DNA of 64,000 bases from Actinomycetota bacterium (GTDB lineage Bacteria; Actinomycetota; UBA4738; HRBIN12): NCBI GenBank assembly GCA_040881665.1, contig JBBECT010000005.1, positions 326,138 to 390,137 on the forward strand, written 5' to 3'. Below are positions 1 through 64,000 of this stretch, piece after piece (the first letter of the stretch is position 1; each line of letters starts with the position of its first letter). The translations under genes were made by a program, and so were the position numbers. The notes below the pieces were generated by a model. It made no database searches, was not told the DNA's origin, and saw only the letters and a list, made by a program, of their open reading frames with translations.

Positions 1-1244
1 GGATGCGGCGCCGGGTCGAGGAGACGCTCGATCTGCTCGACATCGCTCCGCTCCGTGACCGCAGCGTCCGGACGCTCTCCGGTGGCGAGCGCCAACGTGT
101 GGCGATCGCGGCGGCGCTCGCGGCGGGTCCGCGCCTGCTCGTCCTCGACGAGCCGACGAGTCAGCTCGATCCCCAGGGGGCAGAGGACGTCCTGGCCGCC
201 CTCCAGCGCATGGTGCACGACCTCGGGATGACGGTTCTGCTGGCAGAGCACCGCCTCGAGCGGGTGGCCGGGTTCGCGGATATCGCCGTCGCGGTCCACG
301 ACGGAGCGGTCACCTCCGGCGCGCCCTCCGACCTCCTCGGAAGGGTCGTCGGTGGACCGCCCGTAACACGGCTCGGCGATCTCCTAGGATGGGATCCCGC
401 TCCGATCACCGTCCGCGAGGCTCGAGCGTTGGCGCGTGAGCTCGCGCTCGGAGTCGGTCCGTCCCCACCGACCGTGACGCCGGGAGCTCCCTTGGTGCGG
501 GCCCGCGGGTTGCACGCGGGCTACTCGGGCGCGGGAGTGCTCCACGGCGTGGACCTCGAGCTCGGCGAGGGCGAGATCGTCGCACTGATGGGCCGCAACG
601 GCGCCGGCAAGACGACCTTGCTCCGCTGCCTGACGGGCGTGCACGCGCCGGCGCGCGGAAGCGTCGAGGTCCCGTCACGACCACCCCGACCAGGCATCGA
701 CGTGGCGCTGTGCCCCCAGGAGCCCGAGACCGTGCTGTTCGCCGAGACCGTCGAGGACGAGATCCACGCGTCGCTGCGAGCCCGAGGCCGGAGCGGCGAA
801 CCCGCCCCTCACCTCCAACGGCTCGCCCTCGAGGGGTTGTCGGGGCGCCATCCCAGAGACCTGTCCTCCGGACAGCGCCTGCTGGTGGCCGCGGCGGCTG
901 TGGCGGCGTCGGGCGCTCCCGCGCTGCTGCTCGACGAGCCGACCAGAGGTCTGGACCCCGAGGCGAAGCAGCGCCTGTCGACGTTCCTGCGCGCCCACGC
1001 GCGGGAGGGAGGGACGGTACTGTTCGCCACCCACGACGTCGAGCTCGTGGCGGCCCTCGCGACGCGCGTGGTGCTGCTGGCTGGCGGCGAGGTGATCGCG
1101 GACGGCAGCCCCTCGGAGGTGCTCGGCGACTCCCACGTGTTCGCGCCGCAGATGACCCGCGTGTTCGGCCCGGGCTGGCTGACCCCCGAGCAGGTCGCCG
1201 AGGCGACCGGGGCGCGCGGGCAACCGACAGAGGTCGTCCGGTGA
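1..1244 (+). CDS. ECF transporter duplex ATPase, 5' truncated by the window edge
   Basis: This is the energy-coupling ATPase of an energy-coupling-factor (ECF) vitamin/cofactor importer, acting at the cytoplasmic face of the membrane. Two ABC domains are fused. The first has lost its Walker A to the window edge but keeps the signature LSGGERQR and Walker B LLVLDEPTS. The second has Walker A GRNGAGKTT, a signature-like SSGQRLL and Walker B LLLDEPTRG. The reading frame is open to base 1, so the ATG at base 3 need not be the start. The GTG of the next gene overlaps its TGA, which fits an A-S component operon; the T component is probably upstream. Substrate cannot be deduced. The duplex-ATPase call is firm. 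Confidence 0.9.
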   Translation, partial: MRRRVEETLDLLDIAPLRDRSVRTLSGGERQRVAIAAALAAGPRLLVLDEPTSQLDPQGAEDVLAALQRMVHDLGMTVLLAEHRLERVAGFADIAVAVHDGAVTSGAPSDLLGRVVGGPPVTRLGDLLGWDPAPITVREARALARELALGVGPSPPTVTPGAPLVRARGLHAGYSGAGVLHGVDLELGEGEIVALMGRNGAGKTTLLRCLTGVHAPARGSVEVPSRPPRPGIDVALCPQEPETVLFAETVEDEIHASLRARGRSGEPAPHLQRLALEGLSGRHPRDLSSGQRLLVAAAAVAASGAPALLLDEPTRGLDPEAKQRLSTFLRAHAREGGTVLFATHDVELVAALATRVVLLAGGEVIADGSPSEVLGDSHVFAPQMTRVFGPGWLTPEQVAEATGARGQPTEVVR

Positions 1245-2101
1245 GCGTGGCGGCGACCGCAACCGTTCGCGGTACACGCCTTCGCATCGCGCTGCTCGTG
1301 CTCGCGAACGTGATCGCCGCGCTCGCGTTCCTCTGGCCGTTCCTGGTTCCCGGACTGCTCGGCGAGAGCTCCCCGCACGCGGAGGACGCCCCGTTCCTGC
1401 TGCTCGCCGTCCTCGGCTGTCTCACCGTGGTGCTGTTCCTCGACCTGGGGCGGGGAGGGATCGGCCCGAAGGGCGTGGCGTTGATCGGCGTCTTGGGCGC
1501 CGCGATGGTCGCGCTCCGCCTCCCGGGGTTCGTGGCCGGATTCTCGGCGATGTTCATCATCGTGCTCGTCGCCGGGAACGCCTTCGGACCGGCGTTCGGG
1601 TTCGTGCTCGGCGCGATCGGGCTGTTCGCGAGTGGGCTGTTCCTCGGCGGGATCGGACCCTGGCTTCCGTTCCAGATGGCTGCCGTCGGGTGGGTCGGTC
1701 TGGGCGCGGGTCTGTTACCCGGGACCGAGACATCCTGGCGAGTCCGCCTGGGCGCGCTGGCCGCGTACGGGTTCGTGGTCGGCTACGCGTTCGGGATCGT
1801 GATGAACCTGTGGTCGTGGCCGTTCACGACTGCGGGCACCGCGATCGGCTGGGTCCCCCAAGAGGATCTGTCCGAGAACGTGCAGCACTACGCGACCTAC
1901 TACATGACCACATCGTTCGTGTGGGACACGTTCCGGGCGTTCGGGAACGCGGCGATGGTCCTCGTGCTCGGGCGTCCGTTGCTCGGAGCGCTCGACCGCG
2001 CCGCACGGAGGATGCGACTGGACCTTCGTGAACCTCGATTCATCGACCCACCGGACCGTGCTGCCGCACGTCCCGAGCCGGCCGAAGCGACGAACGCGTA
2101 G
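1241..2101 (+). CDS. ECF transporter substrate-binding (S) component
   Basis: Integral membrane protein of 286 residues with about six hydrophobic segments (first near residues 12-35), starting at a GTG that overlaps the stop of the ATPase gene (GTGA). It has the size and topology of an ECF S component, which binds the small-molecule substrate and docks on the ATPase/T-component module. A Trp-rich stretch (NLWSWPF) and a long extracytoplasmic loop lie before the last helix. The C-terminal 30 residues are hydrophilic. Position immediately after the duplex ATPase is the main reason for the call. Ligand is unknown; cobalamin, thiamine precursors or another vitamin are all possible. It ends only 4 bases from the convergent ftsK gene. 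Confidence 0.8.
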   Translation: MSVAATATVRGTRLRIALLVLANVIAALAFLWPFLVPGLLGESSPHAEDAPFLLLAVLGCLTVVLFLDLGRGGIGPKGVALIGVLGAAMVALRLPGFVAGFSAMFIIVLVAGNAFGPAFGFVLGAIGLFASGLFLGGIGPWLPFQMAAVGWVGLGAGLLPGTETSWRVRLGALAAYGFVVGYAFGIVMNLWSWPFTTAGTAIGWVPQEDLSENVQHYATYYMTTSFVWDTFRAFGNAAMVLVLGRPLLGALDRAARRMRLDLREPRFIDPPDRAAARPEPAEATNA

Positions 2102-2105
2102 CCGC

Positions 2106-4466
2106 TCAGGCGCTGCGGGCGGTCGAGCGGGACTGCTCCCACTCCTCCCACGTGAGGAGCACATCGCGGGCCTTGGACCCCTGGGAGGGGCCCACGATGC
2201 CCCGCTCCTCCATCAGGTCCATCAGCCGGCCGGCGCGCGCGAAGCCGACCTTCAGCTTGCGCTGCAGCATCGAGGTCGAGCCGAGCTGGGAGCGGATCAC
2301 GAGCTCGGCGGCCTGGCGGAGCAGGTCATCGTCGTCCCCCACTCCCCCGGTGACAGCGGCGGCCTCCTCCTCGGCGGTCGGCGCCTTGCCCAGGCCTTCG
2401 ACGGTCGCCTCGTAGACGACCTCCCGTTGCGCGCGGATCCATTCGGCGACCGCGTGGATCTCCTTCTCGGTCACCCAGGCGGCCTGCAGGCGGCTCGGTT
2501 TGCTCGCGTTCGCGGGCGCGTAGAGCATGTCGCCGTGACCGACGAGCTTCTCGGCTCCGTTCGAATCGAGGATCACCCGCGAGTCCGCCTGGCTCGAGGT
2601 CATGAGCGCGATCCGGCTCGGGATGTTCGCCTTGATCAACCCGGTGACCACGTCGACCGACGGCCGCTGGGTGGCGACGACGAGATGGATCCCGACGGCC
2701 CGCGCCATCTGCGCGATGCGGCAGATCGCGTCCTCGACGTCGCGCGGCGCGACCATCATCAGGTCGGCGAGCTCGTCGATCACCACGACGAGGTAGGGGA
2801 AATCGACGAACTTCTCCTCTTGGCCGGGCGGGATCCGCAGCGTCCCCTCCTGGAGCCCCTCGCGGTACCCGTCGATGTCGCGGACGCCACACATCGCGAG
2901 CAGCTCGTACCGGTTCTCCATCTCGCGGACGACCCATCCGAGCGCCTCGGCTGCGCGCTTGGGGTGGACGATCACCGGTGAGAGCAGGTGTGGCAGATCC
3001 GCGAAGTGCGAGAGCTCGACGCGTTTCGGGTCGATCAGCACGAGCTTGACCTCGTCGGGATCGGTCCGCATCAGGATCGACGTGACGAAGGAGTTGATCA
3101 GGCTCGACTTGCCCGCTCCGGTCGCCCCGGCGATCAGCACGTGCGGCATCCTCCCGAGGTTGACCATCTGCGCCCGGCCGTGGACGTCCTTGCCGAGCGC
3201 CACCGCGAGCTGTGCCGTGTCGTCGCGAGCCACCTTGCTCCGGAGGATGTCGCCGAGGGTGACGAAGTCGCGCACCTTGTTCGGCACCTCGACGCCGATC
3301 GCCGACTTGCCGGGGATCGGGGCGATGATGCGCACGTCGGGTGTCGCGAGCGCGTAGGCGATGTCGTCCGACAGGTTCAGGACCTTGTTCACCTTCGTTC
3401 CGGCACCGACCTCGACCTCGTACAGCGTTACGGTCGGCCCGCGGTGGGCGGTGGGAACTCGTGCCTCGACCCCGAACGTGGAGAAGGTCCGCTCGAGGGC
3501 GTCCATCGTGTGTTCCTCGTCGCTGGTGTCGGCCTCCTTGGACGGCGCCGCGCGGAGCAGGTCCAACGGCGGGAGCTCGTAGGCGTCCTGCGGGATCTTC
3601 GTCGCGGCGGCGGCGGCAACGGTGGGAGCGACGGGCGCCGGAGACTCGGACTCGAGCTCGTCGACCGGGAGCGGGACTTTCGCGGGAGCGGGCTCGGCGA
3701 CGACCCCGGCATCGCCCGCATCCGGGACGATGATCGTGTTCGACGCGTCGTCCTCGTCGCTGCGCAGCACGCGCCGGCCGTGGACCGGTTCGGTCGGGTC
3801 GTCGATCAGCCCTTGCTCGTCGTCGCCCGCCCGCAAGCCGAACGCCCTGGAGATCGCCTCACTCGCGGCGATCTCCTTGACGCGCACCCAGATCTGCGAC
3901 AGCGGTGTCCCGAAGAAGATCAGCAGTCCGAGGAACGCGAGTCCGCCGCATACGATGCCGCCCCCGAGCGCGGACAGGGTCGTCGCGAGCGGCCATCCGA
4001 CGAGAGCGCCGAGCAGACCGCCCGCTTCGGCGATCCCGGTTCCGCCGCCACCGTCCCAGCCGTCGGCGGGCGCGGGGTTGCCGTTCACGATCGACACGAT
4101 GCCGAGGATGCCGGCGGTCGCCAGCGCGAAGCCGATGAACATCCGAAGACGCTCCTCCTCCTCGGATCCTCGCAGGAGCACGATCCCCCACCAGATCCCG
4201 ACGACCGGGAACACGATCGCCGCGAGGCCGAAGGCTCCCTCGAGCGCCCACTCGATGCCGCGGCCCGCGACCCCGGCGGCGTCGAACCAGAGGGCGAGCA
4301 CCGACAGGAGCGCGAGGACCACGAGCGCGATCCCGAACGCATCGCGCGCCCACGGGGCGAGGTGGGCCCGGACGGGAGTGCGGCTGGGTGAGCCTTTCGA
4401 GCGTCCCGACCCCTTCTTCGACGCAGCGGAGGAGCGCTTGGGGGAAGCCTTCCGCTTCGGGGACAC
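2106..4466 (-). CDS. ftsK: DNA translocase FtsK/SpoIIIE
   Basis: Septal double-stranded DNA pump that clears chromosome from the closing division septum and activates Xer recombination. The 786-residue protein has a basic N-terminus, four to five membrane helices (roughly residues 40-190), a low-complexity linker, and a RecA-like motor with Walker A GATGAGKSS (near 445) and Walker B KLVLIDPKR (near 475). A C-terminal winged-helix gamma domain (about 710-775) would read KOPS-like DNA sequences. The GTG start follows the RNase J stop with no gap and uses a GGAGGT inside the last RNase J codons, so the pair is translationally coupled. Length is typical of actinobacterial FtsK. An XerC/D gene is at 53 kb. 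Confidence 0.96.
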   Translation of the reverse strand: MSPKRKASPKRSSAASKKGSGRSKGSPSRTPVRAHLAPWARDAFGIALVVLALLSVLALWFDAAGVAGRGIEWALEGAFGLAAIVFPVVGIWWGIVLLRGSEEEERLRMFIGFALATAGILGIVSIVNGNPAPADGWDGGGGTGIAEAGGLLGALVGWPLATTLSALGGGIVCGGLAFLGLLIFFGTPLSQIWVRVKEIAASEAISRAFGLRAGDDEQGLIDDPTEPVHGRRVLRSDEDDASNTIIVPDAGDAGVVAEPAPAKVPLPVDELESESPAPVAPTVAAAAATKIPQDAYELPPLDLLRAAPSKEADTSDEEHTMDALERTFSTFGVEARVPTAHRGPTVTLYEVEVGAGTKVNKVLNLSDDIAYALATPDVRIIAPIPGKSAIGVEVPNKVRDFVTLGDILRSKVARDDTAQLAVALGKDVHGRAQMVNLGRMPHVLIAGATGAGKSSLINSFVTSILMRTDPDEVKLVLIDPKRVELSHFADLPHLLSPVIVHPKRAAEALGWVVREMENRYELLAMCGVRDIDGYREGLQEGTLRIPPGQEEKFVDFPYLVVVIDELADLMMVAPRDVEDAICRIAQMARAVGIHLVVATQRPSVDVVTGLIKANIPSRIALMTSSQADSRVILDSNGAEKLVGHGDMLYAPANASKPSRLQAAWVTEKEIHAVAEWIRAQREVVYEATVEGLGKAPTAEEEAAAVTGGVGDDDDLLRQAAELVIRSQLGSTSMLQRKLKVGFARAGRLMDLMEERGIVGPSQGSKARDVLLTWEEWEQSRSTARSA

Positions 4467-6164
4467 CTACACCTCCATGACGATGGGGAGGATCACCGGC
4501 TTGCGTTTGGTGACCTCGAAGAAGTATCTCGCGAGGACGCGCCGGACGTTCTGCTGCAGGACCGTGCGGTCGGTCACCTCGTCCTTGGCGCTTCCCTCCA
4601 AGGACAGCATGACGCGATTCCGTGCCTCTTCAAGGATGTCCGCGGAGGTTTCGTCGTAGACGAACCCCCGGTTGACCAGCTCCACATCGCCGACCGGCTC
4701 ACCGTGGTGGGCATCGATCGTCACGACCGCCACGACCACCCCGTCCCCCGACAGCTTGCGGCGGTCGCGCAGCACCTCTCCTCCGACATCTCCGATCCCC
4801 AGACCGTCAACGAAGGTCATCCCCGCGGGCGCCCGGCCGGTGATCCGGACCTGATCGTCGATGTCGACGATGTCGCCGTCCTCGGCGATCAGCACGTGGT
4901 CGGCCTCGACCCCCGTCTCGACCGCGATGCGCGCATGGTGCGAGAGGTGCCGGCGCTCCCCGTGGATCGGGATGAACCAACGAGGGCGGACCATGTTCAA
5001 CATCAATCGCAGCTCCTCGGAGCTCGCGTGTCCGGACGCATGCACTTGCGCTGCCGGGACGTGGAACACGTCGGCGCCCGTGCGATAGAGCCCGTCGACC
5101 ACGCGATGGATCGCGGGCTCGTTGCCGGGGATCAGCGACGAGGACAGCACCACTGTGTCCCCCGCCGACAGCTTCACCCACTTGTGTTCGCGCGCGGCCA
5201 TCAGCGACAAGGCCGAGAACGGCTCACCCTGTGACCCCGTCGATACGACGACGACACGCGAGGGGTCCATCTTGTCGAGATCCTCGATAAGGATCACATC
5301 CGACTCGGGCACGTCGAGGATGCCGAGCTCGCGCGCGGCACGCACGCTCTGGTGCATCGATCGACCGAGGAAGGCGACGACGCGCTCGTTCTCGCGGGCT
5401 GCGTTGACCACCTGCTGCACGCGGTGGATGTGGCTCGAGAAGCACGCGACAACCACGAGCTGCTCGGCGCCCGCGACGATGTCGTCGAGCACGGGGCCGA
5501 CGCTGCGTTCGCTCTGGGTGTACCCGGCTTCCTCCGCGTTCGTGGAGTCCGACAGCAGCAGGTGCACACCCCGCTCTGCCTCGCGCGCGATCCCGTGCAG
5601 GTCCGTCGGACGCCCGTCGAGCGGGGTTTGATCGATCTTGAAGTCGCCCGTGTGGAGGATCGAGCCGAACGGGGTGTCGATCGCCACCGCCATCCCGTCG
5701 GGGATCGAGTGCGTGACGTGGAGGAAGCGCATCGTGAACGGACCGATGCTGGCCCCACCCCCCACCTCGGCCTCGCGGAAGTCCGCGTGGTCGCGCACCT
5801 GGTGCTCCTCGAGCTTGCCGTGCAGCAGCGCGAGTGTGAAGGGTGTCGCGTAGACGGGGAGCAGATCGTCGAGTTCGCGGAGCAGATACGGCAGGGCTCC
5901 GATGTGGTCCTCGTGCCCGTGGGTGAGGACGACCGCCTCGATGTCGGCGGCACGATCTCGCACGTACTCGAAGTCGGGGAGCACGAGGTCGACGCCCGGC
6001 ATGTCCGCGTTCGGGAATGACAGCCCGACGTCGATCAACAGGATCCGTCCGTCCAGTTCGAGGCAAGCCATGTTCCTGCCGACCTCGCCCACGCCACCCA
6101 GGAACACCAGCTGCGCGGGCGCAGCCGGGTGCCGGCCGGTTCCACGCTGGGGACGGTCACTCAT
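4467..6164 (-). CDS. rnj: Ribonuclease J
   Basis: Metallo-beta-lactamase/beta-CASP ribonuclease that makes endonucleolytic cuts and degrades RNA 5'-to-3' in mRNA turnover and rRNA maturation. The zinc motif HGHEDH lies at residues 82-87, followed by beta-CASP segments and GERRHLSHHARIA toward the C-terminal half. Length of 565 residues matches the family. Actinobacteria usually carry this gene beside dapA and ftsK, as here. The ATG has no clear Shine-Dalgarno; a TAGGAT -10 box 8 bases upstream predicts a leaderless transcript. ftsK follows directly in the same transcription unit. Confidence 0.95.
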   Translation of the reverse strand: MSDRPQRGTGRHPAAPAQLVFLGGVGEVGRNMACLELDGRILLIDVGLSFPNADMPGVDLVLPDFEYVRDRAADIEAVVLTHGHEDHIGALPYLLRELDDLLPVYATPFTLALLHGKLEEHQVRDHADFREAEVGGGASIGPFTMRFLHVTHSIPDGMAVAIDTPFGSILHTGDFKIDQTPLDGRPTDLHGIAREAERGVHLLLSDSTNAEEAGYTQSERSVGPVLDDIVAGAEQLVVVACFSSHIHRVQQVVNAARENERVVAFLGRSMHQSVRAARELGILDVPESDVILIEDLDKMDPSRVVVVSTGSQGEPFSALSLMAAREHKWVKLSAGDTVVLSSSLIPGNEPAIHRVVDGLYRTGADVFHVPAAQVHASGHASSEELRLMLNMVRPRWFIPIHGERRHLSHHARIAVETGVEADHVLIAEDGDIVDIDDQVRITGRAPAGMTFVDGLGIGDVGGEVLRDRRKLSGDGVVVAVVTIDAHHGEPVGDVELVNRGFVYDETSADILEEARNRVMLSLEGSAKDEVTDRTVLQQNVRRVLARYFFEVTKRKPVILPIVMEV

Positions 6165-6172
6165 CGGCGCCC

Positions 6173-6178
6173 ATCCTA
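6173..6178 (-). promoter_or_regulatory. Predicted -10 box of rnj (leaderless)
   Basis: TAGGAT on the minus strand ends 8 bases before the rnj ATG, so transcription would start at or next to the start codon. No convincing Shine-Dalgarno is present. The -35 region is not distinct. Confidence 0.55.
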
Positions 6179-6242
6179 GCTCGCGCGACCAGGACCGCCC
6201 GAGCTGGGTACGCTCCCGGACGCCGACCGACCGAAGGCGCGA

Positions 6243-7088
6243 TCAGGCGAAGAAGCGGAAGTTCGCCCAGGGGCTGTTGTCGGGCAGGTTCCCGTGCCCC
6301 CCACCGAACTCGCACCGGAACCGGAACGTGACCCCCGTCGGTGCCCCGCTCGTTCCCCCGAGCTTGACACCGATCAAGCTGTCGGCGTTCAGCCTGCCCT
6401 TGAACACGTCGAGGTTGCGCCATCTGCCGTTGACGCGCGCCTGCAGGCGGATCACGGCCGGGTCGTTCGCGTGGTTCGGGGCCACCTTCGCGACGTAGAA
6501 GACGGGCTTGCCTTGCTTGTAGAAGCGGGTCCTGCCCTGCTTCCTCTGGAAGCGGAGCAGCTTGCCGGTGACCTTCGCCTTCACGCGAACGTTCGCGATG
6601 TCCTCGGCCGGGCCGTAGGTGGCGTCACCCGTCCATGCCGCGCGGAACCGCGTGTCGTACTTGAGGTCTTTCACGGTCGCCGTGCCCCTGCCCTGCGCTC
6701 CGACGGTGATCGTGCGAAGGAACTGCTCCGAGCCTCCGTGTGTGCGGCGGTACAGCTCGACCTCGAGATTCGTGCCGTCGAAAGCGGCGAGCTCGACCTC
6801 CAACTCGGTCTTCCCACCGAGGGGAACCTTCACCGGCGTCGCGGTGAGCACCAGGTCCTGGGACCCGCGGGGCGCGGGGTCGCCGCCCGGACCGCCCGCG
6901 ATCGGGGTTGCGGGCGAGAGCTCTCGGCCCGTCGTTCCTTGCAGATCGAGATCGCCGATCCCCGCTGACGCCGGTGCTGCCAGAAGGCCGAGCGAAACCG
7001 AGAACGCGAGCGTCGCGATCAGCAGACCGCGAGCGGATCTCCCGAGGCCGATCGGACGCGAGGGGTGAGGGTTGCTCTGAGTAGGCAT
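6243..7088 (-). CDS. Secreted protein of unknown function, Ig-like surface type
   Basis: Protein of 281 residues that I do not recognise. The N-terminus has an Arg-containing segment, a hydrophobic core (LLIATLAFSVSLGLLA) and an APASAG cleavage site near residue 42, so it is exported. After a Pro/Gly-rich linker the sequence alternates hydrophobic and polar residues, as in beta-sandwich Ig-like or stress-surface domains (for example LTATPVKVPLGGKTELEVEL, then an AAWTGDATYGPA-type turn near residue 150). There is only one cysteine and no catalytic motif. It lies between dapA and rnj, but its own leaderless-type promoter suggests separate expression. It is probably a cell-envelope or extracellular structural protein. 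Confidence 0.65.
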   Translation of the reverse strand: MPTQSNPHPSRPIGLGRSARGLLIATLAFSVSLGLLAAPASAGIGDLDLQGTTGRELSPATPIAGGPGGDPAPRGSQDLVLTATPVKVPLGGKTELEVELAAFDGTNLEVELYRRTHGGSEQFLRTITVGAQGRGTATVKDLKYDTRFRAAWTGDATYGPAEDIANVRVKAKVTGKLLRFQRKQGRTRFYKQGKPVFYVAKVAPNHANDPAVIRLQARVNGRWRNLDVFKGRLNADSLIGVKLGGTSGAPTGVTFRFRCEFGGGHGNLPDNSPWANFRFFA

Positions 7089-7095
7089 GGCGGGA

Positions 7096-7101
7096 ACGCT
7101 A
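7096..7101 (-). promoter_or_regulatory. Predicted -10 box of the 7.1 kb secreted protein (leaderless)
   Basis: TAGCGT lies 7 bases before the ATG at 7088 on the minus strand, with no Shine-Dalgarno between. It fits the leaderless pattern seen across the window. Confidence 0.5.
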
Positions 7102-7148
7102 CCCGGTCGATGCAGGACAAGGCAATCCCTGCCGGCCGCTCCCAGCTC

Positions 7149-8033
7149 CTAGATGAGCCCCGCGTCGGCCAGCGCGACACGGACGCGTTGGCGTTCCTGC
7201 TCGGTGGCGGGAACCAGCGGGAGGCGGGGAGGACCGCTCGGTTGCCCCAGGATCTCGAGCGCGGCCTTGATCGGGATCGGGTTCGAGGTGATGAACAGGG
7301 TGTTGTACAGGGGCGACAGCTCCTGGTGGATCTTCCGCGCCGCGGGGACGTCTCCGGTCTCGATCAGGTCGATCATCTGTCCGATCCGAGAACCCACGAG
7401 ATGGCTCGCGACGCTGACCACACCCTTCGCACCAAGACACATGTAGCCGAACGTGGCCCAGTCGTCCCCCGAGTAGACCTCGAAGTCGGGCGGCGCCTGG
7501 TCGATCAGCTTGGAGATCCCCTGGAAATCGCCGGTCGAGTCCTTCACGGCGACGATGTTGGTGATCTCGGCGAGCGAGAGCAGGGTCTCGTGTTCGATAC
7601 GCGTCGCCGTCCGGCCCGGGATGTTGTAAGCGATGATCGGGAGATCGGTCTCGGCAGCGACCGCCTCGAAGTGCGCGACGAGCCCGCGTTGCGGAGGCTT
7701 GTTGTAGTAAGGCGTGACGACGAGCAACCCGTCGGCGCCGGCCTCGTGCGCCGCGGTGCTGAGCTCGAGTGTCTCGGCGGTCGAGTAGGTGCCTGCACCG
7801 CAGATCACCTTGCCCTTGTCCGCCGACGCCTCGGCGACCGCCGTGAACAGATCCTGCTTCTCGCGGGTGGTCAACGTCGGGGCCTCACCGGTAGAGCCCG
7901 CGACGACGATCGCATCGGTCCCGGTGTCGAACAGACGGCGGGCGAGTCGTTGGGCGCCGTCGAGATCGAGCGTGTGATCCTCGTGGAAGGGCGTCACCAT
8001 CGCGGTGACGACCGCTCCGAACCTGCCGGCCAT
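7149..8033 (-). CDS. dapA: 4-hydroxy-tetrahydrodipicolinate synthase
   Basis: Condenses pyruvate with aspartate semialdehyde in the lysine/meso-diaminopimelate pathway. The 294-residue protein shows GSTGE (46-50), the PYY motif (Tyr110), YNIPGRT (Tyr136) and the Schiff-base lysine in VAVKDSTGD (Lys164), a complete catalytic set. I chose the ATG at 8033 because GGGAGG lies 6-8 bases upstream; an upstream in-frame start at 8057 would put the ribosome site inside the gene. A leader hairpin precedes it. dapB, the next enzyme, is 2.4 kb away in a different transcription unit. Confidence 0.96.
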   Translation of the reverse strand: MAGRFGAVVTAMVTPFHEDHTLDLDGAQRLARRLFDTGTDAIVVAGSTGEAPTLTTREKQDLFTAVAEASADKGKVICGAGTYSTAETLELSTAAHEAGADGLLVVTPYYNKPPQRGLVAHFEAVAAETDLPIIAYNIPGRTATRIEHETLLSLAEITNIVAVKDSTGDFQGISKLIDQAPPDFEVYSGDDWATFGYMCLGAKGVVSVASHLVGSRIGQMIDLIETGDVPAARKIHQELSPLYNTLFITSNPIPIKAALEILGQPSGPPRLPLVPATEQERQRVRVALADAGLI

Positions 8034-8050
8034 GCGGCTCCCTCCCTCCG

Positions 8051-8075
8051 GGGGCACCGCTCCGGGGAGTGCCCC
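8051..8075 (-). other. Hairpin in the dapA leader
   Basis: GGGGCAC (8051-8057) and GTGCCCC (8069-8075) form a 7-bp stem with a nested CTCC/GGAG arm, just upstream of the dapA Shine-Dalgarno and downstream of the predicted start site. It may affect translation or mRNA stability. It does not resemble the lysine riboswitch, which is much larger. Confidence 0.4.
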
Positions 8076-8081
8076 GGGGGC

Positions 8082-8088
8082 TATCCTA
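8082..8088. promoter_or_regulatory. Overlapping divergent -10 boxes of dapA and the adenosyltransferase gene
   Basis: The 7-mer TATCCTA reads as TATCCT on the plus strand (8 bases before the ATG at 8096) and as TAGGAT on the minus strand (about 50 bases before dapA). The two promoters would share the same DNA, so polymerase binding in the two directions should be mutually exclusive. Confidence 0.4.
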
Positions 8089-8095
8089 GCGGCCG

Positions 8096-8653
8096 ATGCC
8101 CCGTATCTACACCAAGACCGGAGATGACGGCACGACGGGCCTGCTCTACGGCGGGCGCGTGCAGAAGTCCGACCCGATCACCGATGCGTACGGGACGATC
8201 GACGAGGCCGTGGCCGCGATCGGCCTCGCGCGCGCCGCGTGTGAGGATCCGGCGCTCGCGGGCGACCTCCTGACGCTCCAGCGCGAGCTGTTCGTCGTCG
8301 GCGCCGACCTGGCAACCAATCCGTCCGAGCGCGAGAAGCTGCAACCGGGCGTCTCGCTCGTGACCGAGGACATGACACGGCGCCTGGAAGGACGGATCGA
8401 CGCGCTCGTGGCGCAACATCCGCTGCCGAACGTCTTCATCGTTCCGGGGACGAACGCGCCGAGCGCGGGGATCGATCTGGCCCGTGCGGTCGTGCGGCGC
8501 GCCGAGCGCCTCACCACAGGGTTGCTCGATGCGCCGCCGGGCGGGATCAACCCCGAGGTGCAGCGGTACCTCAACCGGCTCAGCGATCTGCTCTTCGTGC
8601 TCGCTCGATGGGCGGCCGGAGAAACCGAGCCGGCGAGCCGCGCCAACGACTGA
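8096..8653 (+). CDS. PduO-type ATP:cob(I)alamin adenosyltransferase
   Basis: Makes adenosylcobalamin from cob(I)alamin and ATP. The 185-residue, all-helical protein begins with the family motif YTKTGDDGTTGLLYGGRV (residues 5-22), which binds ATP, followed by YGTIDEAVAAIG. A later Arg-rich helix (LARAVVRRAERLT) and the C-terminal LNRLSDLLFVLARW segment complete the trimer-forming fold. The ATG lies 8 bases after TATCCT, so the mRNA is probably leaderless. No other B12 genes are in the window. It ends 4 bases before a convergent lipoprotein gene. Confidence 0.92.
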   Translation: MPRIYTKTGDDGTTGLLYGGRVQKSDPITDAYGTIDEAVAAIGLARAACEDPALAGDLLTLQRELFVVGADLATNPSEREKLQPGVSLVTEDMTRRLEGRIDALVAQHPLPNVFIVPGTNAPSAGIDLARAVVRRAERLTTGLLDAPPGGINPEVQRYLNRLSDLLFVLARWAAGETEPASRAND

Positions 8654-8657
8654 GGGC

Positions 8658-9122
8658 TCAGCCCGCGGTGGGCGGAACGAAGGCGCCGTAGTCGTCCTCG
8701 CCCATCACGAGGAACAGCAACCCGATCGTGTTCGGGTTCACGGTCGGCGGGAACTCGAAGGCGAACTCCTTGCGCTTGTCGTCCTCGATCCCGCTCGCAG
8801 CCTCGACCGTCCCCTGGACGCGGGCGCCGTCGTCGGCGGCTCGGATGTAGAGGGAGGGCTCGGGAACGTCGCGCCCCGTCTTGTTGATGATCAGCAGCGT
8901 GCCGACGTTACCGTCGAAGTCCGCCGTCACACGGAGTCCGGCATTCTGATACAGGTACTTACCCTTGAGCGCGACCGATCCTTCGGGTCCGGGGGTCTCG
9001 GGAGCGGTCGAGGAGGGAGAGTCGTTGGGCGTCGGTTCGGCCTCGTCCGTGCATCCCGCGACGAGGGCGACGACCGCCGCGAGGGCGACCGAGAACGCGA
9101 GGTACCTGCGGAGAGTGCTCAC
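8658..9122 (-). CDS. Putative lipoprotein of unknown function
   Basis: Small protein of 154 residues with a type II signal peptide. A hydrophobic stretch (YLAFSVALAAVVALV) leads into the lipobox VAGC, so Cys23-24 should be lipidated and the protein anchored on the outer face of the membrane. A Thr/Pro/Ser/Glu-rich spacer of about 25 residues follows, then a roughly 100-residue domain with alternating beta-type pattern (LLIINKTGRDVPEPSLYI). I recognise no family. GTG start, with TAGCAT 9 bases upstream and no Shine-Dalgarno. It is divergent from the histidine phosphatase gene. Confidence 0.65.
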   Translation of the reverse strand: MSTLRRYLAFSVALAAVVALVAGCTDEAEPTPNDSPSSTAPETPGPEGSVALKGKYLYQNAGLRVTADFDGNVGTLLIINKTGRDVPEPSLYIRAADDGARVQGTVEAASGIEDDKRKEFAFEFPPTVNPNTIGLLFLVMGEDDYGAFVPPTAG

Positions 9123-9131
9123 GAGGCGGGC

Positions 9132-9137
9132 ATGCTA
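9132..9137 (-). promoter_or_regulatory. Predicted -10 box of the 9.1 kb lipoprotein (leaderless)
   Basis: TAGCAT on the minus strand, 9 bases before the GTG at 9122; no Shine-Dalgarno is visible. Confidence 0.45.
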
Positions 9138-9189
9138 CACGACTTCCCGTCCCCTCCACAGGAACGGACCCGAAGGAGCGCACGCCACC

Positions 9190-9645
9190 ATCAAATCGCT
9201 GGAACTCCGCCGCCACGCGAGGCGCGATCCGAACGCGGACCGGCTCTCGCCCGAGGGACGCGCCCAAGCCGAAGACGTCGGGCGCGAGTTGCCGGGAGGC
9301 TACACGGCGGCGTTCGTGTCACCGGCGCAGCGCGCCGCCGAGACGCTGGCGTGGTTCCTGCGGGGACGTGGCGAGCCGCTTCCCGCCGACCATGCCGTCG
9401 TCCCGGGACTGGCCGGCGCCGAGCCGGGCGACCCCTCCCCCGAGGGGATGTCGGCAACGGTCCGCGCGTTGCTGGATCAGATGCCCGAGGGTGGCCGCGC
9501 CCTCGCCGTCTCCCACACCCCGCTGATCGAGCATGCGGCCGAGGGGCTCACCGGCTCGGCGATCGAGGCGCTCGCCGAATGCGAGGGGATCCTCGTGACG
9601 ACCGAGGGCGACGTGCTGCGCGTCGAGGAGTTACGGACGGTCTGA
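9190..9645 (+). CDS. Histidine phosphatase (SixA/phosphoglycerate-mutase superfamily), possible ATC start
   Basis: About 151 residues. The phosphoacceptor motif ELRRHARRD lies within the first 13 residues, then FVSPAQRAAETLAWF carries the second arginine, and AVSHTPLIEH the second histidine. This order and size match the short SixA-like branch, which removes phosphate from phosphohistidine or small phosphoesters. The only nearby in-frame standard start is GTG 9115, which would add 25 residues unlike the family and overlap the divergent lipoprotein start. ATC at 9190 gives the family-like beginning xKSLELRRHA and has AAGGAG 11 bases upstream. I therefore place the start there, with moderate confidence; a sequencing error of ATG is the alternative. 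Confidence 0.75.
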   Translation: MKSLELRRHARRDPNADRLSPEGRAQAEDVGRELPGGYTAAFVSPAQRAAETLAWFLRGRGEPLPADHAVVPGLAGAEPGDPSPEGMSATVRALLDQMPEGGRALAVSHTPLIEHAAEGLTGSAIEALAECEGILVTTEGDVLRVEELRTV

Positions 9646-9651
9646 CCCGGC

Positions 9652-10428
9652 TCAGAGCGCCTCGAAGACGTCGCCGAGCACCGGAGCGCCGGGGGCGCGT
9701 TCGGGCCACGCCATCACGAACCGCTCGCGGCCCAACACCTCGGGCCAGATCCCGTCGGGGAACCCCTGCCCGTCGGCCTGGGTGCGGTGTTCGCGCAGCG
9801 CCTGGAGCTTGCGCGGCCACACCGACGAGGTGTCCACGAGCACACCGAGCGTCTCGTCGGGAACCCCGCGCGGAGTGAACGGCTGCGTGGGATCGAACGG
9901 CTCCTGCCCGCTCGCGACGAGCCACTCGTTCATCGCATCGATCTCGCTCTGGCTCACCACGTTCCACAGCAACCGGGAGAATCCGCTGCCGCCCTCCGCC
10001 CGGATCGTGTGGAAGGCCTCGGTCGCGGCCTCGCCGATCGTGACGTGGTCAGCGTGGCCCGTGATCCCGTCGGGACCGAACGTGGCGACGACATCGGGAC
10101 GAGCCTCGCGCAGGATGTCCGCGATCCGTCCGACGAGCTCGCCCCGATCCGCGTCCGCGAGCGCGCCGTCCCGGTAGCGCAGGAACTCGAGCCGGTCCGG
10201 CTCGCGACCGAGGGTCCTCCACGAGGCCCGGTCCTCCTCCTCGCGCACACCGGCCAGGGTCTCGGGCGTGGCCAGGCTCCCGTCGGCGATCTCGCCAGCG
10301 TCCCCACTCGTCGCGAGGATCAGGGTGAACGCGAAGCCGGGGTCGTCCGCGTGTTGGGCGACCGTTCCGCTGATCCCCCATGTGTCGTCGTCCGGGTGGG
10401 CCAGGACCACGGCGAAGCCCCCGCTCAC
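9652..10428 (-). CDS. PIG-L (LmbE-like) family deacetylase
   Basis: Zinc-dependent N-acetylglucosaminyl deacetylase family, 258 residues. The metal motif is AHPDDDTWG (residues 10-18), where the usual Glu after HPD-D is Asp, and the second metal histidines are in GHADHVTIG (near 127). Relatives include MshB and Mca in mycothiol metabolism and enzymes acting on glycolipids. The exact substrate is unknown. The GTG start overlaps the dapB stop (GTGA), so it is the last gene of pnp-M16-dapB-PIG-L. Mycothiol chemistry is plausible, since a mycothiol-dependent-isomerase-family gene is present at 36.7 kb, but this is only inference. Confidence 0.88.
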   Translation of the reverse strand: MSGGFAVVLAHPDDDTWGISGTVAQHADDPGFAFTLILATSGDAGEIADGSLATPETLAGVREEEDRASWRTLGREPDRLEFLRYRDGALADADRGELVGRIADILREARPDVVATFGPDGITGHADHVTIGEAATEAFHTIRAEGGSGFSRLLWNVVSQSEIDAMNEWLVASGQEPFDPTQPFTPRGVPDETLGVLVDTSSVWPRKLQALREHRTQADGQGFPDGIWPEVLGRERFVMAWPERAPGAPVLGDVFEAL

Positions 10429-11243
10429 GCGTTCCGTCCTCCGCCCTCCGGAAGCTCGAGCAGCGGCTCGAGTCCGACGGTGAGTCCCGGGCGGGTCGAA
10501 ACGGCCTTGACCGCGAGCAGGACCCCCGGCATGAAGCTCGAACGATCCATCGCATCGTGTCGGATCCTGAGCGTCTGGCCCTGCCCTCCGAAGATGACCT
10601 CCTGGTGCGCCACGAGCCCCGGGAGCCGCACGGAGTGCACGCGGACCCCGTCCACGTCCCCGCCTCGAGCGCCGGGGACGACCTCACCCTCGGGTCCTCG
10701 GTAGGGCTCGCCTCGCTCGTCGAGCAGCCGTCGCACGGTCGCCATCGCCGTCCCCGACGGAGCATCGGCCTTCCCGTCGTGGTGGAGCTCGATGACCTCG
10801 ACGGCCGGGAACACGTGGGCGGCCATCGCTGCGAACCGTTCCATGAGCACGGCGCCGAGCGCGAAGTTGGGAGCGACGACCACGTTCGACTCGCCGCCCT
10901 CGGATGCGAGCTGGCTCGCGACGTCGTCGAGGTCGCGGGGCCCGAGGCCGGTCGTGCCGACCACGAGGTTCACAGCGTGCGCGACACACCACCGCACGTC
11001 GTCCAGCACCGAATCCGGATGGGTGAAATCGACCGCGACCTCGACCTCCTCCTGCAGCAACACGTCCAGTTCGTCGGTGACGAGGACGTCGAGCTTCGGA
11101 TGGCCGATCAGGGTTCCGATCGACTCTCCGGTCCGAGAGCGATCGACGGCGGCGACCAGTGCCAGCTCCGGGTCGTCGACGACCGCGCGGCAGACCATCT
11201 GCCCCATCCGCCCGCACGCCCCGATCACCCCGACCCGGATCAC
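10425..11243 (-). CDS. dapB: 4-hydroxy-tetrahydrodipicolinate reductase
   Basis: NAD(P)H-dependent step after DapA in lysine/diaminopimelate synthesis. The 272-residue protein starts at GTG 11243 (IRVGVIGACGRMGQ, the dinucleotide-binding loop), with GTTGL, APNFALGA and the substrate motif ELHHDGKADAPSGTA in order. The open frame continues upstream for 135 codons, but that part is antisense-like filler inside the M16 gene. The start overlaps the M16 stop (GTGA), and its own stop overlaps the PIG-L start in the same way. Confidence 0.96.
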   Translation of the reverse strand: MIRVGVIGACGRMGQMVCRAVVDDPELALVAAVDRSRTGESIGTLIGHPKLDVLVTDELDVLLQEEVEVAVDFTHPDSVLDDVRWCVAHAVNLVVGTTGLGPRDLDDVASQLASEGGESNVVVAPNFALGAVLMERFAAMAAHVFPAVEVIELHHDGKADAPSGTAMATVRRLLDERGEPYRGPEGEVVPGARGGDVDGVRVHSVRLPGLVAHQEVIFGGQGQTLRIRHDAMDRSSFMPGVLLAVKAVSTRPGLTVGLEPLLELPEGGGRNA

Positions 11244-12556
11244 GATGCTCGGCCGCTCCCCTCCGAGCTCCGCTTCGCGGCGCGCCGGGACGGCGTTGCG
11301 CTCGCGAACGCCCGCGCGCCGAACGGTCCAAGGACGGTAAGGGTCATCGGTCGCGACAGTACCCGCTGCGCGACCCGGCGCGCATCGTCGATCGTCACCG
11401 CCTGGATCCGACGGAGGGTCTGGTCGACCGTCAGGATCTCGCCCTGTGCGATCTCCGACTTTCCGATCCGCGACATCCTGCTGCTGGGGTCCTCGAGAGA
11501 CAGGACGATCGATCCCTTCACGTGCCCCTTCGCGCGTTCGAACTCGTCCTTGAGCAGACCCCCGCCGGCAAGTGCATCGATCTCCGCCCGGATCAGCCCG
11601 ACGACCTCTTGCGCTCGGGAGGGTGTCGTGCCGGCGTAGGCGACCCATTGGCCTGCCTCGGTGAACTGCGATTGGTAGCTGTAGACCGCGTAGGCGAGCC
11701 CGCGCTTCTCACGGATCTGCTGGAACAACCGCGAGGACATCCCGCCCCCGAGCGCCGTGTTCACGACCAGGAACGCGAACCGATCGGGGTCGGTGCGTGA
11801 CAGGCCATCGGTTCCGATGCAGATGTGTGCCTGTTCGGTCTTCCGGCGGCGGACGAGTGAAGCAGCCGAGGAGACCGGTGCCTCCCCTGCGGCCCGCCGG
11901 TTGAACGTCCCGCCCCCGCGGAGGATGCGGCCGGTGTCCACCCTCCGACGCAACTCGGCGATCAGCTGGTCATGCTGCAGATTCCCGGCCGCCGCGACCA
12001 CCACGTTCCCGGGCACGTAGTACTTCCCGTAGAACCGGCGGATCCGTTCACCGGTGGCGTTCTCGATCGTGTCGCGGGTCCCGAGGATCGGCCGTCCCAA
12101 GGGGTGGCCGGGCCAGAGGGTCTCGGTGAACAGGTCGTGGACGACCTCGTCGGGCGCGTCCTCGTGCATGTTGATCTCTTCGAGGATCACCTGCCGCTCG
12201 GCGTCGAGATCCGCCTTCCGGACCGTGCTGTGCTGGAGCATGTCCGCGAGGTGATCGATCGCCATCGGCAGATCGCGATCGCGGACACGGGCGTAGAAGC
12301 ACGTCGTTTCCTTCGCCGTGAACGCGTTGAGATCACCGCCGACGGCGTCGAACGCCTCGGCGATATCGAGCGCGCTACGCGTCTTCGTGCCCTTGAACAG
12401 CAGGTGCTCGAGGAAGTGGGACGCACCGCTGATCCGGGGCTCTTCGTCGCGCGAGCCCGCCAGCACCCAGAAGCCGATCGCCACCGATCGCACGGCGGGC
12501 ATGCGATCGGTGACCACCCGCAGTCCGGAGTCGAACCCCGTTCGCTGGATCGCCAC
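11240..12556 (-). CDS. M16 family zinc metallopeptidase (processing-peptidase-like)
   Basis: 438 residues. The inverted zinc motif HFLEH is at 47-51, with the distal glutamate in ILEEINMHED (near 127), so the first half is catalytically complete. The second half contains the GLAYAVYSYQSQF region and an R/Y pair typical of M16B subunits. The family degrades or processes peptides; in actinobacteria and firmicutes the gene regularly sits between pnp and dapB, as here. GTG start 12 bases after pnp. Probably cytoplasmic, as there is no signal peptide. Confidence 0.93.
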   Translation of the reverse strand: MAIQRTGFDSGLRVVTDRMPAVRSVAIGFWVLAGSRDEEPRISGASHFLEHLLFKGTKTRSALDIAEAFDAVGGDLNAFTAKETTCFYARVRDRDLPMAIDHLADMLQHSTVRKADLDAERQVILEEINMHEDAPDEVVHDLFTETLWPGHPLGRPILGTRDTIENATGERIRRFYGKYYVPGNVVVAAAGNLQHDQLIAELRRRVDTGRILRGGGTFNRRAAGEAPVSSAASLVRRRKTEQAHICIGTDGLSRTDPDRFAFLVVNTALGGGMSSRLFQQIREKRGLAYAVYSYQSQFTEAGQWVAYAGTTPSRAQEVVGLIRAEIDALAGGGLLKDEFERAKGHVKGSIVLSLEDPSSRMSRIGKSEIAQGEILTVDQTLRRIQAVTIDDARRVAQRVLSRPMTLTVLGPFGARAFASATPSRRAAKRSSEGSGRAS

Positions 12557-12568
12557 GCCGGGCCGGGC

Positions 12569-14935
12569 TCAGTTCTCCACGTCGCCGGAGCCACCGGACT
12601 CGCCCGACGGCGCCCCGCCTTCGGAGCGGTCCCCGCCCGGCCGCCGGCGGCGTCGGCGTCGTCCGTCACCGGCACGGTCGCCGCGATCTCCACCGCGATC
12701 GCCGCCACGGTCGCCGCGATCCCCGCCCCGGTCTCGATCGCGCGGCCGACGATCTCCCCCGTCACCGCCGGATCCCTCGGGCGCGTCCCACTCGGGACCC
12801 ACCGGCTTCAGGCTGACCTTGCCCATCGCGTCGATGTCCTCGATGCGGACACGGATCGTGTCGCCCTCCTTGACGGCCTCCTCGACGCTGTTCAGGCGCT
12901 TTCCCTTGCCCAGCTTCGAGATGTGGACCAGCCCGTCGCGTCCGGGAACGAGGTTCACGAACGCCCCGAAGGTCGTCGTCTTCACCACATGGCCGTCGAA
13001 CTCCTCACCCACCGACAAGGGACGGGGATTCGCGATCTCGTCGATCATCTTCGCGGCCTCGTCGGCCCCGGCTCCCTCGCGCGAGCCGATGAACACCGTG
13101 CCGTCGTCCTGGATGTCGATGTCGGCTCCGGTCATCGCGATGATCTCGTTGATCCGCTTGCCCTTCGGTCCGATCACCTCGCCGATCTTCTCGACCGGGA
13201 TCGTCACCGTGAGGATGCGCGGAGCCTTCGGGTTCACCTCGGTGCGCGGACCGGGGATCGCGTCGTGCATCACTTGGAGGATCTTCGTCCGCGCCTCTTT
13301 CGCCTGGCCGAGCGCCTTCACGAGCTCGGCCGAGGGAAGCCCGGTCACCTTCATGTCGAGCTGGATCGCGGTGACGAACTCGTCGGTGCCGGCGACCTTG
13401 AAGTCCATGTCGCCCAAGGCGTCCTCCGCACCGAGGATGTCGGTGAGCGTCACGTAGGTCGTTCCCTCGGCGATCATGCCCATCGCGATGCCAGCGACCG
13501 GCGCCTTGATCGGCACCCCCGCATCCATCAGCGAGAGCGCCGACGAGCACACGCTCGCCATCGATGTCGACCCGTTCGAGCTGAGGATCTCGGATACGAG
13601 ACGCAGCGTGTAGGGGAACTCCTCGTCGGAGGGGATCACCGGCATCAACGCACGTTCGGCGAGGGCGCCGTGACCGATCTCACGACGCCGCGGGCTGCCG
13701 ATCCGCCCGGTCTCGCCGTTCGCGAACGGCGGCATGTTGTAGTGGTGCATGTAGCGCTTCGTCTCTTCGAGATCGAGCGTGTCGATCATCTGGGTCATCC
13801 GCAGCATGCCGAGCGTGGTGATGTTCAGCGCCTGCGTGTCACCGCGCTGGAAGACGGCCGAGCCGTGCGCCCTGGGGAGCAGGCCGACGATCGCCGACAG
13901 GGGCCGCAGCTCCGTCGGCGTCCGGCCGTCGAGCCGGATCCCCTCGTCGATCACCTTCCTGCGCATGACCTTCTTCTGCAGATCCTTGAAGGCGGGAGAG
14001 ATCTGCGAGGAGACCTCCCCGAACTTCTCCTCGCCCCAGGTCTGCTGCAGGTGCTCCTTCAGAGCGTCCTTGAGTTCGGATAGCTTCGTCTCACGCTGCT
14101 TCTTCTGGGGCACGAGCGCGCCCGGCAGGCGGCTCTTGGCGAAGGCCTCGACCGCAGCCCAGACCTCGTCGGTGAACGCCTTCTTCGGCTCGAACGGCTG
14201 CGGCTCCACGTCGAGCATCCCGATGAACTCGCTCTGGAAGTCGATCACCTCGGCGATCGCGCGCTTCGCGGCCTCGAGTCCCTCGGCCACGATCTCCTCG
14301 GTCGGGGCGGTCGCACCGTCGCCGATCAGGGTCCACGTGTTCTCGGGCGCCTCACCTTCGATCATCAGCACGTCGATCTCACCCGCGTCGTTGCGGCGGC
14401 CGGCGACGACGATGTCGAAGGTCGCCTCCTCGGCGTCCTGGAACGTCGGGTTCACGACCCAGCCGTCGGCGATCAGGCCCATCCGGACGGCGCCGATCGG
14501 CCCCTCGAACGGCAACCCCGCCTGCACCGTCGCGGCGCTCGCGCCGTTCATGCCCGGGATGTCGTAGGGGTTCACCATGTCGACGGACAGGACCGTGATC
14601 ACGACCTGAACATCGTCGTTGTAGCCCTCCTTGAAACTTGGCCGCAGCGGGCGGTCGGTCAGACGCGCCGTGAGGATGGCGGTCTCGCCGGGGCGTCCCT
14701 CGCGGCGGAAGAAGCTGCCCGGGATCTTCCCGGCGGCGTACATCTTCTCCTCGACGTCGACCGTCAGCGGGAAGAAGTCGAGGCCCTCGCGGGGCTTGGC
14801 GGAGTTCGTGGTGCACAGCACCTGCGTCTCGCCGTAGGTGACGACGACGGCTCCCTGGGACTGCGGTGCGAGCAGCCCGGTCTCGAGCGTCATCGTCTGG
14901 TTCCCGATCTGTCGGGAAAGCTTGGTGATGGCCAT
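12569..14935 (-). CDS. pnp: Polynucleotide phosphorylase
   Basis: 3'-to-5' phosphorolytic exoribonuclease and polymerase of the RNA degradosome. The 788-residue protein shows two RNase PH-like domains with the GRPGE/RLTDRPLRP segment near residue 75 and the LDGRTPTELRPLS segment, then KH (IGEVIGPKGKRINEI) and S1 (DGHVVKTTTFGAFVNL) RNA-binding domains. It ends in a tail of about 65 residues made of Arg/Gly/Asp repeats, which extends beyond the usual family end and is likely an unstructured RNA-binding extension. AAGGAGG lies 7 bases before the ATG. It starts the pnp-M16-dapB-PIG-L operon. Confidence 0.97.
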   Translation of the reverse strand: MAITKLSRQIGNQTMTLETGLLAPQSQGAVVVTYGETQVLCTTNSAKPREGLDFFPLTVDVEEKMYAAGKIPGSFFRREGRPGETAILTARLTDRPLRPSFKEGYNDDVQVVITVLSVDMVNPYDIPGMNGASAATVQAGLPFEGPIGAVRMGLIADGWVVNPTFQDAEEATFDIVVAGRRNDAGEIDVLMIEGEAPENTWTLIGDGATAPTEEIVAEGLEAAKRAIAEVIDFQSEFIGMLDVEPQPFEPKKAFTDEVWAAVEAFAKSRLPGALVPQKKQRETKLSELKDALKEHLQQTWGEEKFGEVSSQISPAFKDLQKKVMRRKVIDEGIRLDGRTPTELRPLSAIVGLLPRAHGSAVFQRGDTQALNITTLGMLRMTQMIDTLDLEETKRYMHHYNMPPFANGETGRIGSPRRREIGHGALAERALMPVIPSDEEFPYTLRLVSEILSSNGSTSMASVCSSALSLMDAGVPIKAPVAGIAMGMIAEGTTYVTLTDILGAEDALGDMDFKVAGTDEFVTAIQLDMKVTGLPSAELVKALGQAKEARTKILQVMHDAIPGPRTEVNPKAPRILTVTIPVEKIGEVIGPKGKRINEIIAMTGADIDIQDDGTVFIGSREGAGADEAAKMIDEIANPRPLSVGEEFDGHVVKTTTFGAFVNLVPGRDGLVHISKLGKGKRLNSVEEAVKEGDTIRVRIEDIDAMGKVSLKPVGPEWDAPEGSGGDGGDRRPRDRDRGGDRGDRGGDRGGDRGDRAGDGRRRRRRRPGGDRSEGGAPSGESGGSGDVEN

Positions 14936-15176
14936 CGGCCATTCCTCCTTGGATAGCGGCGCACCCGTCCGGCGCGCGATGGTGGTGGGTGGACTGCGGG
15001 AGAAGCGGCGGCGCGGCCAGTTGTCAGTGGTGAATCTCCGAGCGCCGCGGGGGCGCGTTCGGGGACTCGCTACTGAGAACCGACCCGGTACCGTCCGCCC
15101 TCGGATGGTTCAGGGCTGGTCCTGCGGCATCTCCTCCTCGTGCGACGGGCCTCTCGGGGTCGCCCCGGCAGCCGCG

Positions 15177-15446
15177 TCAGCGCCGCAGACCCAAGCGGGC
15201 GATCAGTTCGCGGTAGCGCTCGATGTCCTCACCCTTGAGGTACTCGAGCATCCTTCGGCGGCGACCGACCATCTGGAGCAGCCCGCGCCGGGACGCGTGG
15301 TCCTTGGCGTGGGCCTTCAGGTGCTCCGTGAGGTCGGCGATCCGCTTGCTCAGGATCGCGATCTGTACCTCGGCGGAACCGGTGTCGGTGTCCGACCGTC
15401 GGTGCTCACCGATCAGCTGGGTCTTCTCTTCCGTCGTCAGCGCCAT
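15177..15446 (-). CDS. rpsO: 30S ribosomal protein S15
   Basis: 89 residues, standard length, with the family core [16 protein letters not shown] and [11 protein letters not shown]. Binds 16S rRNA central domain early in 30S assembly. It precedes pnp, the classical rpsO-pnp arrangement. TAGCCT lies 11 bases upstream of the ATG with no Shine-Dalgarno, so the leader would be only a few bases. The 241-base gap to pnp holds a GGGGCGACCCC hairpin right after the rpsO stop but no clear terminator. Confidence 0.97.
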
Positions 15447-15882
15447 ATGCAGGGGGAAGGCTACCAGCTCACGCCTGGCCCACGATCGGTCGCGCGCACG
15501 GATCCGGGACGGACGTGCAGGGCAGGGGTCCCGGACACCGAGGGACGAAGGACCGAGGCGATCGAGCCTTCCGCCGGAGGCCGAGCCGGGCTCGGCTCGC
15601 TACGATCGGGGGACAGGCCTCCTGAGCTGAGCCCCAGGGGGAGCTGAGCGGGCCGGTGACCGGGGAGGGTCGCCGGCCCGTGCCTCATCCTGGTCCGTTC
15701 CCGGCCCGCGTCCCTCGGGCGGCCCAGGACCGACGACCTAGCGATCATCGACCTGCGGCGGAAGCGCTCCGCCCCACCGCTGCAGTACCGTGTCCTTCGG
15801 CGGCTCGGAGACGCGATCGGCGGCGATCGACGGTTCCGATGCCCAGCGGTTCCCCTGACCCGGTTCACCGAGAGGACTTCCA
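15447..15882. other. 436-base divergent gap with several strong hairpins
   Basis: No gene is visible. Between rpsO (minus) and the trypsin-like gene (plus) the DNA holds a palindrome CCGAGCC-G-GGCTCGG (15581-15595), a 12-bp hairpin GGGCCGGTGACC/GGTCGCCGGCCC with a 6-base loop (15650-15679), and a direct repeat of GAGCTGAG around 15624 and 15641. CGATCGAGCC near 15559 can pair with GGCTCG-CTA-CGATCG near 15590. No U-tract follows either strand. It could be an RNA gene, a long structured leader or a nucleoprotein site. It matches no riboswitch I know. Confidence 0.4.
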
Positions 15883-16671
15883 GTGCGTGGAACGATCCGT
15901 TCGACCGTTGTCCTGGCGATGGCGTCTCTCGTCGTGTCGGCCGCACTCCCCGCATCGGCGATCACCCACGGAACGGTGGATGGGAAGGCGCACCCGAACG
16001 TCGGTGTGCTCGCGATCCCGGACCCGCAGGGAGGCATGCGCGCGTGGTGCACCGGAACACTGATCGCGCCGAAGATCGTGCTGACGGCCGCCCATTGCAC
16101 GGTCGGGCTGCCCGCGCTCGGCGTGCACGATATCAAGGTCACCTTCGATCCGGTCTTCGACCCCACGCGCGGCACCTTCTTCGGTGGTAGATACGTTTCG
16201 CACCCGGGCTTCGATGAGGCCCGCGGCGAGAACGACGTCGCCGTCGTCCTGTTGGACAAGGCCGTTCGTGGCATCACGCCCGCGTCGTTGCCGAAGGCCG
16301 ATCTGCTCGGCACGATGAAGAAGATGGGGACTCTGACCTCCCAGAGCTTCACCAATGTCGGATACGGCGGGACGCTGGACGCATCCACGATTCCGTCCAC
16401 GATCGTCTATGACGGCACACGCCGGTACTCGACCTCGCCCGCCCTCGGTCTCGACACGGTCCACCTGCGACTGCACATGAACAACGCCGCGACCGGCGGT
16501 GGCGGCACATGTTTCGGCGATTCCGGCGGCCCGCACTTCGTCGGGACGGGCACCGTGATCGCCTCGGTCACGAGTTGGGGAGACGGCTCCTGCCAGGCGT
16601 TGGACCAGACCCAGCGGCTCGACACGACCGGGGTGCGCTCGTTCCTGAAGTCGTACGTGAAGCTCCCGTAG
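15883..16671 (+). CDS. Secreted trypsin-like serine protease (family S1)
   Basis: 262 residues with a signal peptide ending at ALPASA (residues 21-26), so exported. The catalytic triad is complete: TAAHC (His71), ENDVAVV (Asp118) and FGDSGGP (Ser214). Cys pairs around the His and Ser loops suggest disulfides. The mature chain begins about nine residues before the usual activation position (ITHG in place of IVGG), so the new N-terminus may be made by signal peptidase or autoprocessing. GTG start with GAGAGGA upstream. It stands alone between rpsO and the convergent ribF, and is a likely extracellular nutrient or envelope protease. Confidence 0.9.
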   Translation: MRGTIRSTVVLAMASLVVSAALPASAITHGTVDGKAHPNVGVLAIPDPQGGMRAWCTGTLIAPKIVLTAAHCTVGLPALGVHDIKVTFDPVFDPTRGTFFGGRYVSHPGFDEARGENDVAVVLLDKAVRGITPASLPKADLLGTMKKMGTLTSQSFTNVGYGGTLDASTIPSTIVYDGTRRYSTSPALGLDTVHLRLHMNNAATGGGGTCFGDSGGPHFVGTGTVIASVTSWGDGSCQALDQTQRLDTTGVRSFLKSYVKLP

Positions 16672-16708
16672 ACGGTCGGCACTCGCGCTCAGCGCAGGTC
16701 AACGGCTC

Positions 16709-17662
16709 TCATTCCCCGCCGAGGTCTACGAGCTTTCGGGTGCGAGCCACATCGACCGCGATCGCCTGGGTCAGCTCATCAGCTGAGTCGAAGCGGGTCT
16801 CGTCGCGCAGCCGCGCGTGGAACTCCACGGCGATCGGACCACCACGGAGCTCGCCCCCCGCGTAGTCGAGCAGGTAGGCCTCGACGTGCAGGGGTTCGGA
16901 CCCGAACGTCGGGTTGGTCCCGCAACTGATCGCCGCAACGAACCGACCGCCTGCGACGTTCGCGGCGCCCGCGTAGATCCCGGCGCCGGGTAGGAGCAGC
17001 CGCGGCCAGGTCCGAAGGTTGGCCGTGGGGTACCCGAGCCCCTTTCCACGACCTGCGCCGGCAACCACCTCGCCGTCGAGCACGAATCGACGTCCGAGAG
17101 CCGTCGTCGGCCAGTCCAGGTCGCCCGCCGCCAGCGCCTCGCGGATCGAGGAGGACGACACACGGCGACCGTCGACGTCGATCAGATCGACCGCCTCAGC
17201 GGTGAATCCGAATCTTTCGCCCTCGGTTCGCAGCGTCTCGATCGTGCCGGAGGCCTTGTGCCCGAAGGTGAAGTTCGCTCCGATCGCCACATGGCACGCG
17301 TGGAGCCCCTGGCTCAAGACCCGCTGCATGAATGCCTCGGGCGTCCACCTCGAGAGGCGTTCGCTGAACTCGAGGACCACGAGGTGATCGATACCGGTCT
17401 CCGAGATCAGCGCGGCCTTGCGTTCGACGGTCGTGAGCAGCCGCGGCTCCTTGCCCGGCGTAAGGATCTCCCGCGGGTGCTTGTCGAAGGTCACCGCCAC
17501 CGCCGGAACCGCGCGGGCCCGGGCCGCGCGGACCGCCGTGCGAAGGACCGTCTGGTGGCCGAGGTGGACCCCGTCGAAGAACCCGATCGTCACCACCGAT
17601 GCCGGGACGTCGAGCGGCGAGGCGTCGAGCCCGCGGTGCACGTGCATCCGGCCGGTTCCCAT
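16709..17662 (-). CDS. ribF: Bifunctional riboflavin kinase/FAD synthetase
   Basis: Makes FMN from riboflavin and FAD from FMN. The N-terminal nucleotidyltransferase has GFFDGVHLGHQ (residues 27-37) and the SSSSIREAL motif; the C-terminal kinase starts at RGKGLGYPTANL. I chose ATG 17662 because TACCCT lies 8 bases upstream, matching the leaderless pattern; longer (17719) and shorter (17647) starts exist in frame. Length of about 317 residues is normal. Elsewhere it lies with truB and rpsO; here a plus-strand operon separates it from truB. Confidence 0.94.
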   Translation of the reverse strand: MGTGRMHVHRGLDASPLDVPASVVTIGFFDGVHLGHQTVLRTAVRAARARAVPAVAVTFDKHPREILTPGKEPRLLTTVERKAALISETGIDHLVVLEFSERLSRWTPEAFMQRVLSQGLHACHVAIGANFTFGHKASGTIETLRTEGERFGFTAEAVDLIDVDGRRVSSSSIREALAAGDLDWPTTALGRRFVLDGEVVAGAGRGKGLGYPTANLRTWPRLLLPGAGIYAGAANVAGGRFVAAISCGTNPTFGSEPLHVEAYLLDYAGGELRGGPIAVEFHARLRDETRFDSADELTQAIAVDVARTRKLVDLGGE

Positions 17663-17670
17663 CGCCGGGC

Positions 17671-17719
17671 AGGGTACCCGAGAGCAGTCTGCGCCCGGTC
17701 GAGCCCGAGCGCCTACCAT
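17671..17719. promoter_or_regulatory. Divergent promoters of ribF and the OpuAC-like gene
   Basis: TACCCT (17671-17676, minus strand) ends 8 bases before the ribF ATG, and TACCAT (17714-17719, plus strand) ends 8 bases before the ATG at 17728. The two -10 boxes are 37 bases apart, and both predict leaderless mRNAs. Confidence 0.5.
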
Positions 17720-17727
17720 CGGTGCGG

Positions 17728-18696
17728 ATGCTCGGACCTCTCAATCGACTCGGCCGGATGCTCGCAGCCCTCGCCCTCGTGACACTCGTGGGGGCGGGGT
17801 GCACGGCCGGCCTCAGCAACGACGCGAACGACGCCCCCGTCGGGACGACCGGGAGCGCCCTCGGCGATGACACCGTCACGATCGGCGCCTTCAACTTCAA
17901 CGAGAGTCTCCTGCTCGCCGAGCTCTACGGTCAGGCGCTCGAGGCTGGGGGATTCCGCGTCGAACGGCGGCTGGATATCGGACCGCGCGAGATCGTCCTC
18001 CCGGCGCTCGAGCTCGGGATGCTCGAGCTGGTCCCCGAGTACGCGGGGGCAGCCCTCGAGTATTACTCGGACCGGCTTGCATCGGGGATCGGCACCCAGG
18101 GAACGCGCGCGCGGCTGTCGGAAGCGCTGGCCCCGATCGGACTGCGGGCGCTCGCCGCCGCCCCCGCCGAGGACCGGGATGCGCTCGCCGTCACCCGCGC
18201 CACGGCCGAACAGCACGACCTGCGCAGGGTGAGCGATCTGCACGATCTCGGTCCGCGATTCGTGCTGGGGGGACCCCCGGAGTGTCCTCTCCGTCCCACC
18301 TGCCTGCCGGGCCTCGAGCGTGTCTACGACTTGCGCTTCGAGGGCTTCGTCCCTCTCGACGTGGGTGGACCGGTGACCGCGCAGGCACTCTCCGAGGGCG
18401 TGGTGGATGTCGCTCAGGTGTTCACCACCGACGCGGACGTGCTGTTGAACGATTTCGTGGTGCTCGAGGACGATCGCGACCTGCAACCGGCGCAGAACGT
18501 CGTGCCGGTGATCCGCCGCGAGCTCGTCGAACGGTTCGGCCCCGAGCTCGTCGAGAGGGTCGACGCCGTCTCCCGTAGGCTCACGACCCGGGAGGTCGCG
18601 GTGATGGACGAGCTGATGGATCGAGGACGCTCCCCGAGCGCCGTGGCGGCGGAGTGGCTCGCGCGCGAGGGTCTCAGGGAGGGTCCGGCGGGCTAG
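17728..18696 (+). CDS. Lipoprotein of the glycine-betaine/choline (OpuAC/ProX-type) binding-protein family
   Basis: 322 residues. A lipoprotein signal peptide with lipobox VGAGC precedes a linker and a periplasmic-type binding domain. The domain has VTIGAFNFNESLLLAELYGQALE, then LELGMLELVPEYAGAALEYY and AEDRDALAVTRATAEQ, the usual order in ProX/OpuCC quaternary-amine binders. The ATPase and permease that such a protein normally serves are absent nearby, so it may be an orphan binder or act with the downstream membrane proteins. The frame continues past the next gene's GTG, overlapping it by 43 bases. ATG with TACCAT 8 bases upstream. Confidence 0.83.
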   Translation: MLGPLNRLGRMLAALALVTLVGAGCTAGLSNDANDAPVGTTGSALGDDTVTIGAFNFNESLLLAELYGQALEAGGFRVERRLDIGPREIVLPALELGMLELVPEYAGAALEYYSDRLASGIGTQGTRARLSEALAPIGLRALAAAPAEDRDALAVTRATAEQHDLRRVSDLHDLGPRFVLGGPPECPLRPTCLPGLERVYDLRFEGFVPLDVGGPVTAQALSEGVVDVAQVFTTDADVLLNDFVVLEDDRDLQPAQNVVPVIRRELVERFGPELVERVDAVSRRLTTREVAVMDELMDRGRSPSAVAAEWLAREGLREGPAG

Positions 18697-20447
18697 CCCC
18701 CGTCGGTCGGAACCGCAGGGGAACGCAGGAAGGGGAACAGACGACGGACACGAGCGGACCGATCGATCCCGGCCTGGCCGAGGAGCGTGACCGGCGGGTG
18801 CTGCCCGGCGCCGTTCGCCGGCGTCCCTCGGGCGAACCGCCGCCGTTGCCGCGCGGCGACCTCGGCGCGTCCGGTCGGTTCGTACTGACCTTGGCCTTGG
18901 TCTCGATCGCGACCGCGGTGCTGTTCCTGTTCTTCTCCGCCGGCGGAGGAGCAGCGAGCGAACGGTTCGAGGTCGCCCCGATGCGATGGCTCGCCGAGCA
19001 CCGGACCGGGTGGCTCACCACGATCGCCGACGCCGCGCACGATCTGACCGGGCTGTGGTTCGTCCGCTTGCTCGGCTGGTCGACGATGCTCGTGCTCATC
19101 GTCTTCCGGCGCTGGCGCCACCTCGTCGTGTTCGTGATCGCGATCCTGGCGCTCGAGATGACGGTCTTCCAGCTGCAAGCGCTCTTCGAACGGCCTCGCC
19201 CACTCGGGATCGTGATCCTCGGCGGGTGGGAGGGACCCTCGTTCCCCTCGCGCGACGTGGCCACGATCGCGATGATCTCGATGGGTATGGCGTACGCGCT
19301 GCTTCCCCATGGCCGTTGGCGGTACCGGGCCAAGTGGGCGGCAGGGGTCTTGATCGCCGCGGTGGCGCTCGCCCAGGTCTACCTGGGCGTCGCCCACGCC
19401 TCGGATGCGCTGACCGGTGCTCTGCTCGGCTTCGTCTTCGCCGTCGGAGCGTTCCGCATCTTCTGCCCGAACGACACCTTCCCGGTCGCCTACGGCCGGG
19501 GGAACTCCGCTCACCTGGACCTGGACGGGCCGCGCGGCGAAGCGATCCGGAGTGCCGTGGCGGACGAGCTCGGCCTGCAGGTCGTCGCTATCGAACCGTT
19601 CGGACTCGCGGGCTCCGGCGGCTCGAGCCCGATGCGGCTGCGGGTCGAAGGGGCATCGGCCCCGTACCTGTTCGCCAAGCTCTACGCGACCCAGCACGTC
19701 CGCGCCGATCGCTGGTATAAGACCGGCCGCACGATCCGCTACGGAGCACTCGAGGACGAGAAACCGTTCAAGTCGGTCCGCCAACTGGTGGAGTACGAGG
19801 ACTACGCGTTGCGTCTGATGCGCGACTCCGGGATCCCCGTCGCCGATCCGTACGGCATCGTCGAGATCACCCCGGAACGCGAGTACCTGATCGTCACCGA
19901 GTTCTTCGACGGTGCCACGGAGATCTCGGAAGCGGAGGTCGATGACCGCGTGATCGACGACGGCCTCCTCCTGGTGCGCAAACTCTGGGACGCGGGCCTG
20001 GCCCACCGCGATATCAAGCCCGCGAACCTGCTCGTGCGCGACGGACGCCTCCAGGTGATCGACGTCGCGTTCGGGCAGGTCCGCCCCTCCCCGTGGAGGC
20101 AGGCGGTCGACCTTGCCAACATGATGCTTGTTCTCGGGCTTTACTCCGAACCCGAGCGGGTCTACGAGCGGGCGCTCGCGTTCTTCACGCCGGAAGAGAT
20201 CTCCGAGGCATTCGCCGCGACCTACGGGATGGCGAGCCCGTCGCAGTTGCGCGCGGAGCTGAAAGCGGAGAACAAGAAGGACGGCACCGACCTCGTCGCG
20301 CGATTCCGCGAGCTCGCGCCCGCGAACGAACGCATCTCGATCCAGCGATGGAGCTGGCGCCGGGTCGGCCTCACCACCGGTGTCGCGCTCTCGGGGCTGA
20401 TCCTGCTGTCCCTCGCGTTCAGCATGATCCAGCGGGGGATCCTGTGA
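18654..20447 (+). CDS. Fusion of a degenerate PAP2 membrane domain with a protein-kinase-like domain
   Basis: 597 residues. Residues about 75-275 form a PAP2-type membrane domain with FERPRP (near 180), but the lysine before it is absent, the PSGH histidine is replaced (FPSRDVA, near 194), and only the last His/Asp (GVAHASDAL, near 244) remain. Phosphatase activity is therefore doubtful. Residues about 300-560 form a kinase-like domain with a candidate ATP lysine (LFAKLYA), an alpha-C Glu (LVEYEDYAL), a complete catalytic loop HRDIKPANLL (451-460) and a metal Asp in VIDVAFGQ in place of DFG. One more membrane helix ends the chain. The GTG start overlaps the previous gene and is uncertain; a GGAAGGGG at 18.73 kb has no standard start after it. 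Confidence 0.78.
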   Translation: MARARGSQGGSGGLAPVGRNRRGTQEGEQTTDTSGPIDPGLAEERDRRVLPGAVRRRPSGEPPPLPRGDLGASGRFVLTLALVSIATAVLFLFFSAGGGAASERFEVAPMRWLAEHRTGWLTTIADAAHDLTGLWFVRLLGWSTMLVLIVFRRWRHLVVFVIAILALEMTVFQLQALFERPRPLGIVILGGWEGPSFPSRDVATIAMISMGMAYALLPHGRWRYRAKWAAGVLIAAVALAQVYLGVAHASDALTGALLGFVFAVGAFRIFCPNDTFPVAYGRGNSAHLDLDGPRGEAIRSAVADELGLQVVAIEPFGLAGSGGSSPMRLRVEGASAPYLFAKLYATQHVRADRWYKTGRTIRYGALEDEKPFKSVRQLVEYEDYALRLMRDSGIPVADPYGIVEITPEREYLIVTEFFDGATEISEAEVDDRVIDDGLLLVRKLWDAGLAHRDIKPANLLVRDGRLQVIDVAFGQVRPSPWRQAVDLANMMLVLGLYSEPERVYERALAFFTPEEISEAFAATYGMASPSQLRAELKAENKKDGTDLVARFRELAPANERISIQRWSWRRVGLTTGVALSGLILLSLAFSMIQRGIL

Positions 20448-21037
20448 CCGTCCGTCTCATCACCCGTGGCCTGATCGTCTGTTGCCTCGCCCTCGCGGTA
20501 ACGGGACTGACGGCGTGTGCCACGAACAACGTCGGTGCGCCGATGTGCCGAACCGAGGCGGACCTGCCGGCCAGGGTCCTCGTCGCACAGTCGATCCCCG
20601 AGGCGACGCTGCTCCCGTGTATCGAGGTGTTGCCGGCCGGGTGGGGCTTCGGCGGCATGACCGTCGCGCGTGGCAACACCGTCTTCACACTCGACAACGA
20701 CCGGGGCGGATCGGATGCGCTCCGGGTGAGCCTGACACCGGCATGCGACGTCGGTGACGCCCGGCCGCAGCGAGCGCAAGGGGACGAGATCGGGACCTCG
20801 AAGTTCGTGCTTCCCATCGAGGCCGACGATCGGATCCTGCCCGGGACGACCTACTACCGGTACCCGGGTGCCTGCGTGACCGTGGAGTTCGTGCTTCCAC
20901 CCGAGAGCCCTTCGACCCTGTTCGCCGAGGGCTCCACCGCCCTCTCGTTCGTTCCCAGGGACGAGGTCGCGGCCCAGGTCGACGAGGAGGTGGGTGTCCC
21001 CCTCTGCGGGGCGGGAGCACCACCGTGTCCCGGCTAG
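20444..21037 (+). CDS. Putative lipoprotein in the PAP2-kinase operon
   Basis: 197 residues, unknown family. The GTG start overlaps the preceding stop (GTGA). A signal peptide (GLIVCCLALAVTGL) ends in the lipobox LTAC, so the protein should be lipid-anchored outside the cell. The mature part has eight or so cysteines (for example CRTE, LPCIEV, ACDVG, GACVTVEF, LCGAGAPPC), enough for several disulfides, and a beta-rich pattern. The last 13 bases overlap the next PAP2 gene. Co-translation suggests a shared role with the kinase fusion, perhaps as an extracellular sensor or partner. Confidence 0.65.
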   Translation: MTVRLITRGLIVCCLALAVTGLTACATNNVGAPMCRTEADLPARVLVAQSIPEATLLPCIEVLPAGWGFGGMTVARGNTVFTLDNDRGGSDALRVSLTPACDVGDARPQRAQGDEIGTSKFVLPIEADDRILPGTTYYRYPGACVTVEFVLPPESPSTLFAEGSTALSFVPRDEVAAQVDEEVGVPLCGAGAPPCPG

Positions 21038-21759
21038 ACGCGCGCCCGCCCGCGATCGTCGAGCGGCGTCGCGAGATGCTCCACGATCATCGTCGAGCGC
21101 TCGCCTGGGCGGTCGTCCTCGGCATCACGCTCGTCGCGCTCTTCGTCCTGATGGGTAACGCCGTCACCCGGGCCTCGATCGATCGCTTCGACCTCGACCT
21201 GTACGAGGTGGTGAACCGGATCCGCGTCGGCCTCGTCGACGAGTTCGCGAAGGTGCTCGATGTCCTCGGCAGTGTCTGGGTCACGACACCGATCCGGATC
21301 GGTGTCGCCGCCTGGCTGATCTACCGACGCAGATGGGCGGCACTGTCCGCGTGGCTGTTGACGTGGGTCTTCGTCGAGGCGAGCACCTCGATAGCAAAGG
21401 TGGTGTACGACCGGCCACGGCCGCCGGCGCCACTCGTCGCCACCAGCGGCGCGTCGTTCCCGTCCGGCCACGCTTCGGCGACCGCCGCGACCGCGGTCTG
21501 CCTGGTGATCGTCCTGCTCAAACCGGGCCGTCGGCGCCTGCGTTGGGAGTTGACGGCCGTCGGGATCACCCTGCTCATGGCGTCCTCACGGGTCTTCCTC
21601 AACGCCCATTGGTTCACCGACACGGTGGGCGGCGTCCTGCTCGGGGCGGCGATCGCCGTCGGGACCGCAGCCATGGTCTCGGAGGTACGCGAGGTCTGGT
21701 GGCGTCACCAGACCGAAGCGGACCCCGAGGAAGCGCCCCCCGAGCCCGGGCCACTCTAG
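21025..21759 (+). CDS. PAP2-superfamily membrane phosphatase
   Basis: 244 residues with five to six membrane helices. All three acid-phosphatase motifs are intact: KVVYDRPRP, FPSGHAS, and SSRVFLNAHWFTD, so it should hydrolyse a lipid or isoprenyl (di)phosphate at the outer membrane face, for example undecaprenyl-PP or phosphatidate. Contrast with the degenerate PAP2 domain two genes upstream. The GTG start overlaps the lipoprotein end by 13 bases; ATG at residue 18 is an alternative. Its TAG and the convergent truB TAG share the palindrome CTAG. Confidence 0.9.
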   Translation: MSRLDARPPAIVERRREMLHDHRRALAWAVVLGITLVALFVLMGNAVTRASIDRFDLDLYEVVNRIRVGLVDEFAKVLDVLGSVWVTTPIRIGVAAWLIYRRRWAALSAWLLTWVFVEASTSIAKVVYDRPRPPAPLVATSGASFPSGHASATAATAVCLVIVLLKPGRRRLRWELTAVGITLLMASSRVFLNAHWFTDTVGGVLLGAAIAVGTAAMVSEVREVWWRHQTEADPEEAPPEPGPL

Positions 21760-22661
21760 CCGGGAGTCCGGTCGGCGTCGGCCGGGGCGATGATCACCTC
21801 GGGGCGCGCCTTCGTGCCTTCATCGGTGTAGATCCCGATCAGGCGCCCGCCGGGCGCGAAGACGCCGTAGGGACCCGCGATCCCGGCGGGCCCGAGGATC
21901 CTTCCGTGCGAAGCGGCGATCGCCTCTTCGGGATGCAGATCCAGGTGTGGGAGATGGGCGACCGCTCGATCCATCGGCAGCGGCGCGCCCGGGTCGTCCG
22001 GAGGGGTCGCGTCCTCGATTGCGAAGGGACCGATCCGCGTTCGAACGAGCCGCGTGAGGTGGGCGCCGCACCCGAGACGGTCGCCGACGTCGGCCAGCAG
22101 CACCCGCACGTAGGTCCCACTCGAACACGTCACGCGGAAATCGATGTCCGGGGCTTCGAACCGTGTGACCGCGAACCGCTCGACGTGGATCGGTCGGGCA
22201 TCCGCCTCGAGTCGTTCTCCGGCGCGAGCGGCTTCGTAGAGCTTGCGTCCGCCCACCTTGACCGCCGAGTACGCGGGAGGACGCTGCATCGATGCCCCCA
22301 CGAGCGCCGCGGCTGCGGCATCGAGCTCCGCGGTCCCCACCTCGACGGCTGAGGTGGCCACGATCTCCCCTAGCGCGTCGAGGGTGTCCGTCGTCACCCC
22401 GAGGCGCGCGGTGCCCTCGTAGGTCTTCGGAAGGTCCGCGAGGAACCGCAACAGGCGTGTGGCCCGTCCGACGCCGACGAGCAGGACGCCGGTAGCCATC
22501 GGGTCGAGCGTGCCCGCGTGACCGACTTTGCGCGTGCCGAGCGCCCGGCGGATCGTGTCGACGGCGTCGTGCGACGTGGCTCCGCCGGGCTTGCCGATCA
22601 CGAGCAGACCGTCGGGACCTGTGCCGTCGCCGCGCGCGCCACCATGGCGGGGATCGCTCAC
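21756..22661 (-). CDS. truB: tRNA pseudouridine-55 synthase
   Basis: Converts U55 to pseudouridine in the T-loop of tRNAs. The 301-residue protein starts at GTG 22661, overlapping the nrnA stop (GTGA). Motifs are DGLLVIGKPGGATSHD, VGHAGTLDPMATGVL (the catalytic Asp), and RPPAYSAVKVGGRKLYE. The C-terminal part is a PUA-like domain. It ends the proS-rimP-...-truB gene run, as in most bacteria. Confidence 0.96.
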   Translation of the reverse strand: MSDPRHGGARGDGTGPDGLLVIGKPGGATSHDAVDTIRRALGTRKVGHAGTLDPMATGVLLVGVGRATRLLRFLADLPKTYEGTARLGVTTDTLDALGEIVATSAVEVGTAELDAAAAALVGASMQRPPAYSAVKVGGRKLYEAARAGERLEADARPIHVERFAVTRFEAPDIDFRVTCSSGTYVRVLLADVGDRLGCGAHLTRLVRTRIGPFAIEDATPPDDPGAPLPMDRAVAHLPHLDLHPEEAIAASHGRILGPAGIAGPYGVFAPGGRLIGIYTDEGTKARPEVIIAPADADRTPG

Positions 22662-23653
22662 GGAGCGACGGGCTCGCCGCGCAGAGCGGCGCGGATCCGG
22701 GTGACGCTCTCGGCGAGTCCGTGCTTCGAGGTGTACCCGGCTGCCAGCCGGTGTCCGCCGCCGCCGAAGGCCGCCGCGACGGCGGCCACGTCGTGGTCGC
22801 CACGTGAGCGCATCGACACCTTGAATCGGCCGTCCTTCTGCTGCTTCAACACGGCTGCGACGTCGGCCTCGCGGGAGGTGCGGATCGCATCGATCAGATC
22901 GTCCGTCTCCTGCGGATGCACACCCGACCCTTGCAGATCGGCCTGCGTGAGATAGGTCCAGACGAACCGATCGTCCGCCTCCAGCACCGCCCGCTGGAGT
23001 GCGGCGCCGAGCAGTCGGATGTAGGCGAATCGATTGTCCTCGTAGAGCGCCTGCACGAGCCGCGCATGGTCGAAGTCGCGCTCGCGTAGCTCGGCCGCCA
23101 CGCGAAGGGTCTCCGGCGAGGTCGCCTCGTACTGGAACCGTCCCGTGTCGGTAACGATCCCCGCGTACAGGCACACCGCGGTCTCGACCGGGAGCTCTCC
23201 CCCGATCGCGCGCACGAGGCGATACACGACCTCGGCCGTCGACGAGGCCGTGGGATCGATCAGACCGATCGTCCCGAGCCCGTCGTTGCTCACGTGATGA
23301 TCGATCCAGATCAGTTCCCCGGCCTTCGCCGCGGCGCCTCCGAGCGCACCGAGCCGGTCGGACGACGCGCAGTCGCAGGTGACCATGACCTCGGGACGCT
23401 TGGGGAACTCCTTCACGGGAACGAGATCGTCGCTGCCGGGCAGCAACGCCGCCCAGCGCGGCGGCTCGAGGGGCTCGTTCGGGAAGGAACAGACGGTGGT
23501 GGTCCCGCGCGTGCGCAAGAAGTTCGACAACCCCAGCATCGACCCCAGAGCGTCCGCGTCGGGATTCACGTGACAAGCGATCGCGACCGACGACGCTTCC
23601 GCGAGAACCGCAGTGGCTCGATCGAGCTCGTACCGCGCAGCCTGCTCCTTCAT
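22658..23653 (-). CDS. nrnA: DHH/DHHA1 phosphoesterase (NrnA-type nano-RNase / pAp phosphatase)
   Basis: 331 residues. The DHH domain carries HVNPDADALGS, VTCDCASSDRLG and the signature DHHVSNDGLG; DHHA1 ends with GGGGHRLAAGY, the RNA-binding GGGH loop. Family members degrade 2-4-mer RNAs or dephosphorylate 3'-phosphoadenosine 5'-phosphate; some cleave cyclic dinucleotides. The ATG at 23653 overlaps the rbfA stop (ATGA) and has GGGGGA upstream, so the longer upstream frame is rejected. It lies between rbfA and truB, its usual place in actinobacteria. Confidence 0.93.
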   Translation of the reverse strand: MKEQAARYELDRATAVLAEASSVAIACHVNPDADALGSMLGLSNFLRTRGTTTVCSFPNEPLEPPRWAALLPGSDDLVPVKEFPKRPEVMVTCDCASSDRLGALGGAAAKAGELIWIDHHVSNDGLGTIGLIDPTASSTAEVVYRLVRAIGGELPVETAVCLYAGIVTDTGRFQYEATSPETLRVAAELRERDFDHARLVQALYEDNRFAYIRLLGAALQRAVLEADDRFVWTYLTQADLQGSGVHPQETDDLIDAIRTSREADVAAVLKQQKDGRFKVSMRSRGDHDVAAVAAAFGGGGHRLAAGYTSKHGLAESVTRIRAALRGEPVAP

Positions 23654-24060
23654 CCGTCCCCCCGCTCGTGGAGCTGCCGCAGCAGCTCGTCGATCCGCTC
23701 TCCCTGCTCCCGGGTCGGGTCCTGCTCGAAGTGCAGCTCGGGCAGGAACTTCAACCGTACCTGACGACCGACGACCGACCGCAGGTGCGGCGTCGCCGAG
23801 CGGAGCCCGGCTGCGGTCGCCCTGCGCTCGGAGTCCGAGCCCATCGTCGTGTAGTAGATCCACGCATGCCGCAGATCGGGCGAAGCCTTCGCGCCGGTGA
23901 TCGTCACGAAACCGATCCTCGGGTCCTTCAGGCTCGGAAGCTCCTGGGCCAGCACCTCACGGATCTCCTCGGCAACGCGGCTCGGTCGGGCGCTCGACTC
24001 CCCAGGGGGGCGTGGCGCCCGTGGCGCTCCGATCCCCGGGGTCGTTTCGTGTTCCGTCAC
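23650..24060 (-). CDS. rbfA: Ribosome-binding factor A
   Basis: 30S maturation factor needed for 16S 5'-end processing and cold adaptation. The 136-residue protein starts at GTG 24060, overlapping the DUF503 stop. After a Pro/Gly-rich N-terminus of about 25 residues comes the family core RVAEEIREVLAQELPSLKDPR and the KH-like fold ending in RLKFLPELHFEQD. The upstream open frame (84 codons) is not supported. Confidence 0.94.
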   Translation of the reverse strand: MTEHETTPGIGAPRAPRPPGESSARPSRVAEEIREVLAQELPSLKDPRIGFVTITGAKASPDLRHAWIYYTTMGSDSERRATAAGLRSATPHLRSVVGRQVRLKFLPELHFEQDPTREQGERIDELLRQLHERGDG

Positions 24061-24353
24061 GCGTCCTCCGGATCGTGCATCGACACCTCGCGATCGATCA
24101 GTTCGACCCCCGGATGGACCTCCACGAAGCGTTCGACCTCGTGGAGCACGCGCTTGAGGTGGTAGCCCTCTCCTCCGACCACCGCCACTCCGATCGCGCT
24201 GCGTTGCCAGAGATCCTGGTGGTCCACTTCGGCCACCGCGATCGGGAACTTCGCCCGCAACCCGCCCGTCAGAGCCTTCACGACGTGCCGCTTCGCTTTG
24301 AGCGAGCCACAACCGGGGATCCGGAGGTCGAACCGTTCCACCGCGACGAGCAT
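24057..24353 (-). CDS. DUF503 family protein
   Basis: 98 residues. The conserved pattern LRIPGCGSLKAKRHVVKAL followed by VAEVDHQDLWQRSAIGVAVV is characteristic of DUF503, a small ferredoxin-like-fold protein of unknown function found between infB and rbfA in many actinobacteria and other phyla. Location suggests a role in translation or ribosome assembly. ATG 24353 has GAGGTG 3-4 bases upstream and is preferred over an upstream GTG. Confidence 0.92.
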   Translation of the reverse strand: MLVAVERFDLRIPGCGSLKAKRHVVKALTGGLRAKFPIAVAEVDHQDLWQRSAIGVAVVGGEGYHLKRVLHEVERFVEVHPGVELIDREVSMHDPEDA

Positions 24354-24388
24354 GAGCACCTCGTGACGCGCGTCGACACTGCCCTGCG

Positions 24389-26677
24389 CTACAGCGAGCG
24401 GGCGACCTCGCGGACCTCGTAGACCTCGATCACATCGCCCTCTTTGATGTCCTGGAAGTTCGCGATCCCGATCCCGCATTCATAGCCTTGGGCAACTTCT
24501 TTGACGTCGTCCTTGAACCGGCGCAGCGAACCGATCGTCCCGTCGTAGGCGACGACGCCGTCCCTCACGACCCGTGCCCGCGAATCGCGCGTGATCGTGC
24601 CAGCCGTCACGTAGCAGCCGGCAACCACGCCGAGCTTTGGCACGCGGAACAGTTCCCGGACCTCTGCTTGGCCCTTCTCGACCTCCTCACGGGAGGGCGA
24701 CAGCAACCCAGACAGCGACTGCCGCACGTCGGCGATCGCGTCGTAGATCACCCGGTAGAGGCGAACGTCGACGCCTTCTTCCTCGGCGAGGGCCCGGGCA
24801 CCGGCGTCCGGCCGGACGTTGAAGCCGACGACGATCGCGTTGGAAGCCATCGCGAGCTGGACATCGTTCTCCGTGATACCGCCCGCCCCGGATCGCATGA
24901 TGCGGATCCGCACCTCATCCTGCGGGATCTTCAGGAACGAGTCGGTGAGCGCACCCAGGGATCCTTGGACATCGGCCTTCAAGACGAGGTTGAGTTCGGG
25001 CACCTCCTCGTCCTTCGCTTGCGCGAGCAGGTCCTGCAAGGTCGTCGCTCGCGGGGTCACCAGCTCGGCGGCACGCGTGCGCGATTCGCGCTCCTGGGCC
25101 ACGTGGCGTGCCCCACGCTCGTCGGCGACCTCGCGGAAATCGTCTCCCGCCGTCGGGACCGCGGACCAACCGAGGAGCAGCACCGGCTTCGAGGGACCGG
25201 CGCGCTTGACCGTCAGCCCGTTCTCATCCTGCATCGCGCGGATCTTCGCGAACGCCGTACCCGCCACGAGCGCATCGCCGACCTCGAGCGAACCGCGCTG
25301 CACGAGGACGGTGGCGACCGGCCCTCGCCCCTTGTCCAGGTGGGCCTCGATCACCGCGCCGCGTGCCCGGCCCTCGGGGTTCGCCTTGAGCTCCGCGAGG
25401 TCGGCCACGATCAGGATCGTGTCGAGCAGGGACTCGAGGTTGGTCCGCGCCTTGGCCGACACGTCGACGAACTCGTAGTCCCCGCCCCATTCGACGGGCA
25501 CGATCTCCCGCTCGACGAGCTGTCGCCTGACGCGGGTCGGATCGGCATCTTCCTTGTCCACCTTGTTCACCGCGACGACGATCGGAACCCCTGCCGCTTT
25601 CGCGTGGTCGAGGGCCTCCACCGTTTGGGGCATCACGCCGTCGTCGGCCGCGACGACGAGGACGGCGATGTCGGTCACCTGCGCTCCTCGGGCGCGCATC
25701 GCCGTGAACGCTTCGTGACCGGGAGTGTCGATGAAGGTGATCTCGCGCTCGCCCACGTGCGCCTGATACGCACCGATGTGCTGGGTGATCCCACCGAACT
25801 CGCCCTCGACGACGTTCGCTTCGCGGATCGCGTCGAGGAGCTTGGTCTTGCCGTGATCGACGTGGCCCATGATCGTGACGACCGGCGGCCGCGGTTGGAG
25901 GAGCGACTCGTCGACCTCTTCCTCGGGCTCTTCGTCCGAGAGGTCCTCGTCGACGGCCACGATCTCGGCCTCGTAGCCCAGTTCGTGCGCCACGAGCTGG
26001 AGGGCGTCGTCGGACAGCGAGGTGGTCGCGCTCGCCATCTCCCCCAACCCGAACAGAGTCTTCACGACCTCGGCGACCGTCTTCGACATCTTGTCGGCGA
26101 GTTCCTGCGCCGTGGCGCCGTGACCGACCTTCAGGACCGGGAGAACCGGGGCGGCTGAGTCCGCGCCCGGCTCGGCCGCCGCCGGCTCGGCGACCGCGGC
26201 TGCGGCGGGGGTCGGTACGGTCTCCGCGGCTGCGGCAGGGGCGGGAGCATCAGCCTCGGACGGTGCTTCCGTCGTCTTCGCTGCGACGGGTATGGTCGTC
26301 TTGGACGCCGTCTTCGTGGCGGCCGTCTTCTTGGCGGCCGTCTTCTTGGCGGCCGTCTTCGTGGCGGCCTTCACGGCCGCGGGCTCCGGGGCGGGGGCAT
26401 CGGCACCGGCCGGGGGCTCGACGGCCTTCTTCGCCGCCGCCTTCTTCGCCGCCGCCTTCTTCGCCGCGGGGGACCGCTTCTTCGGCGTGGGAGCCTCGAG
26501 GACATCCTTGGGCTTGCGACCCTTCACGGCTTTGCCGCCGGACGCACGCAGGCGCGGGACGGCCTCGTCGGGCACGCTGGAGCTGGCGGTTCCGCCGCCC
26601 AACCCCATCTCCTCGAGCGACGTCAGCAGCTGCTTGCTGCTGATGTCCAGTTCCTTGGCCAGTTCGTGAACCCTCAA
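24389..26677 (-). CDS. infB: Translation initiation factor IF-2
   Basis: GTPase that places initiator tRNA on the 30S subunit and promotes subunit joining. I use the TTG at 26677, which overlaps the ylxR stop (TTGA) and has GGGGGA upstream; the product begins [17 protein letters not shown], the IF2 N-terminal domain. A long Ala/Lys/Pro-rich linker follows, including repeats of KKAAA and KKTAA. The G domain shows [12 protein letters not shown] (near residue 265), DTPGHEAF and NKVDKEDA, then the IF2 C domains. 762 residues. Confidence 0.96.
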
Positions 26678-26955
26678 GAGTCCCCCACAACTTCGTCGAT
26701 CTCGGCTCGTAGCCTGGCTGCTGCCTCGGCACACGCGCCCGTCCGCAGGGCCCGGGTAAGCCCTCCACGGTCGATCGCGATCGCGACGCAGTCGGGATCC
26801 CGATGCAGGTAGGCGCCCCGACCGGGGGCCGAACCCGCCGGGTCCACCCTCAGGGTACCGTCCGGCGCCTTCACCACTCGCAGCAGGTCACCCTTGGTGG
26901 CCCGCTGCCGGCAGCCGACGCAGGTCCGCTCCGGTGCCGGCCGACGTCGTTCCAC
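26674..26955 (-). CDS. ylxR: YlxR-family nucleic-acid-binding protein (RnpM-like)
   Basis: 93 residues. The family motif TCVGCRQRATKGDLLR lies near residue 10, followed by the GRGAYLHRDPDCVAIA segment. YlxR proteins bind RNA; the Bacillus homologue modulates RNase P. GTG 26955 has GGGGAG upstream and follows the nusA stop with 1 base between. The open frame upstream (65 codons, Pro/Arg-rich) is antisense to the nusA tail and is not coding. Confidence 0.9.
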   Translation of the reverse strand: MERRRPAPERTCVGCRQRATKGDLLRVVKAPDGTLRVDPAGSAPGRGAYLHRDPDCVAIAIDRGGLTRALRTGACAEAAARLRAEIDEVVGDS

Positions 26956-26956
26956 G

Positions 26957-28300
26957 TCAGCTCCCCGCGGGAGCCTCCTCGTTCTGCTCCGACGGCGCCG
27001 GTTCGGCCACGGGCGTCGGTGCCACGTCCGTCCCCGACTCGGGCTCGGGCTCGGGCACCTCGGCCGCGGCCTCGGCGGGCGCAGACTCGGGCTGGGGTGC
27101 GGGTGCGGGTTCCGGCTCCGCGGGGGCGGGAGGCGCCGGGGCGGGACCACGGGCCTCTTCCTGCTGCTGGCTCTCGGACTTGATGTCGATACGCCAGCCG
27201 GTCAGCCGCGCGGCGAGCCGCGCGTTCTGGCCCTCCTTGCCGATCGCGAGCGAGAGTTGATAGTCGGGAACGATCACGAGAGCGTTCTGCGTGGAGTCGT
27301 CGGTCTCTACCCGGTTCACCTTCGCGGGTTGGAGGGCGTTCGCCACGAACTCCGCCGGGTTCGGGCTCCAGGGGACCACGTCGATCTTCTCGCCCCGCAG
27401 CTCGTTCACGACCATGCGAACGCGCGAGCCCTTCGGTCCGACACACGCTCCGACCGGGTCCACGGCAGGCTCGTTCGACGCGACGGCGATCTTCGAGCGG
27501 TGGCCCGGCTCGCGCGCCACGTTCTTGATCTCGACGATGCCCTCGTCGATCTCGGGGACCTCCATCGCGAACAGCGACTTCAACAACCCGGGGTGCGAGC
27601 GTGACACGACGATCTGCGGGCCCTTCGTCCCCTTGCGGACCTCCGTGATGTAGGCCTTGAGGCGTTCGCCGTTGCGGTACGGCTCGGACGGAACCTGCTC
27701 ACCCTGCGGCAGCAGCGCCTCGACCTTTCCCAGGTCGAGGAGCGTGTATCGACGCTCGGACTGCTGAACGATCCCGGTCACGACATCGCCCTCGCGTCCG
27801 GCGAACTCTTCGTAGGTCATCTCCCGTTCGGCGTCGCGGAGCTTCTGGAAGATCACCTGCTTGGCCGTCTGCGCCCCGATCCGCCCCTTGAACTCGTCGG
27901 TGACCTCGACCTCCTGTTCGGAGACGATGCGGATCTCGGGCTCCACGGGCTCCGCTGGTTCGGTGGGCTCGAAGGATTGCGCCTCCGGTGCTCCGTCCGT
28001 TGCGACTGCCGTGTCGGCATCGCCGGACGGCGGCGCCTCCGCCGCTACCTCGACGACGGCCTCGGACTCGTCCGGGTAGATCTCCTCGAGCTCCTGGAGC
28101 CAGATGCGCAGGTCGCCGGTTTCGGGGTCGATCGACGCACGGACACCGAGGGTCTCCTCATCGATCTCCGGATGCTCCTGCTTGTACCAAGTCTTGTAGG
28201 CGGAGGCCATCGCCTCCTCGAGTCCCGCGAGGATCGTCTCGAACGCGATGCCCTTCTCACGCTCCAGCTCGCGGAGCGCAGCGATCATCTCTGCGTTCAT
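26957..28300 (-). CDS. nusA: Transcription termination/antitermination protein NusA
   Basis: Binds RNA polymerase and nascent RNA to control pausing, termination and rRNA antitermination. The 447-residue protein has an N-terminal polymerase-binding domain, an acidic insert (about residues 75-130), an S1 domain (GDVVTGIVQQSERRYTLLDLG), and two KH domains (VGPKGSRVRMVVNELRGEKID; AIGKEGQNARLAARLTG). A Pro/Ala/Glu-rich tail of about 70 residues ends it. The acidic insert is unusual. ATG overlaps the rimP stop (ATGA). Confidence 0.95.
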   Translation of the reverse strand: MNAEMIAALRELEREKGIAFETILAGLEEAMASAYKTWYKQEHPEIDEETLGVRASIDPETGDLRIWLQELEEIYPDESEAVVEVAAEAPPSGDADTAVATDGAPEAQSFEPTEPAEPVEPEIRIVSEQEVEVTDEFKGRIGAQTAKQVIFQKLRDAEREMTYEEFAGREGDVVTGIVQQSERRYTLLDLGKVEALLPQGEQVPSEPYRNGERLKAYITEVRKGTKGPQIVVSRSHPGLLKSLFAMEVPEIDEGIVEIKNVAREPGHRSKIAVASNEPAVDPVGACVGPKGSRVRMVVNELRGEKIDVVPWSPNPAEFVANALQPAKVNRVETDDSTQNALVIVPDYQLSLAIGKEGQNARLAARLTGWRIDIKSESQQQEEARGPAPAPPAPAEPEPAPAPQPESAPAEAAAEVPEPEPESGTDVAPTPVAEPAPSEQNEEAPAGS

Positions 28301-28773
28301 CGGGTGCTCCTCTTCTGCTCGGCCGCCCAGTCGAACACCGTGCGGGCCGACGCGATGTCGTCGTACCTGACGCGAACCTCTCCGCCGTCGGCGGCCACCA
28401 CGATGGCCTCCGCGTCGGCCGAGACGAGCGCGCCCGAATGCGTTCTGGAGCCGTCCACCGGCTCCGTCGTCTTCACCTTCACCAGATCACCGACACGCCG
28501 CCGGAAATGCTCCGGCCGGATCAGCGAGCGCTCGATCCCCGGCGAGGACACTTCGAGCCGGTAGGAACCCGGTCCCGGATCGAACCCCTCGAGGTCCAAT
28601 CGCCGCGAGATCTTGTCGGAAACAGCCGCGATCGTGCCGAGGTCGAGCGGCTGCTCGGCGTGGTCGATCGTGACGCGAAGCACGCGTCCGCCGCCCTCCC
28701 GGGCCATCTTCACCTCGACCAGCTCGAGCCCTTCGTTCTCGAGCACCGGGGTCAGCACCGCTTCCAGGTCCAT
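28297..28773 (-). CDS. rimP: Ribosome maturation factor RimP
   Basis: 158 residues; needed for 30S assembly. The ATG at 28773 has AAGGAGG 2-3 bases upstream. Core motifs are LEVSSPGIERSLIRPEHFRR and the N-terminal ELVEVKMAREGGGRVLRVTID. First gene of the rimP-nusA-ylxR-infB-DUF503-rbfA-nrnA-truB run. A promoter and a leader hairpin precede it. Confidence 0.95.
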   Translation of the reverse strand: MDLEAVLTPVLENEGLELVEVKMAREGGGRVLRVTIDHAEQPLDLGTIAAVSDKISRRLDLEGFDPGPGSYRLEVSSPGIERSLIRPEHFRRRVGDLVKVKTTEPVDGSRTHSGALVSADAEAIVVAADGGEVRVRYDDIASARTVFDWAAEQKRSTR

Positions 28774-28828
28774 CTCCTCCTTACGGGCCCTCCCTCGACC
28801 CTGGCCGGCACCGGCTCCCAGAAACAGA

Positions 28829-28849
28829 AAGTGGGCCGCGAGCCCACTT
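28829..28849 (-). terminator. Leader hairpin (attenuator-like) upstream of rimP-nusA
   Basis: Perfect 8-bp stem AAGTGGGC/GCCCACTT with a 5-base loop. On the minus strand it is followed by TTCTGTTTCTG, a partly U-rich tail. It lies 25-45 bases after the predicted start site and about 55 bases before the rimP ATG. An intrinsic terminator in a nusA-operon leader would allow NusA-dependent feedback. It could also end proS transcripts. Confidence 0.65.
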
Positions 28850-28879
28850 CGGTAACGCACGAGTGCCTGGTCCTTCGCG

Positions 28880-28885
28880 AGTATA
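28880..28885 (-). promoter_or_regulatory. Predicted -10 box of the rimP-nusA operon
   Basis: TATACT on the minus strand, the best -10 match in the window. It predicts a leader of about 100 bases that includes the AAGTGGGC hairpin. No clear -35. Confidence 0.55.
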
Positions 28886-28970
28886 GCGGAGGGTCTTCTA
28901 ATGCCCGTTCAGCAGGCACGACGCGTCTCCGGTCCCCGCTGCTCGAACCCGGACGACCCGGCGAAAGGAA

Positions 28971-30680
28971 CTACGGGGCGGCGTGAAGAGCCTGAACGAT
29001 CGCCTCGACCGCGTTGTCGACCGGCGCCTGGGAACGCTCTCCGGACGCGCGGACCTTCACGTCGACCGTGCCGCCGTCGATCCCCCGCTTGCCGACGACG
29101 ACCTGGACCGGGTACCCGATCAGGTCGGCATCGGTGAACTTGACGCCCGCCGAAGCGTCGCGATCGTCGAGCGCGGTATCGAGCCCACGTTCGGTGAGCA
29201 CCCGGTAGAGGCTCTCGGCGCGAGCGACGACCTCCGCGTGGTCGCGGTTCGCCATCACGATCACGACCTGGAACGGTGCCAGCGCCTTCGGCCAGACGAT
29301 GCCGTCGTCGTCGTTGTGCTGCTCGACGACCGCGCCGATCACGCGCGAGATCCCCATGCCGTAGCACCCCATCACCAGCGGGCGCTCGATCCCGTCGTCG
29401 TCGACGAACGTCGACTTCAGGGGCTCGGAGTACCGCGTTCCCAGCTGGAAGGTGTGTCCCACCTCGACCGACCGTCCGATCGTCAGACCGCCGCCGCATC
29501 GGGGGCACACGTCGCCGTCGGTCACGGTCGCGATGTCCTCGAGGCGATCGATCGTGAAGTCGCGGCCGGGGGCGATCCCCTTCGTATGCGCATCGGCACG
29601 GTTGGCGCCTGTGATCCAGTCCGAGCGGGTCCGGACCCGGTTGTCGGCGACGATCGTGACCCCGTCGTGATCCTGGGGTCCCGTGAATCCCACGACCATC
29701 CCGTAACGGCCGAAGTCGGCCGTATCGAACATCCGCAGCTCCGACCCCGAAAACAGACGTCGAAGCTTGCCCTCGTTCACATCCCGGTCCCCGGGAACCA
29801 GGACCAGGATCGGCGCGCCGTCCACCACGTAGGCCATCGACTTCAAGGTCTCACCTGGCGCGACCTCGAGGAGCGTCGCGACCGCCTCGATCGTCGACGC
29901 GCCGGGCGTGGGAACGTCCTGCCGCTCTGCGGGGGCGCCGGTCGCCTCGTCGGGAGTGGCGGCGACCGCCGCTTCGACATTCGCCGCGTAGTCCCCGCGC
30001 TCGCAACGGACGAACAGGTCTTCGCCGACATCGGCGGGCGCCATGAACTCGTGGTTCACGTCCCCGCCGATCAACCCGGGGTCGGCCTCCACCTGTGCGA
30101 AGTCCAGGCCGCAGCGGGTGAGGATCGCTCTGTAGGCATCGACCATCTTCCGGTAGCTCTCGCGCAGCCCGTCGACGTCGCGGTCGAACGAGTAGGCATC
30201 CTTCATCAGGAACTCGCGCCCGCGCAGCAGGCCCGACCGTGGACGGGCCTCGTCCCGGTACTTCCATTGGATCTGGTACGCGTTCACTGGCAGATCCCGG
30301 TAACTCTCGACCTCGCTGGCGACCAGTGGCGTGATGATCTCCTCGTGGGTGGGCCCGAGCGCGAGCTCACGATCCTGGCGATCGTGCAGGGTGAACAGCA
30401 GGTCCTCCTCGACGTAGGCGTCCCACCGGCCGGTGACCTTCCAGGGCTCGCTGGGAACGATCGCCGGGAGCCGCACCTGTTGCGCACCCGCGGCGTCCAT
30501 CTCCTCGCGGACGATGTGTTCGACCCTCTGCAAGGTTCGGAGTCCGAGGGGGAGGAACGAATACACGCCGGCCATGAGCTGACGGATCATCCCCGCCCGC
30601 AGCAGCAGTCGGTGCGAGGGAGCGTCCGCGTCGGCTGGCGCCTCGCGGAGCGTGCGGGAGAAGAGTTGGGACAGACGCAT
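28971..30680 (-). CDS. proS: Prolyl-tRNA synthetase (bacterial type with editing insertion)
   Basis: 569 residues, class II synthetase of bacterial type. Motif 1 region (LLLRAGMIRQLMAGVYSFLPLG), motif 2 (KYRDEARPRSGLLRGREFLMKDAYSFD) and motif 3 (GCYGMGISRVIGA) are present. A YbaK-like editing domain lies about residues 235-390 (LLEVAPGETLKSMAYV), which removes mischarged alanine. A CPRCGG zinc-ribbon pair lies near 405. TATCCT is 6 bases before the ATG with no Shine-Dalgarno, so it is probably leaderless and transcribed separately from rimP. Confidence 0.96.
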   Translation of the reverse strand: MRLSQLFSRTLREAPADADAPSHRLLLRAGMIRQLMAGVYSFLPLGLRTLQRVEHIVREEMDAAGAQQVRLPAIVPSEPWKVTGRWDAYVEEDLLFTLHDRQDRELALGPTHEEIITPLVASEVESYRDLPVNAYQIQWKYRDEARPRSGLLRGREFLMKDAYSFDRDVDGLRESYRKMVDAYRAILTRCGLDFAQVEADPGLIGGDVNHEFMAPADVGEDLFVRCERGDYAANVEAAVAATPDEATGAPAERQDVPTPGASTIEAVATLLEVAPGETLKSMAYVVDGAPILVLVPGDRDVNEGKLRRLFSGSELRMFDTADFGRYGMVVGFTGPQDHDGVTIVADNRVRTRSDWITGANRADAHTKGIAPGRDFTIDRLEDIATVTDGDVCPRCGGGLTIGRSVEVGHTFQLGTRYSEPLKSTFVDDDGIERPLVMGCYGMGISRVIGAVVEQHNDDDGIVWPKALAPFQVVIVMANRDHAEVVARAESLYRVLTERGLDTALDDRDASAGVKFTDADLIGYPVQVVVGKRGIDGGTVDVKVRASGERSQAPVDNAVEAIVQALHAAP

Positions 30681-30686
30681 CCTCGA

Positions 30687-30692
30687 AGGATA
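30687..30692 (-). promoter_or_regulatory. Predicted -10 box of proS (leaderless)
   Basis: TATCCT on the minus strand ends 6 bases before the proS ATG; no Shine-Dalgarno. Confidence 0.5.
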
Positions 30693-30740
30693 CCGTCGTC
30701 GGGCGAGGAGTTCCGCGCGGGTGCGAGGGAGCGGAGCAGA

Positions 30741-32261
30741 TCAGGCGGGATCGAGCACGTCGAGCCACTGGTGCCACAGCGCCGTGGCGCCACCGCCGTC
30801 GGAGATCGCGAACTGGTTGGCGACCGCGACCCTCGATGGGGCCGATGGGTCGCGGTTCGCCGCGTTCGATCCGCCCCACGGATCCGGGCCCTGCCCCGCC
30901 TGGTACCGGGCCTCCCCCGCCCGAAGCAGCGTGGTCCCGTCCACCACGCCGCCGACGACGTCGGTCGCGTACGCGGACAGGAACTGCCCGCCTCCGAGCA
31001 CGCCGGCACGGCTGTGGGTGATGACGATCGTTCCCGAAGCCGTCGTCGCGACGGCGGGCCACGCGAGATCCCTGTCCTCGACGAACAGGGAGCCTTGACC
31101 CGACACCGCCGACGAGGTGAGGTCCGGCTCGGGCCGCAGCTGGTACCAGCGGATCGCCGACTCCACGTACGAGGCGTCCCCGGCGGCGCGCGCGACCGCG
31201 TGTGCGGTGCTGATGCGGTTCGTGTCGACGTCGAACCAGGAGGGACCGAGCCGCAGGTCGCCGGTATCCCAGAACGTGTCGGGATCGCCGATCCCGCCAT
31301 CGCGCTGCGTCCCGTACGGCGCGACCGATGCCGACGGCACCTTGCGGGAGACACGGGCGAGCTTGTAGCCCCCAGCCGTCTTGCGGATCCGCCACAGGAC
31401 GAGCCGATCGCCCCGAGCGGTTCCCTGGAACGAGACGAGGTACTGCACGTTCGGCGAGGTTCCTCCGACCGTCTGCACCGGTTGCAGCCCCACGCCGCGC
31501 TCGCGGTTCGGGTCGCGGGTCTTCTCGTTGGCGAACACCTTCGGGGCGAGCTTGCCGCACGACCCGTAGAGCTGGCCCTTCGCGAACGAGAGGACCTGCG
31601 CGTAGTGGAACTTCGTTCCCTTCATGCCGCGCTGGTCGGTCGCGACCGTGACCCGGTCGCCGGTGAACCCGAGCGCGGGTGCGGCGGGCCGCTGCTCGCC
31701 GTCGTTCTTCGTTTGATCGCCGGCGACGCGCCGAACGCACCATGCATCCGGATCGTCGGCATCGGCGTCCCGAACCGTGGCAAGGACGATCCACGACCGG
31801 GTCGGCTTCGACGCCTTGTCCTGCCCGACGAACGCGAGCACGAACCGATCAGCGTAGGCGTCGTAGACGACGCGCGGTGACGACTCCACCGCACCTGCGG
31901 GGAGGGCGCCCTCGAAGACCCGGAGCCGGACCGGCCATCCGGGCCGAACAGCGCCCCCGCCCGCGGGGAACACGCCGATGTGGGCGTTGACCGCCGACAC
32001 GAACCAACTCTGCCCCAGTGCCCCGGTGCTCCATGCGGGTGTGGCTTCGAGACGGTCGTCAACACCGAGGAAACCCCCCTCAGAGACCGGCACGCGCTGG
32101 ATCGACGGGTCGGTCGAGTCGAGCGTCGCCTCGAGCCGGGGCGCGAGTTTGGCCTCGATCAACGATCCGGGCGAGCCCGAGACTCCAGCGGAGGCCACCC
32201 CGGCCGTCCACAGGAGACAGGTGGCGAGTGAAGAGGCAAGGACGGAACGAAGCAGGCGGAT
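30741..32261 (-). CDS. Secreted protein of unknown function, possible ATC start
   Basis: About 506 residues, family not recognised. The first standard start is GTG 32198, but that would cut off a clear signal peptide. Reading from ATC 32261 gives a basic start (RLLR), a hydrophobic core and a VASAG cleavage site, with AGAAGG 9 bases upstream. The mature part has many beta-type stretches, conserved-looking Trp/Asp/Gly turns (WFDVDTN, DPWGGSNAANRDP, TFWDTGDLRLG) and two or three cysteines. It could be a beta-propeller, but no repeat is clean. It ends with WLDVLDPA. Immediately downstream of a subtilase on the same strand, so possibly co-secreted with it. Confidence 0.65.
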   Translation of the reverse strand: MRLLRSVLASSLATCLLWTAGVASAGVSGSPGSLIEAKLAPRLEATLDSTDPSIQRVPVSEGGFLGVDDRLEATPAWSTGALGQSWFVSAVNAHIGVFPAGGGAVRPGWPVRLRVFEGALPAGAVESSPRVVYDAYADRFVLAFVGQDKASKPTRSWIVLATVRDADADDPDAWCVRRVAGDQTKNDGEQRPAAPALGFTGDRVTVATDQRGMKGTKFHYAQVLSFAKGQLYGSCGKLAPKVFANEKTRDPNRERGVGLQPVQTVGGTSPNVQYLVSFQGTARGDRLVLWRIRKTAGGYKLARVSRKVPSASVAPYGTQRDGGIGDPDTFWDTGDLRLGPSWFDVDTNRISTAHAVARAAGDASYVESAIRWYQLRPEPDLTSSAVSGQGSLFVEDRDLAWPAVATTASGTIVITHSRAGVLGGGQFLSAYATDVVGGVVDGTTLLRAGEARYQAGQGPDPWGGSNAANRDPSAPSRVAVANQFAISDGGGATALWHQWLDVLDPA

Positions 32262-32342
32262 AGCGTCAACCCTTCTGGAACGGCGATCAAGGGGAGCTCG
32301 AACCTGAGCGCCATCGACCCTACCGCAGCGCTGCCGCGGGGA

Positions 32343-34196
32343 TCAGACCTTCACGACCTTCATCGTGTAGTTGCCGTTGCTGAAGTACGACGTCGCATGG
32401 AAGTAGTGCACGCCCGCGTACTTGGCTTTGAATCGGACCGTCTCGTCCTTCCCATTGCCCTTGAAGGACCCACCACGGAACTGCGGACAGGCTCCCCCCG
32501 TGTAGCAGCCCATCGTGAACTGCCACGTGTCCTTCACGGCCTTGGTCCAGACGACCAGATCGAAGTCCTTGCCGGGGGGGACAGCCAGTCTCGCCTCGTA
32601 GGTAGCTCCCTTCCGCAGCCGCTTCTTGAAGAAGTCATTGACGTCGGCGGGCCAGGCCAAGCTTCCGTTCTTCGACTTCGTGATCCCGTTCGCTTCCGTC
32701 GGGAAGCCGTCGCTGTCGGGGGTCGCGTTCTCCGTCGTCGCCGTCAGGGCGGAGTTCGCGTCGCTCCGTCCCTGGCTTGCCGTGAGGTCACCCCCGACCG
32801 CCCCGGCGTCCGTCTGGAGCTGGAGGGAGCTCGGTTGGTCGACACCGCGCATGAGTGCGTTGACGGTCTGAAGGGGCGAGAGGGAGGGGCGGTGCGCTCG
32901 AACGAGCCCGGCGATCCCGGCGATGTGCGGGGTGGCCATCGAGGTCCCGCTGAGGAACCCGTACGCGTTGTTCGCAACACTCATCGTGCTGTAGACGTTC
33001 GTCCCCGGGGCGGCGATGTCGACCGAGGTCCTTCCCCAGTTCGAGAACGTCGAGTAGCGGTCGCGATTGTCGCTGGACGCCACGGCGATGATCCCCGGCA
33101 CGTTGTAGCTCGCCGGGTACGAGGGAGAGATCCCGCCCGTCGAAGTACTCTGCGAATTCATGTCGTTGTCGAGCGCATCGTTGCCGGCGGCGAACGCGAA
33201 CAGTACGCCTTGGTTGGCAGCCTGCATGATCGCGGCCCGCTCGGCCTTCGACCACACCGGGCCGCCGAAACTCCCGTTCACGATCGTGGCGCCCTCCTCC
33301 AGGGCGTAGCTGAAGCCCTCGACGATCTCACCTGTCGACAGGTTCGAACGCAGCGACATGATCCGGCAGTTGGGACAGGCTCCCGCGACACCCAGACCGT
33401 TGTCGAATTCCGCGCCGATCGTTCCTGCGACGTGCGTCCCGTGCGCGGGACAGCCGTTCTGGTCGCACTGCCCGTTGACCTGGTTCGGGCTTCCCCCCGT
33501 CGTCAGATTCACGCCGTGGATGTCGTCGACGTAACCGTTCCCGTCGTTGTCGAGGCCGTCGACCACTTCGTCGGGGTTCGCCCACAGCTTGTCCGCCAGG
33601 TCCTCGTGTGCGAGCCGCGTTCCCGTGTCGAGGACCGCGACGATCACGCCGTTCGCGATGCTTGATCCACCCAGCGATGTGTCCCAGGCCGTCGTCGCAT
33701 CGACGTCGGCGCCGTTCGTTCCGGCGATCCCGCCGACCGTCTGCCCCGTGTTGCGCAGACCCCAAAGGTCGCCGAAGTCCGTGTCGTTCGGAACGATCTG
33801 CGGGTAGCGCCGAAGACCCTGCTCGGCGAATTTCACCCGCGGATCGCGCTCGTAGCTGCGGATGACCGCATCGACCGAGACCCCGGACCGGACCTTCAGG
33901 ACGTCCATCTCGAGGTTGGGAAGACGATCATCGACCACCACGCCCGTCGAGCGGTGAAGCCCGTCAAGGTCTCGGCCGCGAACGCCCTCTGCCCACCGCA
34001 CGATCACTTCGTCCTCAACGAGGACGTTCGAGGGCAGCGAACCTGTACCGGGAACGACCTTGCGGGGCTGGCCCTCCACGGTTCCCTGATCGACGGCTGC
34101 CGCAGGCGAGGCGAGCATTGCTCCCGCTACAACCAGCGCGGCAGCGGTCGCGTTGCCCACTGCACGGCGAACAGCGCTGGGGGGCTGTGCGGGCAT
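32343..34196 (-). CDS. Secreted subtilisin-like serine protease (family S8)
   Basis: 617 residues. Signal peptide (ALVVAGAMLASPAAA, residues 20-34), an I9-like propeptide (about 55-130), and a catalytic domain with Asp190 (VLDTGT), His252 (HGTHVAG), Asn339 (AAGND) and Ser419 (SGTSMATPH), all intact. Cys243, Cys249, Cys274 and Cys277 (QCDQNGC, ACPNC) may form disulfides. A C-terminal PPC-type beta domain (about 510-617) is common in secreted subtilases and is often cleaved. GGAAGGAA lies upstream of the ATG. Likely an extracellular protease for protein scavenging. Confidence 0.94.
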   Translation of the reverse strand: MPAQPPSAVRRAVGNATAAALVVAGAMLASPAAAVDQGTVEGQPRKVVPGTGSLPSNVLVEDEVIVRWAEGVRGRDLDGLHRSTGVVVDDRLPNLEMDVLKVRSGVSVDAVIRSYERDPRVKFAEQGLRRYPQIVPNDTDFGDLWGLRNTGQTVGGIAGTNGADVDATTAWDTSLGGSSIANGVIVAVLDTGTRLAHEDLADKLWANPDEVVDGLDNDGNGYVDDIHGVNLTTGGSPNQVNGQCDQNGCPAHGTHVAGTIGAEFDNGLGVAGACPNCRIMSLRSNLSTGEIVEGFSYALEEGATIVNGSFGGPVWSKAERAAIMQAANQGVLFAFAAGNDALDNDMNSQSTSTGGISPSYPASYNVPGIIAVASSDNRDRYSTFSNWGRTSVDIAAPGTNVYSTMSVANNAYGFLSGTSMATPHIAGIAGLVRAHRPSLSPLQTVNALMRGVDQPSSLQLQTDAGAVGGDLTASQGRSDANSALTATTENATPDSDGFPTEANGITKSKNGSLAWPADVNDFFKKRLRKGATYEARLAVPPGKDFDLVVWTKAVKDTWQFTMGCYTGGACPQFRGGSFKGNGKDETVRFKAKYAGVHYFHATSYFSNGNYTMKVVKV

Positions 34197-34298
34197 CTGA
34201 GGTTCCTTCCGTTGCGGCGCCGGGCCACGGGTAGCTCGGCGGGACCGGCCAAGACTGCCAATCCGTGCCTGAGGCGTCTATCGGTCATCTGGGGATGA

Positions 34299-34328
34299 TT
34301 GACGCCGATGGGGCCTACCTGGCACGAT
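34299..34328 (+). promoter_or_regulatory. Predicted trp operon promoter
   Basis: TTGACG (34299-34304) is a good -35; CACGAT (34323-34328) 18 bases on is a moderate -10. Start of transcription would be near 34335, only a few bases before the leader-peptide ATG. Confidence 0.45.
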
Positions 34329-34337
34329 GCAGGCACG

Positions 34338-34406
34338 ATGATCGTCCGCACGGAGAGCTGGGTCTGGCGTCGGGGCTCCACGAGCCCGGTTCCGACGCGC
34401 GCCTGA
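34338..34406 (+). CDS. trpL: trp leader peptide
   Basis: 22-codon open frame, ATG 34338 to TGA 34404-34406, with two Trp codons at positions 8 and 10 (ESWVWRRG). Trp is rare, so a WVW motif in a short frame upstream of trpE is a strong sign of an attenuation peptide. An in-frame ATG at 34308 would add a third Trp codon but lies upstream of the predicted start site. It has no strong Shine-Dalgarno; a nearly leaderless start is possible. Ribosome stalling on the Trp codons would control the hairpins that follow. Confidence 0.7.
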   Translation: MIVRTESWVWRRGSTSPVPTRA

Positions 34407-34458
34407 TCCCCCGCTCCACCAGCGACGACGCGACGGCCCCGGGCGACGAGCCCGGGGC
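34373..34458 (+). terminator. trp attenuator: alternative RNA hairpins
   Basis: Three mutually exclusive pairings are visible. Protector 1:2 is GGGCTC (34373-34378) with GAGCCC (34382-34387). Antiterminator 2:3 is GCCCGG (34384-34389) with CCGGGC (34439-34444). Terminator 3:4 is GCCCCGGGC (34436-34444) with GCCCGGGGC (34450-34458), loop GACGA, followed by TCTTGCATTT. A ribosome stalled at the Trp codons (34359-34367) would mask strand 1 and favour 2:3, allowing trpE expression when tryptophan is scarce. Confidence 0.75.
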
Positions 34459-34502
34459 TCTTGCATTTCCGAGCACCTGACGTATCCGAGGAGGATCGAC
34501 CG

Positions 34503-36023
34503 GTGGACCAGCAGCTGCAGATCCGACCAGACCGAAGCGAGTTCGACGCCCTCGCCGCCGAGTGGCCGCTCGTCCCGGTGTGGACCGAGCTGCTCGCCGA
34601 CGTGTCCACCCCCGTCGGGTTGTTCGAGGCGCTGGCGGCCGACGGTCCGGGCATCCTGCTGGAGAGCGTCGAGCGCTCCGAGCGCTGGGGGCGGTTCTCG
34701 TTCGTCGCCGGGGAGCCTGCAGCGCTGATCGTCGCCGACGCCGACGGTGTTCGGGTCGAAGACCGCGTTCGCGAGCTCCGCCTCCAACCTCCCGCCCCGG
34801 GAACCGATCCGCGCGCGGCGTTGCGATCGGTAGCGGAACAGCTCCGCGGTCCGCGGATCCCCGACCTCCCGGCCCTGACCGGGGGGCTGATGGGCGTGCT
34901 CTCGTACGAGGCCGCGTTCCTGCTCGACGGACATCCGTTCCCCACAGGCACGTCCGGCGAGCAACTCGTCGCGGCTCCGATCACGCTGCAGGTGATCGAC
35001 CGTGCAGTGGTGTTCGATCATTGGAGGCAGCGGCTGCTGCTCGTGGCGCACGTGCCGAGCGGCGGCTACGACGGGGCGCTCGAGGCCTTGGGCGATCTCG
35101 CCCGGAAGGTCGTGGAGGCACGCCCTCCTGCGCCCGAACCGATCGGCGACGGGGCGGCCGCGGACGCATCCGCCGGCGACCCGAACATGACCGACCAGCG
35201 GTTCCGCGACATCGTCGCCGACTTCAAGGAGCACATCCTCGCCGGCGACATCTTTCAGGGCGTTCCCTCGCGCCGTGTCGCGTTCGCCGCGCCGGACGGG
35301 GGATTCCCCATCTATCGTCGCCTGCGCGTCAGCAACCCCTCCCCGTACATGTTCTTCGTGCGCCAGCCGGGCATCGAGCTGGCGGGGTCCTCCCCCGAGC
35401 CGCTCGTTCGCGTGGAGGGCAGGCGCGTGACGAGCCGCCCGATCGCCGGCACGTACGCGCGGGGCGCGAACGAGGACGAGGATCGCGCGCTCGCCGATCG
35501 CCTGCTCGCCGATCCGAAGGAACGCGCCGAGCACGCGATGCTCGTCGACCTCGCTCGGAACGACATCGGTCGCGTGTGCGCGCCCGGAACGGTGGAACCC
35601 ACCGAGCTGATGGTCGTCGAACGCTTCTCGCGGGTGATGCACATCGTCAGCACGGTCGAGGGTGACCTCGCCGAAGGGTTCCACCCGCTGGACGCGCTCG
35701 CCGTCACTTTTCCGGCGGGAACGGTGACGGGCGCACCGAAGCGACGAGCGATGGAGCTGATCGCCGACGCGGAGCCGACAGCACGGGGTCCCTATGCAGG
35801 TGCGGTCGGATACCTGACGTTCGCCGGGGACCTCGACTTCTGCATCACGATCCGTACCGCCGTGATCGCGGACGGGATCGCGACGGTACAGAGTGGCTGC
35901 GGTGTGGTCGCCGACTCCGACCCGGAGGCCGAACTGCGGGAAACCAAGGCCAAAGCCGCGGGGCTGATGCCCGCCGTCGCGGGACGAACCGGCACCACCG
36001 AACCCACGGGAGCCAGCCGATGA
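34503..36023 (+). CDS. trpE: Anthranilate synthase component I
   Basis: Makes anthranilate from chorismate, first step of tryptophan synthesis. The 506-residue protein starts at GTG 34503 with GAGGAGG 8 bases upstream. The N-terminal part has ILLESVERSERWGRFSF, the region that binds feedback tryptophan. The chorismate-binding half has LAGSSPEPLVRVEGRRVTSR, PIAGTYARG, VDLARNDIGRV, and FPAGTVTGAPKRRAMELI. It could be PabB-like, but the trp leader and the LLES motif favour TrpE. The trpG ATG overlaps its stop. Confidence 0.93.
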   Translation: MDQQLQIRPDRSEFDALAAEWPLVPVWTELLADVSTPVGLFEALAADGPGILLESVERSERWGRFSFVAGEPAALIVADADGVRVEDRVRELRLQPPAPGTDPRAALRSVAEQLRGPRIPDLPALTGGLMGVLSYEAAFLLDGHPFPTGTSGEQLVAAPITLQVIDRAVVFDHWRQRLLLVAHVPSGGYDGALEALGDLARKVVEARPPAPEPIGDGAAADASAGDPNMTDQRFRDIVADFKEHILAGDIFQGVPSRRVAFAAPDGGFPIYRRLRVSNPSPYMFFVRQPGIELAGSSPEPLVRVEGRRVTSRPIAGTYARGANEDEDRALADRLLADPKERAEHAMLVDLARNDIGRVCAPGTVEPTELMVVERFSRVMHIVSTVEGDLAEGFHPLDALAVTFPAGTVTGAPKRRAMELIADAEPTARGPYAGAVGYLTFAGDLDFCITIRTAVIADGIATVQSGCGVVADSDPEAELRETKAKAAGLMPAVAGRTGTTEPTGASR

Positions 36024-36586
36024 TCCTCGTCGTCGATCACTACGACTCGTTCGTCTACAACCTCGTCCAGCTGATCGAGAAGATCGGCGAGGCGACCGAA
36101 GTCGTCCGCAGCGACGCGGAGCCGGCCGAGGCCCTCGTCGCTCGCCGCCCGGATGCCGTCGTGCTCTCCCCCGGTCCCGGTCGCCCCGAGGCCGCGGGCT
36201 GCATGACCGATCTCCTCGCGATCCTGCCCGCAGAGACCCCCGTGCTCGGGGTATGCCTCGGCCACCAGGCGTTGGGGATCGCGACCGGTGGGAGGGTCGA
36301 TCGCGCGGCGCCCGTGCACGGGAAGGCGTCGAAGGTCTTCCATGAGGGCGCCGGGATCCTGGCCGGGGTACCGAGCCCGTTCGAGGCGGCCCGCTATCAC
36401 TCCCTCGTGGTCCTGCGGGACGAGCTGCCCGACGAGCTGGAGCTCACCGCGTGGACCGATGACGGCCTCGTGATGGCGACCCAGCACCGAGAGCTGCCAC
36501 GGTTCGGGGTCCAGTTCCACCCCGAGAGTATCCTGACGCCCGACGGCCCGACGATCGTTGAGAACTTCCTGCGCCTGACCCGTTGA
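36020..36586 (+). CDS. trpG: Anthranilate synthase component II (glutamine amidotransferase)
   Basis: 188 residues. Class I glutamine amidotransferase triad: Cys79 (GVCLGHQ), His167 and Glu169 (FHPES). Supplies ammonia to TrpE and may also serve p-aminobenzoate synthesis (PabA role), as in many actinobacteria. ATGA overlap with trpE indicates translational coupling and 1:1 expression. No further trp genes follow in this window. Confidence 0.94.
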   Translation: MILVVDHYDSFVYNLVQLIEKIGEATEVVRSDAEPAEALVARRPDAVVLSPGPGRPEAAGCMTDLLAILPAETPVLGVCLGHQALGIATGGRVDRAAPVHGKASKVFHEGAGILAGVPSPFEAARYHSLVVLRDELPDELELTAWTDDGLVMATQHRELPRFGVQFHPESILTPDGPTIVENFLRLTR

Positions 36587-36668
36587 CGACGCCGGCTTGC
36601 ACGTGCGCGGCTCGCCGGGCGATGCTGGGACTCCCGGCAGCGAACGATCACCATCAGGGGGTTCCGAC

Positions 36669-37235
36669 ATGGCCGATATTCCCGACCTGTACCGCCGCGC
36701 GAGCGATCACTTCGGAGCGCTCGTGCACACGATCCGCGACGACCAATGGGGCGCGCCCACGCCCTGCACGGAATGGAACGTCCGCGACCTCGTGAACCAC
36801 GTCACCGCCGAGGATCGCTGGGTCGTTCCCCTCTTGGTCGGCCGCACCGTCGCGGAGGTGGGTGATGCCTACGACGGGGATGTACTCGGTGAGGATCCGG
36901 TCGCCGCATGGGACCAGGCCGTCGCCGCCGCTCAGACGCAGTTCTCCGCGAGCGGCGCGATGACCCGGCCCGTGCACCTGTCCGGGGGCGAGACTCCCGC
37001 CGAGCAGTACGCGTTCGAGATGACGGCAGACCACACGATCCATGCCTGGGACCTGGCACGTGGCATCGGCGCGGACGAGACGCTCCCGCCCGAGCTCGTG
37101 GCATTCGTGACCGAGCGTCTGATGCCGCAGATCAAGGCGTGGCGCGACGGCGGGGCGTTCGTCGCCGCCGTTCCGGTTCCCGACGACGCAGACGCCCAGA
37201 CGAGACTGTTGGCCGAGACGGGGCGCCAGGTCTAG
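36669..37235 (+). CDS. Mycothiol-dependent maleylpyruvate-isomerase/DinB-like family protein
   Basis: 188 residues, four-helix DinB-like fold. The N-terminal motif QWGAPTPCTEWNVRDLVNHV and the TADHTIHAWDLARGIG segment provide the usual three histidines for a metal ion. It fits the TIGR03086-type subfamily, which is common in mycothiol-producing actinobacteria; actual substrates are mostly unknown. AGGGGG lies about 8 bases before ATG 36669. It follows trpG by 82 bases and may be read through from the trp promoter. Confidence 0.82.
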   Translation: MADIPDLYRRASDHFGALVHTIRDDQWGAPTPCTEWNVRDLVNHVTAEDRWVVPLLVGRTVAEVGDAYDGDVLGEDPVAAWDQAVAAAQTQFSASGAMTRPVHLSGGETPAEQYAFEMTADHTIHAWDLARGIGADETLPPELVAFVTERLMPQIKAWRDGGAFVAAVPVPDDADAQTRLLAETGRQV

Positions 37236-37248
37236 AGACCCTCCGGGA

Positions 37249-38343
37249 TCACTGCTCTTCGCCGGCGCCCTCACGTTCCGCGGCGATCCGCTTGGCCTCG
37301 GCGATCAAGCGCGGAACGAACTCCGTCTCGGGGATCTTGTCCTTGACCTCGCCGCCGACGATCAGGAACCCCTGCCCCTTGCCGGCGGCGATACCGAGAT
37401 CGGCCTCACGGGCCTCACCGGGACCGTTCACGACACACCCCATCACCGCGACGCGGATCGGGACCTTGAGGCCCTCGCGCTCGAGGGCCTCGTTCACCTG
37501 CTTCGTCAACCCGAGCACGTCGACCTCGGCTCGACCGCAGCTTGGGCACGCGACGAGGTCGAGTCCGCGCTTGCGGAGTCCGAGCGACTGGAGGATCGTC
37601 ATGCCGACCTTGACCTCCTCGACCGGGTCGTCGGTGAGCGAGACACGGATCGTGTCGCCGATCCCCTCGGCCAACAGGGTGCCGATCCCCACAGCCGACT
37701 TCACGCCGCCGGTTGGCATCGGTCCCGCTTCGGTGACGCCGAGGTGCAGCGGGTAGTCGCACTTCTCCGCGAGCATGCGGTAGGCCTCGATCATCACGAG
37801 GGGGTTCGAGTGCTTCACGGAGATCTTGATGTCGAAGAAGTCCTCGTCCTCGAGGACCCGAGCCTCGTTCAGCGCCGACTCTGTCAGGGCCTCGGGGGTG
37901 GGGGCACCGTACTTGGTGAGCAGATCGGATTCGAGTGATCCCGCGTTCACGCCGATCCGGATCGGCACCCCGCGCTGCTTGGCCTCACGCGCGATCAGGC
38001 GCACCTTGTCCTGGTACTTGATGTTCCCGGGGTTGATCCGCAGTCCCTGGATCCCGGCTTCGAGGGCAGCCATCGCGTACTTCCACTGGAAGTGGATATC
38101 GGCCACTACCGGGATCGTGGACTTCGCCGCGATCGCGGTCAGCGCCTCGGCGTCCTCCCAGTGGGGAACGGCGACGCGCACGATCTCGCACCCGGTCGCC
38201 ACCAGCGCGGCGATCTGCTGCAGGGTCGCGTTGATGTCGGCTGTCTTCGTCGTCGTCATCGACTGCACGCGCACAGGCGCGTCGCCGCCGATCTCGACAT
38301 CGCCGATCCGTATCGTCCGGGTCGTCCGGCGTGGGGCCAGCAT
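37249..38343 (-). CDS. ispG: 4-hydroxy-3-methylbut-2-enyl diphosphate synthase (GcpE)
   Basis: Penultimate step of the MEP isoprenoid pathway, an iron-sulfur enzyme. The 364-residue protein has [14 protein letters not shown] at the N-terminus, a TIM barrel, and the C-terminal 4Fe-4S ligands in [12 protein letters not shown] and [16 protein letters not shown]. Short bacterial form without the plant-type insert. dxr of the same pathway is 4 kb away on the same strand. ATG with GGAG about 6 bases upstream; TAGACT is 12 bases upstream. Confidence 0.96.
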
Positions 38344-38355
38344 CGGTCTCCGTCC

Positions 38356-38361
38356 AGTCTA
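38356..38361 (-). promoter_or_regulatory. Predicted -10 box of ispG
   Basis: TAGACT on the minus strand, 12 bases before the ATG, giving a leader of about 5 bases. Confidence 0.4.
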
Positions 38362-38406
38362 CGTGCGGGCGTGCTCTCGCCTTCTGGACCCGGGGCGGGG
38401 TCGCGA

Positions 38407-38859
38407 TCACTCGCCGAACACGTGGAACATGATCTGGCGATCCTTCGGATCGTCCATCTCGAACAAGATCAGACGCTGCCACCGTCCCAACCCCGGCTCC
38501 CCCGACACGACCGGGATCGCGTGGGAGGTCGCCGACAGCAGCATCGACTTCACGTGGGAATGACCGTTCGCGCGCTCGTGGGATTCCTGCAGGTTCTGCG
38601 TGCGGCGCTCGAGATCATCGTGTGCGTAGTAGTGATCTTCGTCGGGAACAAGATCGCGCATCCGGGCGCGGAAGTCCTGCATCGCGCCGTCCTCCCACTC
38701 GTTGATCAGCAGGGCGCAGGTGGTGTGCGCACAGAACGCTATCGCGGCGCCGTCGGTCACCCCGGAATCCTTGATCGCTCGCTCCAGGTCCTCGGTCAGG
38801 TCCAGGAACGCGTACCGTTCCGGTGGCGTTACCTCCATCGTGATCGTGCGGGCGGTCAC
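38407..38859 (-). CDS. yjbQ: YjbQ family protein (UPF0047)
   Basis: 150 residues. Family motifs are AFCAHTTCALLINEWEDGAM, the EDHYYAHDDLERRTQ region, HSHVKSMLLSATSHAIPV and a C-terminal GRWQRLILFEMDDPKDRQI. The His/Glu/Asp set forms a metal-like pocket. YjbQ proteins show secondary thiamine-phosphate synthase activity in vivo; the true role is unclear. GTG start overlapping the histidine kinase stop (GTGA), so it is the third gene of a response-regulator/kinase operon. Confidence 0.92.
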   Translation of the reverse strand: MTARTITMEVTPPERYAFLDLTEDLERAIKDSGVTDGAAIAFCAHTTCALLINEWEDGAMQDFRARMRDLVPDEDHYYAHDDLERRTQNLQESHERANGHSHVKSMLLSATSHAIPVVSGEPGLGRWQRLILFEMDDPKDRQIMFHVFGE

Positions 38860-40304
38860 GCATCCCTCCTTGCTCGTGGCTTCACCTGGGGGCCGACCCT
38901 GCCGTCGGCGTCGTTCGTCCTGCCGTTCGTCACATCCGGGGTTCCGGACCGATCGGACTCCGCGCGGGGAGCGGCGGCGGGAAGCTCGAACACGAAGTCG
39001 CTGCCCCGGCCGGGGCGACTCTCTGCCCAGATCCGCCCTCCGTGCGCCTCCACAACCGACCGTGCGATCGCGAGCCCGATCCCCGTGCCTCCCTCGTCCC
39101 GAGAACGGGCCGAGTCTACGCGGTAGAAGCGCTCGAACACGCGAGGGAGGTGCTCGGCCGGGATCCCCACGCCGGTATCGGCCACGCGCACCTGCACCAC
39201 ACCGCCATGGCCCTCGGCGGTCACCGTCACGCTGCCTCCCGGTGCGGTGAATCGGACGGCGTTGTCGAGCAGGTTGAACACCACCTGGGCGACCCGCTCC
39301 CGATCCGCGATCAGCGGCGGCAGGTCGTCCCCGATCCCGTTCGTGACGTTAACGTTCCGATCTCCACGCGCGACGTCAATCTCGGAGATGACCTGGTCGA
39401 CGAGGGGCGGCAGCGGCAGGCGACCACGGCGCAGGGGCACATCTCCCGACTCGAGCCGTGAGAGGTCCAAGAGCTGCTCGACGAGCCGACCGAGCCGCTC
39501 GGCTTGACCGAGCATCACCTGGAGGGTCTTCGGATCGGGTTGTTCGACGCCGTCGAGCAGGTTCTCCAGGTGCGCGCGCATCGCGGCGATCGGCGTCTTC
39601 AATTCGTGCGCGGCGTTCGCGACGAGATCACGGCGCTGAAGTTCGACGCTCTCGAGATCGGCCGCCATGAGGTTGAAGGCCTGGGCCAGCCGTCCGACCT
39701 CATCCCGCGACGTCGTCGTCACACGCTGGCCGTACTCTCCCTTCGCCATCAGGCTCGCGGCCGCCGCCATGTCGCGGAGCGGCTGCGTCATCCCGCGTGC
39801 GAGCCAGCGAGAGAAGACGAGCGCGATACCGGCTGCGATCGCTCCCGCGGCGAGCAACTGCCACCGATAGTCGCGGAGGAACCGAGCCGTCTTCGCGAAC
39901 CCGCCGACCCATCCGCGAGGCGGTGCGTCACGGTACGCGTAGATCGTCGCGATCTGCTTCCCCTCGATGACCTTGGGTACCGCGGCGTAGACGATCGTGT
40001 CGTTCACACCCCAATGGCTGCGCCCGTCGAAGAACTCGGGAGGGAGCTCGGTGGGAGCCGTTCCTTCGAAGTAGCCGTCGGCGTTGAGGTACAGGGTGGT
40101 CACACCTGACGGCGGGTTGCGCAGCTGCGCGGAGGCGGCTCGGTTCGCGGTCGCCATCAACTTCAGGTAGTCGGCCTCGGTCTGGGAGTTCCGCAAAGCC
40201 CACGCGAAGAGCACGTAGATCACCGCGAGCGTGACGACCACCGCGAACACGATCGTCGAGCCCAGCTTGGCGCGGATCGACCCGAGCCGCTGGAGGAACC
40301 GCAC
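38856..40304 (-). CDS. Membrane sensor histidine kinase
   Basis: 482 residues. Two membrane helices (about 15-37 and 150-165) flank an extracellular sensor of about 110 residues. HAMP (about 166-218), dimerisation domain with phospho-accepting His233 (NAAHELKTPIAAM), and an HATPase domain with N box (FNLLDNAVRF), DTGVGIP and GTGIGLA follow. A Pro/Arg-rich tail ends it. It resembles BaeS/MtrB-like OmpR-partner kinases. GTG start 3 bases after the regulator gene. The signal is unknown. Confidence 0.93.
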   Translation of the reverse strand: MRFLQRLGSIRAKLGSTIVFAVVVTLAVIYVLFAWALRNSQTEADYLKLMATANRAASAQLRNPPSGVTTLYLNADGYFEGTAPTELPPEFFDGRSHWGVNDTIVYAAVPKVIEGKQIATIYAYRDAPPRGWVGGFAKTARFLRDYRWQLLAAGAIAAGIALVFSRWLARGMTQPLRDMAAAASLMAKGEYGQRVTTTSRDEVGRLAQAFNLMAADLESVELQRRDLVANAAHELKTPIAAMRAHLENLLDGVEQPDPKTLQVMLGQAERLGRLVEQLLDLSRLESGDVPLRRGRLPLPPLVDQVISEIDVARGDRNVNVTNGIGDDLPPLIADRERVAQVVFNLLDNAVRFTAPGGSVTVTAEGHGGVVQVRVADTGVGIPAEHLPRVFERFYRVDSARSRDEGGTGIGLAIARSVVEAHGGRIWAESRPGRGSDFVFELPAAAPRAESDRSGTPDVTNGRTNDADGRVGPQVKPRARRDA

Positions 40305-40307
40305 GCG

Positions 40308-41006
40308 CTAGCTCCCGTCCTGGAACGCGTAGCCCACGCCGTGGACCGTGCGGATGAACCTGGGTTCGTTGCCGTCCTCGTCGAGCTTGCGCCGGATCCG
40401 GGCGACGTGTGAGTCGACGACCCTCCCACCCGCGTAGTCGCGGTACCCCCAGACCTTGTCCATCAGGTCCTCACGGCTGAACACGACGCCGGGCTCGGTC
40501 GCCAGGGTCGCCAGGATCTCGAACTCCAGAGGGGTGAGGCCGACCTCCTCGCCGTCCAGCAAGGTGCGGCGGCGCTGCGGGTCGATCACGAGCCCATCGT
40601 GCTCGACCGGGCCCGAGGTCTTCGCCGTGCGGATGTTGTCCATCCGCCGGAGGATCGCCTTCACCCGAACGGCGAGTTCACGCAGACTGAACGGCTTGGT
40701 GAGGTAGTCGTCGGCGCCGGCCGCGAAGCCCGCCACCTTGTCGGTCTCGTCGGTCCGCGCCGTCAGCATCAGCACGGGCGTCCAGCCGTCACGCTGGATC
40801 TCGCGGCACACCTCGAGTCCGTCCATCCCCGGGAGCATCAGGTCGAGCACCACGAGATCCGGGTGGTGTTCGCCGTGGAGGCGGATCGCCTCGGGTCCGT
40901 CGAAGGCAACCTGGACGCTGTAGCCCTCGGACTCGAGCCGCAGACGAACCGCCTCGGCGATCGCCTCCTCGTCGTCGACCACCAGCACGGATCGTTGTTC
41001 GCTCAT
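40308..41006 (-). CDS. OmpR/PhoB-family response regulator
   Basis: 232 residues. Receiver domain with acidic pocket DDE (11-13), phospho-Asp55 (VVLDLMLPG), Thr/Lys switch (LTAR; Lys104 in LTKPF), then an OmpR-type winged helix (LTPLEFEILATLATEPG, DSHVARIRRKLDEDG, RTVHGVGYAF). ATG 41006 has TACGAT 7 bases upstream and only a weak GGGG, so it may be leaderless. Partner of the adjacent kinase. The regulon is unknown. Confidence 0.94.
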   Translation of the reverse strand: MSEQRSVLVVDDEEAIAEAVRLRLESEGYSVQVAFDGPEAIRLHGEHHPDLVVLDLMLPGMDGLEVCREIQRDGWTPVLMLTARTDETDKVAGFAAGADDYLTKPFSLRELAVRVKAILRRMDNIRTAKTSGPVEHDGLVIDPQRRRTLLDGEEVGLTPLEFEILATLATEPGVVFSREDLMDKVWGYRDYAGGRVVDSHVARIRRKLDEDGNEPRFIRTVHGVGYAFQDGS

Positions 41007-41013
41007 ACGCCCC

Positions 41014-41019
41014 ATCGTA
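41014..41019 (-). promoter_or_regulatory. Predicted -10 box of the response-regulator operon (leaderless)
   Basis: TACGAT on the minus strand, 7 bases before ATG 41006. Confidence 0.4.
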
Positions 41020-41098
41020 GCGGGGACGGCGTAGCGGAGCGCCGACGGCGGTGTGGAGAAATCGTGGTTCGGGTGCTCTGAGCAGCGCCGTCGGTGCG

Positions 41099-42247
41099 TC
41101 AGGGACCGAGCTGCAACGGCTTGGTGATGTCGACGAGCACCGCCGCGGAAGTGAACAGAACGAAGAAGGTCAGCACGACCGCGGCGATCGGCACGAGGCG
41201 CCGGACGTCCACCCGCTTGCCCCGGATCTTCTCGATCACGAGCACGGCGAGGTGCCCTCCGTCGAACGGCGGCAGCGGCAGGAGGTTCAGCAGACCCACG
41301 AAGATGTTGATCCCCCCGAAGAGGAACAGCAGCTGGAAGAACCGTCCTCCCTGCGAAAGCTCTCCTGCGGCACCCGCGAGACCGACCGCACTTGCGGGAT
41401 CTGTGATCTCACGCTCGGCATCCGTGAAGACGAGCTCGTACATCCGGCCGATCCCTTGGGGTCCGAAGATCCGTCCCGCCTCCCCGACCGAGGCGGAGAT
41501 GCTCGTCCACACCATGCGGCCGCCCTCGACGATGGAGCCCGGGAAACCGATCGGTTCGGGATCGGTGCCGCTGAGCACAACGCCGATCCTCGGAACGGAC
41601 TCCCCCTCCACCTCCGCAAGGACCGGATCGGCTGTGACACTGAGCGAGCGACCGTTGCGCTCCAGCTCGAGGTGAAGGGTTTCCCCCTGATTCGACCGGA
41701 CATAGTCGGTGAACGCATCCGGTGACGGATCGATGAGCACGGGGTTGTCGCCGGCCTGTACTCGCACCACCCGATCGCCGACCTCGATCCCTGCGTCGGT
41801 CGCAGGCGACGACACGCCGTCAAGCGTCGGCTCGACCCGACTGAACGTTACTGACTCGGTCGGCAACAACCCGCCGGCGAACGTCAGCGCGATCGCGAAG
41901 AAGATGAAGGCGATCACGAAGTGGGTGAACGGTCCGGCCGCGATCACGACGGCACGTTGCCACATCGGCCTCTCGTAGTAGGTGCGGGAATGGTCGGGAT
42001 CGGTCGTCGGGACCGGCCGGAAGGGATCCATGCCGGCGATCTTCACGTAGCCGCCCGCGGGGATCGCCTTGATGCCGTATTCGGTCTCGCCGCGACGTGT
42101 CGACCAGAGCTTCGGGCCGAAGCCGACGAAGTACTCCTCGACCTTGAATCCGAACAGCTTCGCGAAGCCGAAGTGGGCAGCCTCGTGAATCAGGATCACG
42201 AGGAGCAGCATCACGATGAAGGCGGTGACGCCCACGGCCGTGCTCAT
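41099..42247 (-). CDS. rseP: Site-2-type intramembrane metalloprotease
   Basis: 382 residues. Zinc motif HEAAH at residues 21-25 inside the first membrane helix, where HExxH is typical, a PDZ domain (about 150-240), and the second metal motif LLPLPPFDGGHL in a later helix. Cuts membrane anchors of anti-sigma factors and signal-peptide remnants (Rip1 in mycobacteria). Follows dxr with 3 bases between, the usual dxr-rseP-ispG order of actinobacteria, here with a two-component operon and yjbQ inserted before ispG. Confidence 0.95.
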   Translation of the reverse strand: MSTAVGVTAFIVMLLLVILIHEAAHFGFAKLFGFKVEEYFVGFGPKLWSTRRGETEYGIKAIPAGGYVKIAGMDPFRPVPTTDPDHSRTYYERPMWQRAVVIAAGPFTHFVIAFIFFAIALTFAGGLLPTESVTFSRVEPTLDGVSSPATDAGIEVGDRVVRVQAGDNPVLIDPSPDAFTDYVRSNQGETLHLELERNGRSLSVTADPVLAEVEGESVPRIGVVLSGTDPEPIGFPGSIVEGGRMVWTSISASVGEAGRIFGPQGIGRMYELVFTDAEREITDPASAVGLAGAAGELSQGGRFFQLLFLFGGINIFVGLLNLLPLPPFDGGHLAVLVIEKIRGKRVDVRRLVPIAAVVLTFFVLFTSAAVLVDITKPLQLGP

Positions 42248-42250
42248 GGG

Positions 42251-43405
42251 TTAGTTCTCCTCGAGCAGTTCGGAAGCACGTTTGCGCGCCCACGTGTCGG
42301 CCCGCTCGAGGTTGACGATCGACACGACCGAGGGCGCCTCGTGTTCGTCCACCACGGTCTGGACGACCTCGACGATCCGCGTGAGCGGGATCTTCCCCTC
42401 GAGGAAGGCCATGACGGCGACCTCGTTGGCCGCATTCATTACGGCAGGGAACGTCTGCCCGAGCTGCCCCACCCGGTAGGCAAGATCGAGCGCCGGGAAC
42501 GCCTCCCGGTCGACGGGTTCGAACGTGAGGCTCGAGTCAACGATCGGAACCGAGTCGATACCGGTCGGCAGGCGCTCGGGCCAGCCGAGCGCGAGCTGGA
42601 TCGGCAGGCGCATGTCCGGCGAGGCGATCTGCGCGGTCATCCCTCCGTCTCGGAACTCAGCCATCGCGTGGACGAGCCCTTCCGGGTGCACGACCACGTG
42701 GATCGAGGAGTACTCCAGGTCGAACAGGTAGTGCGCCTCGATCACCTCGAGTCCCTTGTTCATCAGGGTCGCCGAGTCGATCGTGATCTTCGGACCCATC
42801 TGCCACACCGGATGGGCCAGGGCCTCCTTGACCGAGGCCCGCGTCAGCTCGCTTCGTGTCCACCCTCGGAACGGACCGCCTGAGCCCGTGAGGATCACCC
42901 GCTTGAGGTCCTCGCGACGTTCACCCCGAAGGCACAGAGCGAGCGCGGCATGCTCGGAGTCCACGGGGATCAGACGCTCCGGCTCGCCCTTGATCAGATC
43001 CTTCACGAGCTCCCCACCCACGACCAGGCTCTCCTTGTTCGCGAGAGCGAGCGTCTTGCCGCTCTGCAACGAGGCCATCGTGGGACCGAGTCCGGCGGAG
43101 CCGACCAGCGCGTTCAGCACCATGTCGGCTTCGGTGTCTCGCGCCAGTCGCTCGGCGGCGTCAGGTCCGACGAGGAGCTCGACCCCCTTGATCCCTTCGA
43201 GCTTCTCCTTGAGGTCGACCGATGCCGTCTCGTCGGCGATCGCGATGAAGGGCGGCAGGAACTCGCGGATCTGTCCGATCAGCAGCTCGTGGTTGGTTCC
43301 CGCCGACAACCCGACGACCTTGAACCGATCCGGATTGCGACGCACGACATCGAGCGCTTGGGTTCCGACGGAACCGGTGGAACCGAGGATGATCAGCGAG
43401 CGCAT
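42251..43405 (-). CDS. dxr: 1-deoxy-D-xylulose 5-phosphate reductoisomerase
   Basis: Second step of the MEP isoprenoid pathway, NADPH-dependent. 384 residues, starting at ATG 43405 (RSLIILGSTGSVGTQALDVV). Motifs include LANKESLVVGGELV, PVDSEHAAL, LTGSGGPFRG, the SATLMNKGLEVIEAHYLF region and VVHPEGLVHAM. An upstream GTG would add two residues. TACCCT lies 8 bases before ATG 43405, so it may be leaderless. Confidence 0.96.
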   Translation of the reverse strand: MRSLIILGSTGSVGTQALDVVRRNPDRFKVVGLSAGTNHELLIGQIREFLPPFIAIADETASVDLKEKLEGIKGVELLVGPDAAERLARDTEADMVLNALVGSAGLGPTMASLQSGKTLALANKESLVVGGELVKDLIKGEPERLIPVDSEHAALALCLRGERREDLKRVILTGSGGPFRGWTRSELTRASVKEALAHPVWQMGPKITIDSATLMNKGLEVIEAHYLFDLEYSSIHVVVHPEGLVHAMAEFRDGGMTAQIASPDMRLPIQLALGWPERLPTGIDSVPIVDSSLTFEPVDREAFPALDLAYRVGQLGQTFPAVMNAANEVAVMAFLEGKIPLTRIVEVVQTVVDEHEAPSVVSIVNLERADTWARKRASELLEEN

Positions 43406-43413
43406 CGTCACCT

Positions 43414-43419
43414 AGGGTA
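43414..43419 (-). promoter_or_regulatory. Predicted -10 box of dxr (leaderless)
   Basis: TACCCT on the minus strand, 8 bases before ATG 43405; a TCGACT 16 bases further upstream is a possible -35. Confidence 0.45.
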
Positions 43420-43507
43420 CCCCGGCTCCGTGACAAGTCGAGGAAACGACACCGCGTTCCCGACCCGCCGGGACGGTCCGACCGCCCCGCACCGGGTTCC
43501 CACTCCT

Positions 43508-43572
43508 GGTTCGCAGTATCGGGGCCTCCGGACGTGACAGCGATACCCGGCGTTGGGTACGCGTGCGAATCC
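43508..43572. repeat. Nested inverted repeats between cdsA and dxr
   Basis: GGTTCGCA (43508-43515) pairs with TGCGAATCC (43564-43572) apart from one bulged base, and directly inside it GTATCG (43516-43521) pairs with CGATAC (43541-43546). TACCC/GGGTA can form a side hairpin at 43544-43559. The rest of the 225-base gap shows nothing else. It could be a terminator/processing structure for the cdsA transcript or a small RNA. Confidence 0.4.
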
Positions 43573-43630
43573 CCAGGTCACGGCCCCGGAAGGTTTCGGG
43601 CAGAGGCCCGGATGAGCCGGAACCCGCTGG

Positions 43631-45382
43631 TCAGAGGAAGATCCGGAAGTACAGGAACGCCGCTGGTGCCACGAACAGCAGCGAGTCGATCCGGTCGAGC
43701 ACGCCACCGTGTCCGGGGAGGATGCTTCCCATGTCCTTCACATCGAGGTCTCGCTTCATCAGCGATTCCGCGAGATCGCCGAGAGGCGCGAAGATCGCGA
43801 CCACGATCGCGAGTCCGATCGAACGCTGGATCGTGTCGAGCGGATCGACGAGTGAGGAGAGGATCCCGGCCGCCACGATCAGGGTGAGCGTTGCCGCGAT
43901 CGCGCCCTCCCAGGACTTCTTCGGACTGATCGATTGCGCGAGCGGGCGGCTTCCCCACACCGAACCGAAGGCGAACGCCGCCGTGTCGTAGATGAACGTC
44001 AGCGCGATCACCGAGATCATCAGAGCACGCCCGTCGAGCGCGTCCAGCGACAACGTGATCAGGGCGTAGCCGGCAAGCAGGGAGACGTAGACGACCGGCA
44101 ACATCGTCGAGCCGATCGCAACCACGAGGTGCTTGCGGTGCGCGGGCGGGATCGTCATGTACCACAGGAAGGTGGCGATCGTTCCGAGCGCGAGCATCGC
44201 GAGCATCGCCGGCTCGCCGTGGAAATAGCCGGCGGCGAGGACGAGCGCACCGGTGACCAACCCGACGATCGTGGCGGGCTGCAGGTGGCGCTTCTGCATC
44301 ACCGCGTACAGCTCGCCCTGGGCGAGCAGCACGAGAGCCGATGCGACGAGCGCGAAGACACCGCGCCCGATCGCGAGGCTCAACAGGGCGATGGCGACCA
44401 GGACCACGCCCGTGAGGAACGCGGCCGGCATGTCGCGCCCTCCGCGTCCGCTCTCTTCGACGCCGCCGACCTCGACGGAGGTCGGCTCTTGCCAGCTGGG
44501 ACCCTCTCCGCCGACGACCACCGGGTCGGACCCCTCGCCCTCGTCGAGGTCGGCGAGGAGTGATCGCTCTACCTCGGTTTCGGCCGCGAACGGCCGGTCC
44601 GTGTCGTAGGGCTCGCCCACCACGGTCTCTGTCTCGTAGACCTCGACCTGCTCGGCCTCGGTCCCCTGCTGGGTGGGCATCTCCTCGGTCAGGTAGGGCT
44701 CGAGTGCGGGCTCATCCGTCGCCGGAAGATCGCCGAGCCCGTCACCGGGTCCGGGGGCCGGCGGTTCCTCTCCCGTTTCCGCACGCACCGACGTCGCGAA
44801 GTGCTCGGCGGCCGCCTCGACGTCGGGGCCTTCGGCTACCGGTTCGACCGGGGCGGCATCGACCGGCTCGACGACGTCGACGATGTCGGTTTCGTCCACC
44901 ACCTCGACCTCGGCCTCGGCCGGGAACGGCCACCCGGCCGCATCTGAGGCACCACCCAGCTCGCCGGTGGGCTCTTCGAACAGGTCGCCGGTCGATCCCT
45001 CGACCGACACGCCGGGATCGGGCTCGGCGCTCGGCTGGCCGATCGGCCGGACCCGGATGCCTTCGACGACGCTCGATCCATCGTCCGCGGGCTCATCCCC
45101 GGCGGCGCGTTCGGAGAAGGGCGCGTCCGCTCCCTCCTCGACCTCCGCGTAGATGTCGACCTGCCGTTCGGGACGGCCCGCCGGATCCACGGGCTCATCC
45201 GGCGCGGCGAAGGGATCCTCGTCGTCGGTCGTGGGTTCGTCCGCGGACGCGGGAGTCTGGGTCGGCGGAGCCGCCGCGGGAACCGCGTCGTCGTGCTCCG
45301 GCCACTCAACGTCCTGGATCGGTGCGAAGAACTTGTCCAGGTCTTCGAACAGCTCGTCCTTGTCCTGGTCGCGATCCGTCAC
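43631..45382 (-). CDS. cdsA: Phosphatidate cytidylyltransferase with a long acidic N-terminal extension
   Basis: Makes CDP-diacylglycerol, the precursor of all phospholipids. The C-terminal 270 residues form the membrane enzyme with about eight helices and the full signature SLMKRDLDVKDMGSILPGHGG-V-DR near residues 545-570. The first roughly 310 residues are a low-complexity, strongly acidic, Pro/Ala-rich region not found in standard CdsA proteins, which start near the first helix. This part is probably disordered and cytoplasmic. GTG start overlapping the frr stop (GTGA). Confidence 0.94.
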   Translation of the reverse strand: MTDRDQDKDELFEDLDKFFAPIQDVEWPEHDDAVPAAAPPTQTPASADEPTTDDEDPFAAPDEPVDPAGRPERQVDIYAEVEEGADAPFSERAAGDEPADDGSSVVEGIRVRPIGQPSAEPDPGVSVEGSTGDLFEEPTGELGGASDAAGWPFPAEAEVEVVDETDIVDVVEPVDAAPVEPVAEGPDVEAAAEHFATSVRAETGEEPPAPGPGDGLGDLPATDEPALEPYLTEEMPTQQGTEAEQVEVYETETVVGEPYDTDRPFAAETEVERSLLADLDEGEGSDPVVVGGEGPSWQEPTSVEVGGVEESGRGGRDMPAAFLTGVVLVAIALLSLAIGRGVFALVASALVLLAQGELYAVMQKRHLQPATIVGLVTGALVLAAGYFHGEPAMLAMLALGTIATFLWYMTIPPAHRKHLVVAIGSTMLPVVYVSLLAGYALITLSLDALDGRALMISVIALTFIYDTAAFAFGSVWGSRPLAQSISPKKSWEGAIAATLTLIVAAGILSSLVDPLDTIQRSIGLAIVVAIFAPLGDLAESLMKRDLDVKDMGSILPGHGGVLDRIDSLLFVAPAAFLYFRIFL

Positions 45383-45942
45383 GCGATCTCCTTGAGTTCC
45401 TGCTCCTTGTGAGCGAGGACTTCGTCGATCTCGGCGACATGCTGGTCGGTGAGCTTCTGGAGCTCCTTCTCGGCACGCTTCAACTCATCCTCCGAGATGG
45501 TCCCCTCACGTTCAAGCTTTTCGAGCTTCTCCTTGTCGTGCCTGCGCACGTTGCGCACGGCCACCTTCCCGTCTTCCGCGAGGCCGTGCACGACCTTCAC
45601 GAGCTCAGCGCGTCGCTCCTCGGTGAGTGGAGGGATCGTGAGGCGGATCACCACGCCGTCGTTCTGCGGCGTGATCCCCAGGTCGCTGGCCTGGATCGCC
45701 TTCTCGATCGACGCTATCGCGTTGCGGTCGAACGGTTGGATCACCAACGAACGGCTCTCCTGAACCGAGATCCCGGCGAGTTGCTGAAGCGGCGTCTGCG
45801 CTCCGTAGTAATCGATGGTAACGCGGTTGAGCAGACTCGCGTTCGCGCGCCCCGTTCGCACGCCGCCCATCTCGTCCTTCAGGTGCGTCACCGCCTTCGC
45901 CATCTTGCCCTTCGCCTCGGCCAGCGCGCCCTGGATCGTCAC
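45379..45942 (-). CDS. frr: Ribosome recycling factor
   Basis: 187 residues, three-helix bundle protein that splits post-termination ribosomes with EF-G. Motifs are [23 protein letters not shown] and the [22 protein letters not shown] segment. Start at GTG 45942, overlapping the pyrH stop (GTGA). The longer upstream frame is antisense-like and rejected. Confidence 0.96.
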
Positions 45943-46709
45943 GATGCCGGCGCCCCGTGCACGAGGGTTCCGATCGGCTCGCCCGACAGCGCACGTCGGA
46001 TATTCCCCTCTTCGCGGAAGTCGAACACGATGATCGGCAGATCGTTCTCCATGCACAGCGAGATCGCGGTCGCGTCCATGACCTGGTAGCCCTCGCGGAG
46101 CACATCGAGGTACTCGATCGTCTCGAACTTGCGGGCAGTGGCGTCCTTGTGGGGATCCGCGGTGTAGACGCCGTCCACCTTCGTTCCCTTCAGGATCGCC
46201 TGCGCCTTGATCTCGAGCGCGCGCTGGGCGGCCGTGGTGTCGGTCGAGAAGAACGGCGCCCCCAGGCCGGCGGCGAAGATTACGATCCTGCCCTTCTCAA
46301 GGTGCCGCGTCGCCCTGAGCGGAACGTAGGGCTCGGCGATCTGCGCCATCTGGATCGCGGTCTGCACACGCGTCGTGACGTGGATCTTCTCGAGAGCGTC
46401 CTGAAGGGCGAGGGCGTTCATCACGGTGGCGAGCATCCCCATGTAGTCGGCGCGTCCCCGGTCCATCCCGGCGGCGTCGCGTCCGCGGAAGATGTTGCCG
46501 CCGCCGACGACGACGGCCGTCTGAACACCGAGATCCACCACCTCAGCCAACTGGCGCGCGAGCAGCGCGGTCGCCTCGGTGGAGATGCCGTGCTCATCAT
46601 CGGGGGGGGAGAACGCCTCCCCGGAGAGCTTGAGCAGCACCCGGTGGTAGATAGGCCGCTCAGCGCGCGGAGACGCTGTCGGCTCGATCTGCGGCGCCCC
46701 CTCGCTCAT
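45939..46709 (-). CDS. pyrH: Uridylate kinase
   Basis: 256 residues; phosphorylates UMP to UDP. Motifs are [22 protein letters not shown], the [20 protein letters not shown] loop and [12 protein letters not shown] 46709 has GGGGCGGGCGAG upstream; a 21-residue longer frame overlaps the tsf end. Lies between tsf and frr as in nearly all actinobacteria. 13 bases after tsf. Confidence 0.96.
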
Positions 46710-46722
46710 CTCGCCCGCCCCT

Positions 46723-47328
46723 TCAGTCGACTTCCTCGCCAAGCTTGTACCGGACGAACCGTCGCACGGCAACTTTCTCTCCGAGCTTGGCGGCGGTCTC
46801 GTCGACCAGTTGCTGGACCGACAGCTTGTCGTCCTTCACGAAGGACTGATCAGTGAGCACCCAGTCCTTGTAGAACGCGTTGAGCTTGCCCTCGACGATC
46901 TTGGGGATCACGTTCTCCGGTTTGCCACTCTCGGCGGCCTGCGCGGTGTAGATCTCCCGCTCCTTCTCCAGCACCTCGCCCGGAACGTCGTCGCGGGAGA
47001 GCCAGCGCGGCGCCATGCTGGCGATGTGCACGGCAATGTCCTTGGCGAGTTGCTGGAACTCCTCGGTGTTCGCGACGAAGTCGGTTTCGGAGTTCACTTC
47101 GACGAGCACACCGACGGAGCCGTTGAAGTGCTGGTAGTTCGCGATCATTCCCTGCTCGGCGGCACGCCCGGCGCGCTTCGCGACCCCGGCCAGTCCCTTT
47201 TCCCGGAGCAGCTGCGTCGCCTTCTCCACGTCGCCGTCCACCTCGACGAGGGCCCGCTTCGCATCCATCATGCCGGCGCCCGTCGAATCACGGAGCGACT
47301 TGACCTCCGAAGCGGTCACCTCGCTCAT
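46723..47328 (-). CDS. tsf: Elongation factor Ts
   Basis: 201 residues, short actinobacterial-type EF-Ts that exchanges GDP on EF-Tu. N-terminal UBA-like domain with [16 protein letters not shown], then the core [13 protein letters not shown] overlaps the rpsB stop (ATGA). The frame continues far upstream, but this is antisense-like filler over rpsB. Confidence 0.96.
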
Positions 47329-48194
47329 GCGGACGTCTCCTCCCCCGCGGCGGCGGGAGCGGCGGGTGCCGGTGCGGCGGGTCCATCGGGAGCCGACGCG
47401 GCGGGTGCCGGTGCGGTGTCGTCGGGCTTGGCGGGTTCGGCCTTGGCGGGTTCGGGTTCGGGCTCGGGCTCGATCTCCGGTCCGGTCGCCTTCGTGATCG
47501 CGCGCTCGCGACCCTCCTGCCGACCCTCGATGATCGCGTCGGCGATCACGCGGGTCACGAGGTTCACCGAACGGATCGCGTCGTCGTTGCCCGGGACGGG
47601 ATAGTCCACCTCGTCTGGATCGCAGTTCGTGTCGACGATCGCGATCACCGGCAGACCGAGCTTGCGCGCCTCGGTGACGGCGATCTGCTCCTTCTTCGTG
47701 TCGATGATGAACACCGCGTCCGGGAGCCGTTCGAGATCCTGGATCCCACCGAGGTTGCGCTCGAGCTTGGCCATCTCGTGACGGAGTCGGATCACTTCCT
47801 TCTTCGGGAGCGCGTCGAACGCACCGGTGCGCTCCATCTCGCGGAGCTCGCGCAGCCTGATCAGCCGCTTGGACACCGTCTGGAAGTTCGTGAGCATGCC
47901 GCCGAGCCACCGCATCGTGACGAACGGCATCCCGGCTCGGCCCGCGTGCTCGTGGATCGGTTCCTGCGCCTGCTTCTTCGTTCCGACGAACAGAACGACG
48001 CCGTTGCGAGCGGCGAGGTCGCGGACGAACGTATGCGCCTCTTCGAGCCCCTCGAGGCTCTTCTCGAGGTCGATGATGTAGATGCCGGAGCGTTCCCCGT
48101 ACAGGAACCGCTGCATCTTCGGATTCCAGCGCCTGGTCTGATGCCCGAAGTGCACGCCTGCTTCGAGGAGCTCCCGCCGCGTAACGACGGGCAT
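47325..48194 (-). CDS. rpsB: 30S ribosomal protein S2 with a Pro/Ala-rich tail
   Basis: 289 residues. S2 core with [36 protein letters not shown], the [12 protein letters not shown] segment, [11 protein letters not shown] and [23 protein letters not shown] (each shown in short parts here). After residue about 230 a 55-residue Glu/Pro/Ala-rich tail is added. AAGGAGGAAGC lies before ATG 48194, with a 120-base leader from TAGACT at 48320. In E. coli rpsB-tsf is feedback-controlled by S2; whether this leader does so is unknown. Confidence 0.96.
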
Positions 48195-48319
48195 GCTTCC
48201 TCCTTCTGTGGTTTTCGGTGGAGCCCTCGGCTCGGTTCGTCCCGTCCCGGCCCGGCGTCGCCGTCGGGACCCCGGGGGCGGTCCCCGAGCCTGTGATGTA
48301 CGCCGAAGCGCCGCGAGGG

Positions 48320-48325
48320 AGTCTA
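48320..48325 (-). promoter_or_regulatory. Predicted -10 box of rpsB-tsf
   Basis: TAGACT on the minus strand, giving a leader of about 118 bases before rpsB with a normal Shine-Dalgarno. The leader is GC-rich. Confidence 0.45.
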
Positions 48326-48366
48326 GCAGCGGGTTCACGCTGCTCCCCGGGCCGACGGAAGCCGGT

Positions 48367-49329
48367 TCAGGAAGCGGATCGGCGCTGCGCGCGCTGCTGT
48401 GGGGGCTTCGGTTCGGGCAGGCCCGGCGCCGCGTAGAGGTACCGGTAGGAATAGACGGCGAGGAACCCCAGGTGGATCACGTTGACGGCGAGCACACCGA
48501 TCCACGTGGAGATCCCAGGATTCGCATCGATCCTTCCGAGACCAGGCACGAGCAACGGCGAGACGAACGCGAACAGCGCGTAGGCGAACGCCAACAGGAG
48601 GTTCTGCGAGCCCGGAACCCGCGCTGCGAGCAACGTCCGGCGGATCGCGGGTCCGATCCCCCGGGGGTGGACCACCGCGATCACCGGGCCATAGCTGAGG
48701 AAGAACACGGACGCCACGAGCATCAGCAGCGAGAACGCGATCCCCAGGCCGAAACTCCCCACGATGTTGATCAGCAGTGTCGCGGTGAACGCGAGGATCG
48801 AGATCGCAAGGGAAACGGGGATCGCACGGACGCCGTCCCGCAGGCCTCGACCGCTGACCCTCCCGAACCGTAGCTGCTCGACGACCATGCCGGAGAGGAG
48901 CGCCGTCATCACGGCGCGCAGGGCGATCAATACGGGAGCGGCGAGCGAGCCACCGCGCGCACCGAACACGAGGTTCCCGGCCACGATGTCCGTGCTCACC
49001 CCGATCGACGGCAGCGCGAGGTAGCCCGCCATGTTGCCGATCGACGGGACCATCCCCAGAACGAGGAACACCGACCACGCGAGGAACGGGGCGACGACCG
49101 CGACTCCCACCAGCACCGGGGACGAGCCGACCGCTAGGAACCCCCGGCCGAACGACTGGCGAAGCGTCGGATAGGGCGACTGACTCGGCGCCACGCCCCG
49201 ACCGAACAGACCACCGAGGAACCCACCCGGACGTTGCGTCCGGCCGGCTGGTCCCGGATCGCTCCGATCGCTCGACCCGTGCTGCGGCGCCCGGAAGTCA
49301 TCGCGACGCTTCTTCTTGCCCGAGCTCAT
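48367..49329 (-). CDS. Multi-spanning membrane protein of unknown function
   Basis: 320 residues. A hydrophilic N-terminus (about 45 residues, Lys/Arg then Gly/Pro-rich) precedes six or so membrane helices (from [19 protein letters not shown] near residue 70 to the [20 protein letters not shown] helix near 290). It may match a Yip1- or DUF-type membrane family, but I do not recognise it. The ATG overlaps the stop of the propeller gene (ATGA), so the two are co-translated. It ends 172 bases before rpsB. Confidence 0.7.
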
Positions 49330-50804
49330 CGGTGCTCCTCCGGCCCCTGCGCGTCGTCGTCGATCTGCTCGATCGCGACGTCGTCGGTCCCCTCTCCGGG
49401 CGCGACCCCGTCGGCAGCGTCGGCCTGCACGGCGGACGGTCGTACCCGCGCGGCAACCAGCCGAAGCGGCACGAGCAACAGAACGACGAGGATCGCGGCC
49501 GCGGCGACCCACAGACCCACGAGCGAACCGGCACGGATCTTCGAGGGCGAGACGATCGTCATGAGGGTCGCATCAGGGTCGTGCTCGAAGGCCACGATCC
49601 CCGAACCGGGTCCCGTGCGAGCGACGACGAGGTGCTCGGGCCCCACCGCGATCGGGCCGAGATCCTCCCCCGCGTCCACTTCCCATACCAGGTCACCGGA
49701 ATCGCGGTCGAGCGCAGCCAGTCGGCCGTCATCGAGCCCGACGACGACCACCGAACCGACCACGACCGGTGCTCCGAAGGTGATTCCGGCGTTCAGGGCG
49801 TGACTCCACGCGATCTCTCCCGTCGCCGCGGCGAAGCGGTGCAGCCCACCGGCGTCGTCGCCGAGGTACAGCTCGTCGCCGATCACGGCCGGCGCCGTGA
49901 TCGGTGCATACGAGCGGAAAGATCCCGCGTTCGTCCACATCTCGCCGCCGTCCTCGAGTGAGAGCGCTCGGACGACGCGATCGAAGGAACCCAGGTACAC
50001 GCGGCCGCCGCTGATCGACGGGATCGTCGTGAAGGGGTTCGCCGCGGCGACCGAGGGTGACACGCTCCACACGCGCTCGCCGTCGCCGAGATCGAAGGCC
50101 GAGACCGTCGGCTGCACCTCTTCTCCCTCGCGAAGGGAGAGGACCACGTGATCGCCGTCGGCGGCCGGGGGGCGCAGCACCTCTCCCCCGGCGGAAGCCT
50201 TCCAGCGCTCGACGCCGGTCGCCGCATCGAGAGCGGCCAGCGTCCCTTCCGTGTCGCCGACGAGGACGGTGTCCCCCTCGATCACGGGCGACGCCTCGGC
50301 GGCGCCCTCGAGCTCGTAGGGAAGCTTCCAGGCCAGTCGTTGGTTCTCCAGGTCGATCGCGAGGACGGTGGAGCGATCTGCCTGATCGCCCTCGTCCTCC
50401 GCGTCGGTCGTGGGCCCCGGCGTGGGAGTGCCGGACGGGTCTTCGATGCCACCGCCCTCGGTGTAGACGAGCAAGGAGCGATCCCCGTCGGCCACGATCG
50501 CGGGGGCGACGGGAGGGCCCGGTTCGCGCGGCACGCTCCAGACCTCGTCGCCGGTCGCGATGTCGAGAGCGTGCACCGCGTCCGGGCCCACCGTGACCAC
50601 GAGACCGCCGGCGATCACCGCGGGTGACGCTCCACGCTGGTTGACGCGCTCCACCGGGAACTCCCACGCGATGCGGTAGGGCGGTTCGGGTCCCTCACCG
50701 GACCCGGTGTGCGCCGCGTCGCGTTGGAACTGGGGCCACTCGGACGGCTGCTGACCGATCGCGGCGCTCGCGGTCAGCGCGAGCAGGATGAGCAGTACGC
50801 CCAT
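49326..50804 (-). CDS. Membrane-anchored PQQ-type beta-propeller protein
   Basis: 492 residues. Signal-like N-terminal helix (GVLLILLALTASAAIGQ), then six to eight blades of the PQQ/BamB type, with repeats such as VHALDIATGDEVWSV, TLAALDAATGVERWKA, LHRFAAATGEIAWSH and LAALDRDSGDLVWEV. A C-terminal membrane helix (WVAAAAILVVLLLVPLRL near 440) is followed by an acidic tail. Topology: propeller outside, tail inside. A Thr/Pro/Glu linker near 130 is an insertion. The role is unknown; possibly cell-envelope assembly together with the following membrane protein. Confidence 0.83.
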   Translation of the reverse strand: MGVLLILLALTASAAIGQQPSEWPQFQRDAAHTGSGEGPEPPYRIAWEFPVERVNQRGASPAVIAGGLVVTVGPDAVHALDIATGDEVWSVPREPGPPVAPAIVADGDRSLLVYTEGGGIEDPSGTPTPGPTTDAEDEGDQADRSTVLAIDLENQRLAWKLPYELEGAAEASPVIEGDTVLVGDTEGTLAALDAATGVERWKASAGGEVLRPPAADGDHVVLSLREGEEVQPTVSAFDLGDGERVWSVSPSVAAANPFTTIPSISGGRVYLGSFDRVVRALSLEDGGEMWTNAGSFRSYAPITAPAVIGDELYLGDDAGGLHRFAAATGEIAWSHALNAGITFGAPVVVGSVVVVGLDDGRLAALDRDSGDLVWEVDAGEDLGPIAVGPEHLVVARTGPGSGIVAFEHDPDATLMTIVSPSKIRAGSLVGLWVAAAAILVVLLLVPLRLVAARVRPSAVQADAADGVAPGEGTDDVAIEQIDDDAQGPEEHR

Positions 50805-51417
50805 GAGCCCCAGCGTTCGGGCGGCGGTGCGGACGGGCGGCGTGCGTGACTGCGTCAGCTGCGTGTCTTTCGCTCGGCCGAGCCTTCTGAGACAGGCTCG
50901 GGTCGGTCGCCCATCCTAGCGGCGCGAGACGGATCAGACCCGACAGCGACAGCGGAGCAAAAACCAGGAGCGGATCGACGTAGGCGCCACCGTGCTTGAC
51001 GCCGAGGTGGACGTGGGGCGCCGCCGCGCCGGGATGACCGGAGCCGGTGGTGCCCACCGGCTGCCCCGCGAAGACGGTGTCGCCCTTGCGTACCGTCACG
51101 GTGGACAGCCACGAGGCCGTGGACTCCCAGCTTTCGCCGTGCGCGATCGACAGGAACAGGTGACCGCCGATGCGTCCGGCGAACTTCACGGTGCCGGGGG
51201 CAGGTGCGACGAGCGGCGAGCCGACCGCGACGGCGACATCGACCCCCCGGTGTCCTGCGCCGAACGGCGAATCGGGCGGATCGAACGCCCGCACCACGGG
51301 CCCGGACACCGGCCAGAGCCAGCTCCCCGGCTCGAGCGCCACAGCGACGGCGGGTGTGACGAAGTGGCCGAGCAGTCCGATGCACGCGCCGAGCGCGAGG
51401 GTCGCGATCCGTGGCAT
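50695..51417 (-). CDS. M23 family metallopeptidase (peptidoglycan endopeptidase); extended C-terminal frame
   Basis: 240 residues as read. Signal peptide (residues 1-26), then a compact LytM domain with the metal ligands GHRGVDVAVAVG (HxxxD) and HVHLGV (HxH) in place. Such enzymes cut peptide cross-links of the cell wall, and this gene lies between whiG and rpsB in Streptomyces too. After about residue 170 the sequence becomes Arg/His/Ala-rich and runs over the start of the propeller gene by 110 bases, so the last 70 residues may not be real. ATG with TAGCGT 7 bases upstream. Confidence 0.85.
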   Translation of the reverse strand: MPRIATLALGACIGLLGHFVTPAVAVALEPGSWLWPVSGPVVRAFDPPDSPFGAGHRGVDVAVAVGSPLVAPAPGTVKFAGRIGGHLFLSIAHGESWESTASWLSTVTVRKGDTVFAGQPVGTTGSGHPGAAAPHVHLGVKHGGAYVDPLLVFAPLSLSGLIRLAPLGWATDPSLSQKARPSERHAADAVTHAARPHRRPNAGAHGRTAHPARADRERRDRSAAVRVAPVPTRRGAHRVR

Positions 51418-51424
51418 GCGACCG

Positions 51425-51430
51425 ACGCTA
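51425..51430 (-). promoter_or_regulatory. Predicted -10 box of the M23 peptidase (leaderless)
   Basis: TAGCGT on the minus strand, 7 bases before the ATG at 51417, with no Shine-Dalgarno. Confidence 0.5.
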
Positions 51431-51451
51431 CGCGGTCCGGTCGCTCGGCTC

Positions 51452-51467
51452 CGTGACGTGCGTCACA
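51452..51467. promoter_or_regulatory. CRP/FNR-family-like operator upstream of the M23 peptidase
   Basis: CGTGA-CGTGCG-TCACA matches the TGTGA-N6-TCACA consensus with one mismatch. Its centre is about 42 bases from the predicted leaderless start site, the position used by class II activators. Actinobacterial Crp/GlxR regulators use this consensus. Confidence 0.5.
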
Positions 51468-51490
51468 CCGCCGAGAAGATCTCGGCGGTG
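51466..51490 (-). terminator. Perfect 11-bp inverted repeat after whiG
   Basis: CACCGCCGAGA (51466-51476) and TCTCGGCGGTG (51480-51490) with a 3-base loop lie just after the whiG stop. No U-tract follows, so it may work as an RNA 3'-end stabiliser or a weak terminator. It touches the CRP-like site. Confidence 0.5.
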
Positions 51491-51494
51491 GTGA

Positions 51495-52487
51495 TCACTC
51501 GTCGTCGGTGAACTGCAACCGGAGTCCCCCGACCGCCTTCGTGTGGATCTGGCAGACGCGGGACTCGGTGACGCCGAGGATCTCGCCGATCTCGGCGAGG
51601 GTGAGCCCCTCGAAGTAGTAGAGGGTCACGACGATCTTCTCGCGTTCGGACAAGTTGTTGATCGCGTGTGCGAGGAGACCGCGGGTCTCGTGGCTCTCCA
51701 TCCCCGCCGCCGGGTCCACACCCTTGTCGGCGAGGGTGTCGAGCAGCGAGACCTGTTCACCGCGGTCCGCACCGACCGAGACCATCTCATCGAGGGCGAG
51801 CACCGACACGAACGAGATCTGGTTCACCACGTCGTGGAGTTCGGAGAGGCTCACCCCGAGCCGGTCCGCGAGCTCACCCTCCGAAGGCGCGCGCTTCATC
51901 ATCGTCTCGAGGTCGCTGTAGGCCTTCTCGATCTCGCGAGCCTTGAAGCGCACCGAGCGGGGGACCCAATCCATCGCGCGCAGCTCGTCGATGATCGCTC
52001 CGCGGATCCGGGGGATCGCGTACGTCTCGAACTTGTTGCCCCGACCGGGCTCGAACTTCTGCAGCCCGTCGATCAGCCCGAACATCCCGTAGCTGACGAG
52101 GTCGGCCTGCTCGACGCTGGCCGGCAACCCCGTCGCGACCTTGCTCGCCACGTACTTCACGAGCGGCGCGTAGTGCAGGATCAGACGTTCTCTCGCTTCA
52201 TGGGAGTCCGTCGCCTTGTAGTCGTCCCACAATGCCGCCAGCTCGTTGATCTGGTCGGGGTCCTGAGCCTTGGCCGCGGTCTTCGAACCCCTCGTGGCCG
52301 ACGAGACCTTGCTGTTCGACTTCGAGGGTTTCGCGGCGGTCTTCGCTTCAGAAGCCGCCGGCGGGATCTTCACCGTCTTCTTCTTGGTCGCGGTCGCCTT
52401 CTTGGCGGCGCTCTTCGTCGCGGTCGATGAGGTCTTCGCCTTCCTCGTCGCCGCCACGGCGTCCGGTGCCTTCGTCGCCCTGGCCAT
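51495..52487 (-). CDS. whiG: RNA polymerase sigma factor of the WhiG/FliA family with a basic N-terminal tail
   Basis: 330 residues. After about 75 residues rich in Lys, Ala, Ser and Thr come sigma region 2 (ERLILHYAPLVKYVASKV, DLVSYGMFGLIDGLQKF, FETYAIPRIRGAIIDELR), region 3 and region 4 (LTLAEIGEILGVTESRVCQ). No flagellar or sporulation genes are in the window, but position beside an M23 peptidase and rpsB matches actinobacterial whiG. The basic tail is unusual for the family and looks like histone H1. ATG overlaps the xerC stop as TGATG. Confidence 0.9.
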   Translation of the reverse strand: MARATKAPDAVAATRKAKTSSTATKSAAKKATATKKKTVKIPPAASEAKTAAKPSKSNSKVSSATRGSKTAAKAQDPDQINELAALWDDYKATDSHEARERLILHYAPLVKYVASKVATGLPASVEQADLVSYGMFGLIDGLQKFEPGRGNKFETYAIPRIRGAIIDELRAMDWVPRSVRFKAREIEKAYSDLETMMKRAPSEGELADRLGVSLSELHDVVNQISFVSVLALDEMVSVGADRGEQVSLLDTLADKGVDPAAGMESHETRGLLAHAINNLSEREKIVVTLYYFEGLTLAEIGEILGVTESRVCQIHTKAVGGLRLQFTDDE

Positions 52488-53455
52488 CAGGCCCTCGGAT
52501 GGGATCGAAGGTAGGCCGCGCGCAGACGCTCGCGGGAAACATGGGTGTACCGCTGGGTCGTCGCGACGCTCGCGTGCCCTAGGAGTTCCTGAACAGCCCG
52601 GATGTCCGCCCCTCCTTCGAGCAGGTGCGTCGCGAACGAGTGCCGCAGGGTGTGCGGAGTCACGCGACGTCCCGACAAGGTCGTTCCCCCATACTCGGCC
52701 ACCATCGTTCGGATGTCACGCTCGGTCATCGGCTTGCGACGGCGGTTGGTGAAGAGGTTCGGCGAAGAACCCCCCTCTGGGACCAGGAACGGCCTACCCC
52801 GTTCCAGGTATGCGGCGAGGGCGTCGACGGCGAACTCCGAGAGGGGGATCTCGCGCTCTTTGGACCCCTTACCCAGCACGTTCACGCGTCCTCGGTGCAA
52901 GTCGACGCGATCGCGCGTAAGCCCTGCGACCTCCCCCACGCGCAGGCCCGATCCGTACAGCAGCTCGAGTATCGCTCGGTCGCGCAAGGCCAGCGAGCTT
53001 ACGGTCGCGTTGCTCGCCTCCGGATCAGCCACCCGGCCTGCCTCGATCGGGTCGCCGCCCGGTGCTTCGACGAGCGCCGCGGCCTCACTCGGCCGAAGGA
53101 CCCCCGGAAGACGCGAGGCCACCTTCGGCCGGCCGAGCAGCGCGGCGGGATCTCCGTCGATCTCACCCCGGGCCTCGGCCCAACGGTAGAAGCCGCGGAT
53201 CGCTCCCACACGGCGAGCGATCGTCGCGCGCGCGTAGCCGCGGGTCGACTGCTGCGCGAGGAACCGCCGGAGCCGCTCGTGGGTCATCTCCGTCAACCGC
53301 CAACCCGATCGAGAGCAGAACACGGCGAGCTGCGCGAGGTCACGGCGATACGCCGTGACCGTGTTCTCCGAGAGGTGGCGCTCGAGGGCGAGGTGGTCGC
53401 AGAAACGACCGATCAGGTCGGCGTCTGCGCGGGGAAGGTCGGTCACCGTGTGCAC
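52487..53455 (-). CDS. xerC: Tyrosine recombinase XerC/XerD
   Basis: About 322 residues from GTG 53455. The SAM-like core-binding domain (about 10-100) is followed by a catalytic domain with Arg (GSGLRVGEV), Lys (LGKGSKER), HTLRHSFATHLLEGG (His-x-x-Arg), GHASVATT (His) and the nucleophile Tyr in TTQRYTH. It resolves chromosome dimers at dif with FtsK. Other starts exist in the frame (53509, 53593), the latter overlapping dprA. The internal segment near residue 150 has a slightly longer loop than usual. XerC versus XerD cannot be decided. Confidence 0.93.
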   Translation of the reverse strand: MHTVTDLPRADADLIGRFCDHLALERHLSENTVTAYRRDLAQLAVFCSRSGWRLTEMTHERLRRFLAQQSTRGYARATIARRVGAIRGFYRWAEARGEIDGDPAALLGRPKVASRLPGVLRPSEAAALVEAPGGDPIEAGRVADPEASNATVSSLALRDRAILELLYGSGLRVGEVAGLTRDRVDLHRGRVNVLGKGSKEREIPLSEFAVDALAAYLERGRPFLVPEGGSSPNLFTNRRRKPMTERDIRTMVAEYGGTTLSGRRVTPHTLRHSFATHLLEGGADIRAVQELLGHASVATTQRYTHVSRERLRAAYLRSHPRA

Positions 53456-53540
53456 GTCGGCTCTTTCGACGAGGGGGAGGGCCCGGAACCTTGTACCAGC
53501 GTCCCACACCCGAAGCAACGATGCACCCAGCGACGCAGAC

Positions 53541-54692
53541 TCAGGCGTCGGTGATCGCGGTTCGGACCATCCGCCGGTACCGGCCTCCGTCACCGCTGAC
53601 GAGGCCGCGGAGCTCGAGCCGGAGCAGGCATCCGAGCGCCTCGGCGATCGTCAGCCCCGTCTCCCGGGCGACCTGTTCGGGGAGCACCCCGTCGCCGACC
53701 GCGTCGAACACCCGCGCCTCGGTGCCGTCGAGCATCGCGCCGAGCGATCGACGGCGTTCGCGGATCGCGATGTCGTCGACAGGTATCCCCAGGGCGTCAC
53801 ACACGTCACCCGCGTGCCGAATCGCCTGGACACCCGAGCGGATCAGCCCGATCGGCGCCACCGCCATGGGATTGGTCACCGCGCCCGGAACCGCGAGCAC
53901 CGTGATCCCCAGATCGTTCGCATGATCGACGGTGATCAGCGACCCACTGCGTTCGGCGCCCTCGACGACGATCACGCCGACACCGAGTGCGGCGACAAGG
54001 CGGTTGCGAGCGGGGAACCGATGTCGCTGCGCCTCGATCGACGGAGCGGCCTCGCTGAGCACCGTTCCGCAACGGGCGACCTTGCGAAGCAGCACCCCGC
54101 GCCGACCACCGCGATCTCCGACGATGCCCTCGGCCAAGACCGCGACCGTCGGTCCGCCGACGGCGACCGCGCCCTCGTGGGCGCAGGAGTCGATCCCGTT
54201 GGCCGCACCGCTGACGACGCACACGCCGGACGCGGCCAGATCGGCACCGAGCGTCTCCGCGACGTCGGCCCCGACCCGGGACGGCTTGCGTGTACCGACC
54301 ACCGAGATTCGGGTCGCACCGGGAGTCAGGGGACGGCCGCGCAGGAACAGAGCCGTCGGTGGATCGGCGAGCGCCAGCAGCCTCGGGTCGTACTCGTCGT
54401 CTCCCTGCACCGCGACCCGGGCACCGCACGCCTCGACGGCCGCGCGCACCTCGCGCGCATCGGTCGCGCGCGCGACGGCGGTGTCGGCGGGACCGAGCTC
54501 GGCGCCGGCCCGCACCGCACGCAGCGCCGCCGACGCGGAGCCCCGGCGCCACACGATCGGTCGCAGGCGCCGGGGTCGCAGCCACGGCAGGGAGGTCAGC
54601 ACGAGCACCGCATCGAGCTCGGCTCGCCCGCGACCGAACCCCGGGGGCCAGCCGCGCTTGGATGGGTCGCCCTCCTCGGGCTCACCCGGCAC
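53541..54692 (-). CDS. dprA: DNA-processing protein DprA
   Basis: About 383 residues. Loads RecA on incoming single-stranded DNA in transformation. Rossmann motifs RISVVGTRKPSRVG, VVSGAANGIDSCAHEGA, GSLITVDHANDLG and the C-terminal winged domain (LPEQVARETGLTIAEALGCL) are present. GTG 54692 has GAGGG upstream, while an earlier GTG at 54716 is also open. Overlaps the comM stop by about 10 bases. The dprA-comM-yraN order is common. Confidence 0.92.
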   Translation of the reverse strand: MPGEPEEGDPSKRGWPPGFGRGRAELDAVLVLTSLPWLRPRRLRPIVWRRGSASAALRAVRAGAELGPADTAVARATDAREVRAAVEACGARVAVQGDDEYDPRLLALADPPTALFLRGRPLTPGATRISVVGTRKPSRVGADVAETLGADLAASGVCVVSGAANGIDSCAHEGAVAVGGPTVAVLAEGIVGDRGGRRGVLLRKVARCGTVLSEAAPSIEAQRHRFPARNRLVAALGVGVIVVEGAERSGSLITVDHANDLGITVLAVPGAVTNPMAVAPIGLIRSGVQAIRHAGDVCDALGIPVDDIAIRERRRSLGAMLDGTEARVFDAVGDGVLPEQVARETGLTIAEALGCLLRLELRGLVSGDGGRYRRMVRTAITDA

Positions 54693-56220
54693 GCGCCAGC
54701 CCACCCTCGGTGCCACCCCGGAGTGCGAGCGCCTCGGCGATGTGCAGCTCGGTCACGCCGCGCGCTCCCTCGAGATCCGCGATCGTCCGCGCGACCCGCA
54801 GCGCTCGGTCGAACCCGCGGCCCGTCAGCCCGAAAGCATCCACCGCGTGCGCCAAGAGCCCTTCGGCCTCCCCGGTGAGCTGCGCGACGTGGCGGGCGAC
54901 GGGACCTGGCAGGTAGGCGTTGCACGCGACACCGACCGATCGGCCACGGGCGCGCTGCCGCTCGCGAGCGTCGACGACCCGCTGCCGGACGGTCTCCGAG
55001 GACTCGGCCGAGCCCGCTCCCAACAGCTCACGTCGCGATACCCGAGGCACGGGCAGGCGGATGTCGATCCGATCCAGCAAGGGTCCGGAGAGCCGGGTGC
55101 GGTAGGCGGAGGACGCTTGCGACGTGCACGAACACGCTTCGTCGTCCGAGCCCGCGTACCCACACGGGCACGGGTTCGCGGCCGTCACGAGCATGCACCT
55201 CGCGGGGAACTCGACCGACCCTTGCAGACGCGCGATCACCACGCGACCGTCTTCGAGCGGCTGGCGCAGTCCCTCGAGCGCGTCGCGCCGGAACTCGGTG
55301 ACCTCGTCGAGGAAGAGCACGCCCCGGTGAGCGAGCGAGACCTCACCCGCGCGGAACCGACCCGCCGCTCCGCCACCGAGCAGGCCGGCGGACGACACGG
55401 AATGGTGCGGCGCACGGAACGGCCGTCGGGACACGAGCGTTCCCGAGCCGAGCAGACCTGCAACGGAGTGGAGCTGGGTCACCTCGAGCGCTTCGTCACG
55501 CGCCAGCCCGGGCAAGATCGTCGGCAGCCGTCGCGCCAGCATCGTCTTGCCGGCGCCGGGGGGCCCGGTCATCGCTATGTTGTGGCCACCCGCCGCGGCG
55601 ATCTCGAGCGCGCGCCGAGCTGCAACCTGGCCGCGCACCTCGGCGAGGTCGGGAGCGTCGGCCGCCTCGTCGGGGGGATCGGCGTGTTGCGGAACCGGCG
55701 GCGGCGCCGTGGTGCCCCGCAGGAACCCGACGGCCTCGTCGAGCGCACCGACCCCGACGACGTGGAGACCTTCGACGAGCGACGCCTCGGCGGCGTTGGC
55801 GAGCGGAACGATCACCCCCGGGAGCCCCGCCGCGGCCGAAGCCATCGCCACGGACAGGGCACCCGGCGTCGCGACGAGGGCCCCCTGCAACGAGAGCTCT
55901 CCCCACACCACGTACCGGTCCAGATGGTCGGGCGGCAGCTGCGCGTTGGCGGCGAGCACCCCGATCGCCAGTGGCAAGTCGAGACCCGCCCCCTCTTTGC
56001 GGATGCTGCCGGGCGACAGGTTGACGACGACGCGGTGCGGCGGCCAGGCGAAGCCGGCGCGCTCGACGGCGGGACGGATCCGTTCGCGGGCGTCGGTGAT
56101 CGCCGCCCCCGGCATCCCCGTCAGCGTCAGCGACGGCAGCCCGCGGCCGATCGACGCCTCGACGTTGACGATCCGCCCGCGCACACCGGTGATCGCGACC
56201 CCCCGCACCCGCGCGTACAT
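54682..56220 (-). CDS. comM: YifB/ComM family AAA+ ATPase
   Basis: 512 residues. N-terminal Lon-like domain, then an Mg-chelatase-like AAA+ domain with Walker A GPPGAGKTM, Walker B GVLFLDEVTEF and a zinc-binding insert (CPCGYAGSDDEACSCT). In gamma-proteobacteria ComM is a branch-migration helicase in natural transformation; its role in actinobacteria is unproven. ATG has TACGGT 6 bases upstream and no Shine-Dalgarno. Confidence 0.94.
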   Translation of the reverse strand: MYARVRGVAITGVRGRIVNVEASIGRGLPSLTLTGMPGAAITDARERIRPAVERAGFAWPPHRVVVNLSPGSIRKEGAGLDLPLAIGVLAANAQLPPDHLDRYVVWGELSLQGALVATPGALSVAMASAAAGLPGVIVPLANAAEASLVEGLHVVGVGALDEAVGFLRGTTAPPPVPQHADPPDEAADAPDLAEVRGQVAARRALEIAAAGGHNIAMTGPPGAGKTMLARRLPTILPGLARDEALEVTQLHSVAGLLGSGTLVSRRPFRAPHHSVSSAGLLGGGAAGRFRAGEVSLAHRGVLFLDEVTEFRRDALEGLRQPLEDGRVVIARLQGSVEFPARCMLVTAANPCPCGYAGSDDEACSCTSQASSAYRTRLSGPLLDRIDIRLPVPRVSRRELLGAGSAESSETVRQRVVDARERQRARGRSVGVACNAYLPGPVARHVAQLTGEAEGLLAHAVDAFGLTGRGFDRALRVARTIADLEGARGVTELHIAEALALRGGTEGGLARAG

Positions 56221-56226
56221 GTGCGG

Positions 56227-56232
56227 ACCGTA
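56227..56232 (-). promoter_or_regulatory. Predicted -10 box of comM (leaderless)
   Basis: TACGGT on the minus strand, 6 bases before the ATG. Confidence 0.45.
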
Positions 56233-56269
56233 TCGACGCGCACCGACACGCCCGTGTGCGAGAGGCCGC

Positions 56270-56659
56270 TCAGAACGCGTCTTGGAACAGCACTACATCC
56301 GGCCGACCGTCGCGCGGAAGGAGGACGCTCGCGACGTCGAACCGGATCACGACGGAATGACCATCCGGCCACTGTGCGAGGAACAGCTGCGCGAGCCGCC
56401 GAAGCCGGCGCCGCTTCGTGGATGTGACGGATTCGTACCCGTCGCCGAACGCGGTGCCCGACCGTGTCTTGACCTCGCACACCACGAGGAGATCCCCTCG
56501 CCGAACGATCAGGTCGAGTTCGCCCGCGGGGCAGCGCCAGTTGCGCTCGACCAGATGGAACCCGGCGCGCAGGTAGGCCGCCAGCGTTGCGTCTTCGCCG
56601 CGACGCCCCAGACGGGCCCGCCGGTCCGAAGCGCTGGTGCGGATCGTGGTGGAGGACAT
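56270..56659 (-). CDS. yraN: YraN family protein (UPF0102)
   Basis: 129 residues. Nuclease-like fold with GEDATLAAYLRAGF, the conserved NWRCPAGELDLIVRRGDLLV and FCEVKTR-type motif (VVCEVKTRSGTAFGDG), and a C-terminal VVIRFDVASV. The Asp/Glu/Lys pattern resembles restriction-endonuclease-like folds; function unknown. ATG has TAACGT 6 bases upstream. Located between comM and rnhB as in most actinobacteria. Confidence 0.93.
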   Translation of the reverse strand: MSSTTIRTSASDRRARLGRRGEDATLAAYLRAGFHLVERNWRCPAGELDLIVRRGDLLVVCEVKTRSGTAFGDGYESVTSTKRRRLRRLAQLFLAQWPDGHSVVIRFDVASVLLPRDGRPDVVLFQDAF

Positions 56660-56665
56660 GCGGCG

Positions 56666-56671
56666 ACGTTA
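56666..56671 (-). promoter_or_regulatory. Predicted -10 box of yraN (leaderless)
   Basis: TAACGT on the minus strand, 6 bases before the ATG. Confidence 0.45.
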
Positions 56672-56726
56672 CCCGGGGTCTCCGACACCCCCGTGCGCCA
56701 CGGGGATCCGTGTGCGCTCGTCATGT

Positions 56727-58100
56727 CTAGACGGGTCCGATCCTCCACTCGGCGAACCACGCGTCGGGGTCGAACGAGGGCACGTCCTCGGATGCGGCGA
56801 TCACGGCGTCCATGAAGTCCGGCACCGTCGTCATCGGCGACAGCCAGTGGTTCGCCGCGTAGTCGTGCAGCATCGACTTGACGCGCGCCATCCCGAGCCG
56901 ATCGACCAGGTCGGAGATCGCACACGATCCGAACTCGTACACCAGTCCGTAGCCACCGTGCTGGTCCCAGTACCCCATCCCGTTCGTGAGACGGGCGCTC
57001 TCGCGGGGCCACGGCAACGGCGTGCACCACGACGAGCTCTTGGCGAACGGGCGGGCCACGACGTAGAGCGCGGACCACTCGGCGAGCCCCTCATCGAGGA
57101 AGGGCGAACGGTAGGAGTCGTTGCCGACGATGCCCCACCACCATTGGTGACCGACCTCGTGAGCGAGCACACCCGCATTCGGGTTCGAGAAAACGATCGA
57201 GGGGTACTCCATCCCACCGAAGGTCGTGTAGGCGGACTTGACCACGTCGAGCTCGTTCCACGCATCGTGGTAGTCGCCGAAGATCGCCGACATCAGATCG
57301 AGGGAACGGATCGTCTGGTCCCGCATCGTCCGCGCCGTGCTCGCACCGCCCACATGCCACACCCGCACACGGGTGCCGTCCGAGGCCGTCCCGACCGCCC
57401 GGTCGAACCGTCCGGCGGCCCACGCGAAGTCGCGGACCTCTTCCGCGAAGTAGGTCCTGCGGATCCGTCCGTTCACGAGCTTGGTCGTGGCCTGTGCCGT
57501 CCCCGCCGAGGCGAACCGCAGCCCCTTCGGAGAGGTCACGGTGAACAGCACGTCGCCGACGGGCGCGTACATGCTCTCCCCCGCGTCGGTGTACGGATCG
57601 AGGTGCACGCCGTCGGCATCCTCCGCGGCCAGGATCGGGATCGCCGTTCCCGCGAACGCGATCGTGTCCGTCCACCCGAACCGATCGTTGCGCTGCGGCA
57701 GCGCGATCTCGATCTGCATCCCGATCGTGGCCGTTGCGCCCGGCGCCACGGGATCGTCGAGAACGAGCTCCCGCGCGCTGCAACGCAGCAGGTAGTTCCC
57801 GAACGACCCTCCGGTCGGCGCACTCACCCGGATGTCGGGAGGACGACCGTTGCAGCCGAGGAGTCCGTTCGGCCACAAGCGCACGTAGACCGACGTCAAC
57901 GGATCGGGGCCCGAGTTCCTGAACTGGATCTGGACGATGCCCGTGTAGGTGCGTCCCCTCGAACCGGTCGTGAGATCGACGGTGGTCGTGGCATCCGACG
58001 GCCAGGGACTCACCGATGCGGAGGCGACCTGGATCGGGACGACGAGGGCGAGCATCGCGAGCCCCACGACGAGCGCGGCGCCCCGGCCGAGGCGTGTCAC
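56727..58100 (-). CDS. Exported M1-family zinc metallopeptidase
   Basis: 457 residues from GTG 58100, which overlaps the DUF2469 stop (GTGA). A signal peptide (ALVVGLAMLALVVPIQVASA) directs export. A beta-rich N-terminal domain precedes the catalytic domain with GGMEYPS in place of GAMEN and the complete zinc site HEVGHQWWW (near residue 315) plus the downstream Glu in LDEGLAEW. Typical substrates are peptides cut from the N-terminus. The third, C-terminal helical domain is short, as in bacterial 450-residue relatives. Confidence 0.93.
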   Translation of the reverse strand: MTRLGRGAALVVGLAMLALVVPIQVASASVSPWPSDATTTVDLTTGSRGRTYTGIVQIQFRNSGPDPLTSVYVRLWPNGLLGCNGRPPDIRVSAPTGGSFGNYLLRCSARELVLDDPVAPGATATIGMQIEIALPQRNDRFGWTDTIAFAGTAIPILAAEDADGVHLDPYTDAGESMYAPVGDVLFTVTSPKGLRFASAGTAQATTKLVNGRIRRTYFAEEVRDFAWAAGRFDRAVGTASDGTRVRVWHVGGASTARTMRDQTIRSLDLMSAIFGDYHDAWNELDVVKSAYTTFGGMEYPSIVFSNPNAGVLAHEVGHQWWWGIVGNDSYRSPFLDEGLAEWSALYVVARPFAKSSSWCTPLPWPRESARLTNGMGYWDQHGGYGLVYEFGSCAISDLVDRLGMARVKSMLHDYAANHWLSPMTTVPDFMDAVIAASEDVPSFDPDAWFAEWRIGPV

Positions 58101-58393
58101 CGAGGGATCGGCTCCTCGTTGTGGGATAGCTCCTCGACGTTCACGTCGCGCCGGGTCATCACCCGGACCGACGACACGAAGCGGGCGGGTCGGAACATGT
58201 CCCAGACCCAGGCGTCCTGCAAGCTGACCTCGACCCAGTCGTCGCCCTTGGGCTCGAGGTGGACGTCGTTCGCCAGGTAGAACCTGCGCTCGGTCTCGAC
58301 CACGAACGAGAACATCGGGAGGACGTCTCGATACTCGCGGTAGAGCTCGAGCTCGCGCTCCTCTTCGAACCGCTCGATGTCGTCGTCGCTCAT
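58097..58393 (-). CDS. DUF2469 family protein
   Basis: 98 residues, recognised from the conserved blocks ELYREYRDVLPMFSFVVET, ERRFYLANDVHL and AWVWDMFRPARFVSSVRV. This family is near-universal in actinobacteria, always next to rnhB and yraN, and has no known function. The ATG overlaps the rnhB stop and its own stop overlaps the M1 start, so it is translationally coupled on both sides. Confidence 0.93.
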   Translation of the reverse strand: MSDDDIERFEEERELELYREYRDVLPMFSFVVETERRFYLANDVHLEPKGDDWVEVSLQDAWVWDMFRPARFVSSVRVMTRRDVNVEELSHNEEPIPR

Positions 58394-59172
58394 GGTCGTC
58401 CATCATCCCAGGTGGACGGCCCTTCCGCCGCCTGCGCTCCCGCTTGCGATATCGGCATCCACCCGGGTGTCTCTGCAGCGCCGGCATGACCCAGATCGAA
58501 GCTGACCTGGCCCACGCCCCGGAACGACAGACGGTGGATCGGCGTCGGACCCAGGCGGTCGAGCACGGCCAGGTGATCCGGCGTTCCGTATCCCCTGTTG
58601 TGGTCGAAGCCGAACTCGGGCCAGCGACGATGGTACCGGGCCATCGCTCGGTCCCGGACGACCTTCGCGATGATCGACGCGGCGGCCACCGTGCCCGAGA
58701 CGAGATCGCCCTTCTTGATCGACAGACACGGAACCGGGATGCGTCCGGGAGGGAACCCGTCGACCAGGACGTAGTCGGGAACCACGGTCAGGGTCCGCAC
58801 GCACCTGCGCATCAGCGCGAGGTTCGAACGGTGCAGCCCGCGCCCGTCGATTCGCTGCGGCGTGGCCCGGCACACGGCGATCGCGACGGCGCCTGCGGTG
58901 ATGCGTTCGTAGGCGGTATCGCGCTGACCGGCGCTGAGCAGCTTCGAGTCTCGGATCCCCTCGAGATCGAAGCCGTCGGGAAGGATCACCGCGGCGGCCA
59001 ACAGAGGGCCGGCCAAGGCTCCCCGACCGGCTTCGTCGACCCCCGCGATGTTGCCGAACCCGGCCTCACGGAGCCGGCGTTCGTAACGATTCAGGTCTCC
59101 GACCGACGGGGCGGGCTGCGGCTCGTCGATCGCGATCCCGGGCCCGGCGGCGGAGGTCGTGACGGGATCCAT
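58390..59172 (-). CDS. rnhB: Ribonuclease HII
   Basis: 260 residues. Removes ribonucleotides and RNA-DNA hybrids. Catalytic motifs are GVDEAGRGALAGPL (Asp-Glu), IRDSKLLS, and VPDYVLVDGFP (Asp), with the KKGDLVSGTVAAASIIAKVVRD segment. The 45-residue N-terminal extension and a C-terminal tail are longer than the minimal enzyme. ATG 59172 has TAGGTT 8 bases upstream and no Shine-Dalgarno; the upstream frame (165 codons) is not coding. Confidence 0.94.
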   Translation of the reverse strand: MDPVTTSAAGPGIAIDEPQPAPSVGDLNRYERRLREAGFGNIAGVDEAGRGALAGPLLAAAVILPDGFDLEGIRDSKLLSAGQRDTAYERITAGAVAIAVCRATPQRIDGRGLHRSNLALMRRCVRTLTVVPDYVLVDGFPPGRIPVPCLSIKKGDLVSGTVAAASIIAKVVRDRAMARYHRRWPEFGFDHNRGYGTPDHLAVLDRLGPTPIHRLSFRGVGQVSFDLGHAGAAETPGWMPISQAGAQAAEGPSTWDDGRP

Positions 59173-59180
59173 CGCCTCGG

Positions 59181-59186
59181 AACCTA
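59181..59186 (-). promoter_or_regulatory. Predicted -10 box of rnhB-DUF2469-M1 (leaderless)
   Basis: TAGGTT on the minus strand, 8 bases before ATG 59172. Confidence 0.5.
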
Positions 59187-59245
59187 GCCGATGGAACGGA
59201 TGACAGGGGGGACACGCGGGGCGGTGCGCTGAAGGGGCTTGCGGT

Positions 59246-59800
59246 TCAGGACTTGTCGGAGGTGTCGACTTCGGCAGCCGGGGCCTCGTCGGCGCCCGAT
59301 GCCTCCGGGGTCTCTCCGGGAGCCTCGGCCAAGGGAGCGGCCGCCGCATCCGGCTCGGGGGCGGCGGACTCGTCCGCCGCGCCGTCGGAGGCGCTCGGGG
59401 CGTCCGCGCCCTGCTCGAGAGCGGCCAACCGGGCGCCCTCCGCCGCCTCGGCGGCCTCGTCCCGACGCTCCCTGATGCGCGCCTTCTTGCCCGTGCGTTC
59501 GCGCAAGTAGTAGAGCTTGGCCCGGCGCACGCGACCGCGAGACTCCATCTCGAGCTTCGCGATCGACGGCGAGTGCAGCGGGAACGTGCGCTCGACGCCG
59601 ACACCGAAAGACACCTTGCGGACGGTGAAGGTCTCCTGCAGCCCACCGCCCTGGCGTCTGATAACGACACCCTGGAACACCTGGGTGCGTTCGCGGTTGC
59701 CCTCGACCACCCGAACGTGGACCTTCACCGTGTCACCCGGCCGGAACTCGGGCAGGTCGGTGCGCAGGTACGCCTGGTCGATCACATCGGTGCTCTTCAT
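59246..59800 (-). CDS. rplS: 50S ribosomal protein L19 with an acidic C-terminal tail
   Basis: 184 residues. The L19 core (residues 1-115) contains [52 protein letters not shown] and [15 protein letters not shown]. Normal L19 ends there; this protein adds about 65 residues rich in Ala, Glu, Asp and Pro. ATG 59800 with a 34-base leader from TATGAT at 59841; Shine-Dalgarno is weak. Confidence 0.95.
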
Positions 59801-59840
59801 TCGCAGGGATCCACCGGGGGTCGGCTCGGCGGGAGCGGAA

Positions 59841-59846
59841 TCATAG
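59841..59846 (-). promoter_or_regulatory. Predicted -10 box of rplS
   Basis: TATGAT on the minus strand gives a leader of about 34 bases. It separates rplS from the trmD operon. Confidence 0.45.
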
Positions 59847-59935
59847 CAGGTGGGAGTACTCGTCCTGGCTCCCGAGAAGGCTCGGAACGTGTCGTTCGTG
59901 TGTCGGCCCCCCGGACCTCGCGACGTTCGCGACGG

Positions 59936-60616
59936 TCACCCGGACGTGAGGTCCGGGCGGTTGCGGTGGGTCTTGGCCACGGCGGCGTCCCGACGCCACC
60001 GCTCGATCTCCGCATGGTTCCCGGAACGGAGCACCTCCGGCACGGACAGTCCCCTGAACTCGGCGGGACGCGTGTACTGGGGGTGGTCCAGCGTCCCCTC
60101 GGCGCCGAACGAGTCATGCTCGTGGGACTCCTCCTTGCCGATCACTCCCGGGAGCAGGCGGGTCACCGCCTCGATCACCACGAGGGCGGGGAGCTCGCCC
60201 CCCGACAGGACGTAGTCCCCGACCGACAGCTCCTCGGCCCCCAGCACCTGGAGGACGCGCTCGTCCACGCCCTCGTAGCGACCGCACACCAGGATGAGGT
60301 GCTCGTCGGCGGCGAGCTGTCGGATGAAGGGCTGGTCGAGCCGCCGGCCGGCGGGCGAGAGGACGAGGACCCGGCCCGGATCCGTCCCGAGCGCCTCGAC
60401 GGCTCCCACGATCGGTCCGACCTGCAGCACCATCCCGGGACCGCCCCCGTAGGGCGCATCGTCGACCGAGCGGTGAACGTCACCGGGCTCGGCGTGTTCC
60501 CGGAGGTCGTGGATCCGTACGTCCACGAGTCCGCCCTCGATCGCCTTGCCCAACAGGCTCGCACCCAGAGGGCCCTCGAGTATCTCGGGGAACACGGTGA
60601 TCACGTCGATCCGCAC
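59936..60616 (-). CDS. trmD: tRNA (guanine-37-N1) methyltransferase
   Basis: 226 residues. Methylates G37 beside the anticodon, preventing frameshifts. SPOUT-knot motifs [15 protein letters not shown] and [18 protein letters not shown] are present, with the HPQYTRP segment. GTG start ([10 protein letters not shown]) with TAAGGT 7 bases upstream and no Shine-Dalgarno. It follows rimM in the rpsP-khpA-rimM-trmD-rplS order. Confidence 0.96.
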
Positions 60617-60623
60617 GTCCGAG

Positions 60624-60629
60624 ACCTTA
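60624..60629 (-). promoter_or_regulatory. Predicted -10 box of trmD (leaderless)
   Basis: TAAGGT on the minus strand, 7 bases before the GTG at 60616. Confidence 0.4.
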
Positions 60630-60643
60630 GCTCCCGAGAGGGA

Positions 60644-61153
60644 TCATCCGGGAGCGGTGAGACCGGGGACGTCGCGGACGAGCACCCGCCGCGCCGAGAG
60701 ATCGACATCGAGCACGACCTCGCGAAGGGCCGGGACCATCGTTTCGTTGCCGTCGAGGTCGACCGCGATCCACAGGTCGTTGGCCGGGTTCTCGACGACG
60801 TCGGTGATCGGTCCGAGCGAGCGGCCCGACTCGGTGACGATCTCGCACCCACGTAGCTCGTGCGGCCACCAGCGACCGTCCGGCAGCTCGGGGAGCCACG
60901 ATACGGGGACGACCAGCGTCATGCCACGGAGCTGCACCGCCGACGCGCGGTCGACCACGCCCTCGAAGCTTACGAGCAGGCGATCGCGGTCGCTGCGCGT
61001 CGAAGAGATCGTCAGCTCACGGCCGTCGTCACAGAAGACGGTGGCTCCGGAAGCGAACCGATCGGGAACCTCGGAGTACACCTTGACGAGGAGCTCGCCT
61101 CGCAGGCCGTGCACCTTCGTCACCTCGCCGACGACCACGGTCGGCTCGGTCAC
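60644..61153 (-). CDS. rimM: Ribosome maturation factor RimM
   Basis: 169 residues. 16S processing and 30S head assembly factor. N-terminal VVVGEVTKVHGLRGELLVKVYSE is the family hallmark, and the C-terminal PRC-barrel has LRGCEIVTESGRSLGPITDVVEN and NDLWIAVDLDG. GTG start 1 base after khpA. Confidence 0.94.
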   Translation of the reverse strand: MTEPTVVVGEVTKVHGLRGELLVKVYSEVPDRFASGATVFCDDGRELTISSTRSDRDRLLVSFEGVVDRASAVQLRGMTLVVPVSWLPELPDGRWWPHELRGCEIVTESGRSLGPITDVVENPANDLWIAVDLDGNETMVPALREVVLDVDLSARRVLVRDVPGLTAPG

Positions 61154-61154
61154 C

Positions 61155-61388
61155 TCAGTCCTCGACGATCTCCACGCTCGCGTGGATGTCCTGCCGCGTC
61201 CCGGCGGCGCGCACGACCGAGCGGATCGCCCGGGCGGTGCGGCCCCCCTTGCCGATGACCTTGCCCATGTCGTCGGGCGCGACGTTGAGGCTCACGAGCA
61301 GGCCGCGGTCGTCGGTGCGCTCGGAGACTCGGACGGCGTCCGGTTCGTCCACGATCTGCTTGGCCAGGAACTCGACCAGGTCCTTCAC
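61155..61388 (-). CDS. khpA: KH-domain RNA-binding protein (KhpA type)
   Basis: 77 residues, one KH domain with the [18 protein letters not shown] loop (GxxG intact). KhpA proteins pair with KhpB/Jag to bind small RNAs and control cell division. The GTG start overlaps the rpsP stop (GTGA). Located between rpsP and rimM, as in many Gram-positive bacteria. Confidence 0.93.
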
Positions 61389-61909
61389 TCGGATGCCTGT
61401 TGCTCACCGGCGTCCGAGGCAGGCGACTCGGGCGATCCCGTTGTGACATCGGCCGGGGCGTCATCGCCTCCCGGCGACTCGGCCTGCTCGGCAGCCGCCT
61501 CGGCTTTGGCTTCGGCGGCTTCGGTGGCGGCCTTGGCCTTGGCGTCCGCGGCGGCCTGCTTCGCGATGTCGGCGTTGCGCGCCTCTCCGCGCTTGAACTT
61601 CAACGCGTCGGTCTTGGCCTTCGCTTCGGCCTTGACCTTCACCTTGGGATGATCCGCCGCGTACTTCTCCCAGATCCCGATCTTGTCGAGGAGGTTCTGG
61701 ACCGTGTCGCTGGGTTGCGCACCGTTGTTGAGCCAGTGCAGTGCGCGCCCCTCGTCGATCTCGATCACCGAGGGGTCGTCGAGGGGATGGTACTTGCCGA
61801 TCGCCTCGATGAACCGGCCGTCGCGGGGATCCCGCTGGTCGGCCACCACCACGCGGTAGAAGGGACGCTTCGAGGCGCCCATCCGTCGCAACCTGATCCG
61901 TGTCGACAT
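61385..61909 (-). CDS. rpsP: 30S ribosomal protein S16 with an Ala/Lys/Glu-rich tail
   Basis: 174 residues. The first 85 are S16 ([21 protein letters not shown], the [15 protein letters not shown] segment and [19 protein letters not shown]). The remaining 90 form an Ala/Lys helix-like stretch and then a Gly/Asp/Ser/Pro tail, longer than usual. ATG 61909 has GAGAGGG upstream. First gene of the rpsP-khpA-rimM run, 13 bases after ffh. Confidence 0.96.
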
Positions 61910-61922
61910 CCGTTCCCTCTCG

Positions 61923-63329
61923 CTATCGCTTCTTTTTCTTCTTCTTCGGGCGCTTCGAGCCGCCCGGCGAACCTCCGGGGGCCGCGAGCCCGCCGAGACC
62001 ACCGGCCAGGCCGGCCATCCCGGGCATGCGCTTGCCACCCATCATCGACCGCATCATCTTCCGGGCGCCCTCGAAGTCCTTCAGGAGCCCGTTGACCTCG
62101 GCGGTCGTGGTACCCGACCCGCGAGCGATCCGCAGGCGTCGAGACCCCTGGATGATAGCGGGATTCTGTCGCTCCTCCGGGGTCATGCTCAGGATGAGCG
62201 CCTCGGCCCGTTTGAGGTGGCCGTCGTCCACCTGACCCGCCAGATCCTTCATCGCGTTCTTGCCTCCGGGAACGCCGGGCAGCATCCCCAGGACGTCCTG
62301 GATCGGCCCGAGCTTCTGCATCTCCCGCAGCTGCGTCAGGAAGTCCTCAAGGGTGAACTGCGCCTTCAGCAGGCGCTCGGCCGACTCCTTGGCCGAGTCG
62401 GCGTCCATCTTCTCCTGTGCCTTGTCGATCAGGGTCAACACGTCACCCATCCCGAGGATCCGAGAGGCCATCCGGTCCGGATAGAACGGCTCGAGATCGT
62501 CGGGACGCTCCCCCGTTCCCACGAAGAAGACGGGGCGCCCCGTGACGCCCGTGATCGACAACGCCGCTCCGCCGCGGGCATCACCGTCGATCTTCGTCAG
62601 CACGAAGCCGGTCGTGTCGACCGTGTCCATGAACGCGCGGGCCTGGATGACCGCGTCTTGTCCGACCATCGCGTCACAGGCCATGAGGACGTGATGCGGG
62701 CGGATCGTGTCGCGAACGCGGCGTGCCTCGCGCATCATGTCCTCGTCGACGTGGAGCCGTCCGGCGGTGTCGACGATCACGACATCGGCGGCCTGGCGGG
62801 AAGCCTCCTTCAACGCGCTCTTCGCCACCTTCACGGCGTCCTTGCCGTCGGACACCACTGGCACGCCGATCTCCGAACCGAGCGTGATCAGCTGATCGAC
62901 CGCGCCCGGACGGTGTAGGTCCGCCGCCACGAGCAGAGGACGCTTGCCCTTGGACTTGAGGAGTTTGGCGATCTTCGCGCACGCCGTCGTCTTCCCCGAG
63001 CCCTGGACACCGGCCATCATCACGACGGCGGGACTGGCACCCGGGAGCTGGAAGGGGACCATCTCGCCTCCGAGCGTCACCTGGAGCTCGTCCCGAACGA
63101 CCTTCACGATCTGTTGACCCGGCGTGAGGCTGTTCATGACCTCCTCGGACAGGGCGCGTGTGCGGACACGGTCCAGGAAGTCGTCGGCCACCTCGACCGC
63201 GACGTCGGCGTCGAGCAGGGCGAGGCGGATGTCTCCCAGGGCCGTCTCCACCTGCTTCGGATGGAGCTTGCCGCGAGAGCGGACCTTCTTGAAGACCGCG
63301 TTCAAGCGGTCCGTGAGGGTGTCGAACAT
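61923..63329 (-). CDS. ffh: Signal recognition particle protein (SRP54)
   Basis: 468 residues. N domain, G domain with [13 protein letters not shown] (near 107), [13 protein letters not shown] and [14 protein letters not shown], and a Met-rich M domain ([33 protein letters not shown]). It ends in Gly/Pro-rich sequence and a run of lysines. Guides signal-sequence-bearing ribosomes to FtsY. No ftsY or 4.5S RNA gene is in the window. The ATG has AAAAGAG upstream. Confidence 0.97.
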
Positions 63330-63446
63330 CTCTTTTGAGGGTCTCCGAGCCTGTTGGGCACGCGCGCCCGGAGCGAGGGCGTCGCGGAGACGCAGAGTGT
63401 ACCCACGGCCGGGCGCTCACGGCCGGGTTCGACGACGGGAGAGCAG

Positions 63447-64000
63447 ATGCTGGTGAGGGGTCGGGACCTCGCCCAGGCGCGACGCCTCGAGACGGGCCTG
63501 ATCGGGCTCCGCTGGTTCGTCGTCATGCTCGGCGGCCTGCTCACGTTCCTGACGGCCCAGGATCGGACCGACGCTCCCGGCTATGCGGTTCCGCTCGGGT
63601 TCGGGCTCGTGGCGGTCCTCGCGATCGGCAACGTGCTCATCACCCTCGCGGTCGAACGCGCGAAGCGGCCGGAGGATCTCGCACCCGTGGGGTTCGGAGC
63701 GTTCCTCCTCGACATCGCCGTGATCACCGGCCTCGTGTGGATCGGAGCCGATCGCCCCGACGACGCCACGTGGGTGGTCGCCTATCTCCTCCCCCTCGAG
63801 GGCGCGATCCGCTACGGGCTCCCGGGAGCGCTGCTTCCGGTCGTGGTCAATCTCGTGTCGGAGATCGCCCGCGAGATGCGCCCGTCGGGCGACGGAGCCG
63901 ATCTCGCCACGATCGCCACGCGGGTCGGCATGGAGCTCGTGGTCGCGGTCGTCGCCGGGCTGATGGCGCGCTCGATGCAGCGTGAGGCGGATCGCGCACA
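63447..64000 (+). CDS. Membrane sensor protein, N-terminal part (cut by the window edge)
   Basis: The frame from ATG 63447 is open to the end of the window (184 codons) and shows at least four to five hydrophobic segments (for example LRWFVVMLGGLLTFL, VPLGFGLVAVLAIGNVLITL, GAFLLDIAVITGLVWIG, VVAYLLPLEGAIRYGLPGALLPVVVNL, VGMELVVAVVAGLMA). A basic/acidic stretch then begins (SMQREADRA). This pattern resembles N-terminal membrane regions of sensor kinases or diguanylate cyclases; the signalling domain would lie beyond the window. GGGAGAG is 4 bases before the ATG. Confidence 0.7.
   Translation, partial: MLVRGRDLAQARRLETGLIGLRWFVVMLGGLLTFLTAQDRTDAPGYAVPLGFGLVAVLAIGNVLITLAVERAKRPEDLAPVGFGAFLLDIAVITGLVWIGADRPDDATWVVAYLLPLEGAIRYGLPGALLPVVVNLVSEIAREMRPSGDGADLATIATRVGMELVVAVVAGLMARSMQREADRA

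Follow-up and report, generated by a model that had tools for sequence, protein, structure and literature searches.

The 204 nt that end at trpE in this Actinomycetota genome most probably form a ribosome-mediated transcription attenuator of trpEG, governed by a leader peptide that is itself probably leaderless; we put the probability of this reading at about 0.93. Conservation among relatives, and not fold energy, confirms that the observation is real. Judged from its sequence, the device is a known kind of trp attenuator, and what is new here is a lineage-specific leader peptide with a split pair of Trp codons. Coordinates below refer to the window, that is, the whole stretch of 64,000 nucleotides that was analysed.

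A split-Trp leader in front of trpE and trpG

The leader peptide and the genes that it would control are the following:

34338..34406, + strand: leader peptide ORF, MIVRTESWVWRRGSTSPVPTRA and its stop codon
34359..34367, + strand: Trp-Val-Trp control codons (TGG 34359-34361 and TGG 34365-34367)
34488..34494, + strand: Shine-Dalgarno sequence of trpE, GAGGAGG, outside the hairpins (sequence reading)
34503..36023, + strand: trpE, anthranilate synthase component I
36020..36586, + strand: trpG, anthranilate synthase component II

Read directly from the sequence, the leader has 22 codons, from the ATG at 34338 to the TGA at 34404-34406. The sequence-only reading had described such a frame with Trp at positions 8 and 10, and its coordinates proved exact, both codons being kept in 11 of the 12 attenuator loci of the class and replaced by Cys-x-Trp in the twelfth. 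The first of these genes starts with GTG at 34503. Its product scores under the curated cut-offs of the TrpE models (455.8 bits for TIGR00564, cut-off 517.7; 462 bits for NF010086, cut-off 693), yet above the PabB models, and it contains an LLES motif, which we take to be the motif of Trp-inhibited TrpE. The trpG product passes its own threshold (TIGR00566, 186.3 bits, cut-off 121), and the gene overlaps the end of trpE in an ATGA. On the other side, trpE adjoins a divergent gene on the minus strand (32343-34196) for a secreted S8-type serine protease with a weak mycosin-like match; at this place three class loci (L002, L004 and L016) have proS in divergent orientation.

Conservation and loss within the class

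The class to which the window belongs was represented by 27 genomes of one order, and the compared genomes look like mostly fragmented MAGs. The device is present at 12 of the 17 full-length trpE loci of the class (L001 and L003-L013; families f1 and f4). Eleven of these loci encode Trp at both codon 8 and codon 10, separated by Val, Phe, Ser, Thr or Arg. The leader of L011 reads Cys-Ser-Trp, codon 8 being TGT (Cys) and not TGG, which leaves Trp codon 10 alone; the rest of the leader and the terminator are intact, and the locus suggests that a single Trp codon may be enough. Since a single Trp change in a MAG may be a sequencing error, the L011 codon could be either a natural variant or an assembly error. 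Two further leaders (L007 and L010) have 14 codons, with the stop only four codons past the second Trp; a good protector hairpin is absent from both, the gap to the terminator is longer (41 nt), and this short-leader form is possibly a variant of the switch.

The combination of promoter, start codon and W8-x-W10 is specific. Expressed as the pattern TTGAC-N18/19-NANNAT-N6-10-RTG-N18-TGG-NNN-TGG, it gave exactly one match in each of 11 of the 27 class genomes, always before trpE, and no match outside the class among 397 genomes of the phylum, while the reversed control pattern had zero matches. A looser pattern, built on WSW-GGGCTC, yielded tens to hundreds of chance matches per genome and was rejected as useless.

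The remaining five of the 17 loci (L002, L014, L015, L016 and L017) lack the device. L014 and L015 have no leader ORF: a terminator-like hairpin follows the promoter directly, which looks like deletion of the sensor with retention of the hairpin; in this genus (g4; L014:1417-1483, and also L015) a TTGACG...GACCAT promoter is followed by the hairpin GCCCCGGACCGATGCGGTCCGGGG. L016 retains promoter-like elements and a short stretch that is not translated, and in L017 trpE lies closely behind another coding frame. Because these losses (L002, L016, L014/L015 and L017) are scattered among the branches of the TrpE tree, in which the class groups together (100/100), the tree suggests that the device is ancestral in the class and was lost several times. 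The apparent natural losses (leader deleted with the hairpin kept, everything deleted, or trpE placed in another operon) would make the evolution of an attenuator traceable. Six genomes of families f3 and f4 (G018, G019, G021 and G023-G025; 61-89% completeness) gave no trpE match, either through incompleteness or through real loss.

Three alternative hairpins

Between the control codons and trpE lie the segments of a classical attenuator:

34373..34387, + strand: protector hairpin, segment 1 (34373-34378) with segment 2 (34382-34387), a 6-pair stem kept in nine loci
34384..34389, + strand: antiterminator segment 2 (GCCCGG), pairing with CCGGGC at 34439-34444 and starting at leader nt 46-47 in most loci
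34436..34444, + strand: segment 3 (GCCCCGGGC), 5' arm of the terminator and, at 34439-34444, partner of segment 2
34450..34458, + strand: segment 4 (GCCCGGGGC), 3' arm of the terminator, with nine G-C pairs to segment 3
34459..34470, + strand: imperfect, interrupted U-rich tail TCTTGCATTTCC (sequence reading), similar to the tails of Streptomyces trpL1 terminators

The stretch thus contains a leader ORF with Trp codons, the mutually exclusive pairings 1:2, 2:3 and 3:4 in this order, and an intrinsic terminator before trpE. The order of the three hairpins had been proposed from the letters, and all of its coordinates were right; relatives, pattern searches and fold tests agree with it. Across the loci the exclusive pairings hold overall; L007 and L010 have a weak protector or none. 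The device would have escaped a test by folding alone: in so GC-rich a region, the 204 nt as a whole fold with ordinary energy (z -0.13), and the comparison of relatives was therefore needed to decide.

The terminator was detected by a pattern scan (10 pairs), none of 300 dinucleotide shuffles of its stretch folded as well, and a strong terminator-type hairpin occurs in 12/12 loci, beating nearly all shuffles in most, with a poor U-tail in L005. Segments 2 and 3 pair in 11 of 12 relatives, where dinucleotide shuffles would lead one to expect 2.9, and the pairing is weak in L009; the loci are related, so that pairing counts across the 12 are non-independent.

Covariation was scored on stems aligned by hand as gapless arms, because MAFFT alignment of the whole leader puts the terminator arms wrongly in L004 and L013; such an alignment is fitted to the structure, and its pair counts are biased towards it. 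Covariation of the stems in relatives, the check that had been suggested, came out moderate for the terminator and not significant for the protector. Both sides change at 5 of the 12 pair positions of the aligned terminator stem, and its covariation score was reached by 29 of 500 shuffles, which is moderate support. The covariation is modest because the core (CCCCGGG:CCCGGGG) is near-invariant, with one mismatch, in L003, and only the outer pairs vary. The CCCCGGG of segment 3 is invariant in 12/12 loci, as would be expected of a segment with a double duty. The protector pairs GGGCTC (34373-34378) with GAGCCC (34382-34387) here and takes the forms GGGCUC/GAGCCC, GGGCC/GGCCC, GGGCCC/GGGUCC and GGCUC/GGGCC across nine loci, with column pair 5/11 being U-A, C-G or U-G; L012 has a different stem, GGGG/CCCC, re-registered at the same place. 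Taken alone, the protector covariation is not significant, its score being equalled by 79 of 500 shuffles.

A probably leaderless start

The trp leader of E. coli has a Shine-Dalgarno sequence. The start of the leader described here is framed by these elements:

34299..34304, + strand: -35 element TTGACG
34323..34328, + strand: -10 element CACGAT (nAnnAT), 9 nt from the start codon
34334..34338, + strand: predicted transcription start zone, giving a 5' UTR of 0-4 nt and no Shine-Dalgarno sequence

The promoter geometry is shared by all the attenuator loci of the class: TTGAC lies 36-40 nt upstream of the leader start codon in 12/12, the spacer between the two elements is 17-18 nt in 12/12, and the start codon follows the -10 hexamer by 6-10 nt (6, 9 or 10) in 12/12, the -10 element taking forms such as CACAAT, GACAAT, GACCAT and CAGAAT. 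In S. lividans, in which leaderless RNAs are common, transcription starts 4-9 nt past the -10 element, mostly 5-7 (PMC8079986). Setting the distance from -10 to start codon against these statistics, we predict that transcription starts at the leader start codon or up to about 4 nt before it, so that the peptide is probably leaderless; a 5' UTR of 0-4 nt would leave no room for a Shine-Dalgarno sequence. The earlier suggestion that the switch may run from a leaderless peptide is supported by the promoter geometry of 12/12 loci, the transcription start itself being a prediction. Such a start is no novelty, as the trpL1 of S. lividans and the trpL of S. meliloti are leaderless too (PMC8079986, PMC7298713). 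The same geometry is found in trp leaders of several actinobacterial families, where it may be the usual form.

How the switch would work

From the anatomy and its conservation we infer the following course of ribosome stalling, termination and response to tryptophan. RNA polymerase would start on the leader AUG or no more than about 4 nt from it, and a ribosome would begin at the 5' end of the RNA without a Shine-Dalgarno sequence. When charged Trp-tRNA is scarce, the ribosome would stall at Trp codon 8 or 10 and cover segment 1. Segment 2, which lies 15 nt beyond codon 10, would then be available to the emerging segment 3; the pairing of the two would block the terminator, and trpE and trpG would be transcribed. 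When Trp is plentiful, the ribosome would reach the stop codon and segment 2 would be occluded or paired with segment 1. With segment 2 unavailable, segments 3 and 4 would form the terminator, and transcription would presumably end just before trpE.

Modelled ribosome positions flip the fold in the way that this scheme predicts. With a ribosome stalled at codon 10, assumed to hold this codon in its A site and to shield 13 nt counted from the start of the codon, the free RNA folds into the 2:3 pairing in 12/12 loci (5-7 pairs in 11 of them, 2 in L009); with the ribosome at the stop codon, the 3:4 terminator forms in 12/12, both results describing equilibrium folding of RNA pieces and not co-transcriptional kinetics. 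Together with the conserved parts, the folds argue for the tryptophan-sensing switch that had been proposed before trpE, in which the response to Trp would follow from the arrangement. According to theory, sensitivity is lower when the fraction of control codons is smaller (PMC1183508), and the split pair may for this reason be less sharp than a tandem pair.

We also considered a more elaborate version, in which the attenuator is registered from the 5' end: the leaderless start would set the timing of ribosome and polymerase, segment 2 (nt 46-47) and the Trp codons at positions 8 and 10 would be kept at set distances from the start of the transcript, the split codons would provide two graded stalls, and the terminated leader RNA or its peptide might act in trans as in S. 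meliloti. We regard this version as unlikely.

Alternative explanations

The hairpin might be a constitutive terminator that merely lowers trpE expression or passively stabilises, next to a small ORF that arose by chance or is vestigial. L014 and L015, where a similar hairpin follows the promoter with no leader ORF, demonstrate that the hairpin can persist sensorless. However, chance or decay would hardly hold both Trp codons at positions 8 and 10 in 11 of 12 loci, in a pattern that matched nothing off target in 397 genomes, nor would a vestige be expected to keep, at a fixed distance, a segment 2 that is the complement of segment 3, which makes a constitutive terminator highly improbable. It is very unlikely, too, that the leader peptide acts through Rho-dependent termination or through translational control of trpE and not through the choice between terminator and antiterminator. 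Imperfect U-tails would fit such a route, and some actinobacterial leader peptides that lack terminators have been proposed to work through Rho (PMC1262725), but the loci of the class have a strong terminator-type hairpin in 12/12 cases, above nearly all shuffles in most, and Streptomyces trpL1, an accepted attenuator, has similar tails. Translational control is unlikely in particular, as the Shine-Dalgarno sequence of trpE (34488-34494) lies outside the hairpins.

T-box, TRAP and riboswitch mechanisms control trp genes in other bacteria, and the leader could in principle bind a regulator directly in one of these ways. No tool result speaks in favour of such binding: Rfam, its Trp leader and T-box families included, gave zero matches at gathering score in the 64 kb, with only weak, chance-level matches around the leader (E 0.78 or worse), and the GAG triplets of the leader are few and irregularly spaced by sequence reading. 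We rejected these readings on both grounds and consider direct binding exceedingly improbable. The ribosome-mediated attenuator remains our preferred reading.

Relation to known trp attenuators

Experimentally supported trp attenuators are found in Streptomyces (S. venezuelae) and in Corynebacterium (PMC1262725, PMC8079986, PMC11995493). Like the device described here, the Streptomyces attenuator belongs to this phylum, precedes trpE, has a short leader peptide with UGG codons and a GC-rich terminator with an imperfect T tail, and places its start codon directly past the -10 element. In contrast, it has three tandem Trp codons at positions 9-11 where ours are split between 8 and 10, its peptide (MFAHSTRNWWWTAHPAAH in S. 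lividans trpL1, which RNA-seq showed to be leaderless; PMC8079986) and its stem sequences differ, and here trpG follows trpE. A control search recovered the Streptomyces WWW leader in 6 of 8 f22 genomes, 7 nt past the -10 element, which upholds the remark of the sequence-only reading that the present peptide, with its W-x-W, does not resemble it. The trpL of C. glutamicum (PMC1262725, PMC11995493) is likewise a classical attenuator with a Trp-rich leader before the trp operon of an actinobacterium; unlike ours, it has tandem Trp codons and the complementary triple gGCC-rGCy-GGCC.

Neither feature occurs in the 12 loci: instead of the tandem UGG (WW or WWW) of Streptomyces and Corynebacterium there is W-x-W in 12/12, one with its first W changed to Cys, and instead of the published triple (PMC1262725) the conserved one is, by sequence reading, GCCCGG / CCCCGGGC / GCCCGGGG. 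The device is therefore an addition, with a peptide of its own, to the ribosome-mediated trp attenuators. Outside the phylum, trpL (rnTrpL) of the alphaproteobacterium Sinorhizobium meliloti (PMC7298713) is also a trpE attenuator whose RNA begins at the leader AUG, as is predicted here, and differs in its consecutive Trp codons and in the trans roles demonstrated for its peptide and RNA. The E. coli trp attenuator (modelled in PMC1183508) shares the order and logic of segments 1-4 and differs in its tandem Trp codons 10 and 11 and in the additional repression by TrpR. Our analysis would extend ribosome-mediated trp attenuation to a little-known, uncultured class of Actinomycetota, and its alignment of 12 members predicts the codons and stems that are important.

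Origin and leaders of other families

An independent origin of the attenuator, which had been raised as a possibility, is not established by these comparisons. The device has its target gene, the order of its parts and the geometry of its start in common with Streptomyces and with leaders of families f18 and f25, and for this reason inheritance of a shared attenuator whose peptide then changed is just as possible. Most of the upstream regions examined outside the class have no tight Trp leader. One exception is a trpE-trpG locus on a contig titled Candidatus Dormiibacterota (L032:2780-2930), whose WRWSW leader has Trp at 9, 11 and 13; it shares the promoter geometry of the class, and its terminator is strong, with a good T tail. 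In the TrpE tree the L032 protein is placed within the class (94/90) at the end of a long branch, a position that could reflect transfer, wrong assignment of the MAG or an artefact of the tree. The other exceptions are f18, with RWWW, and f25, with FWW, where the start codon comes soon after a -10-like hexamer. The trpE leaders of f18 (L025 and L179) and f25 (L176 and L177) read MKENTCVYRWWWSPS, MFLRESLRWWWSLS, MKITGKATELNFWWFPT and MKDISGKAKLHSFWWGPR, and they start mostly about 9-10 nt past this hexamer.
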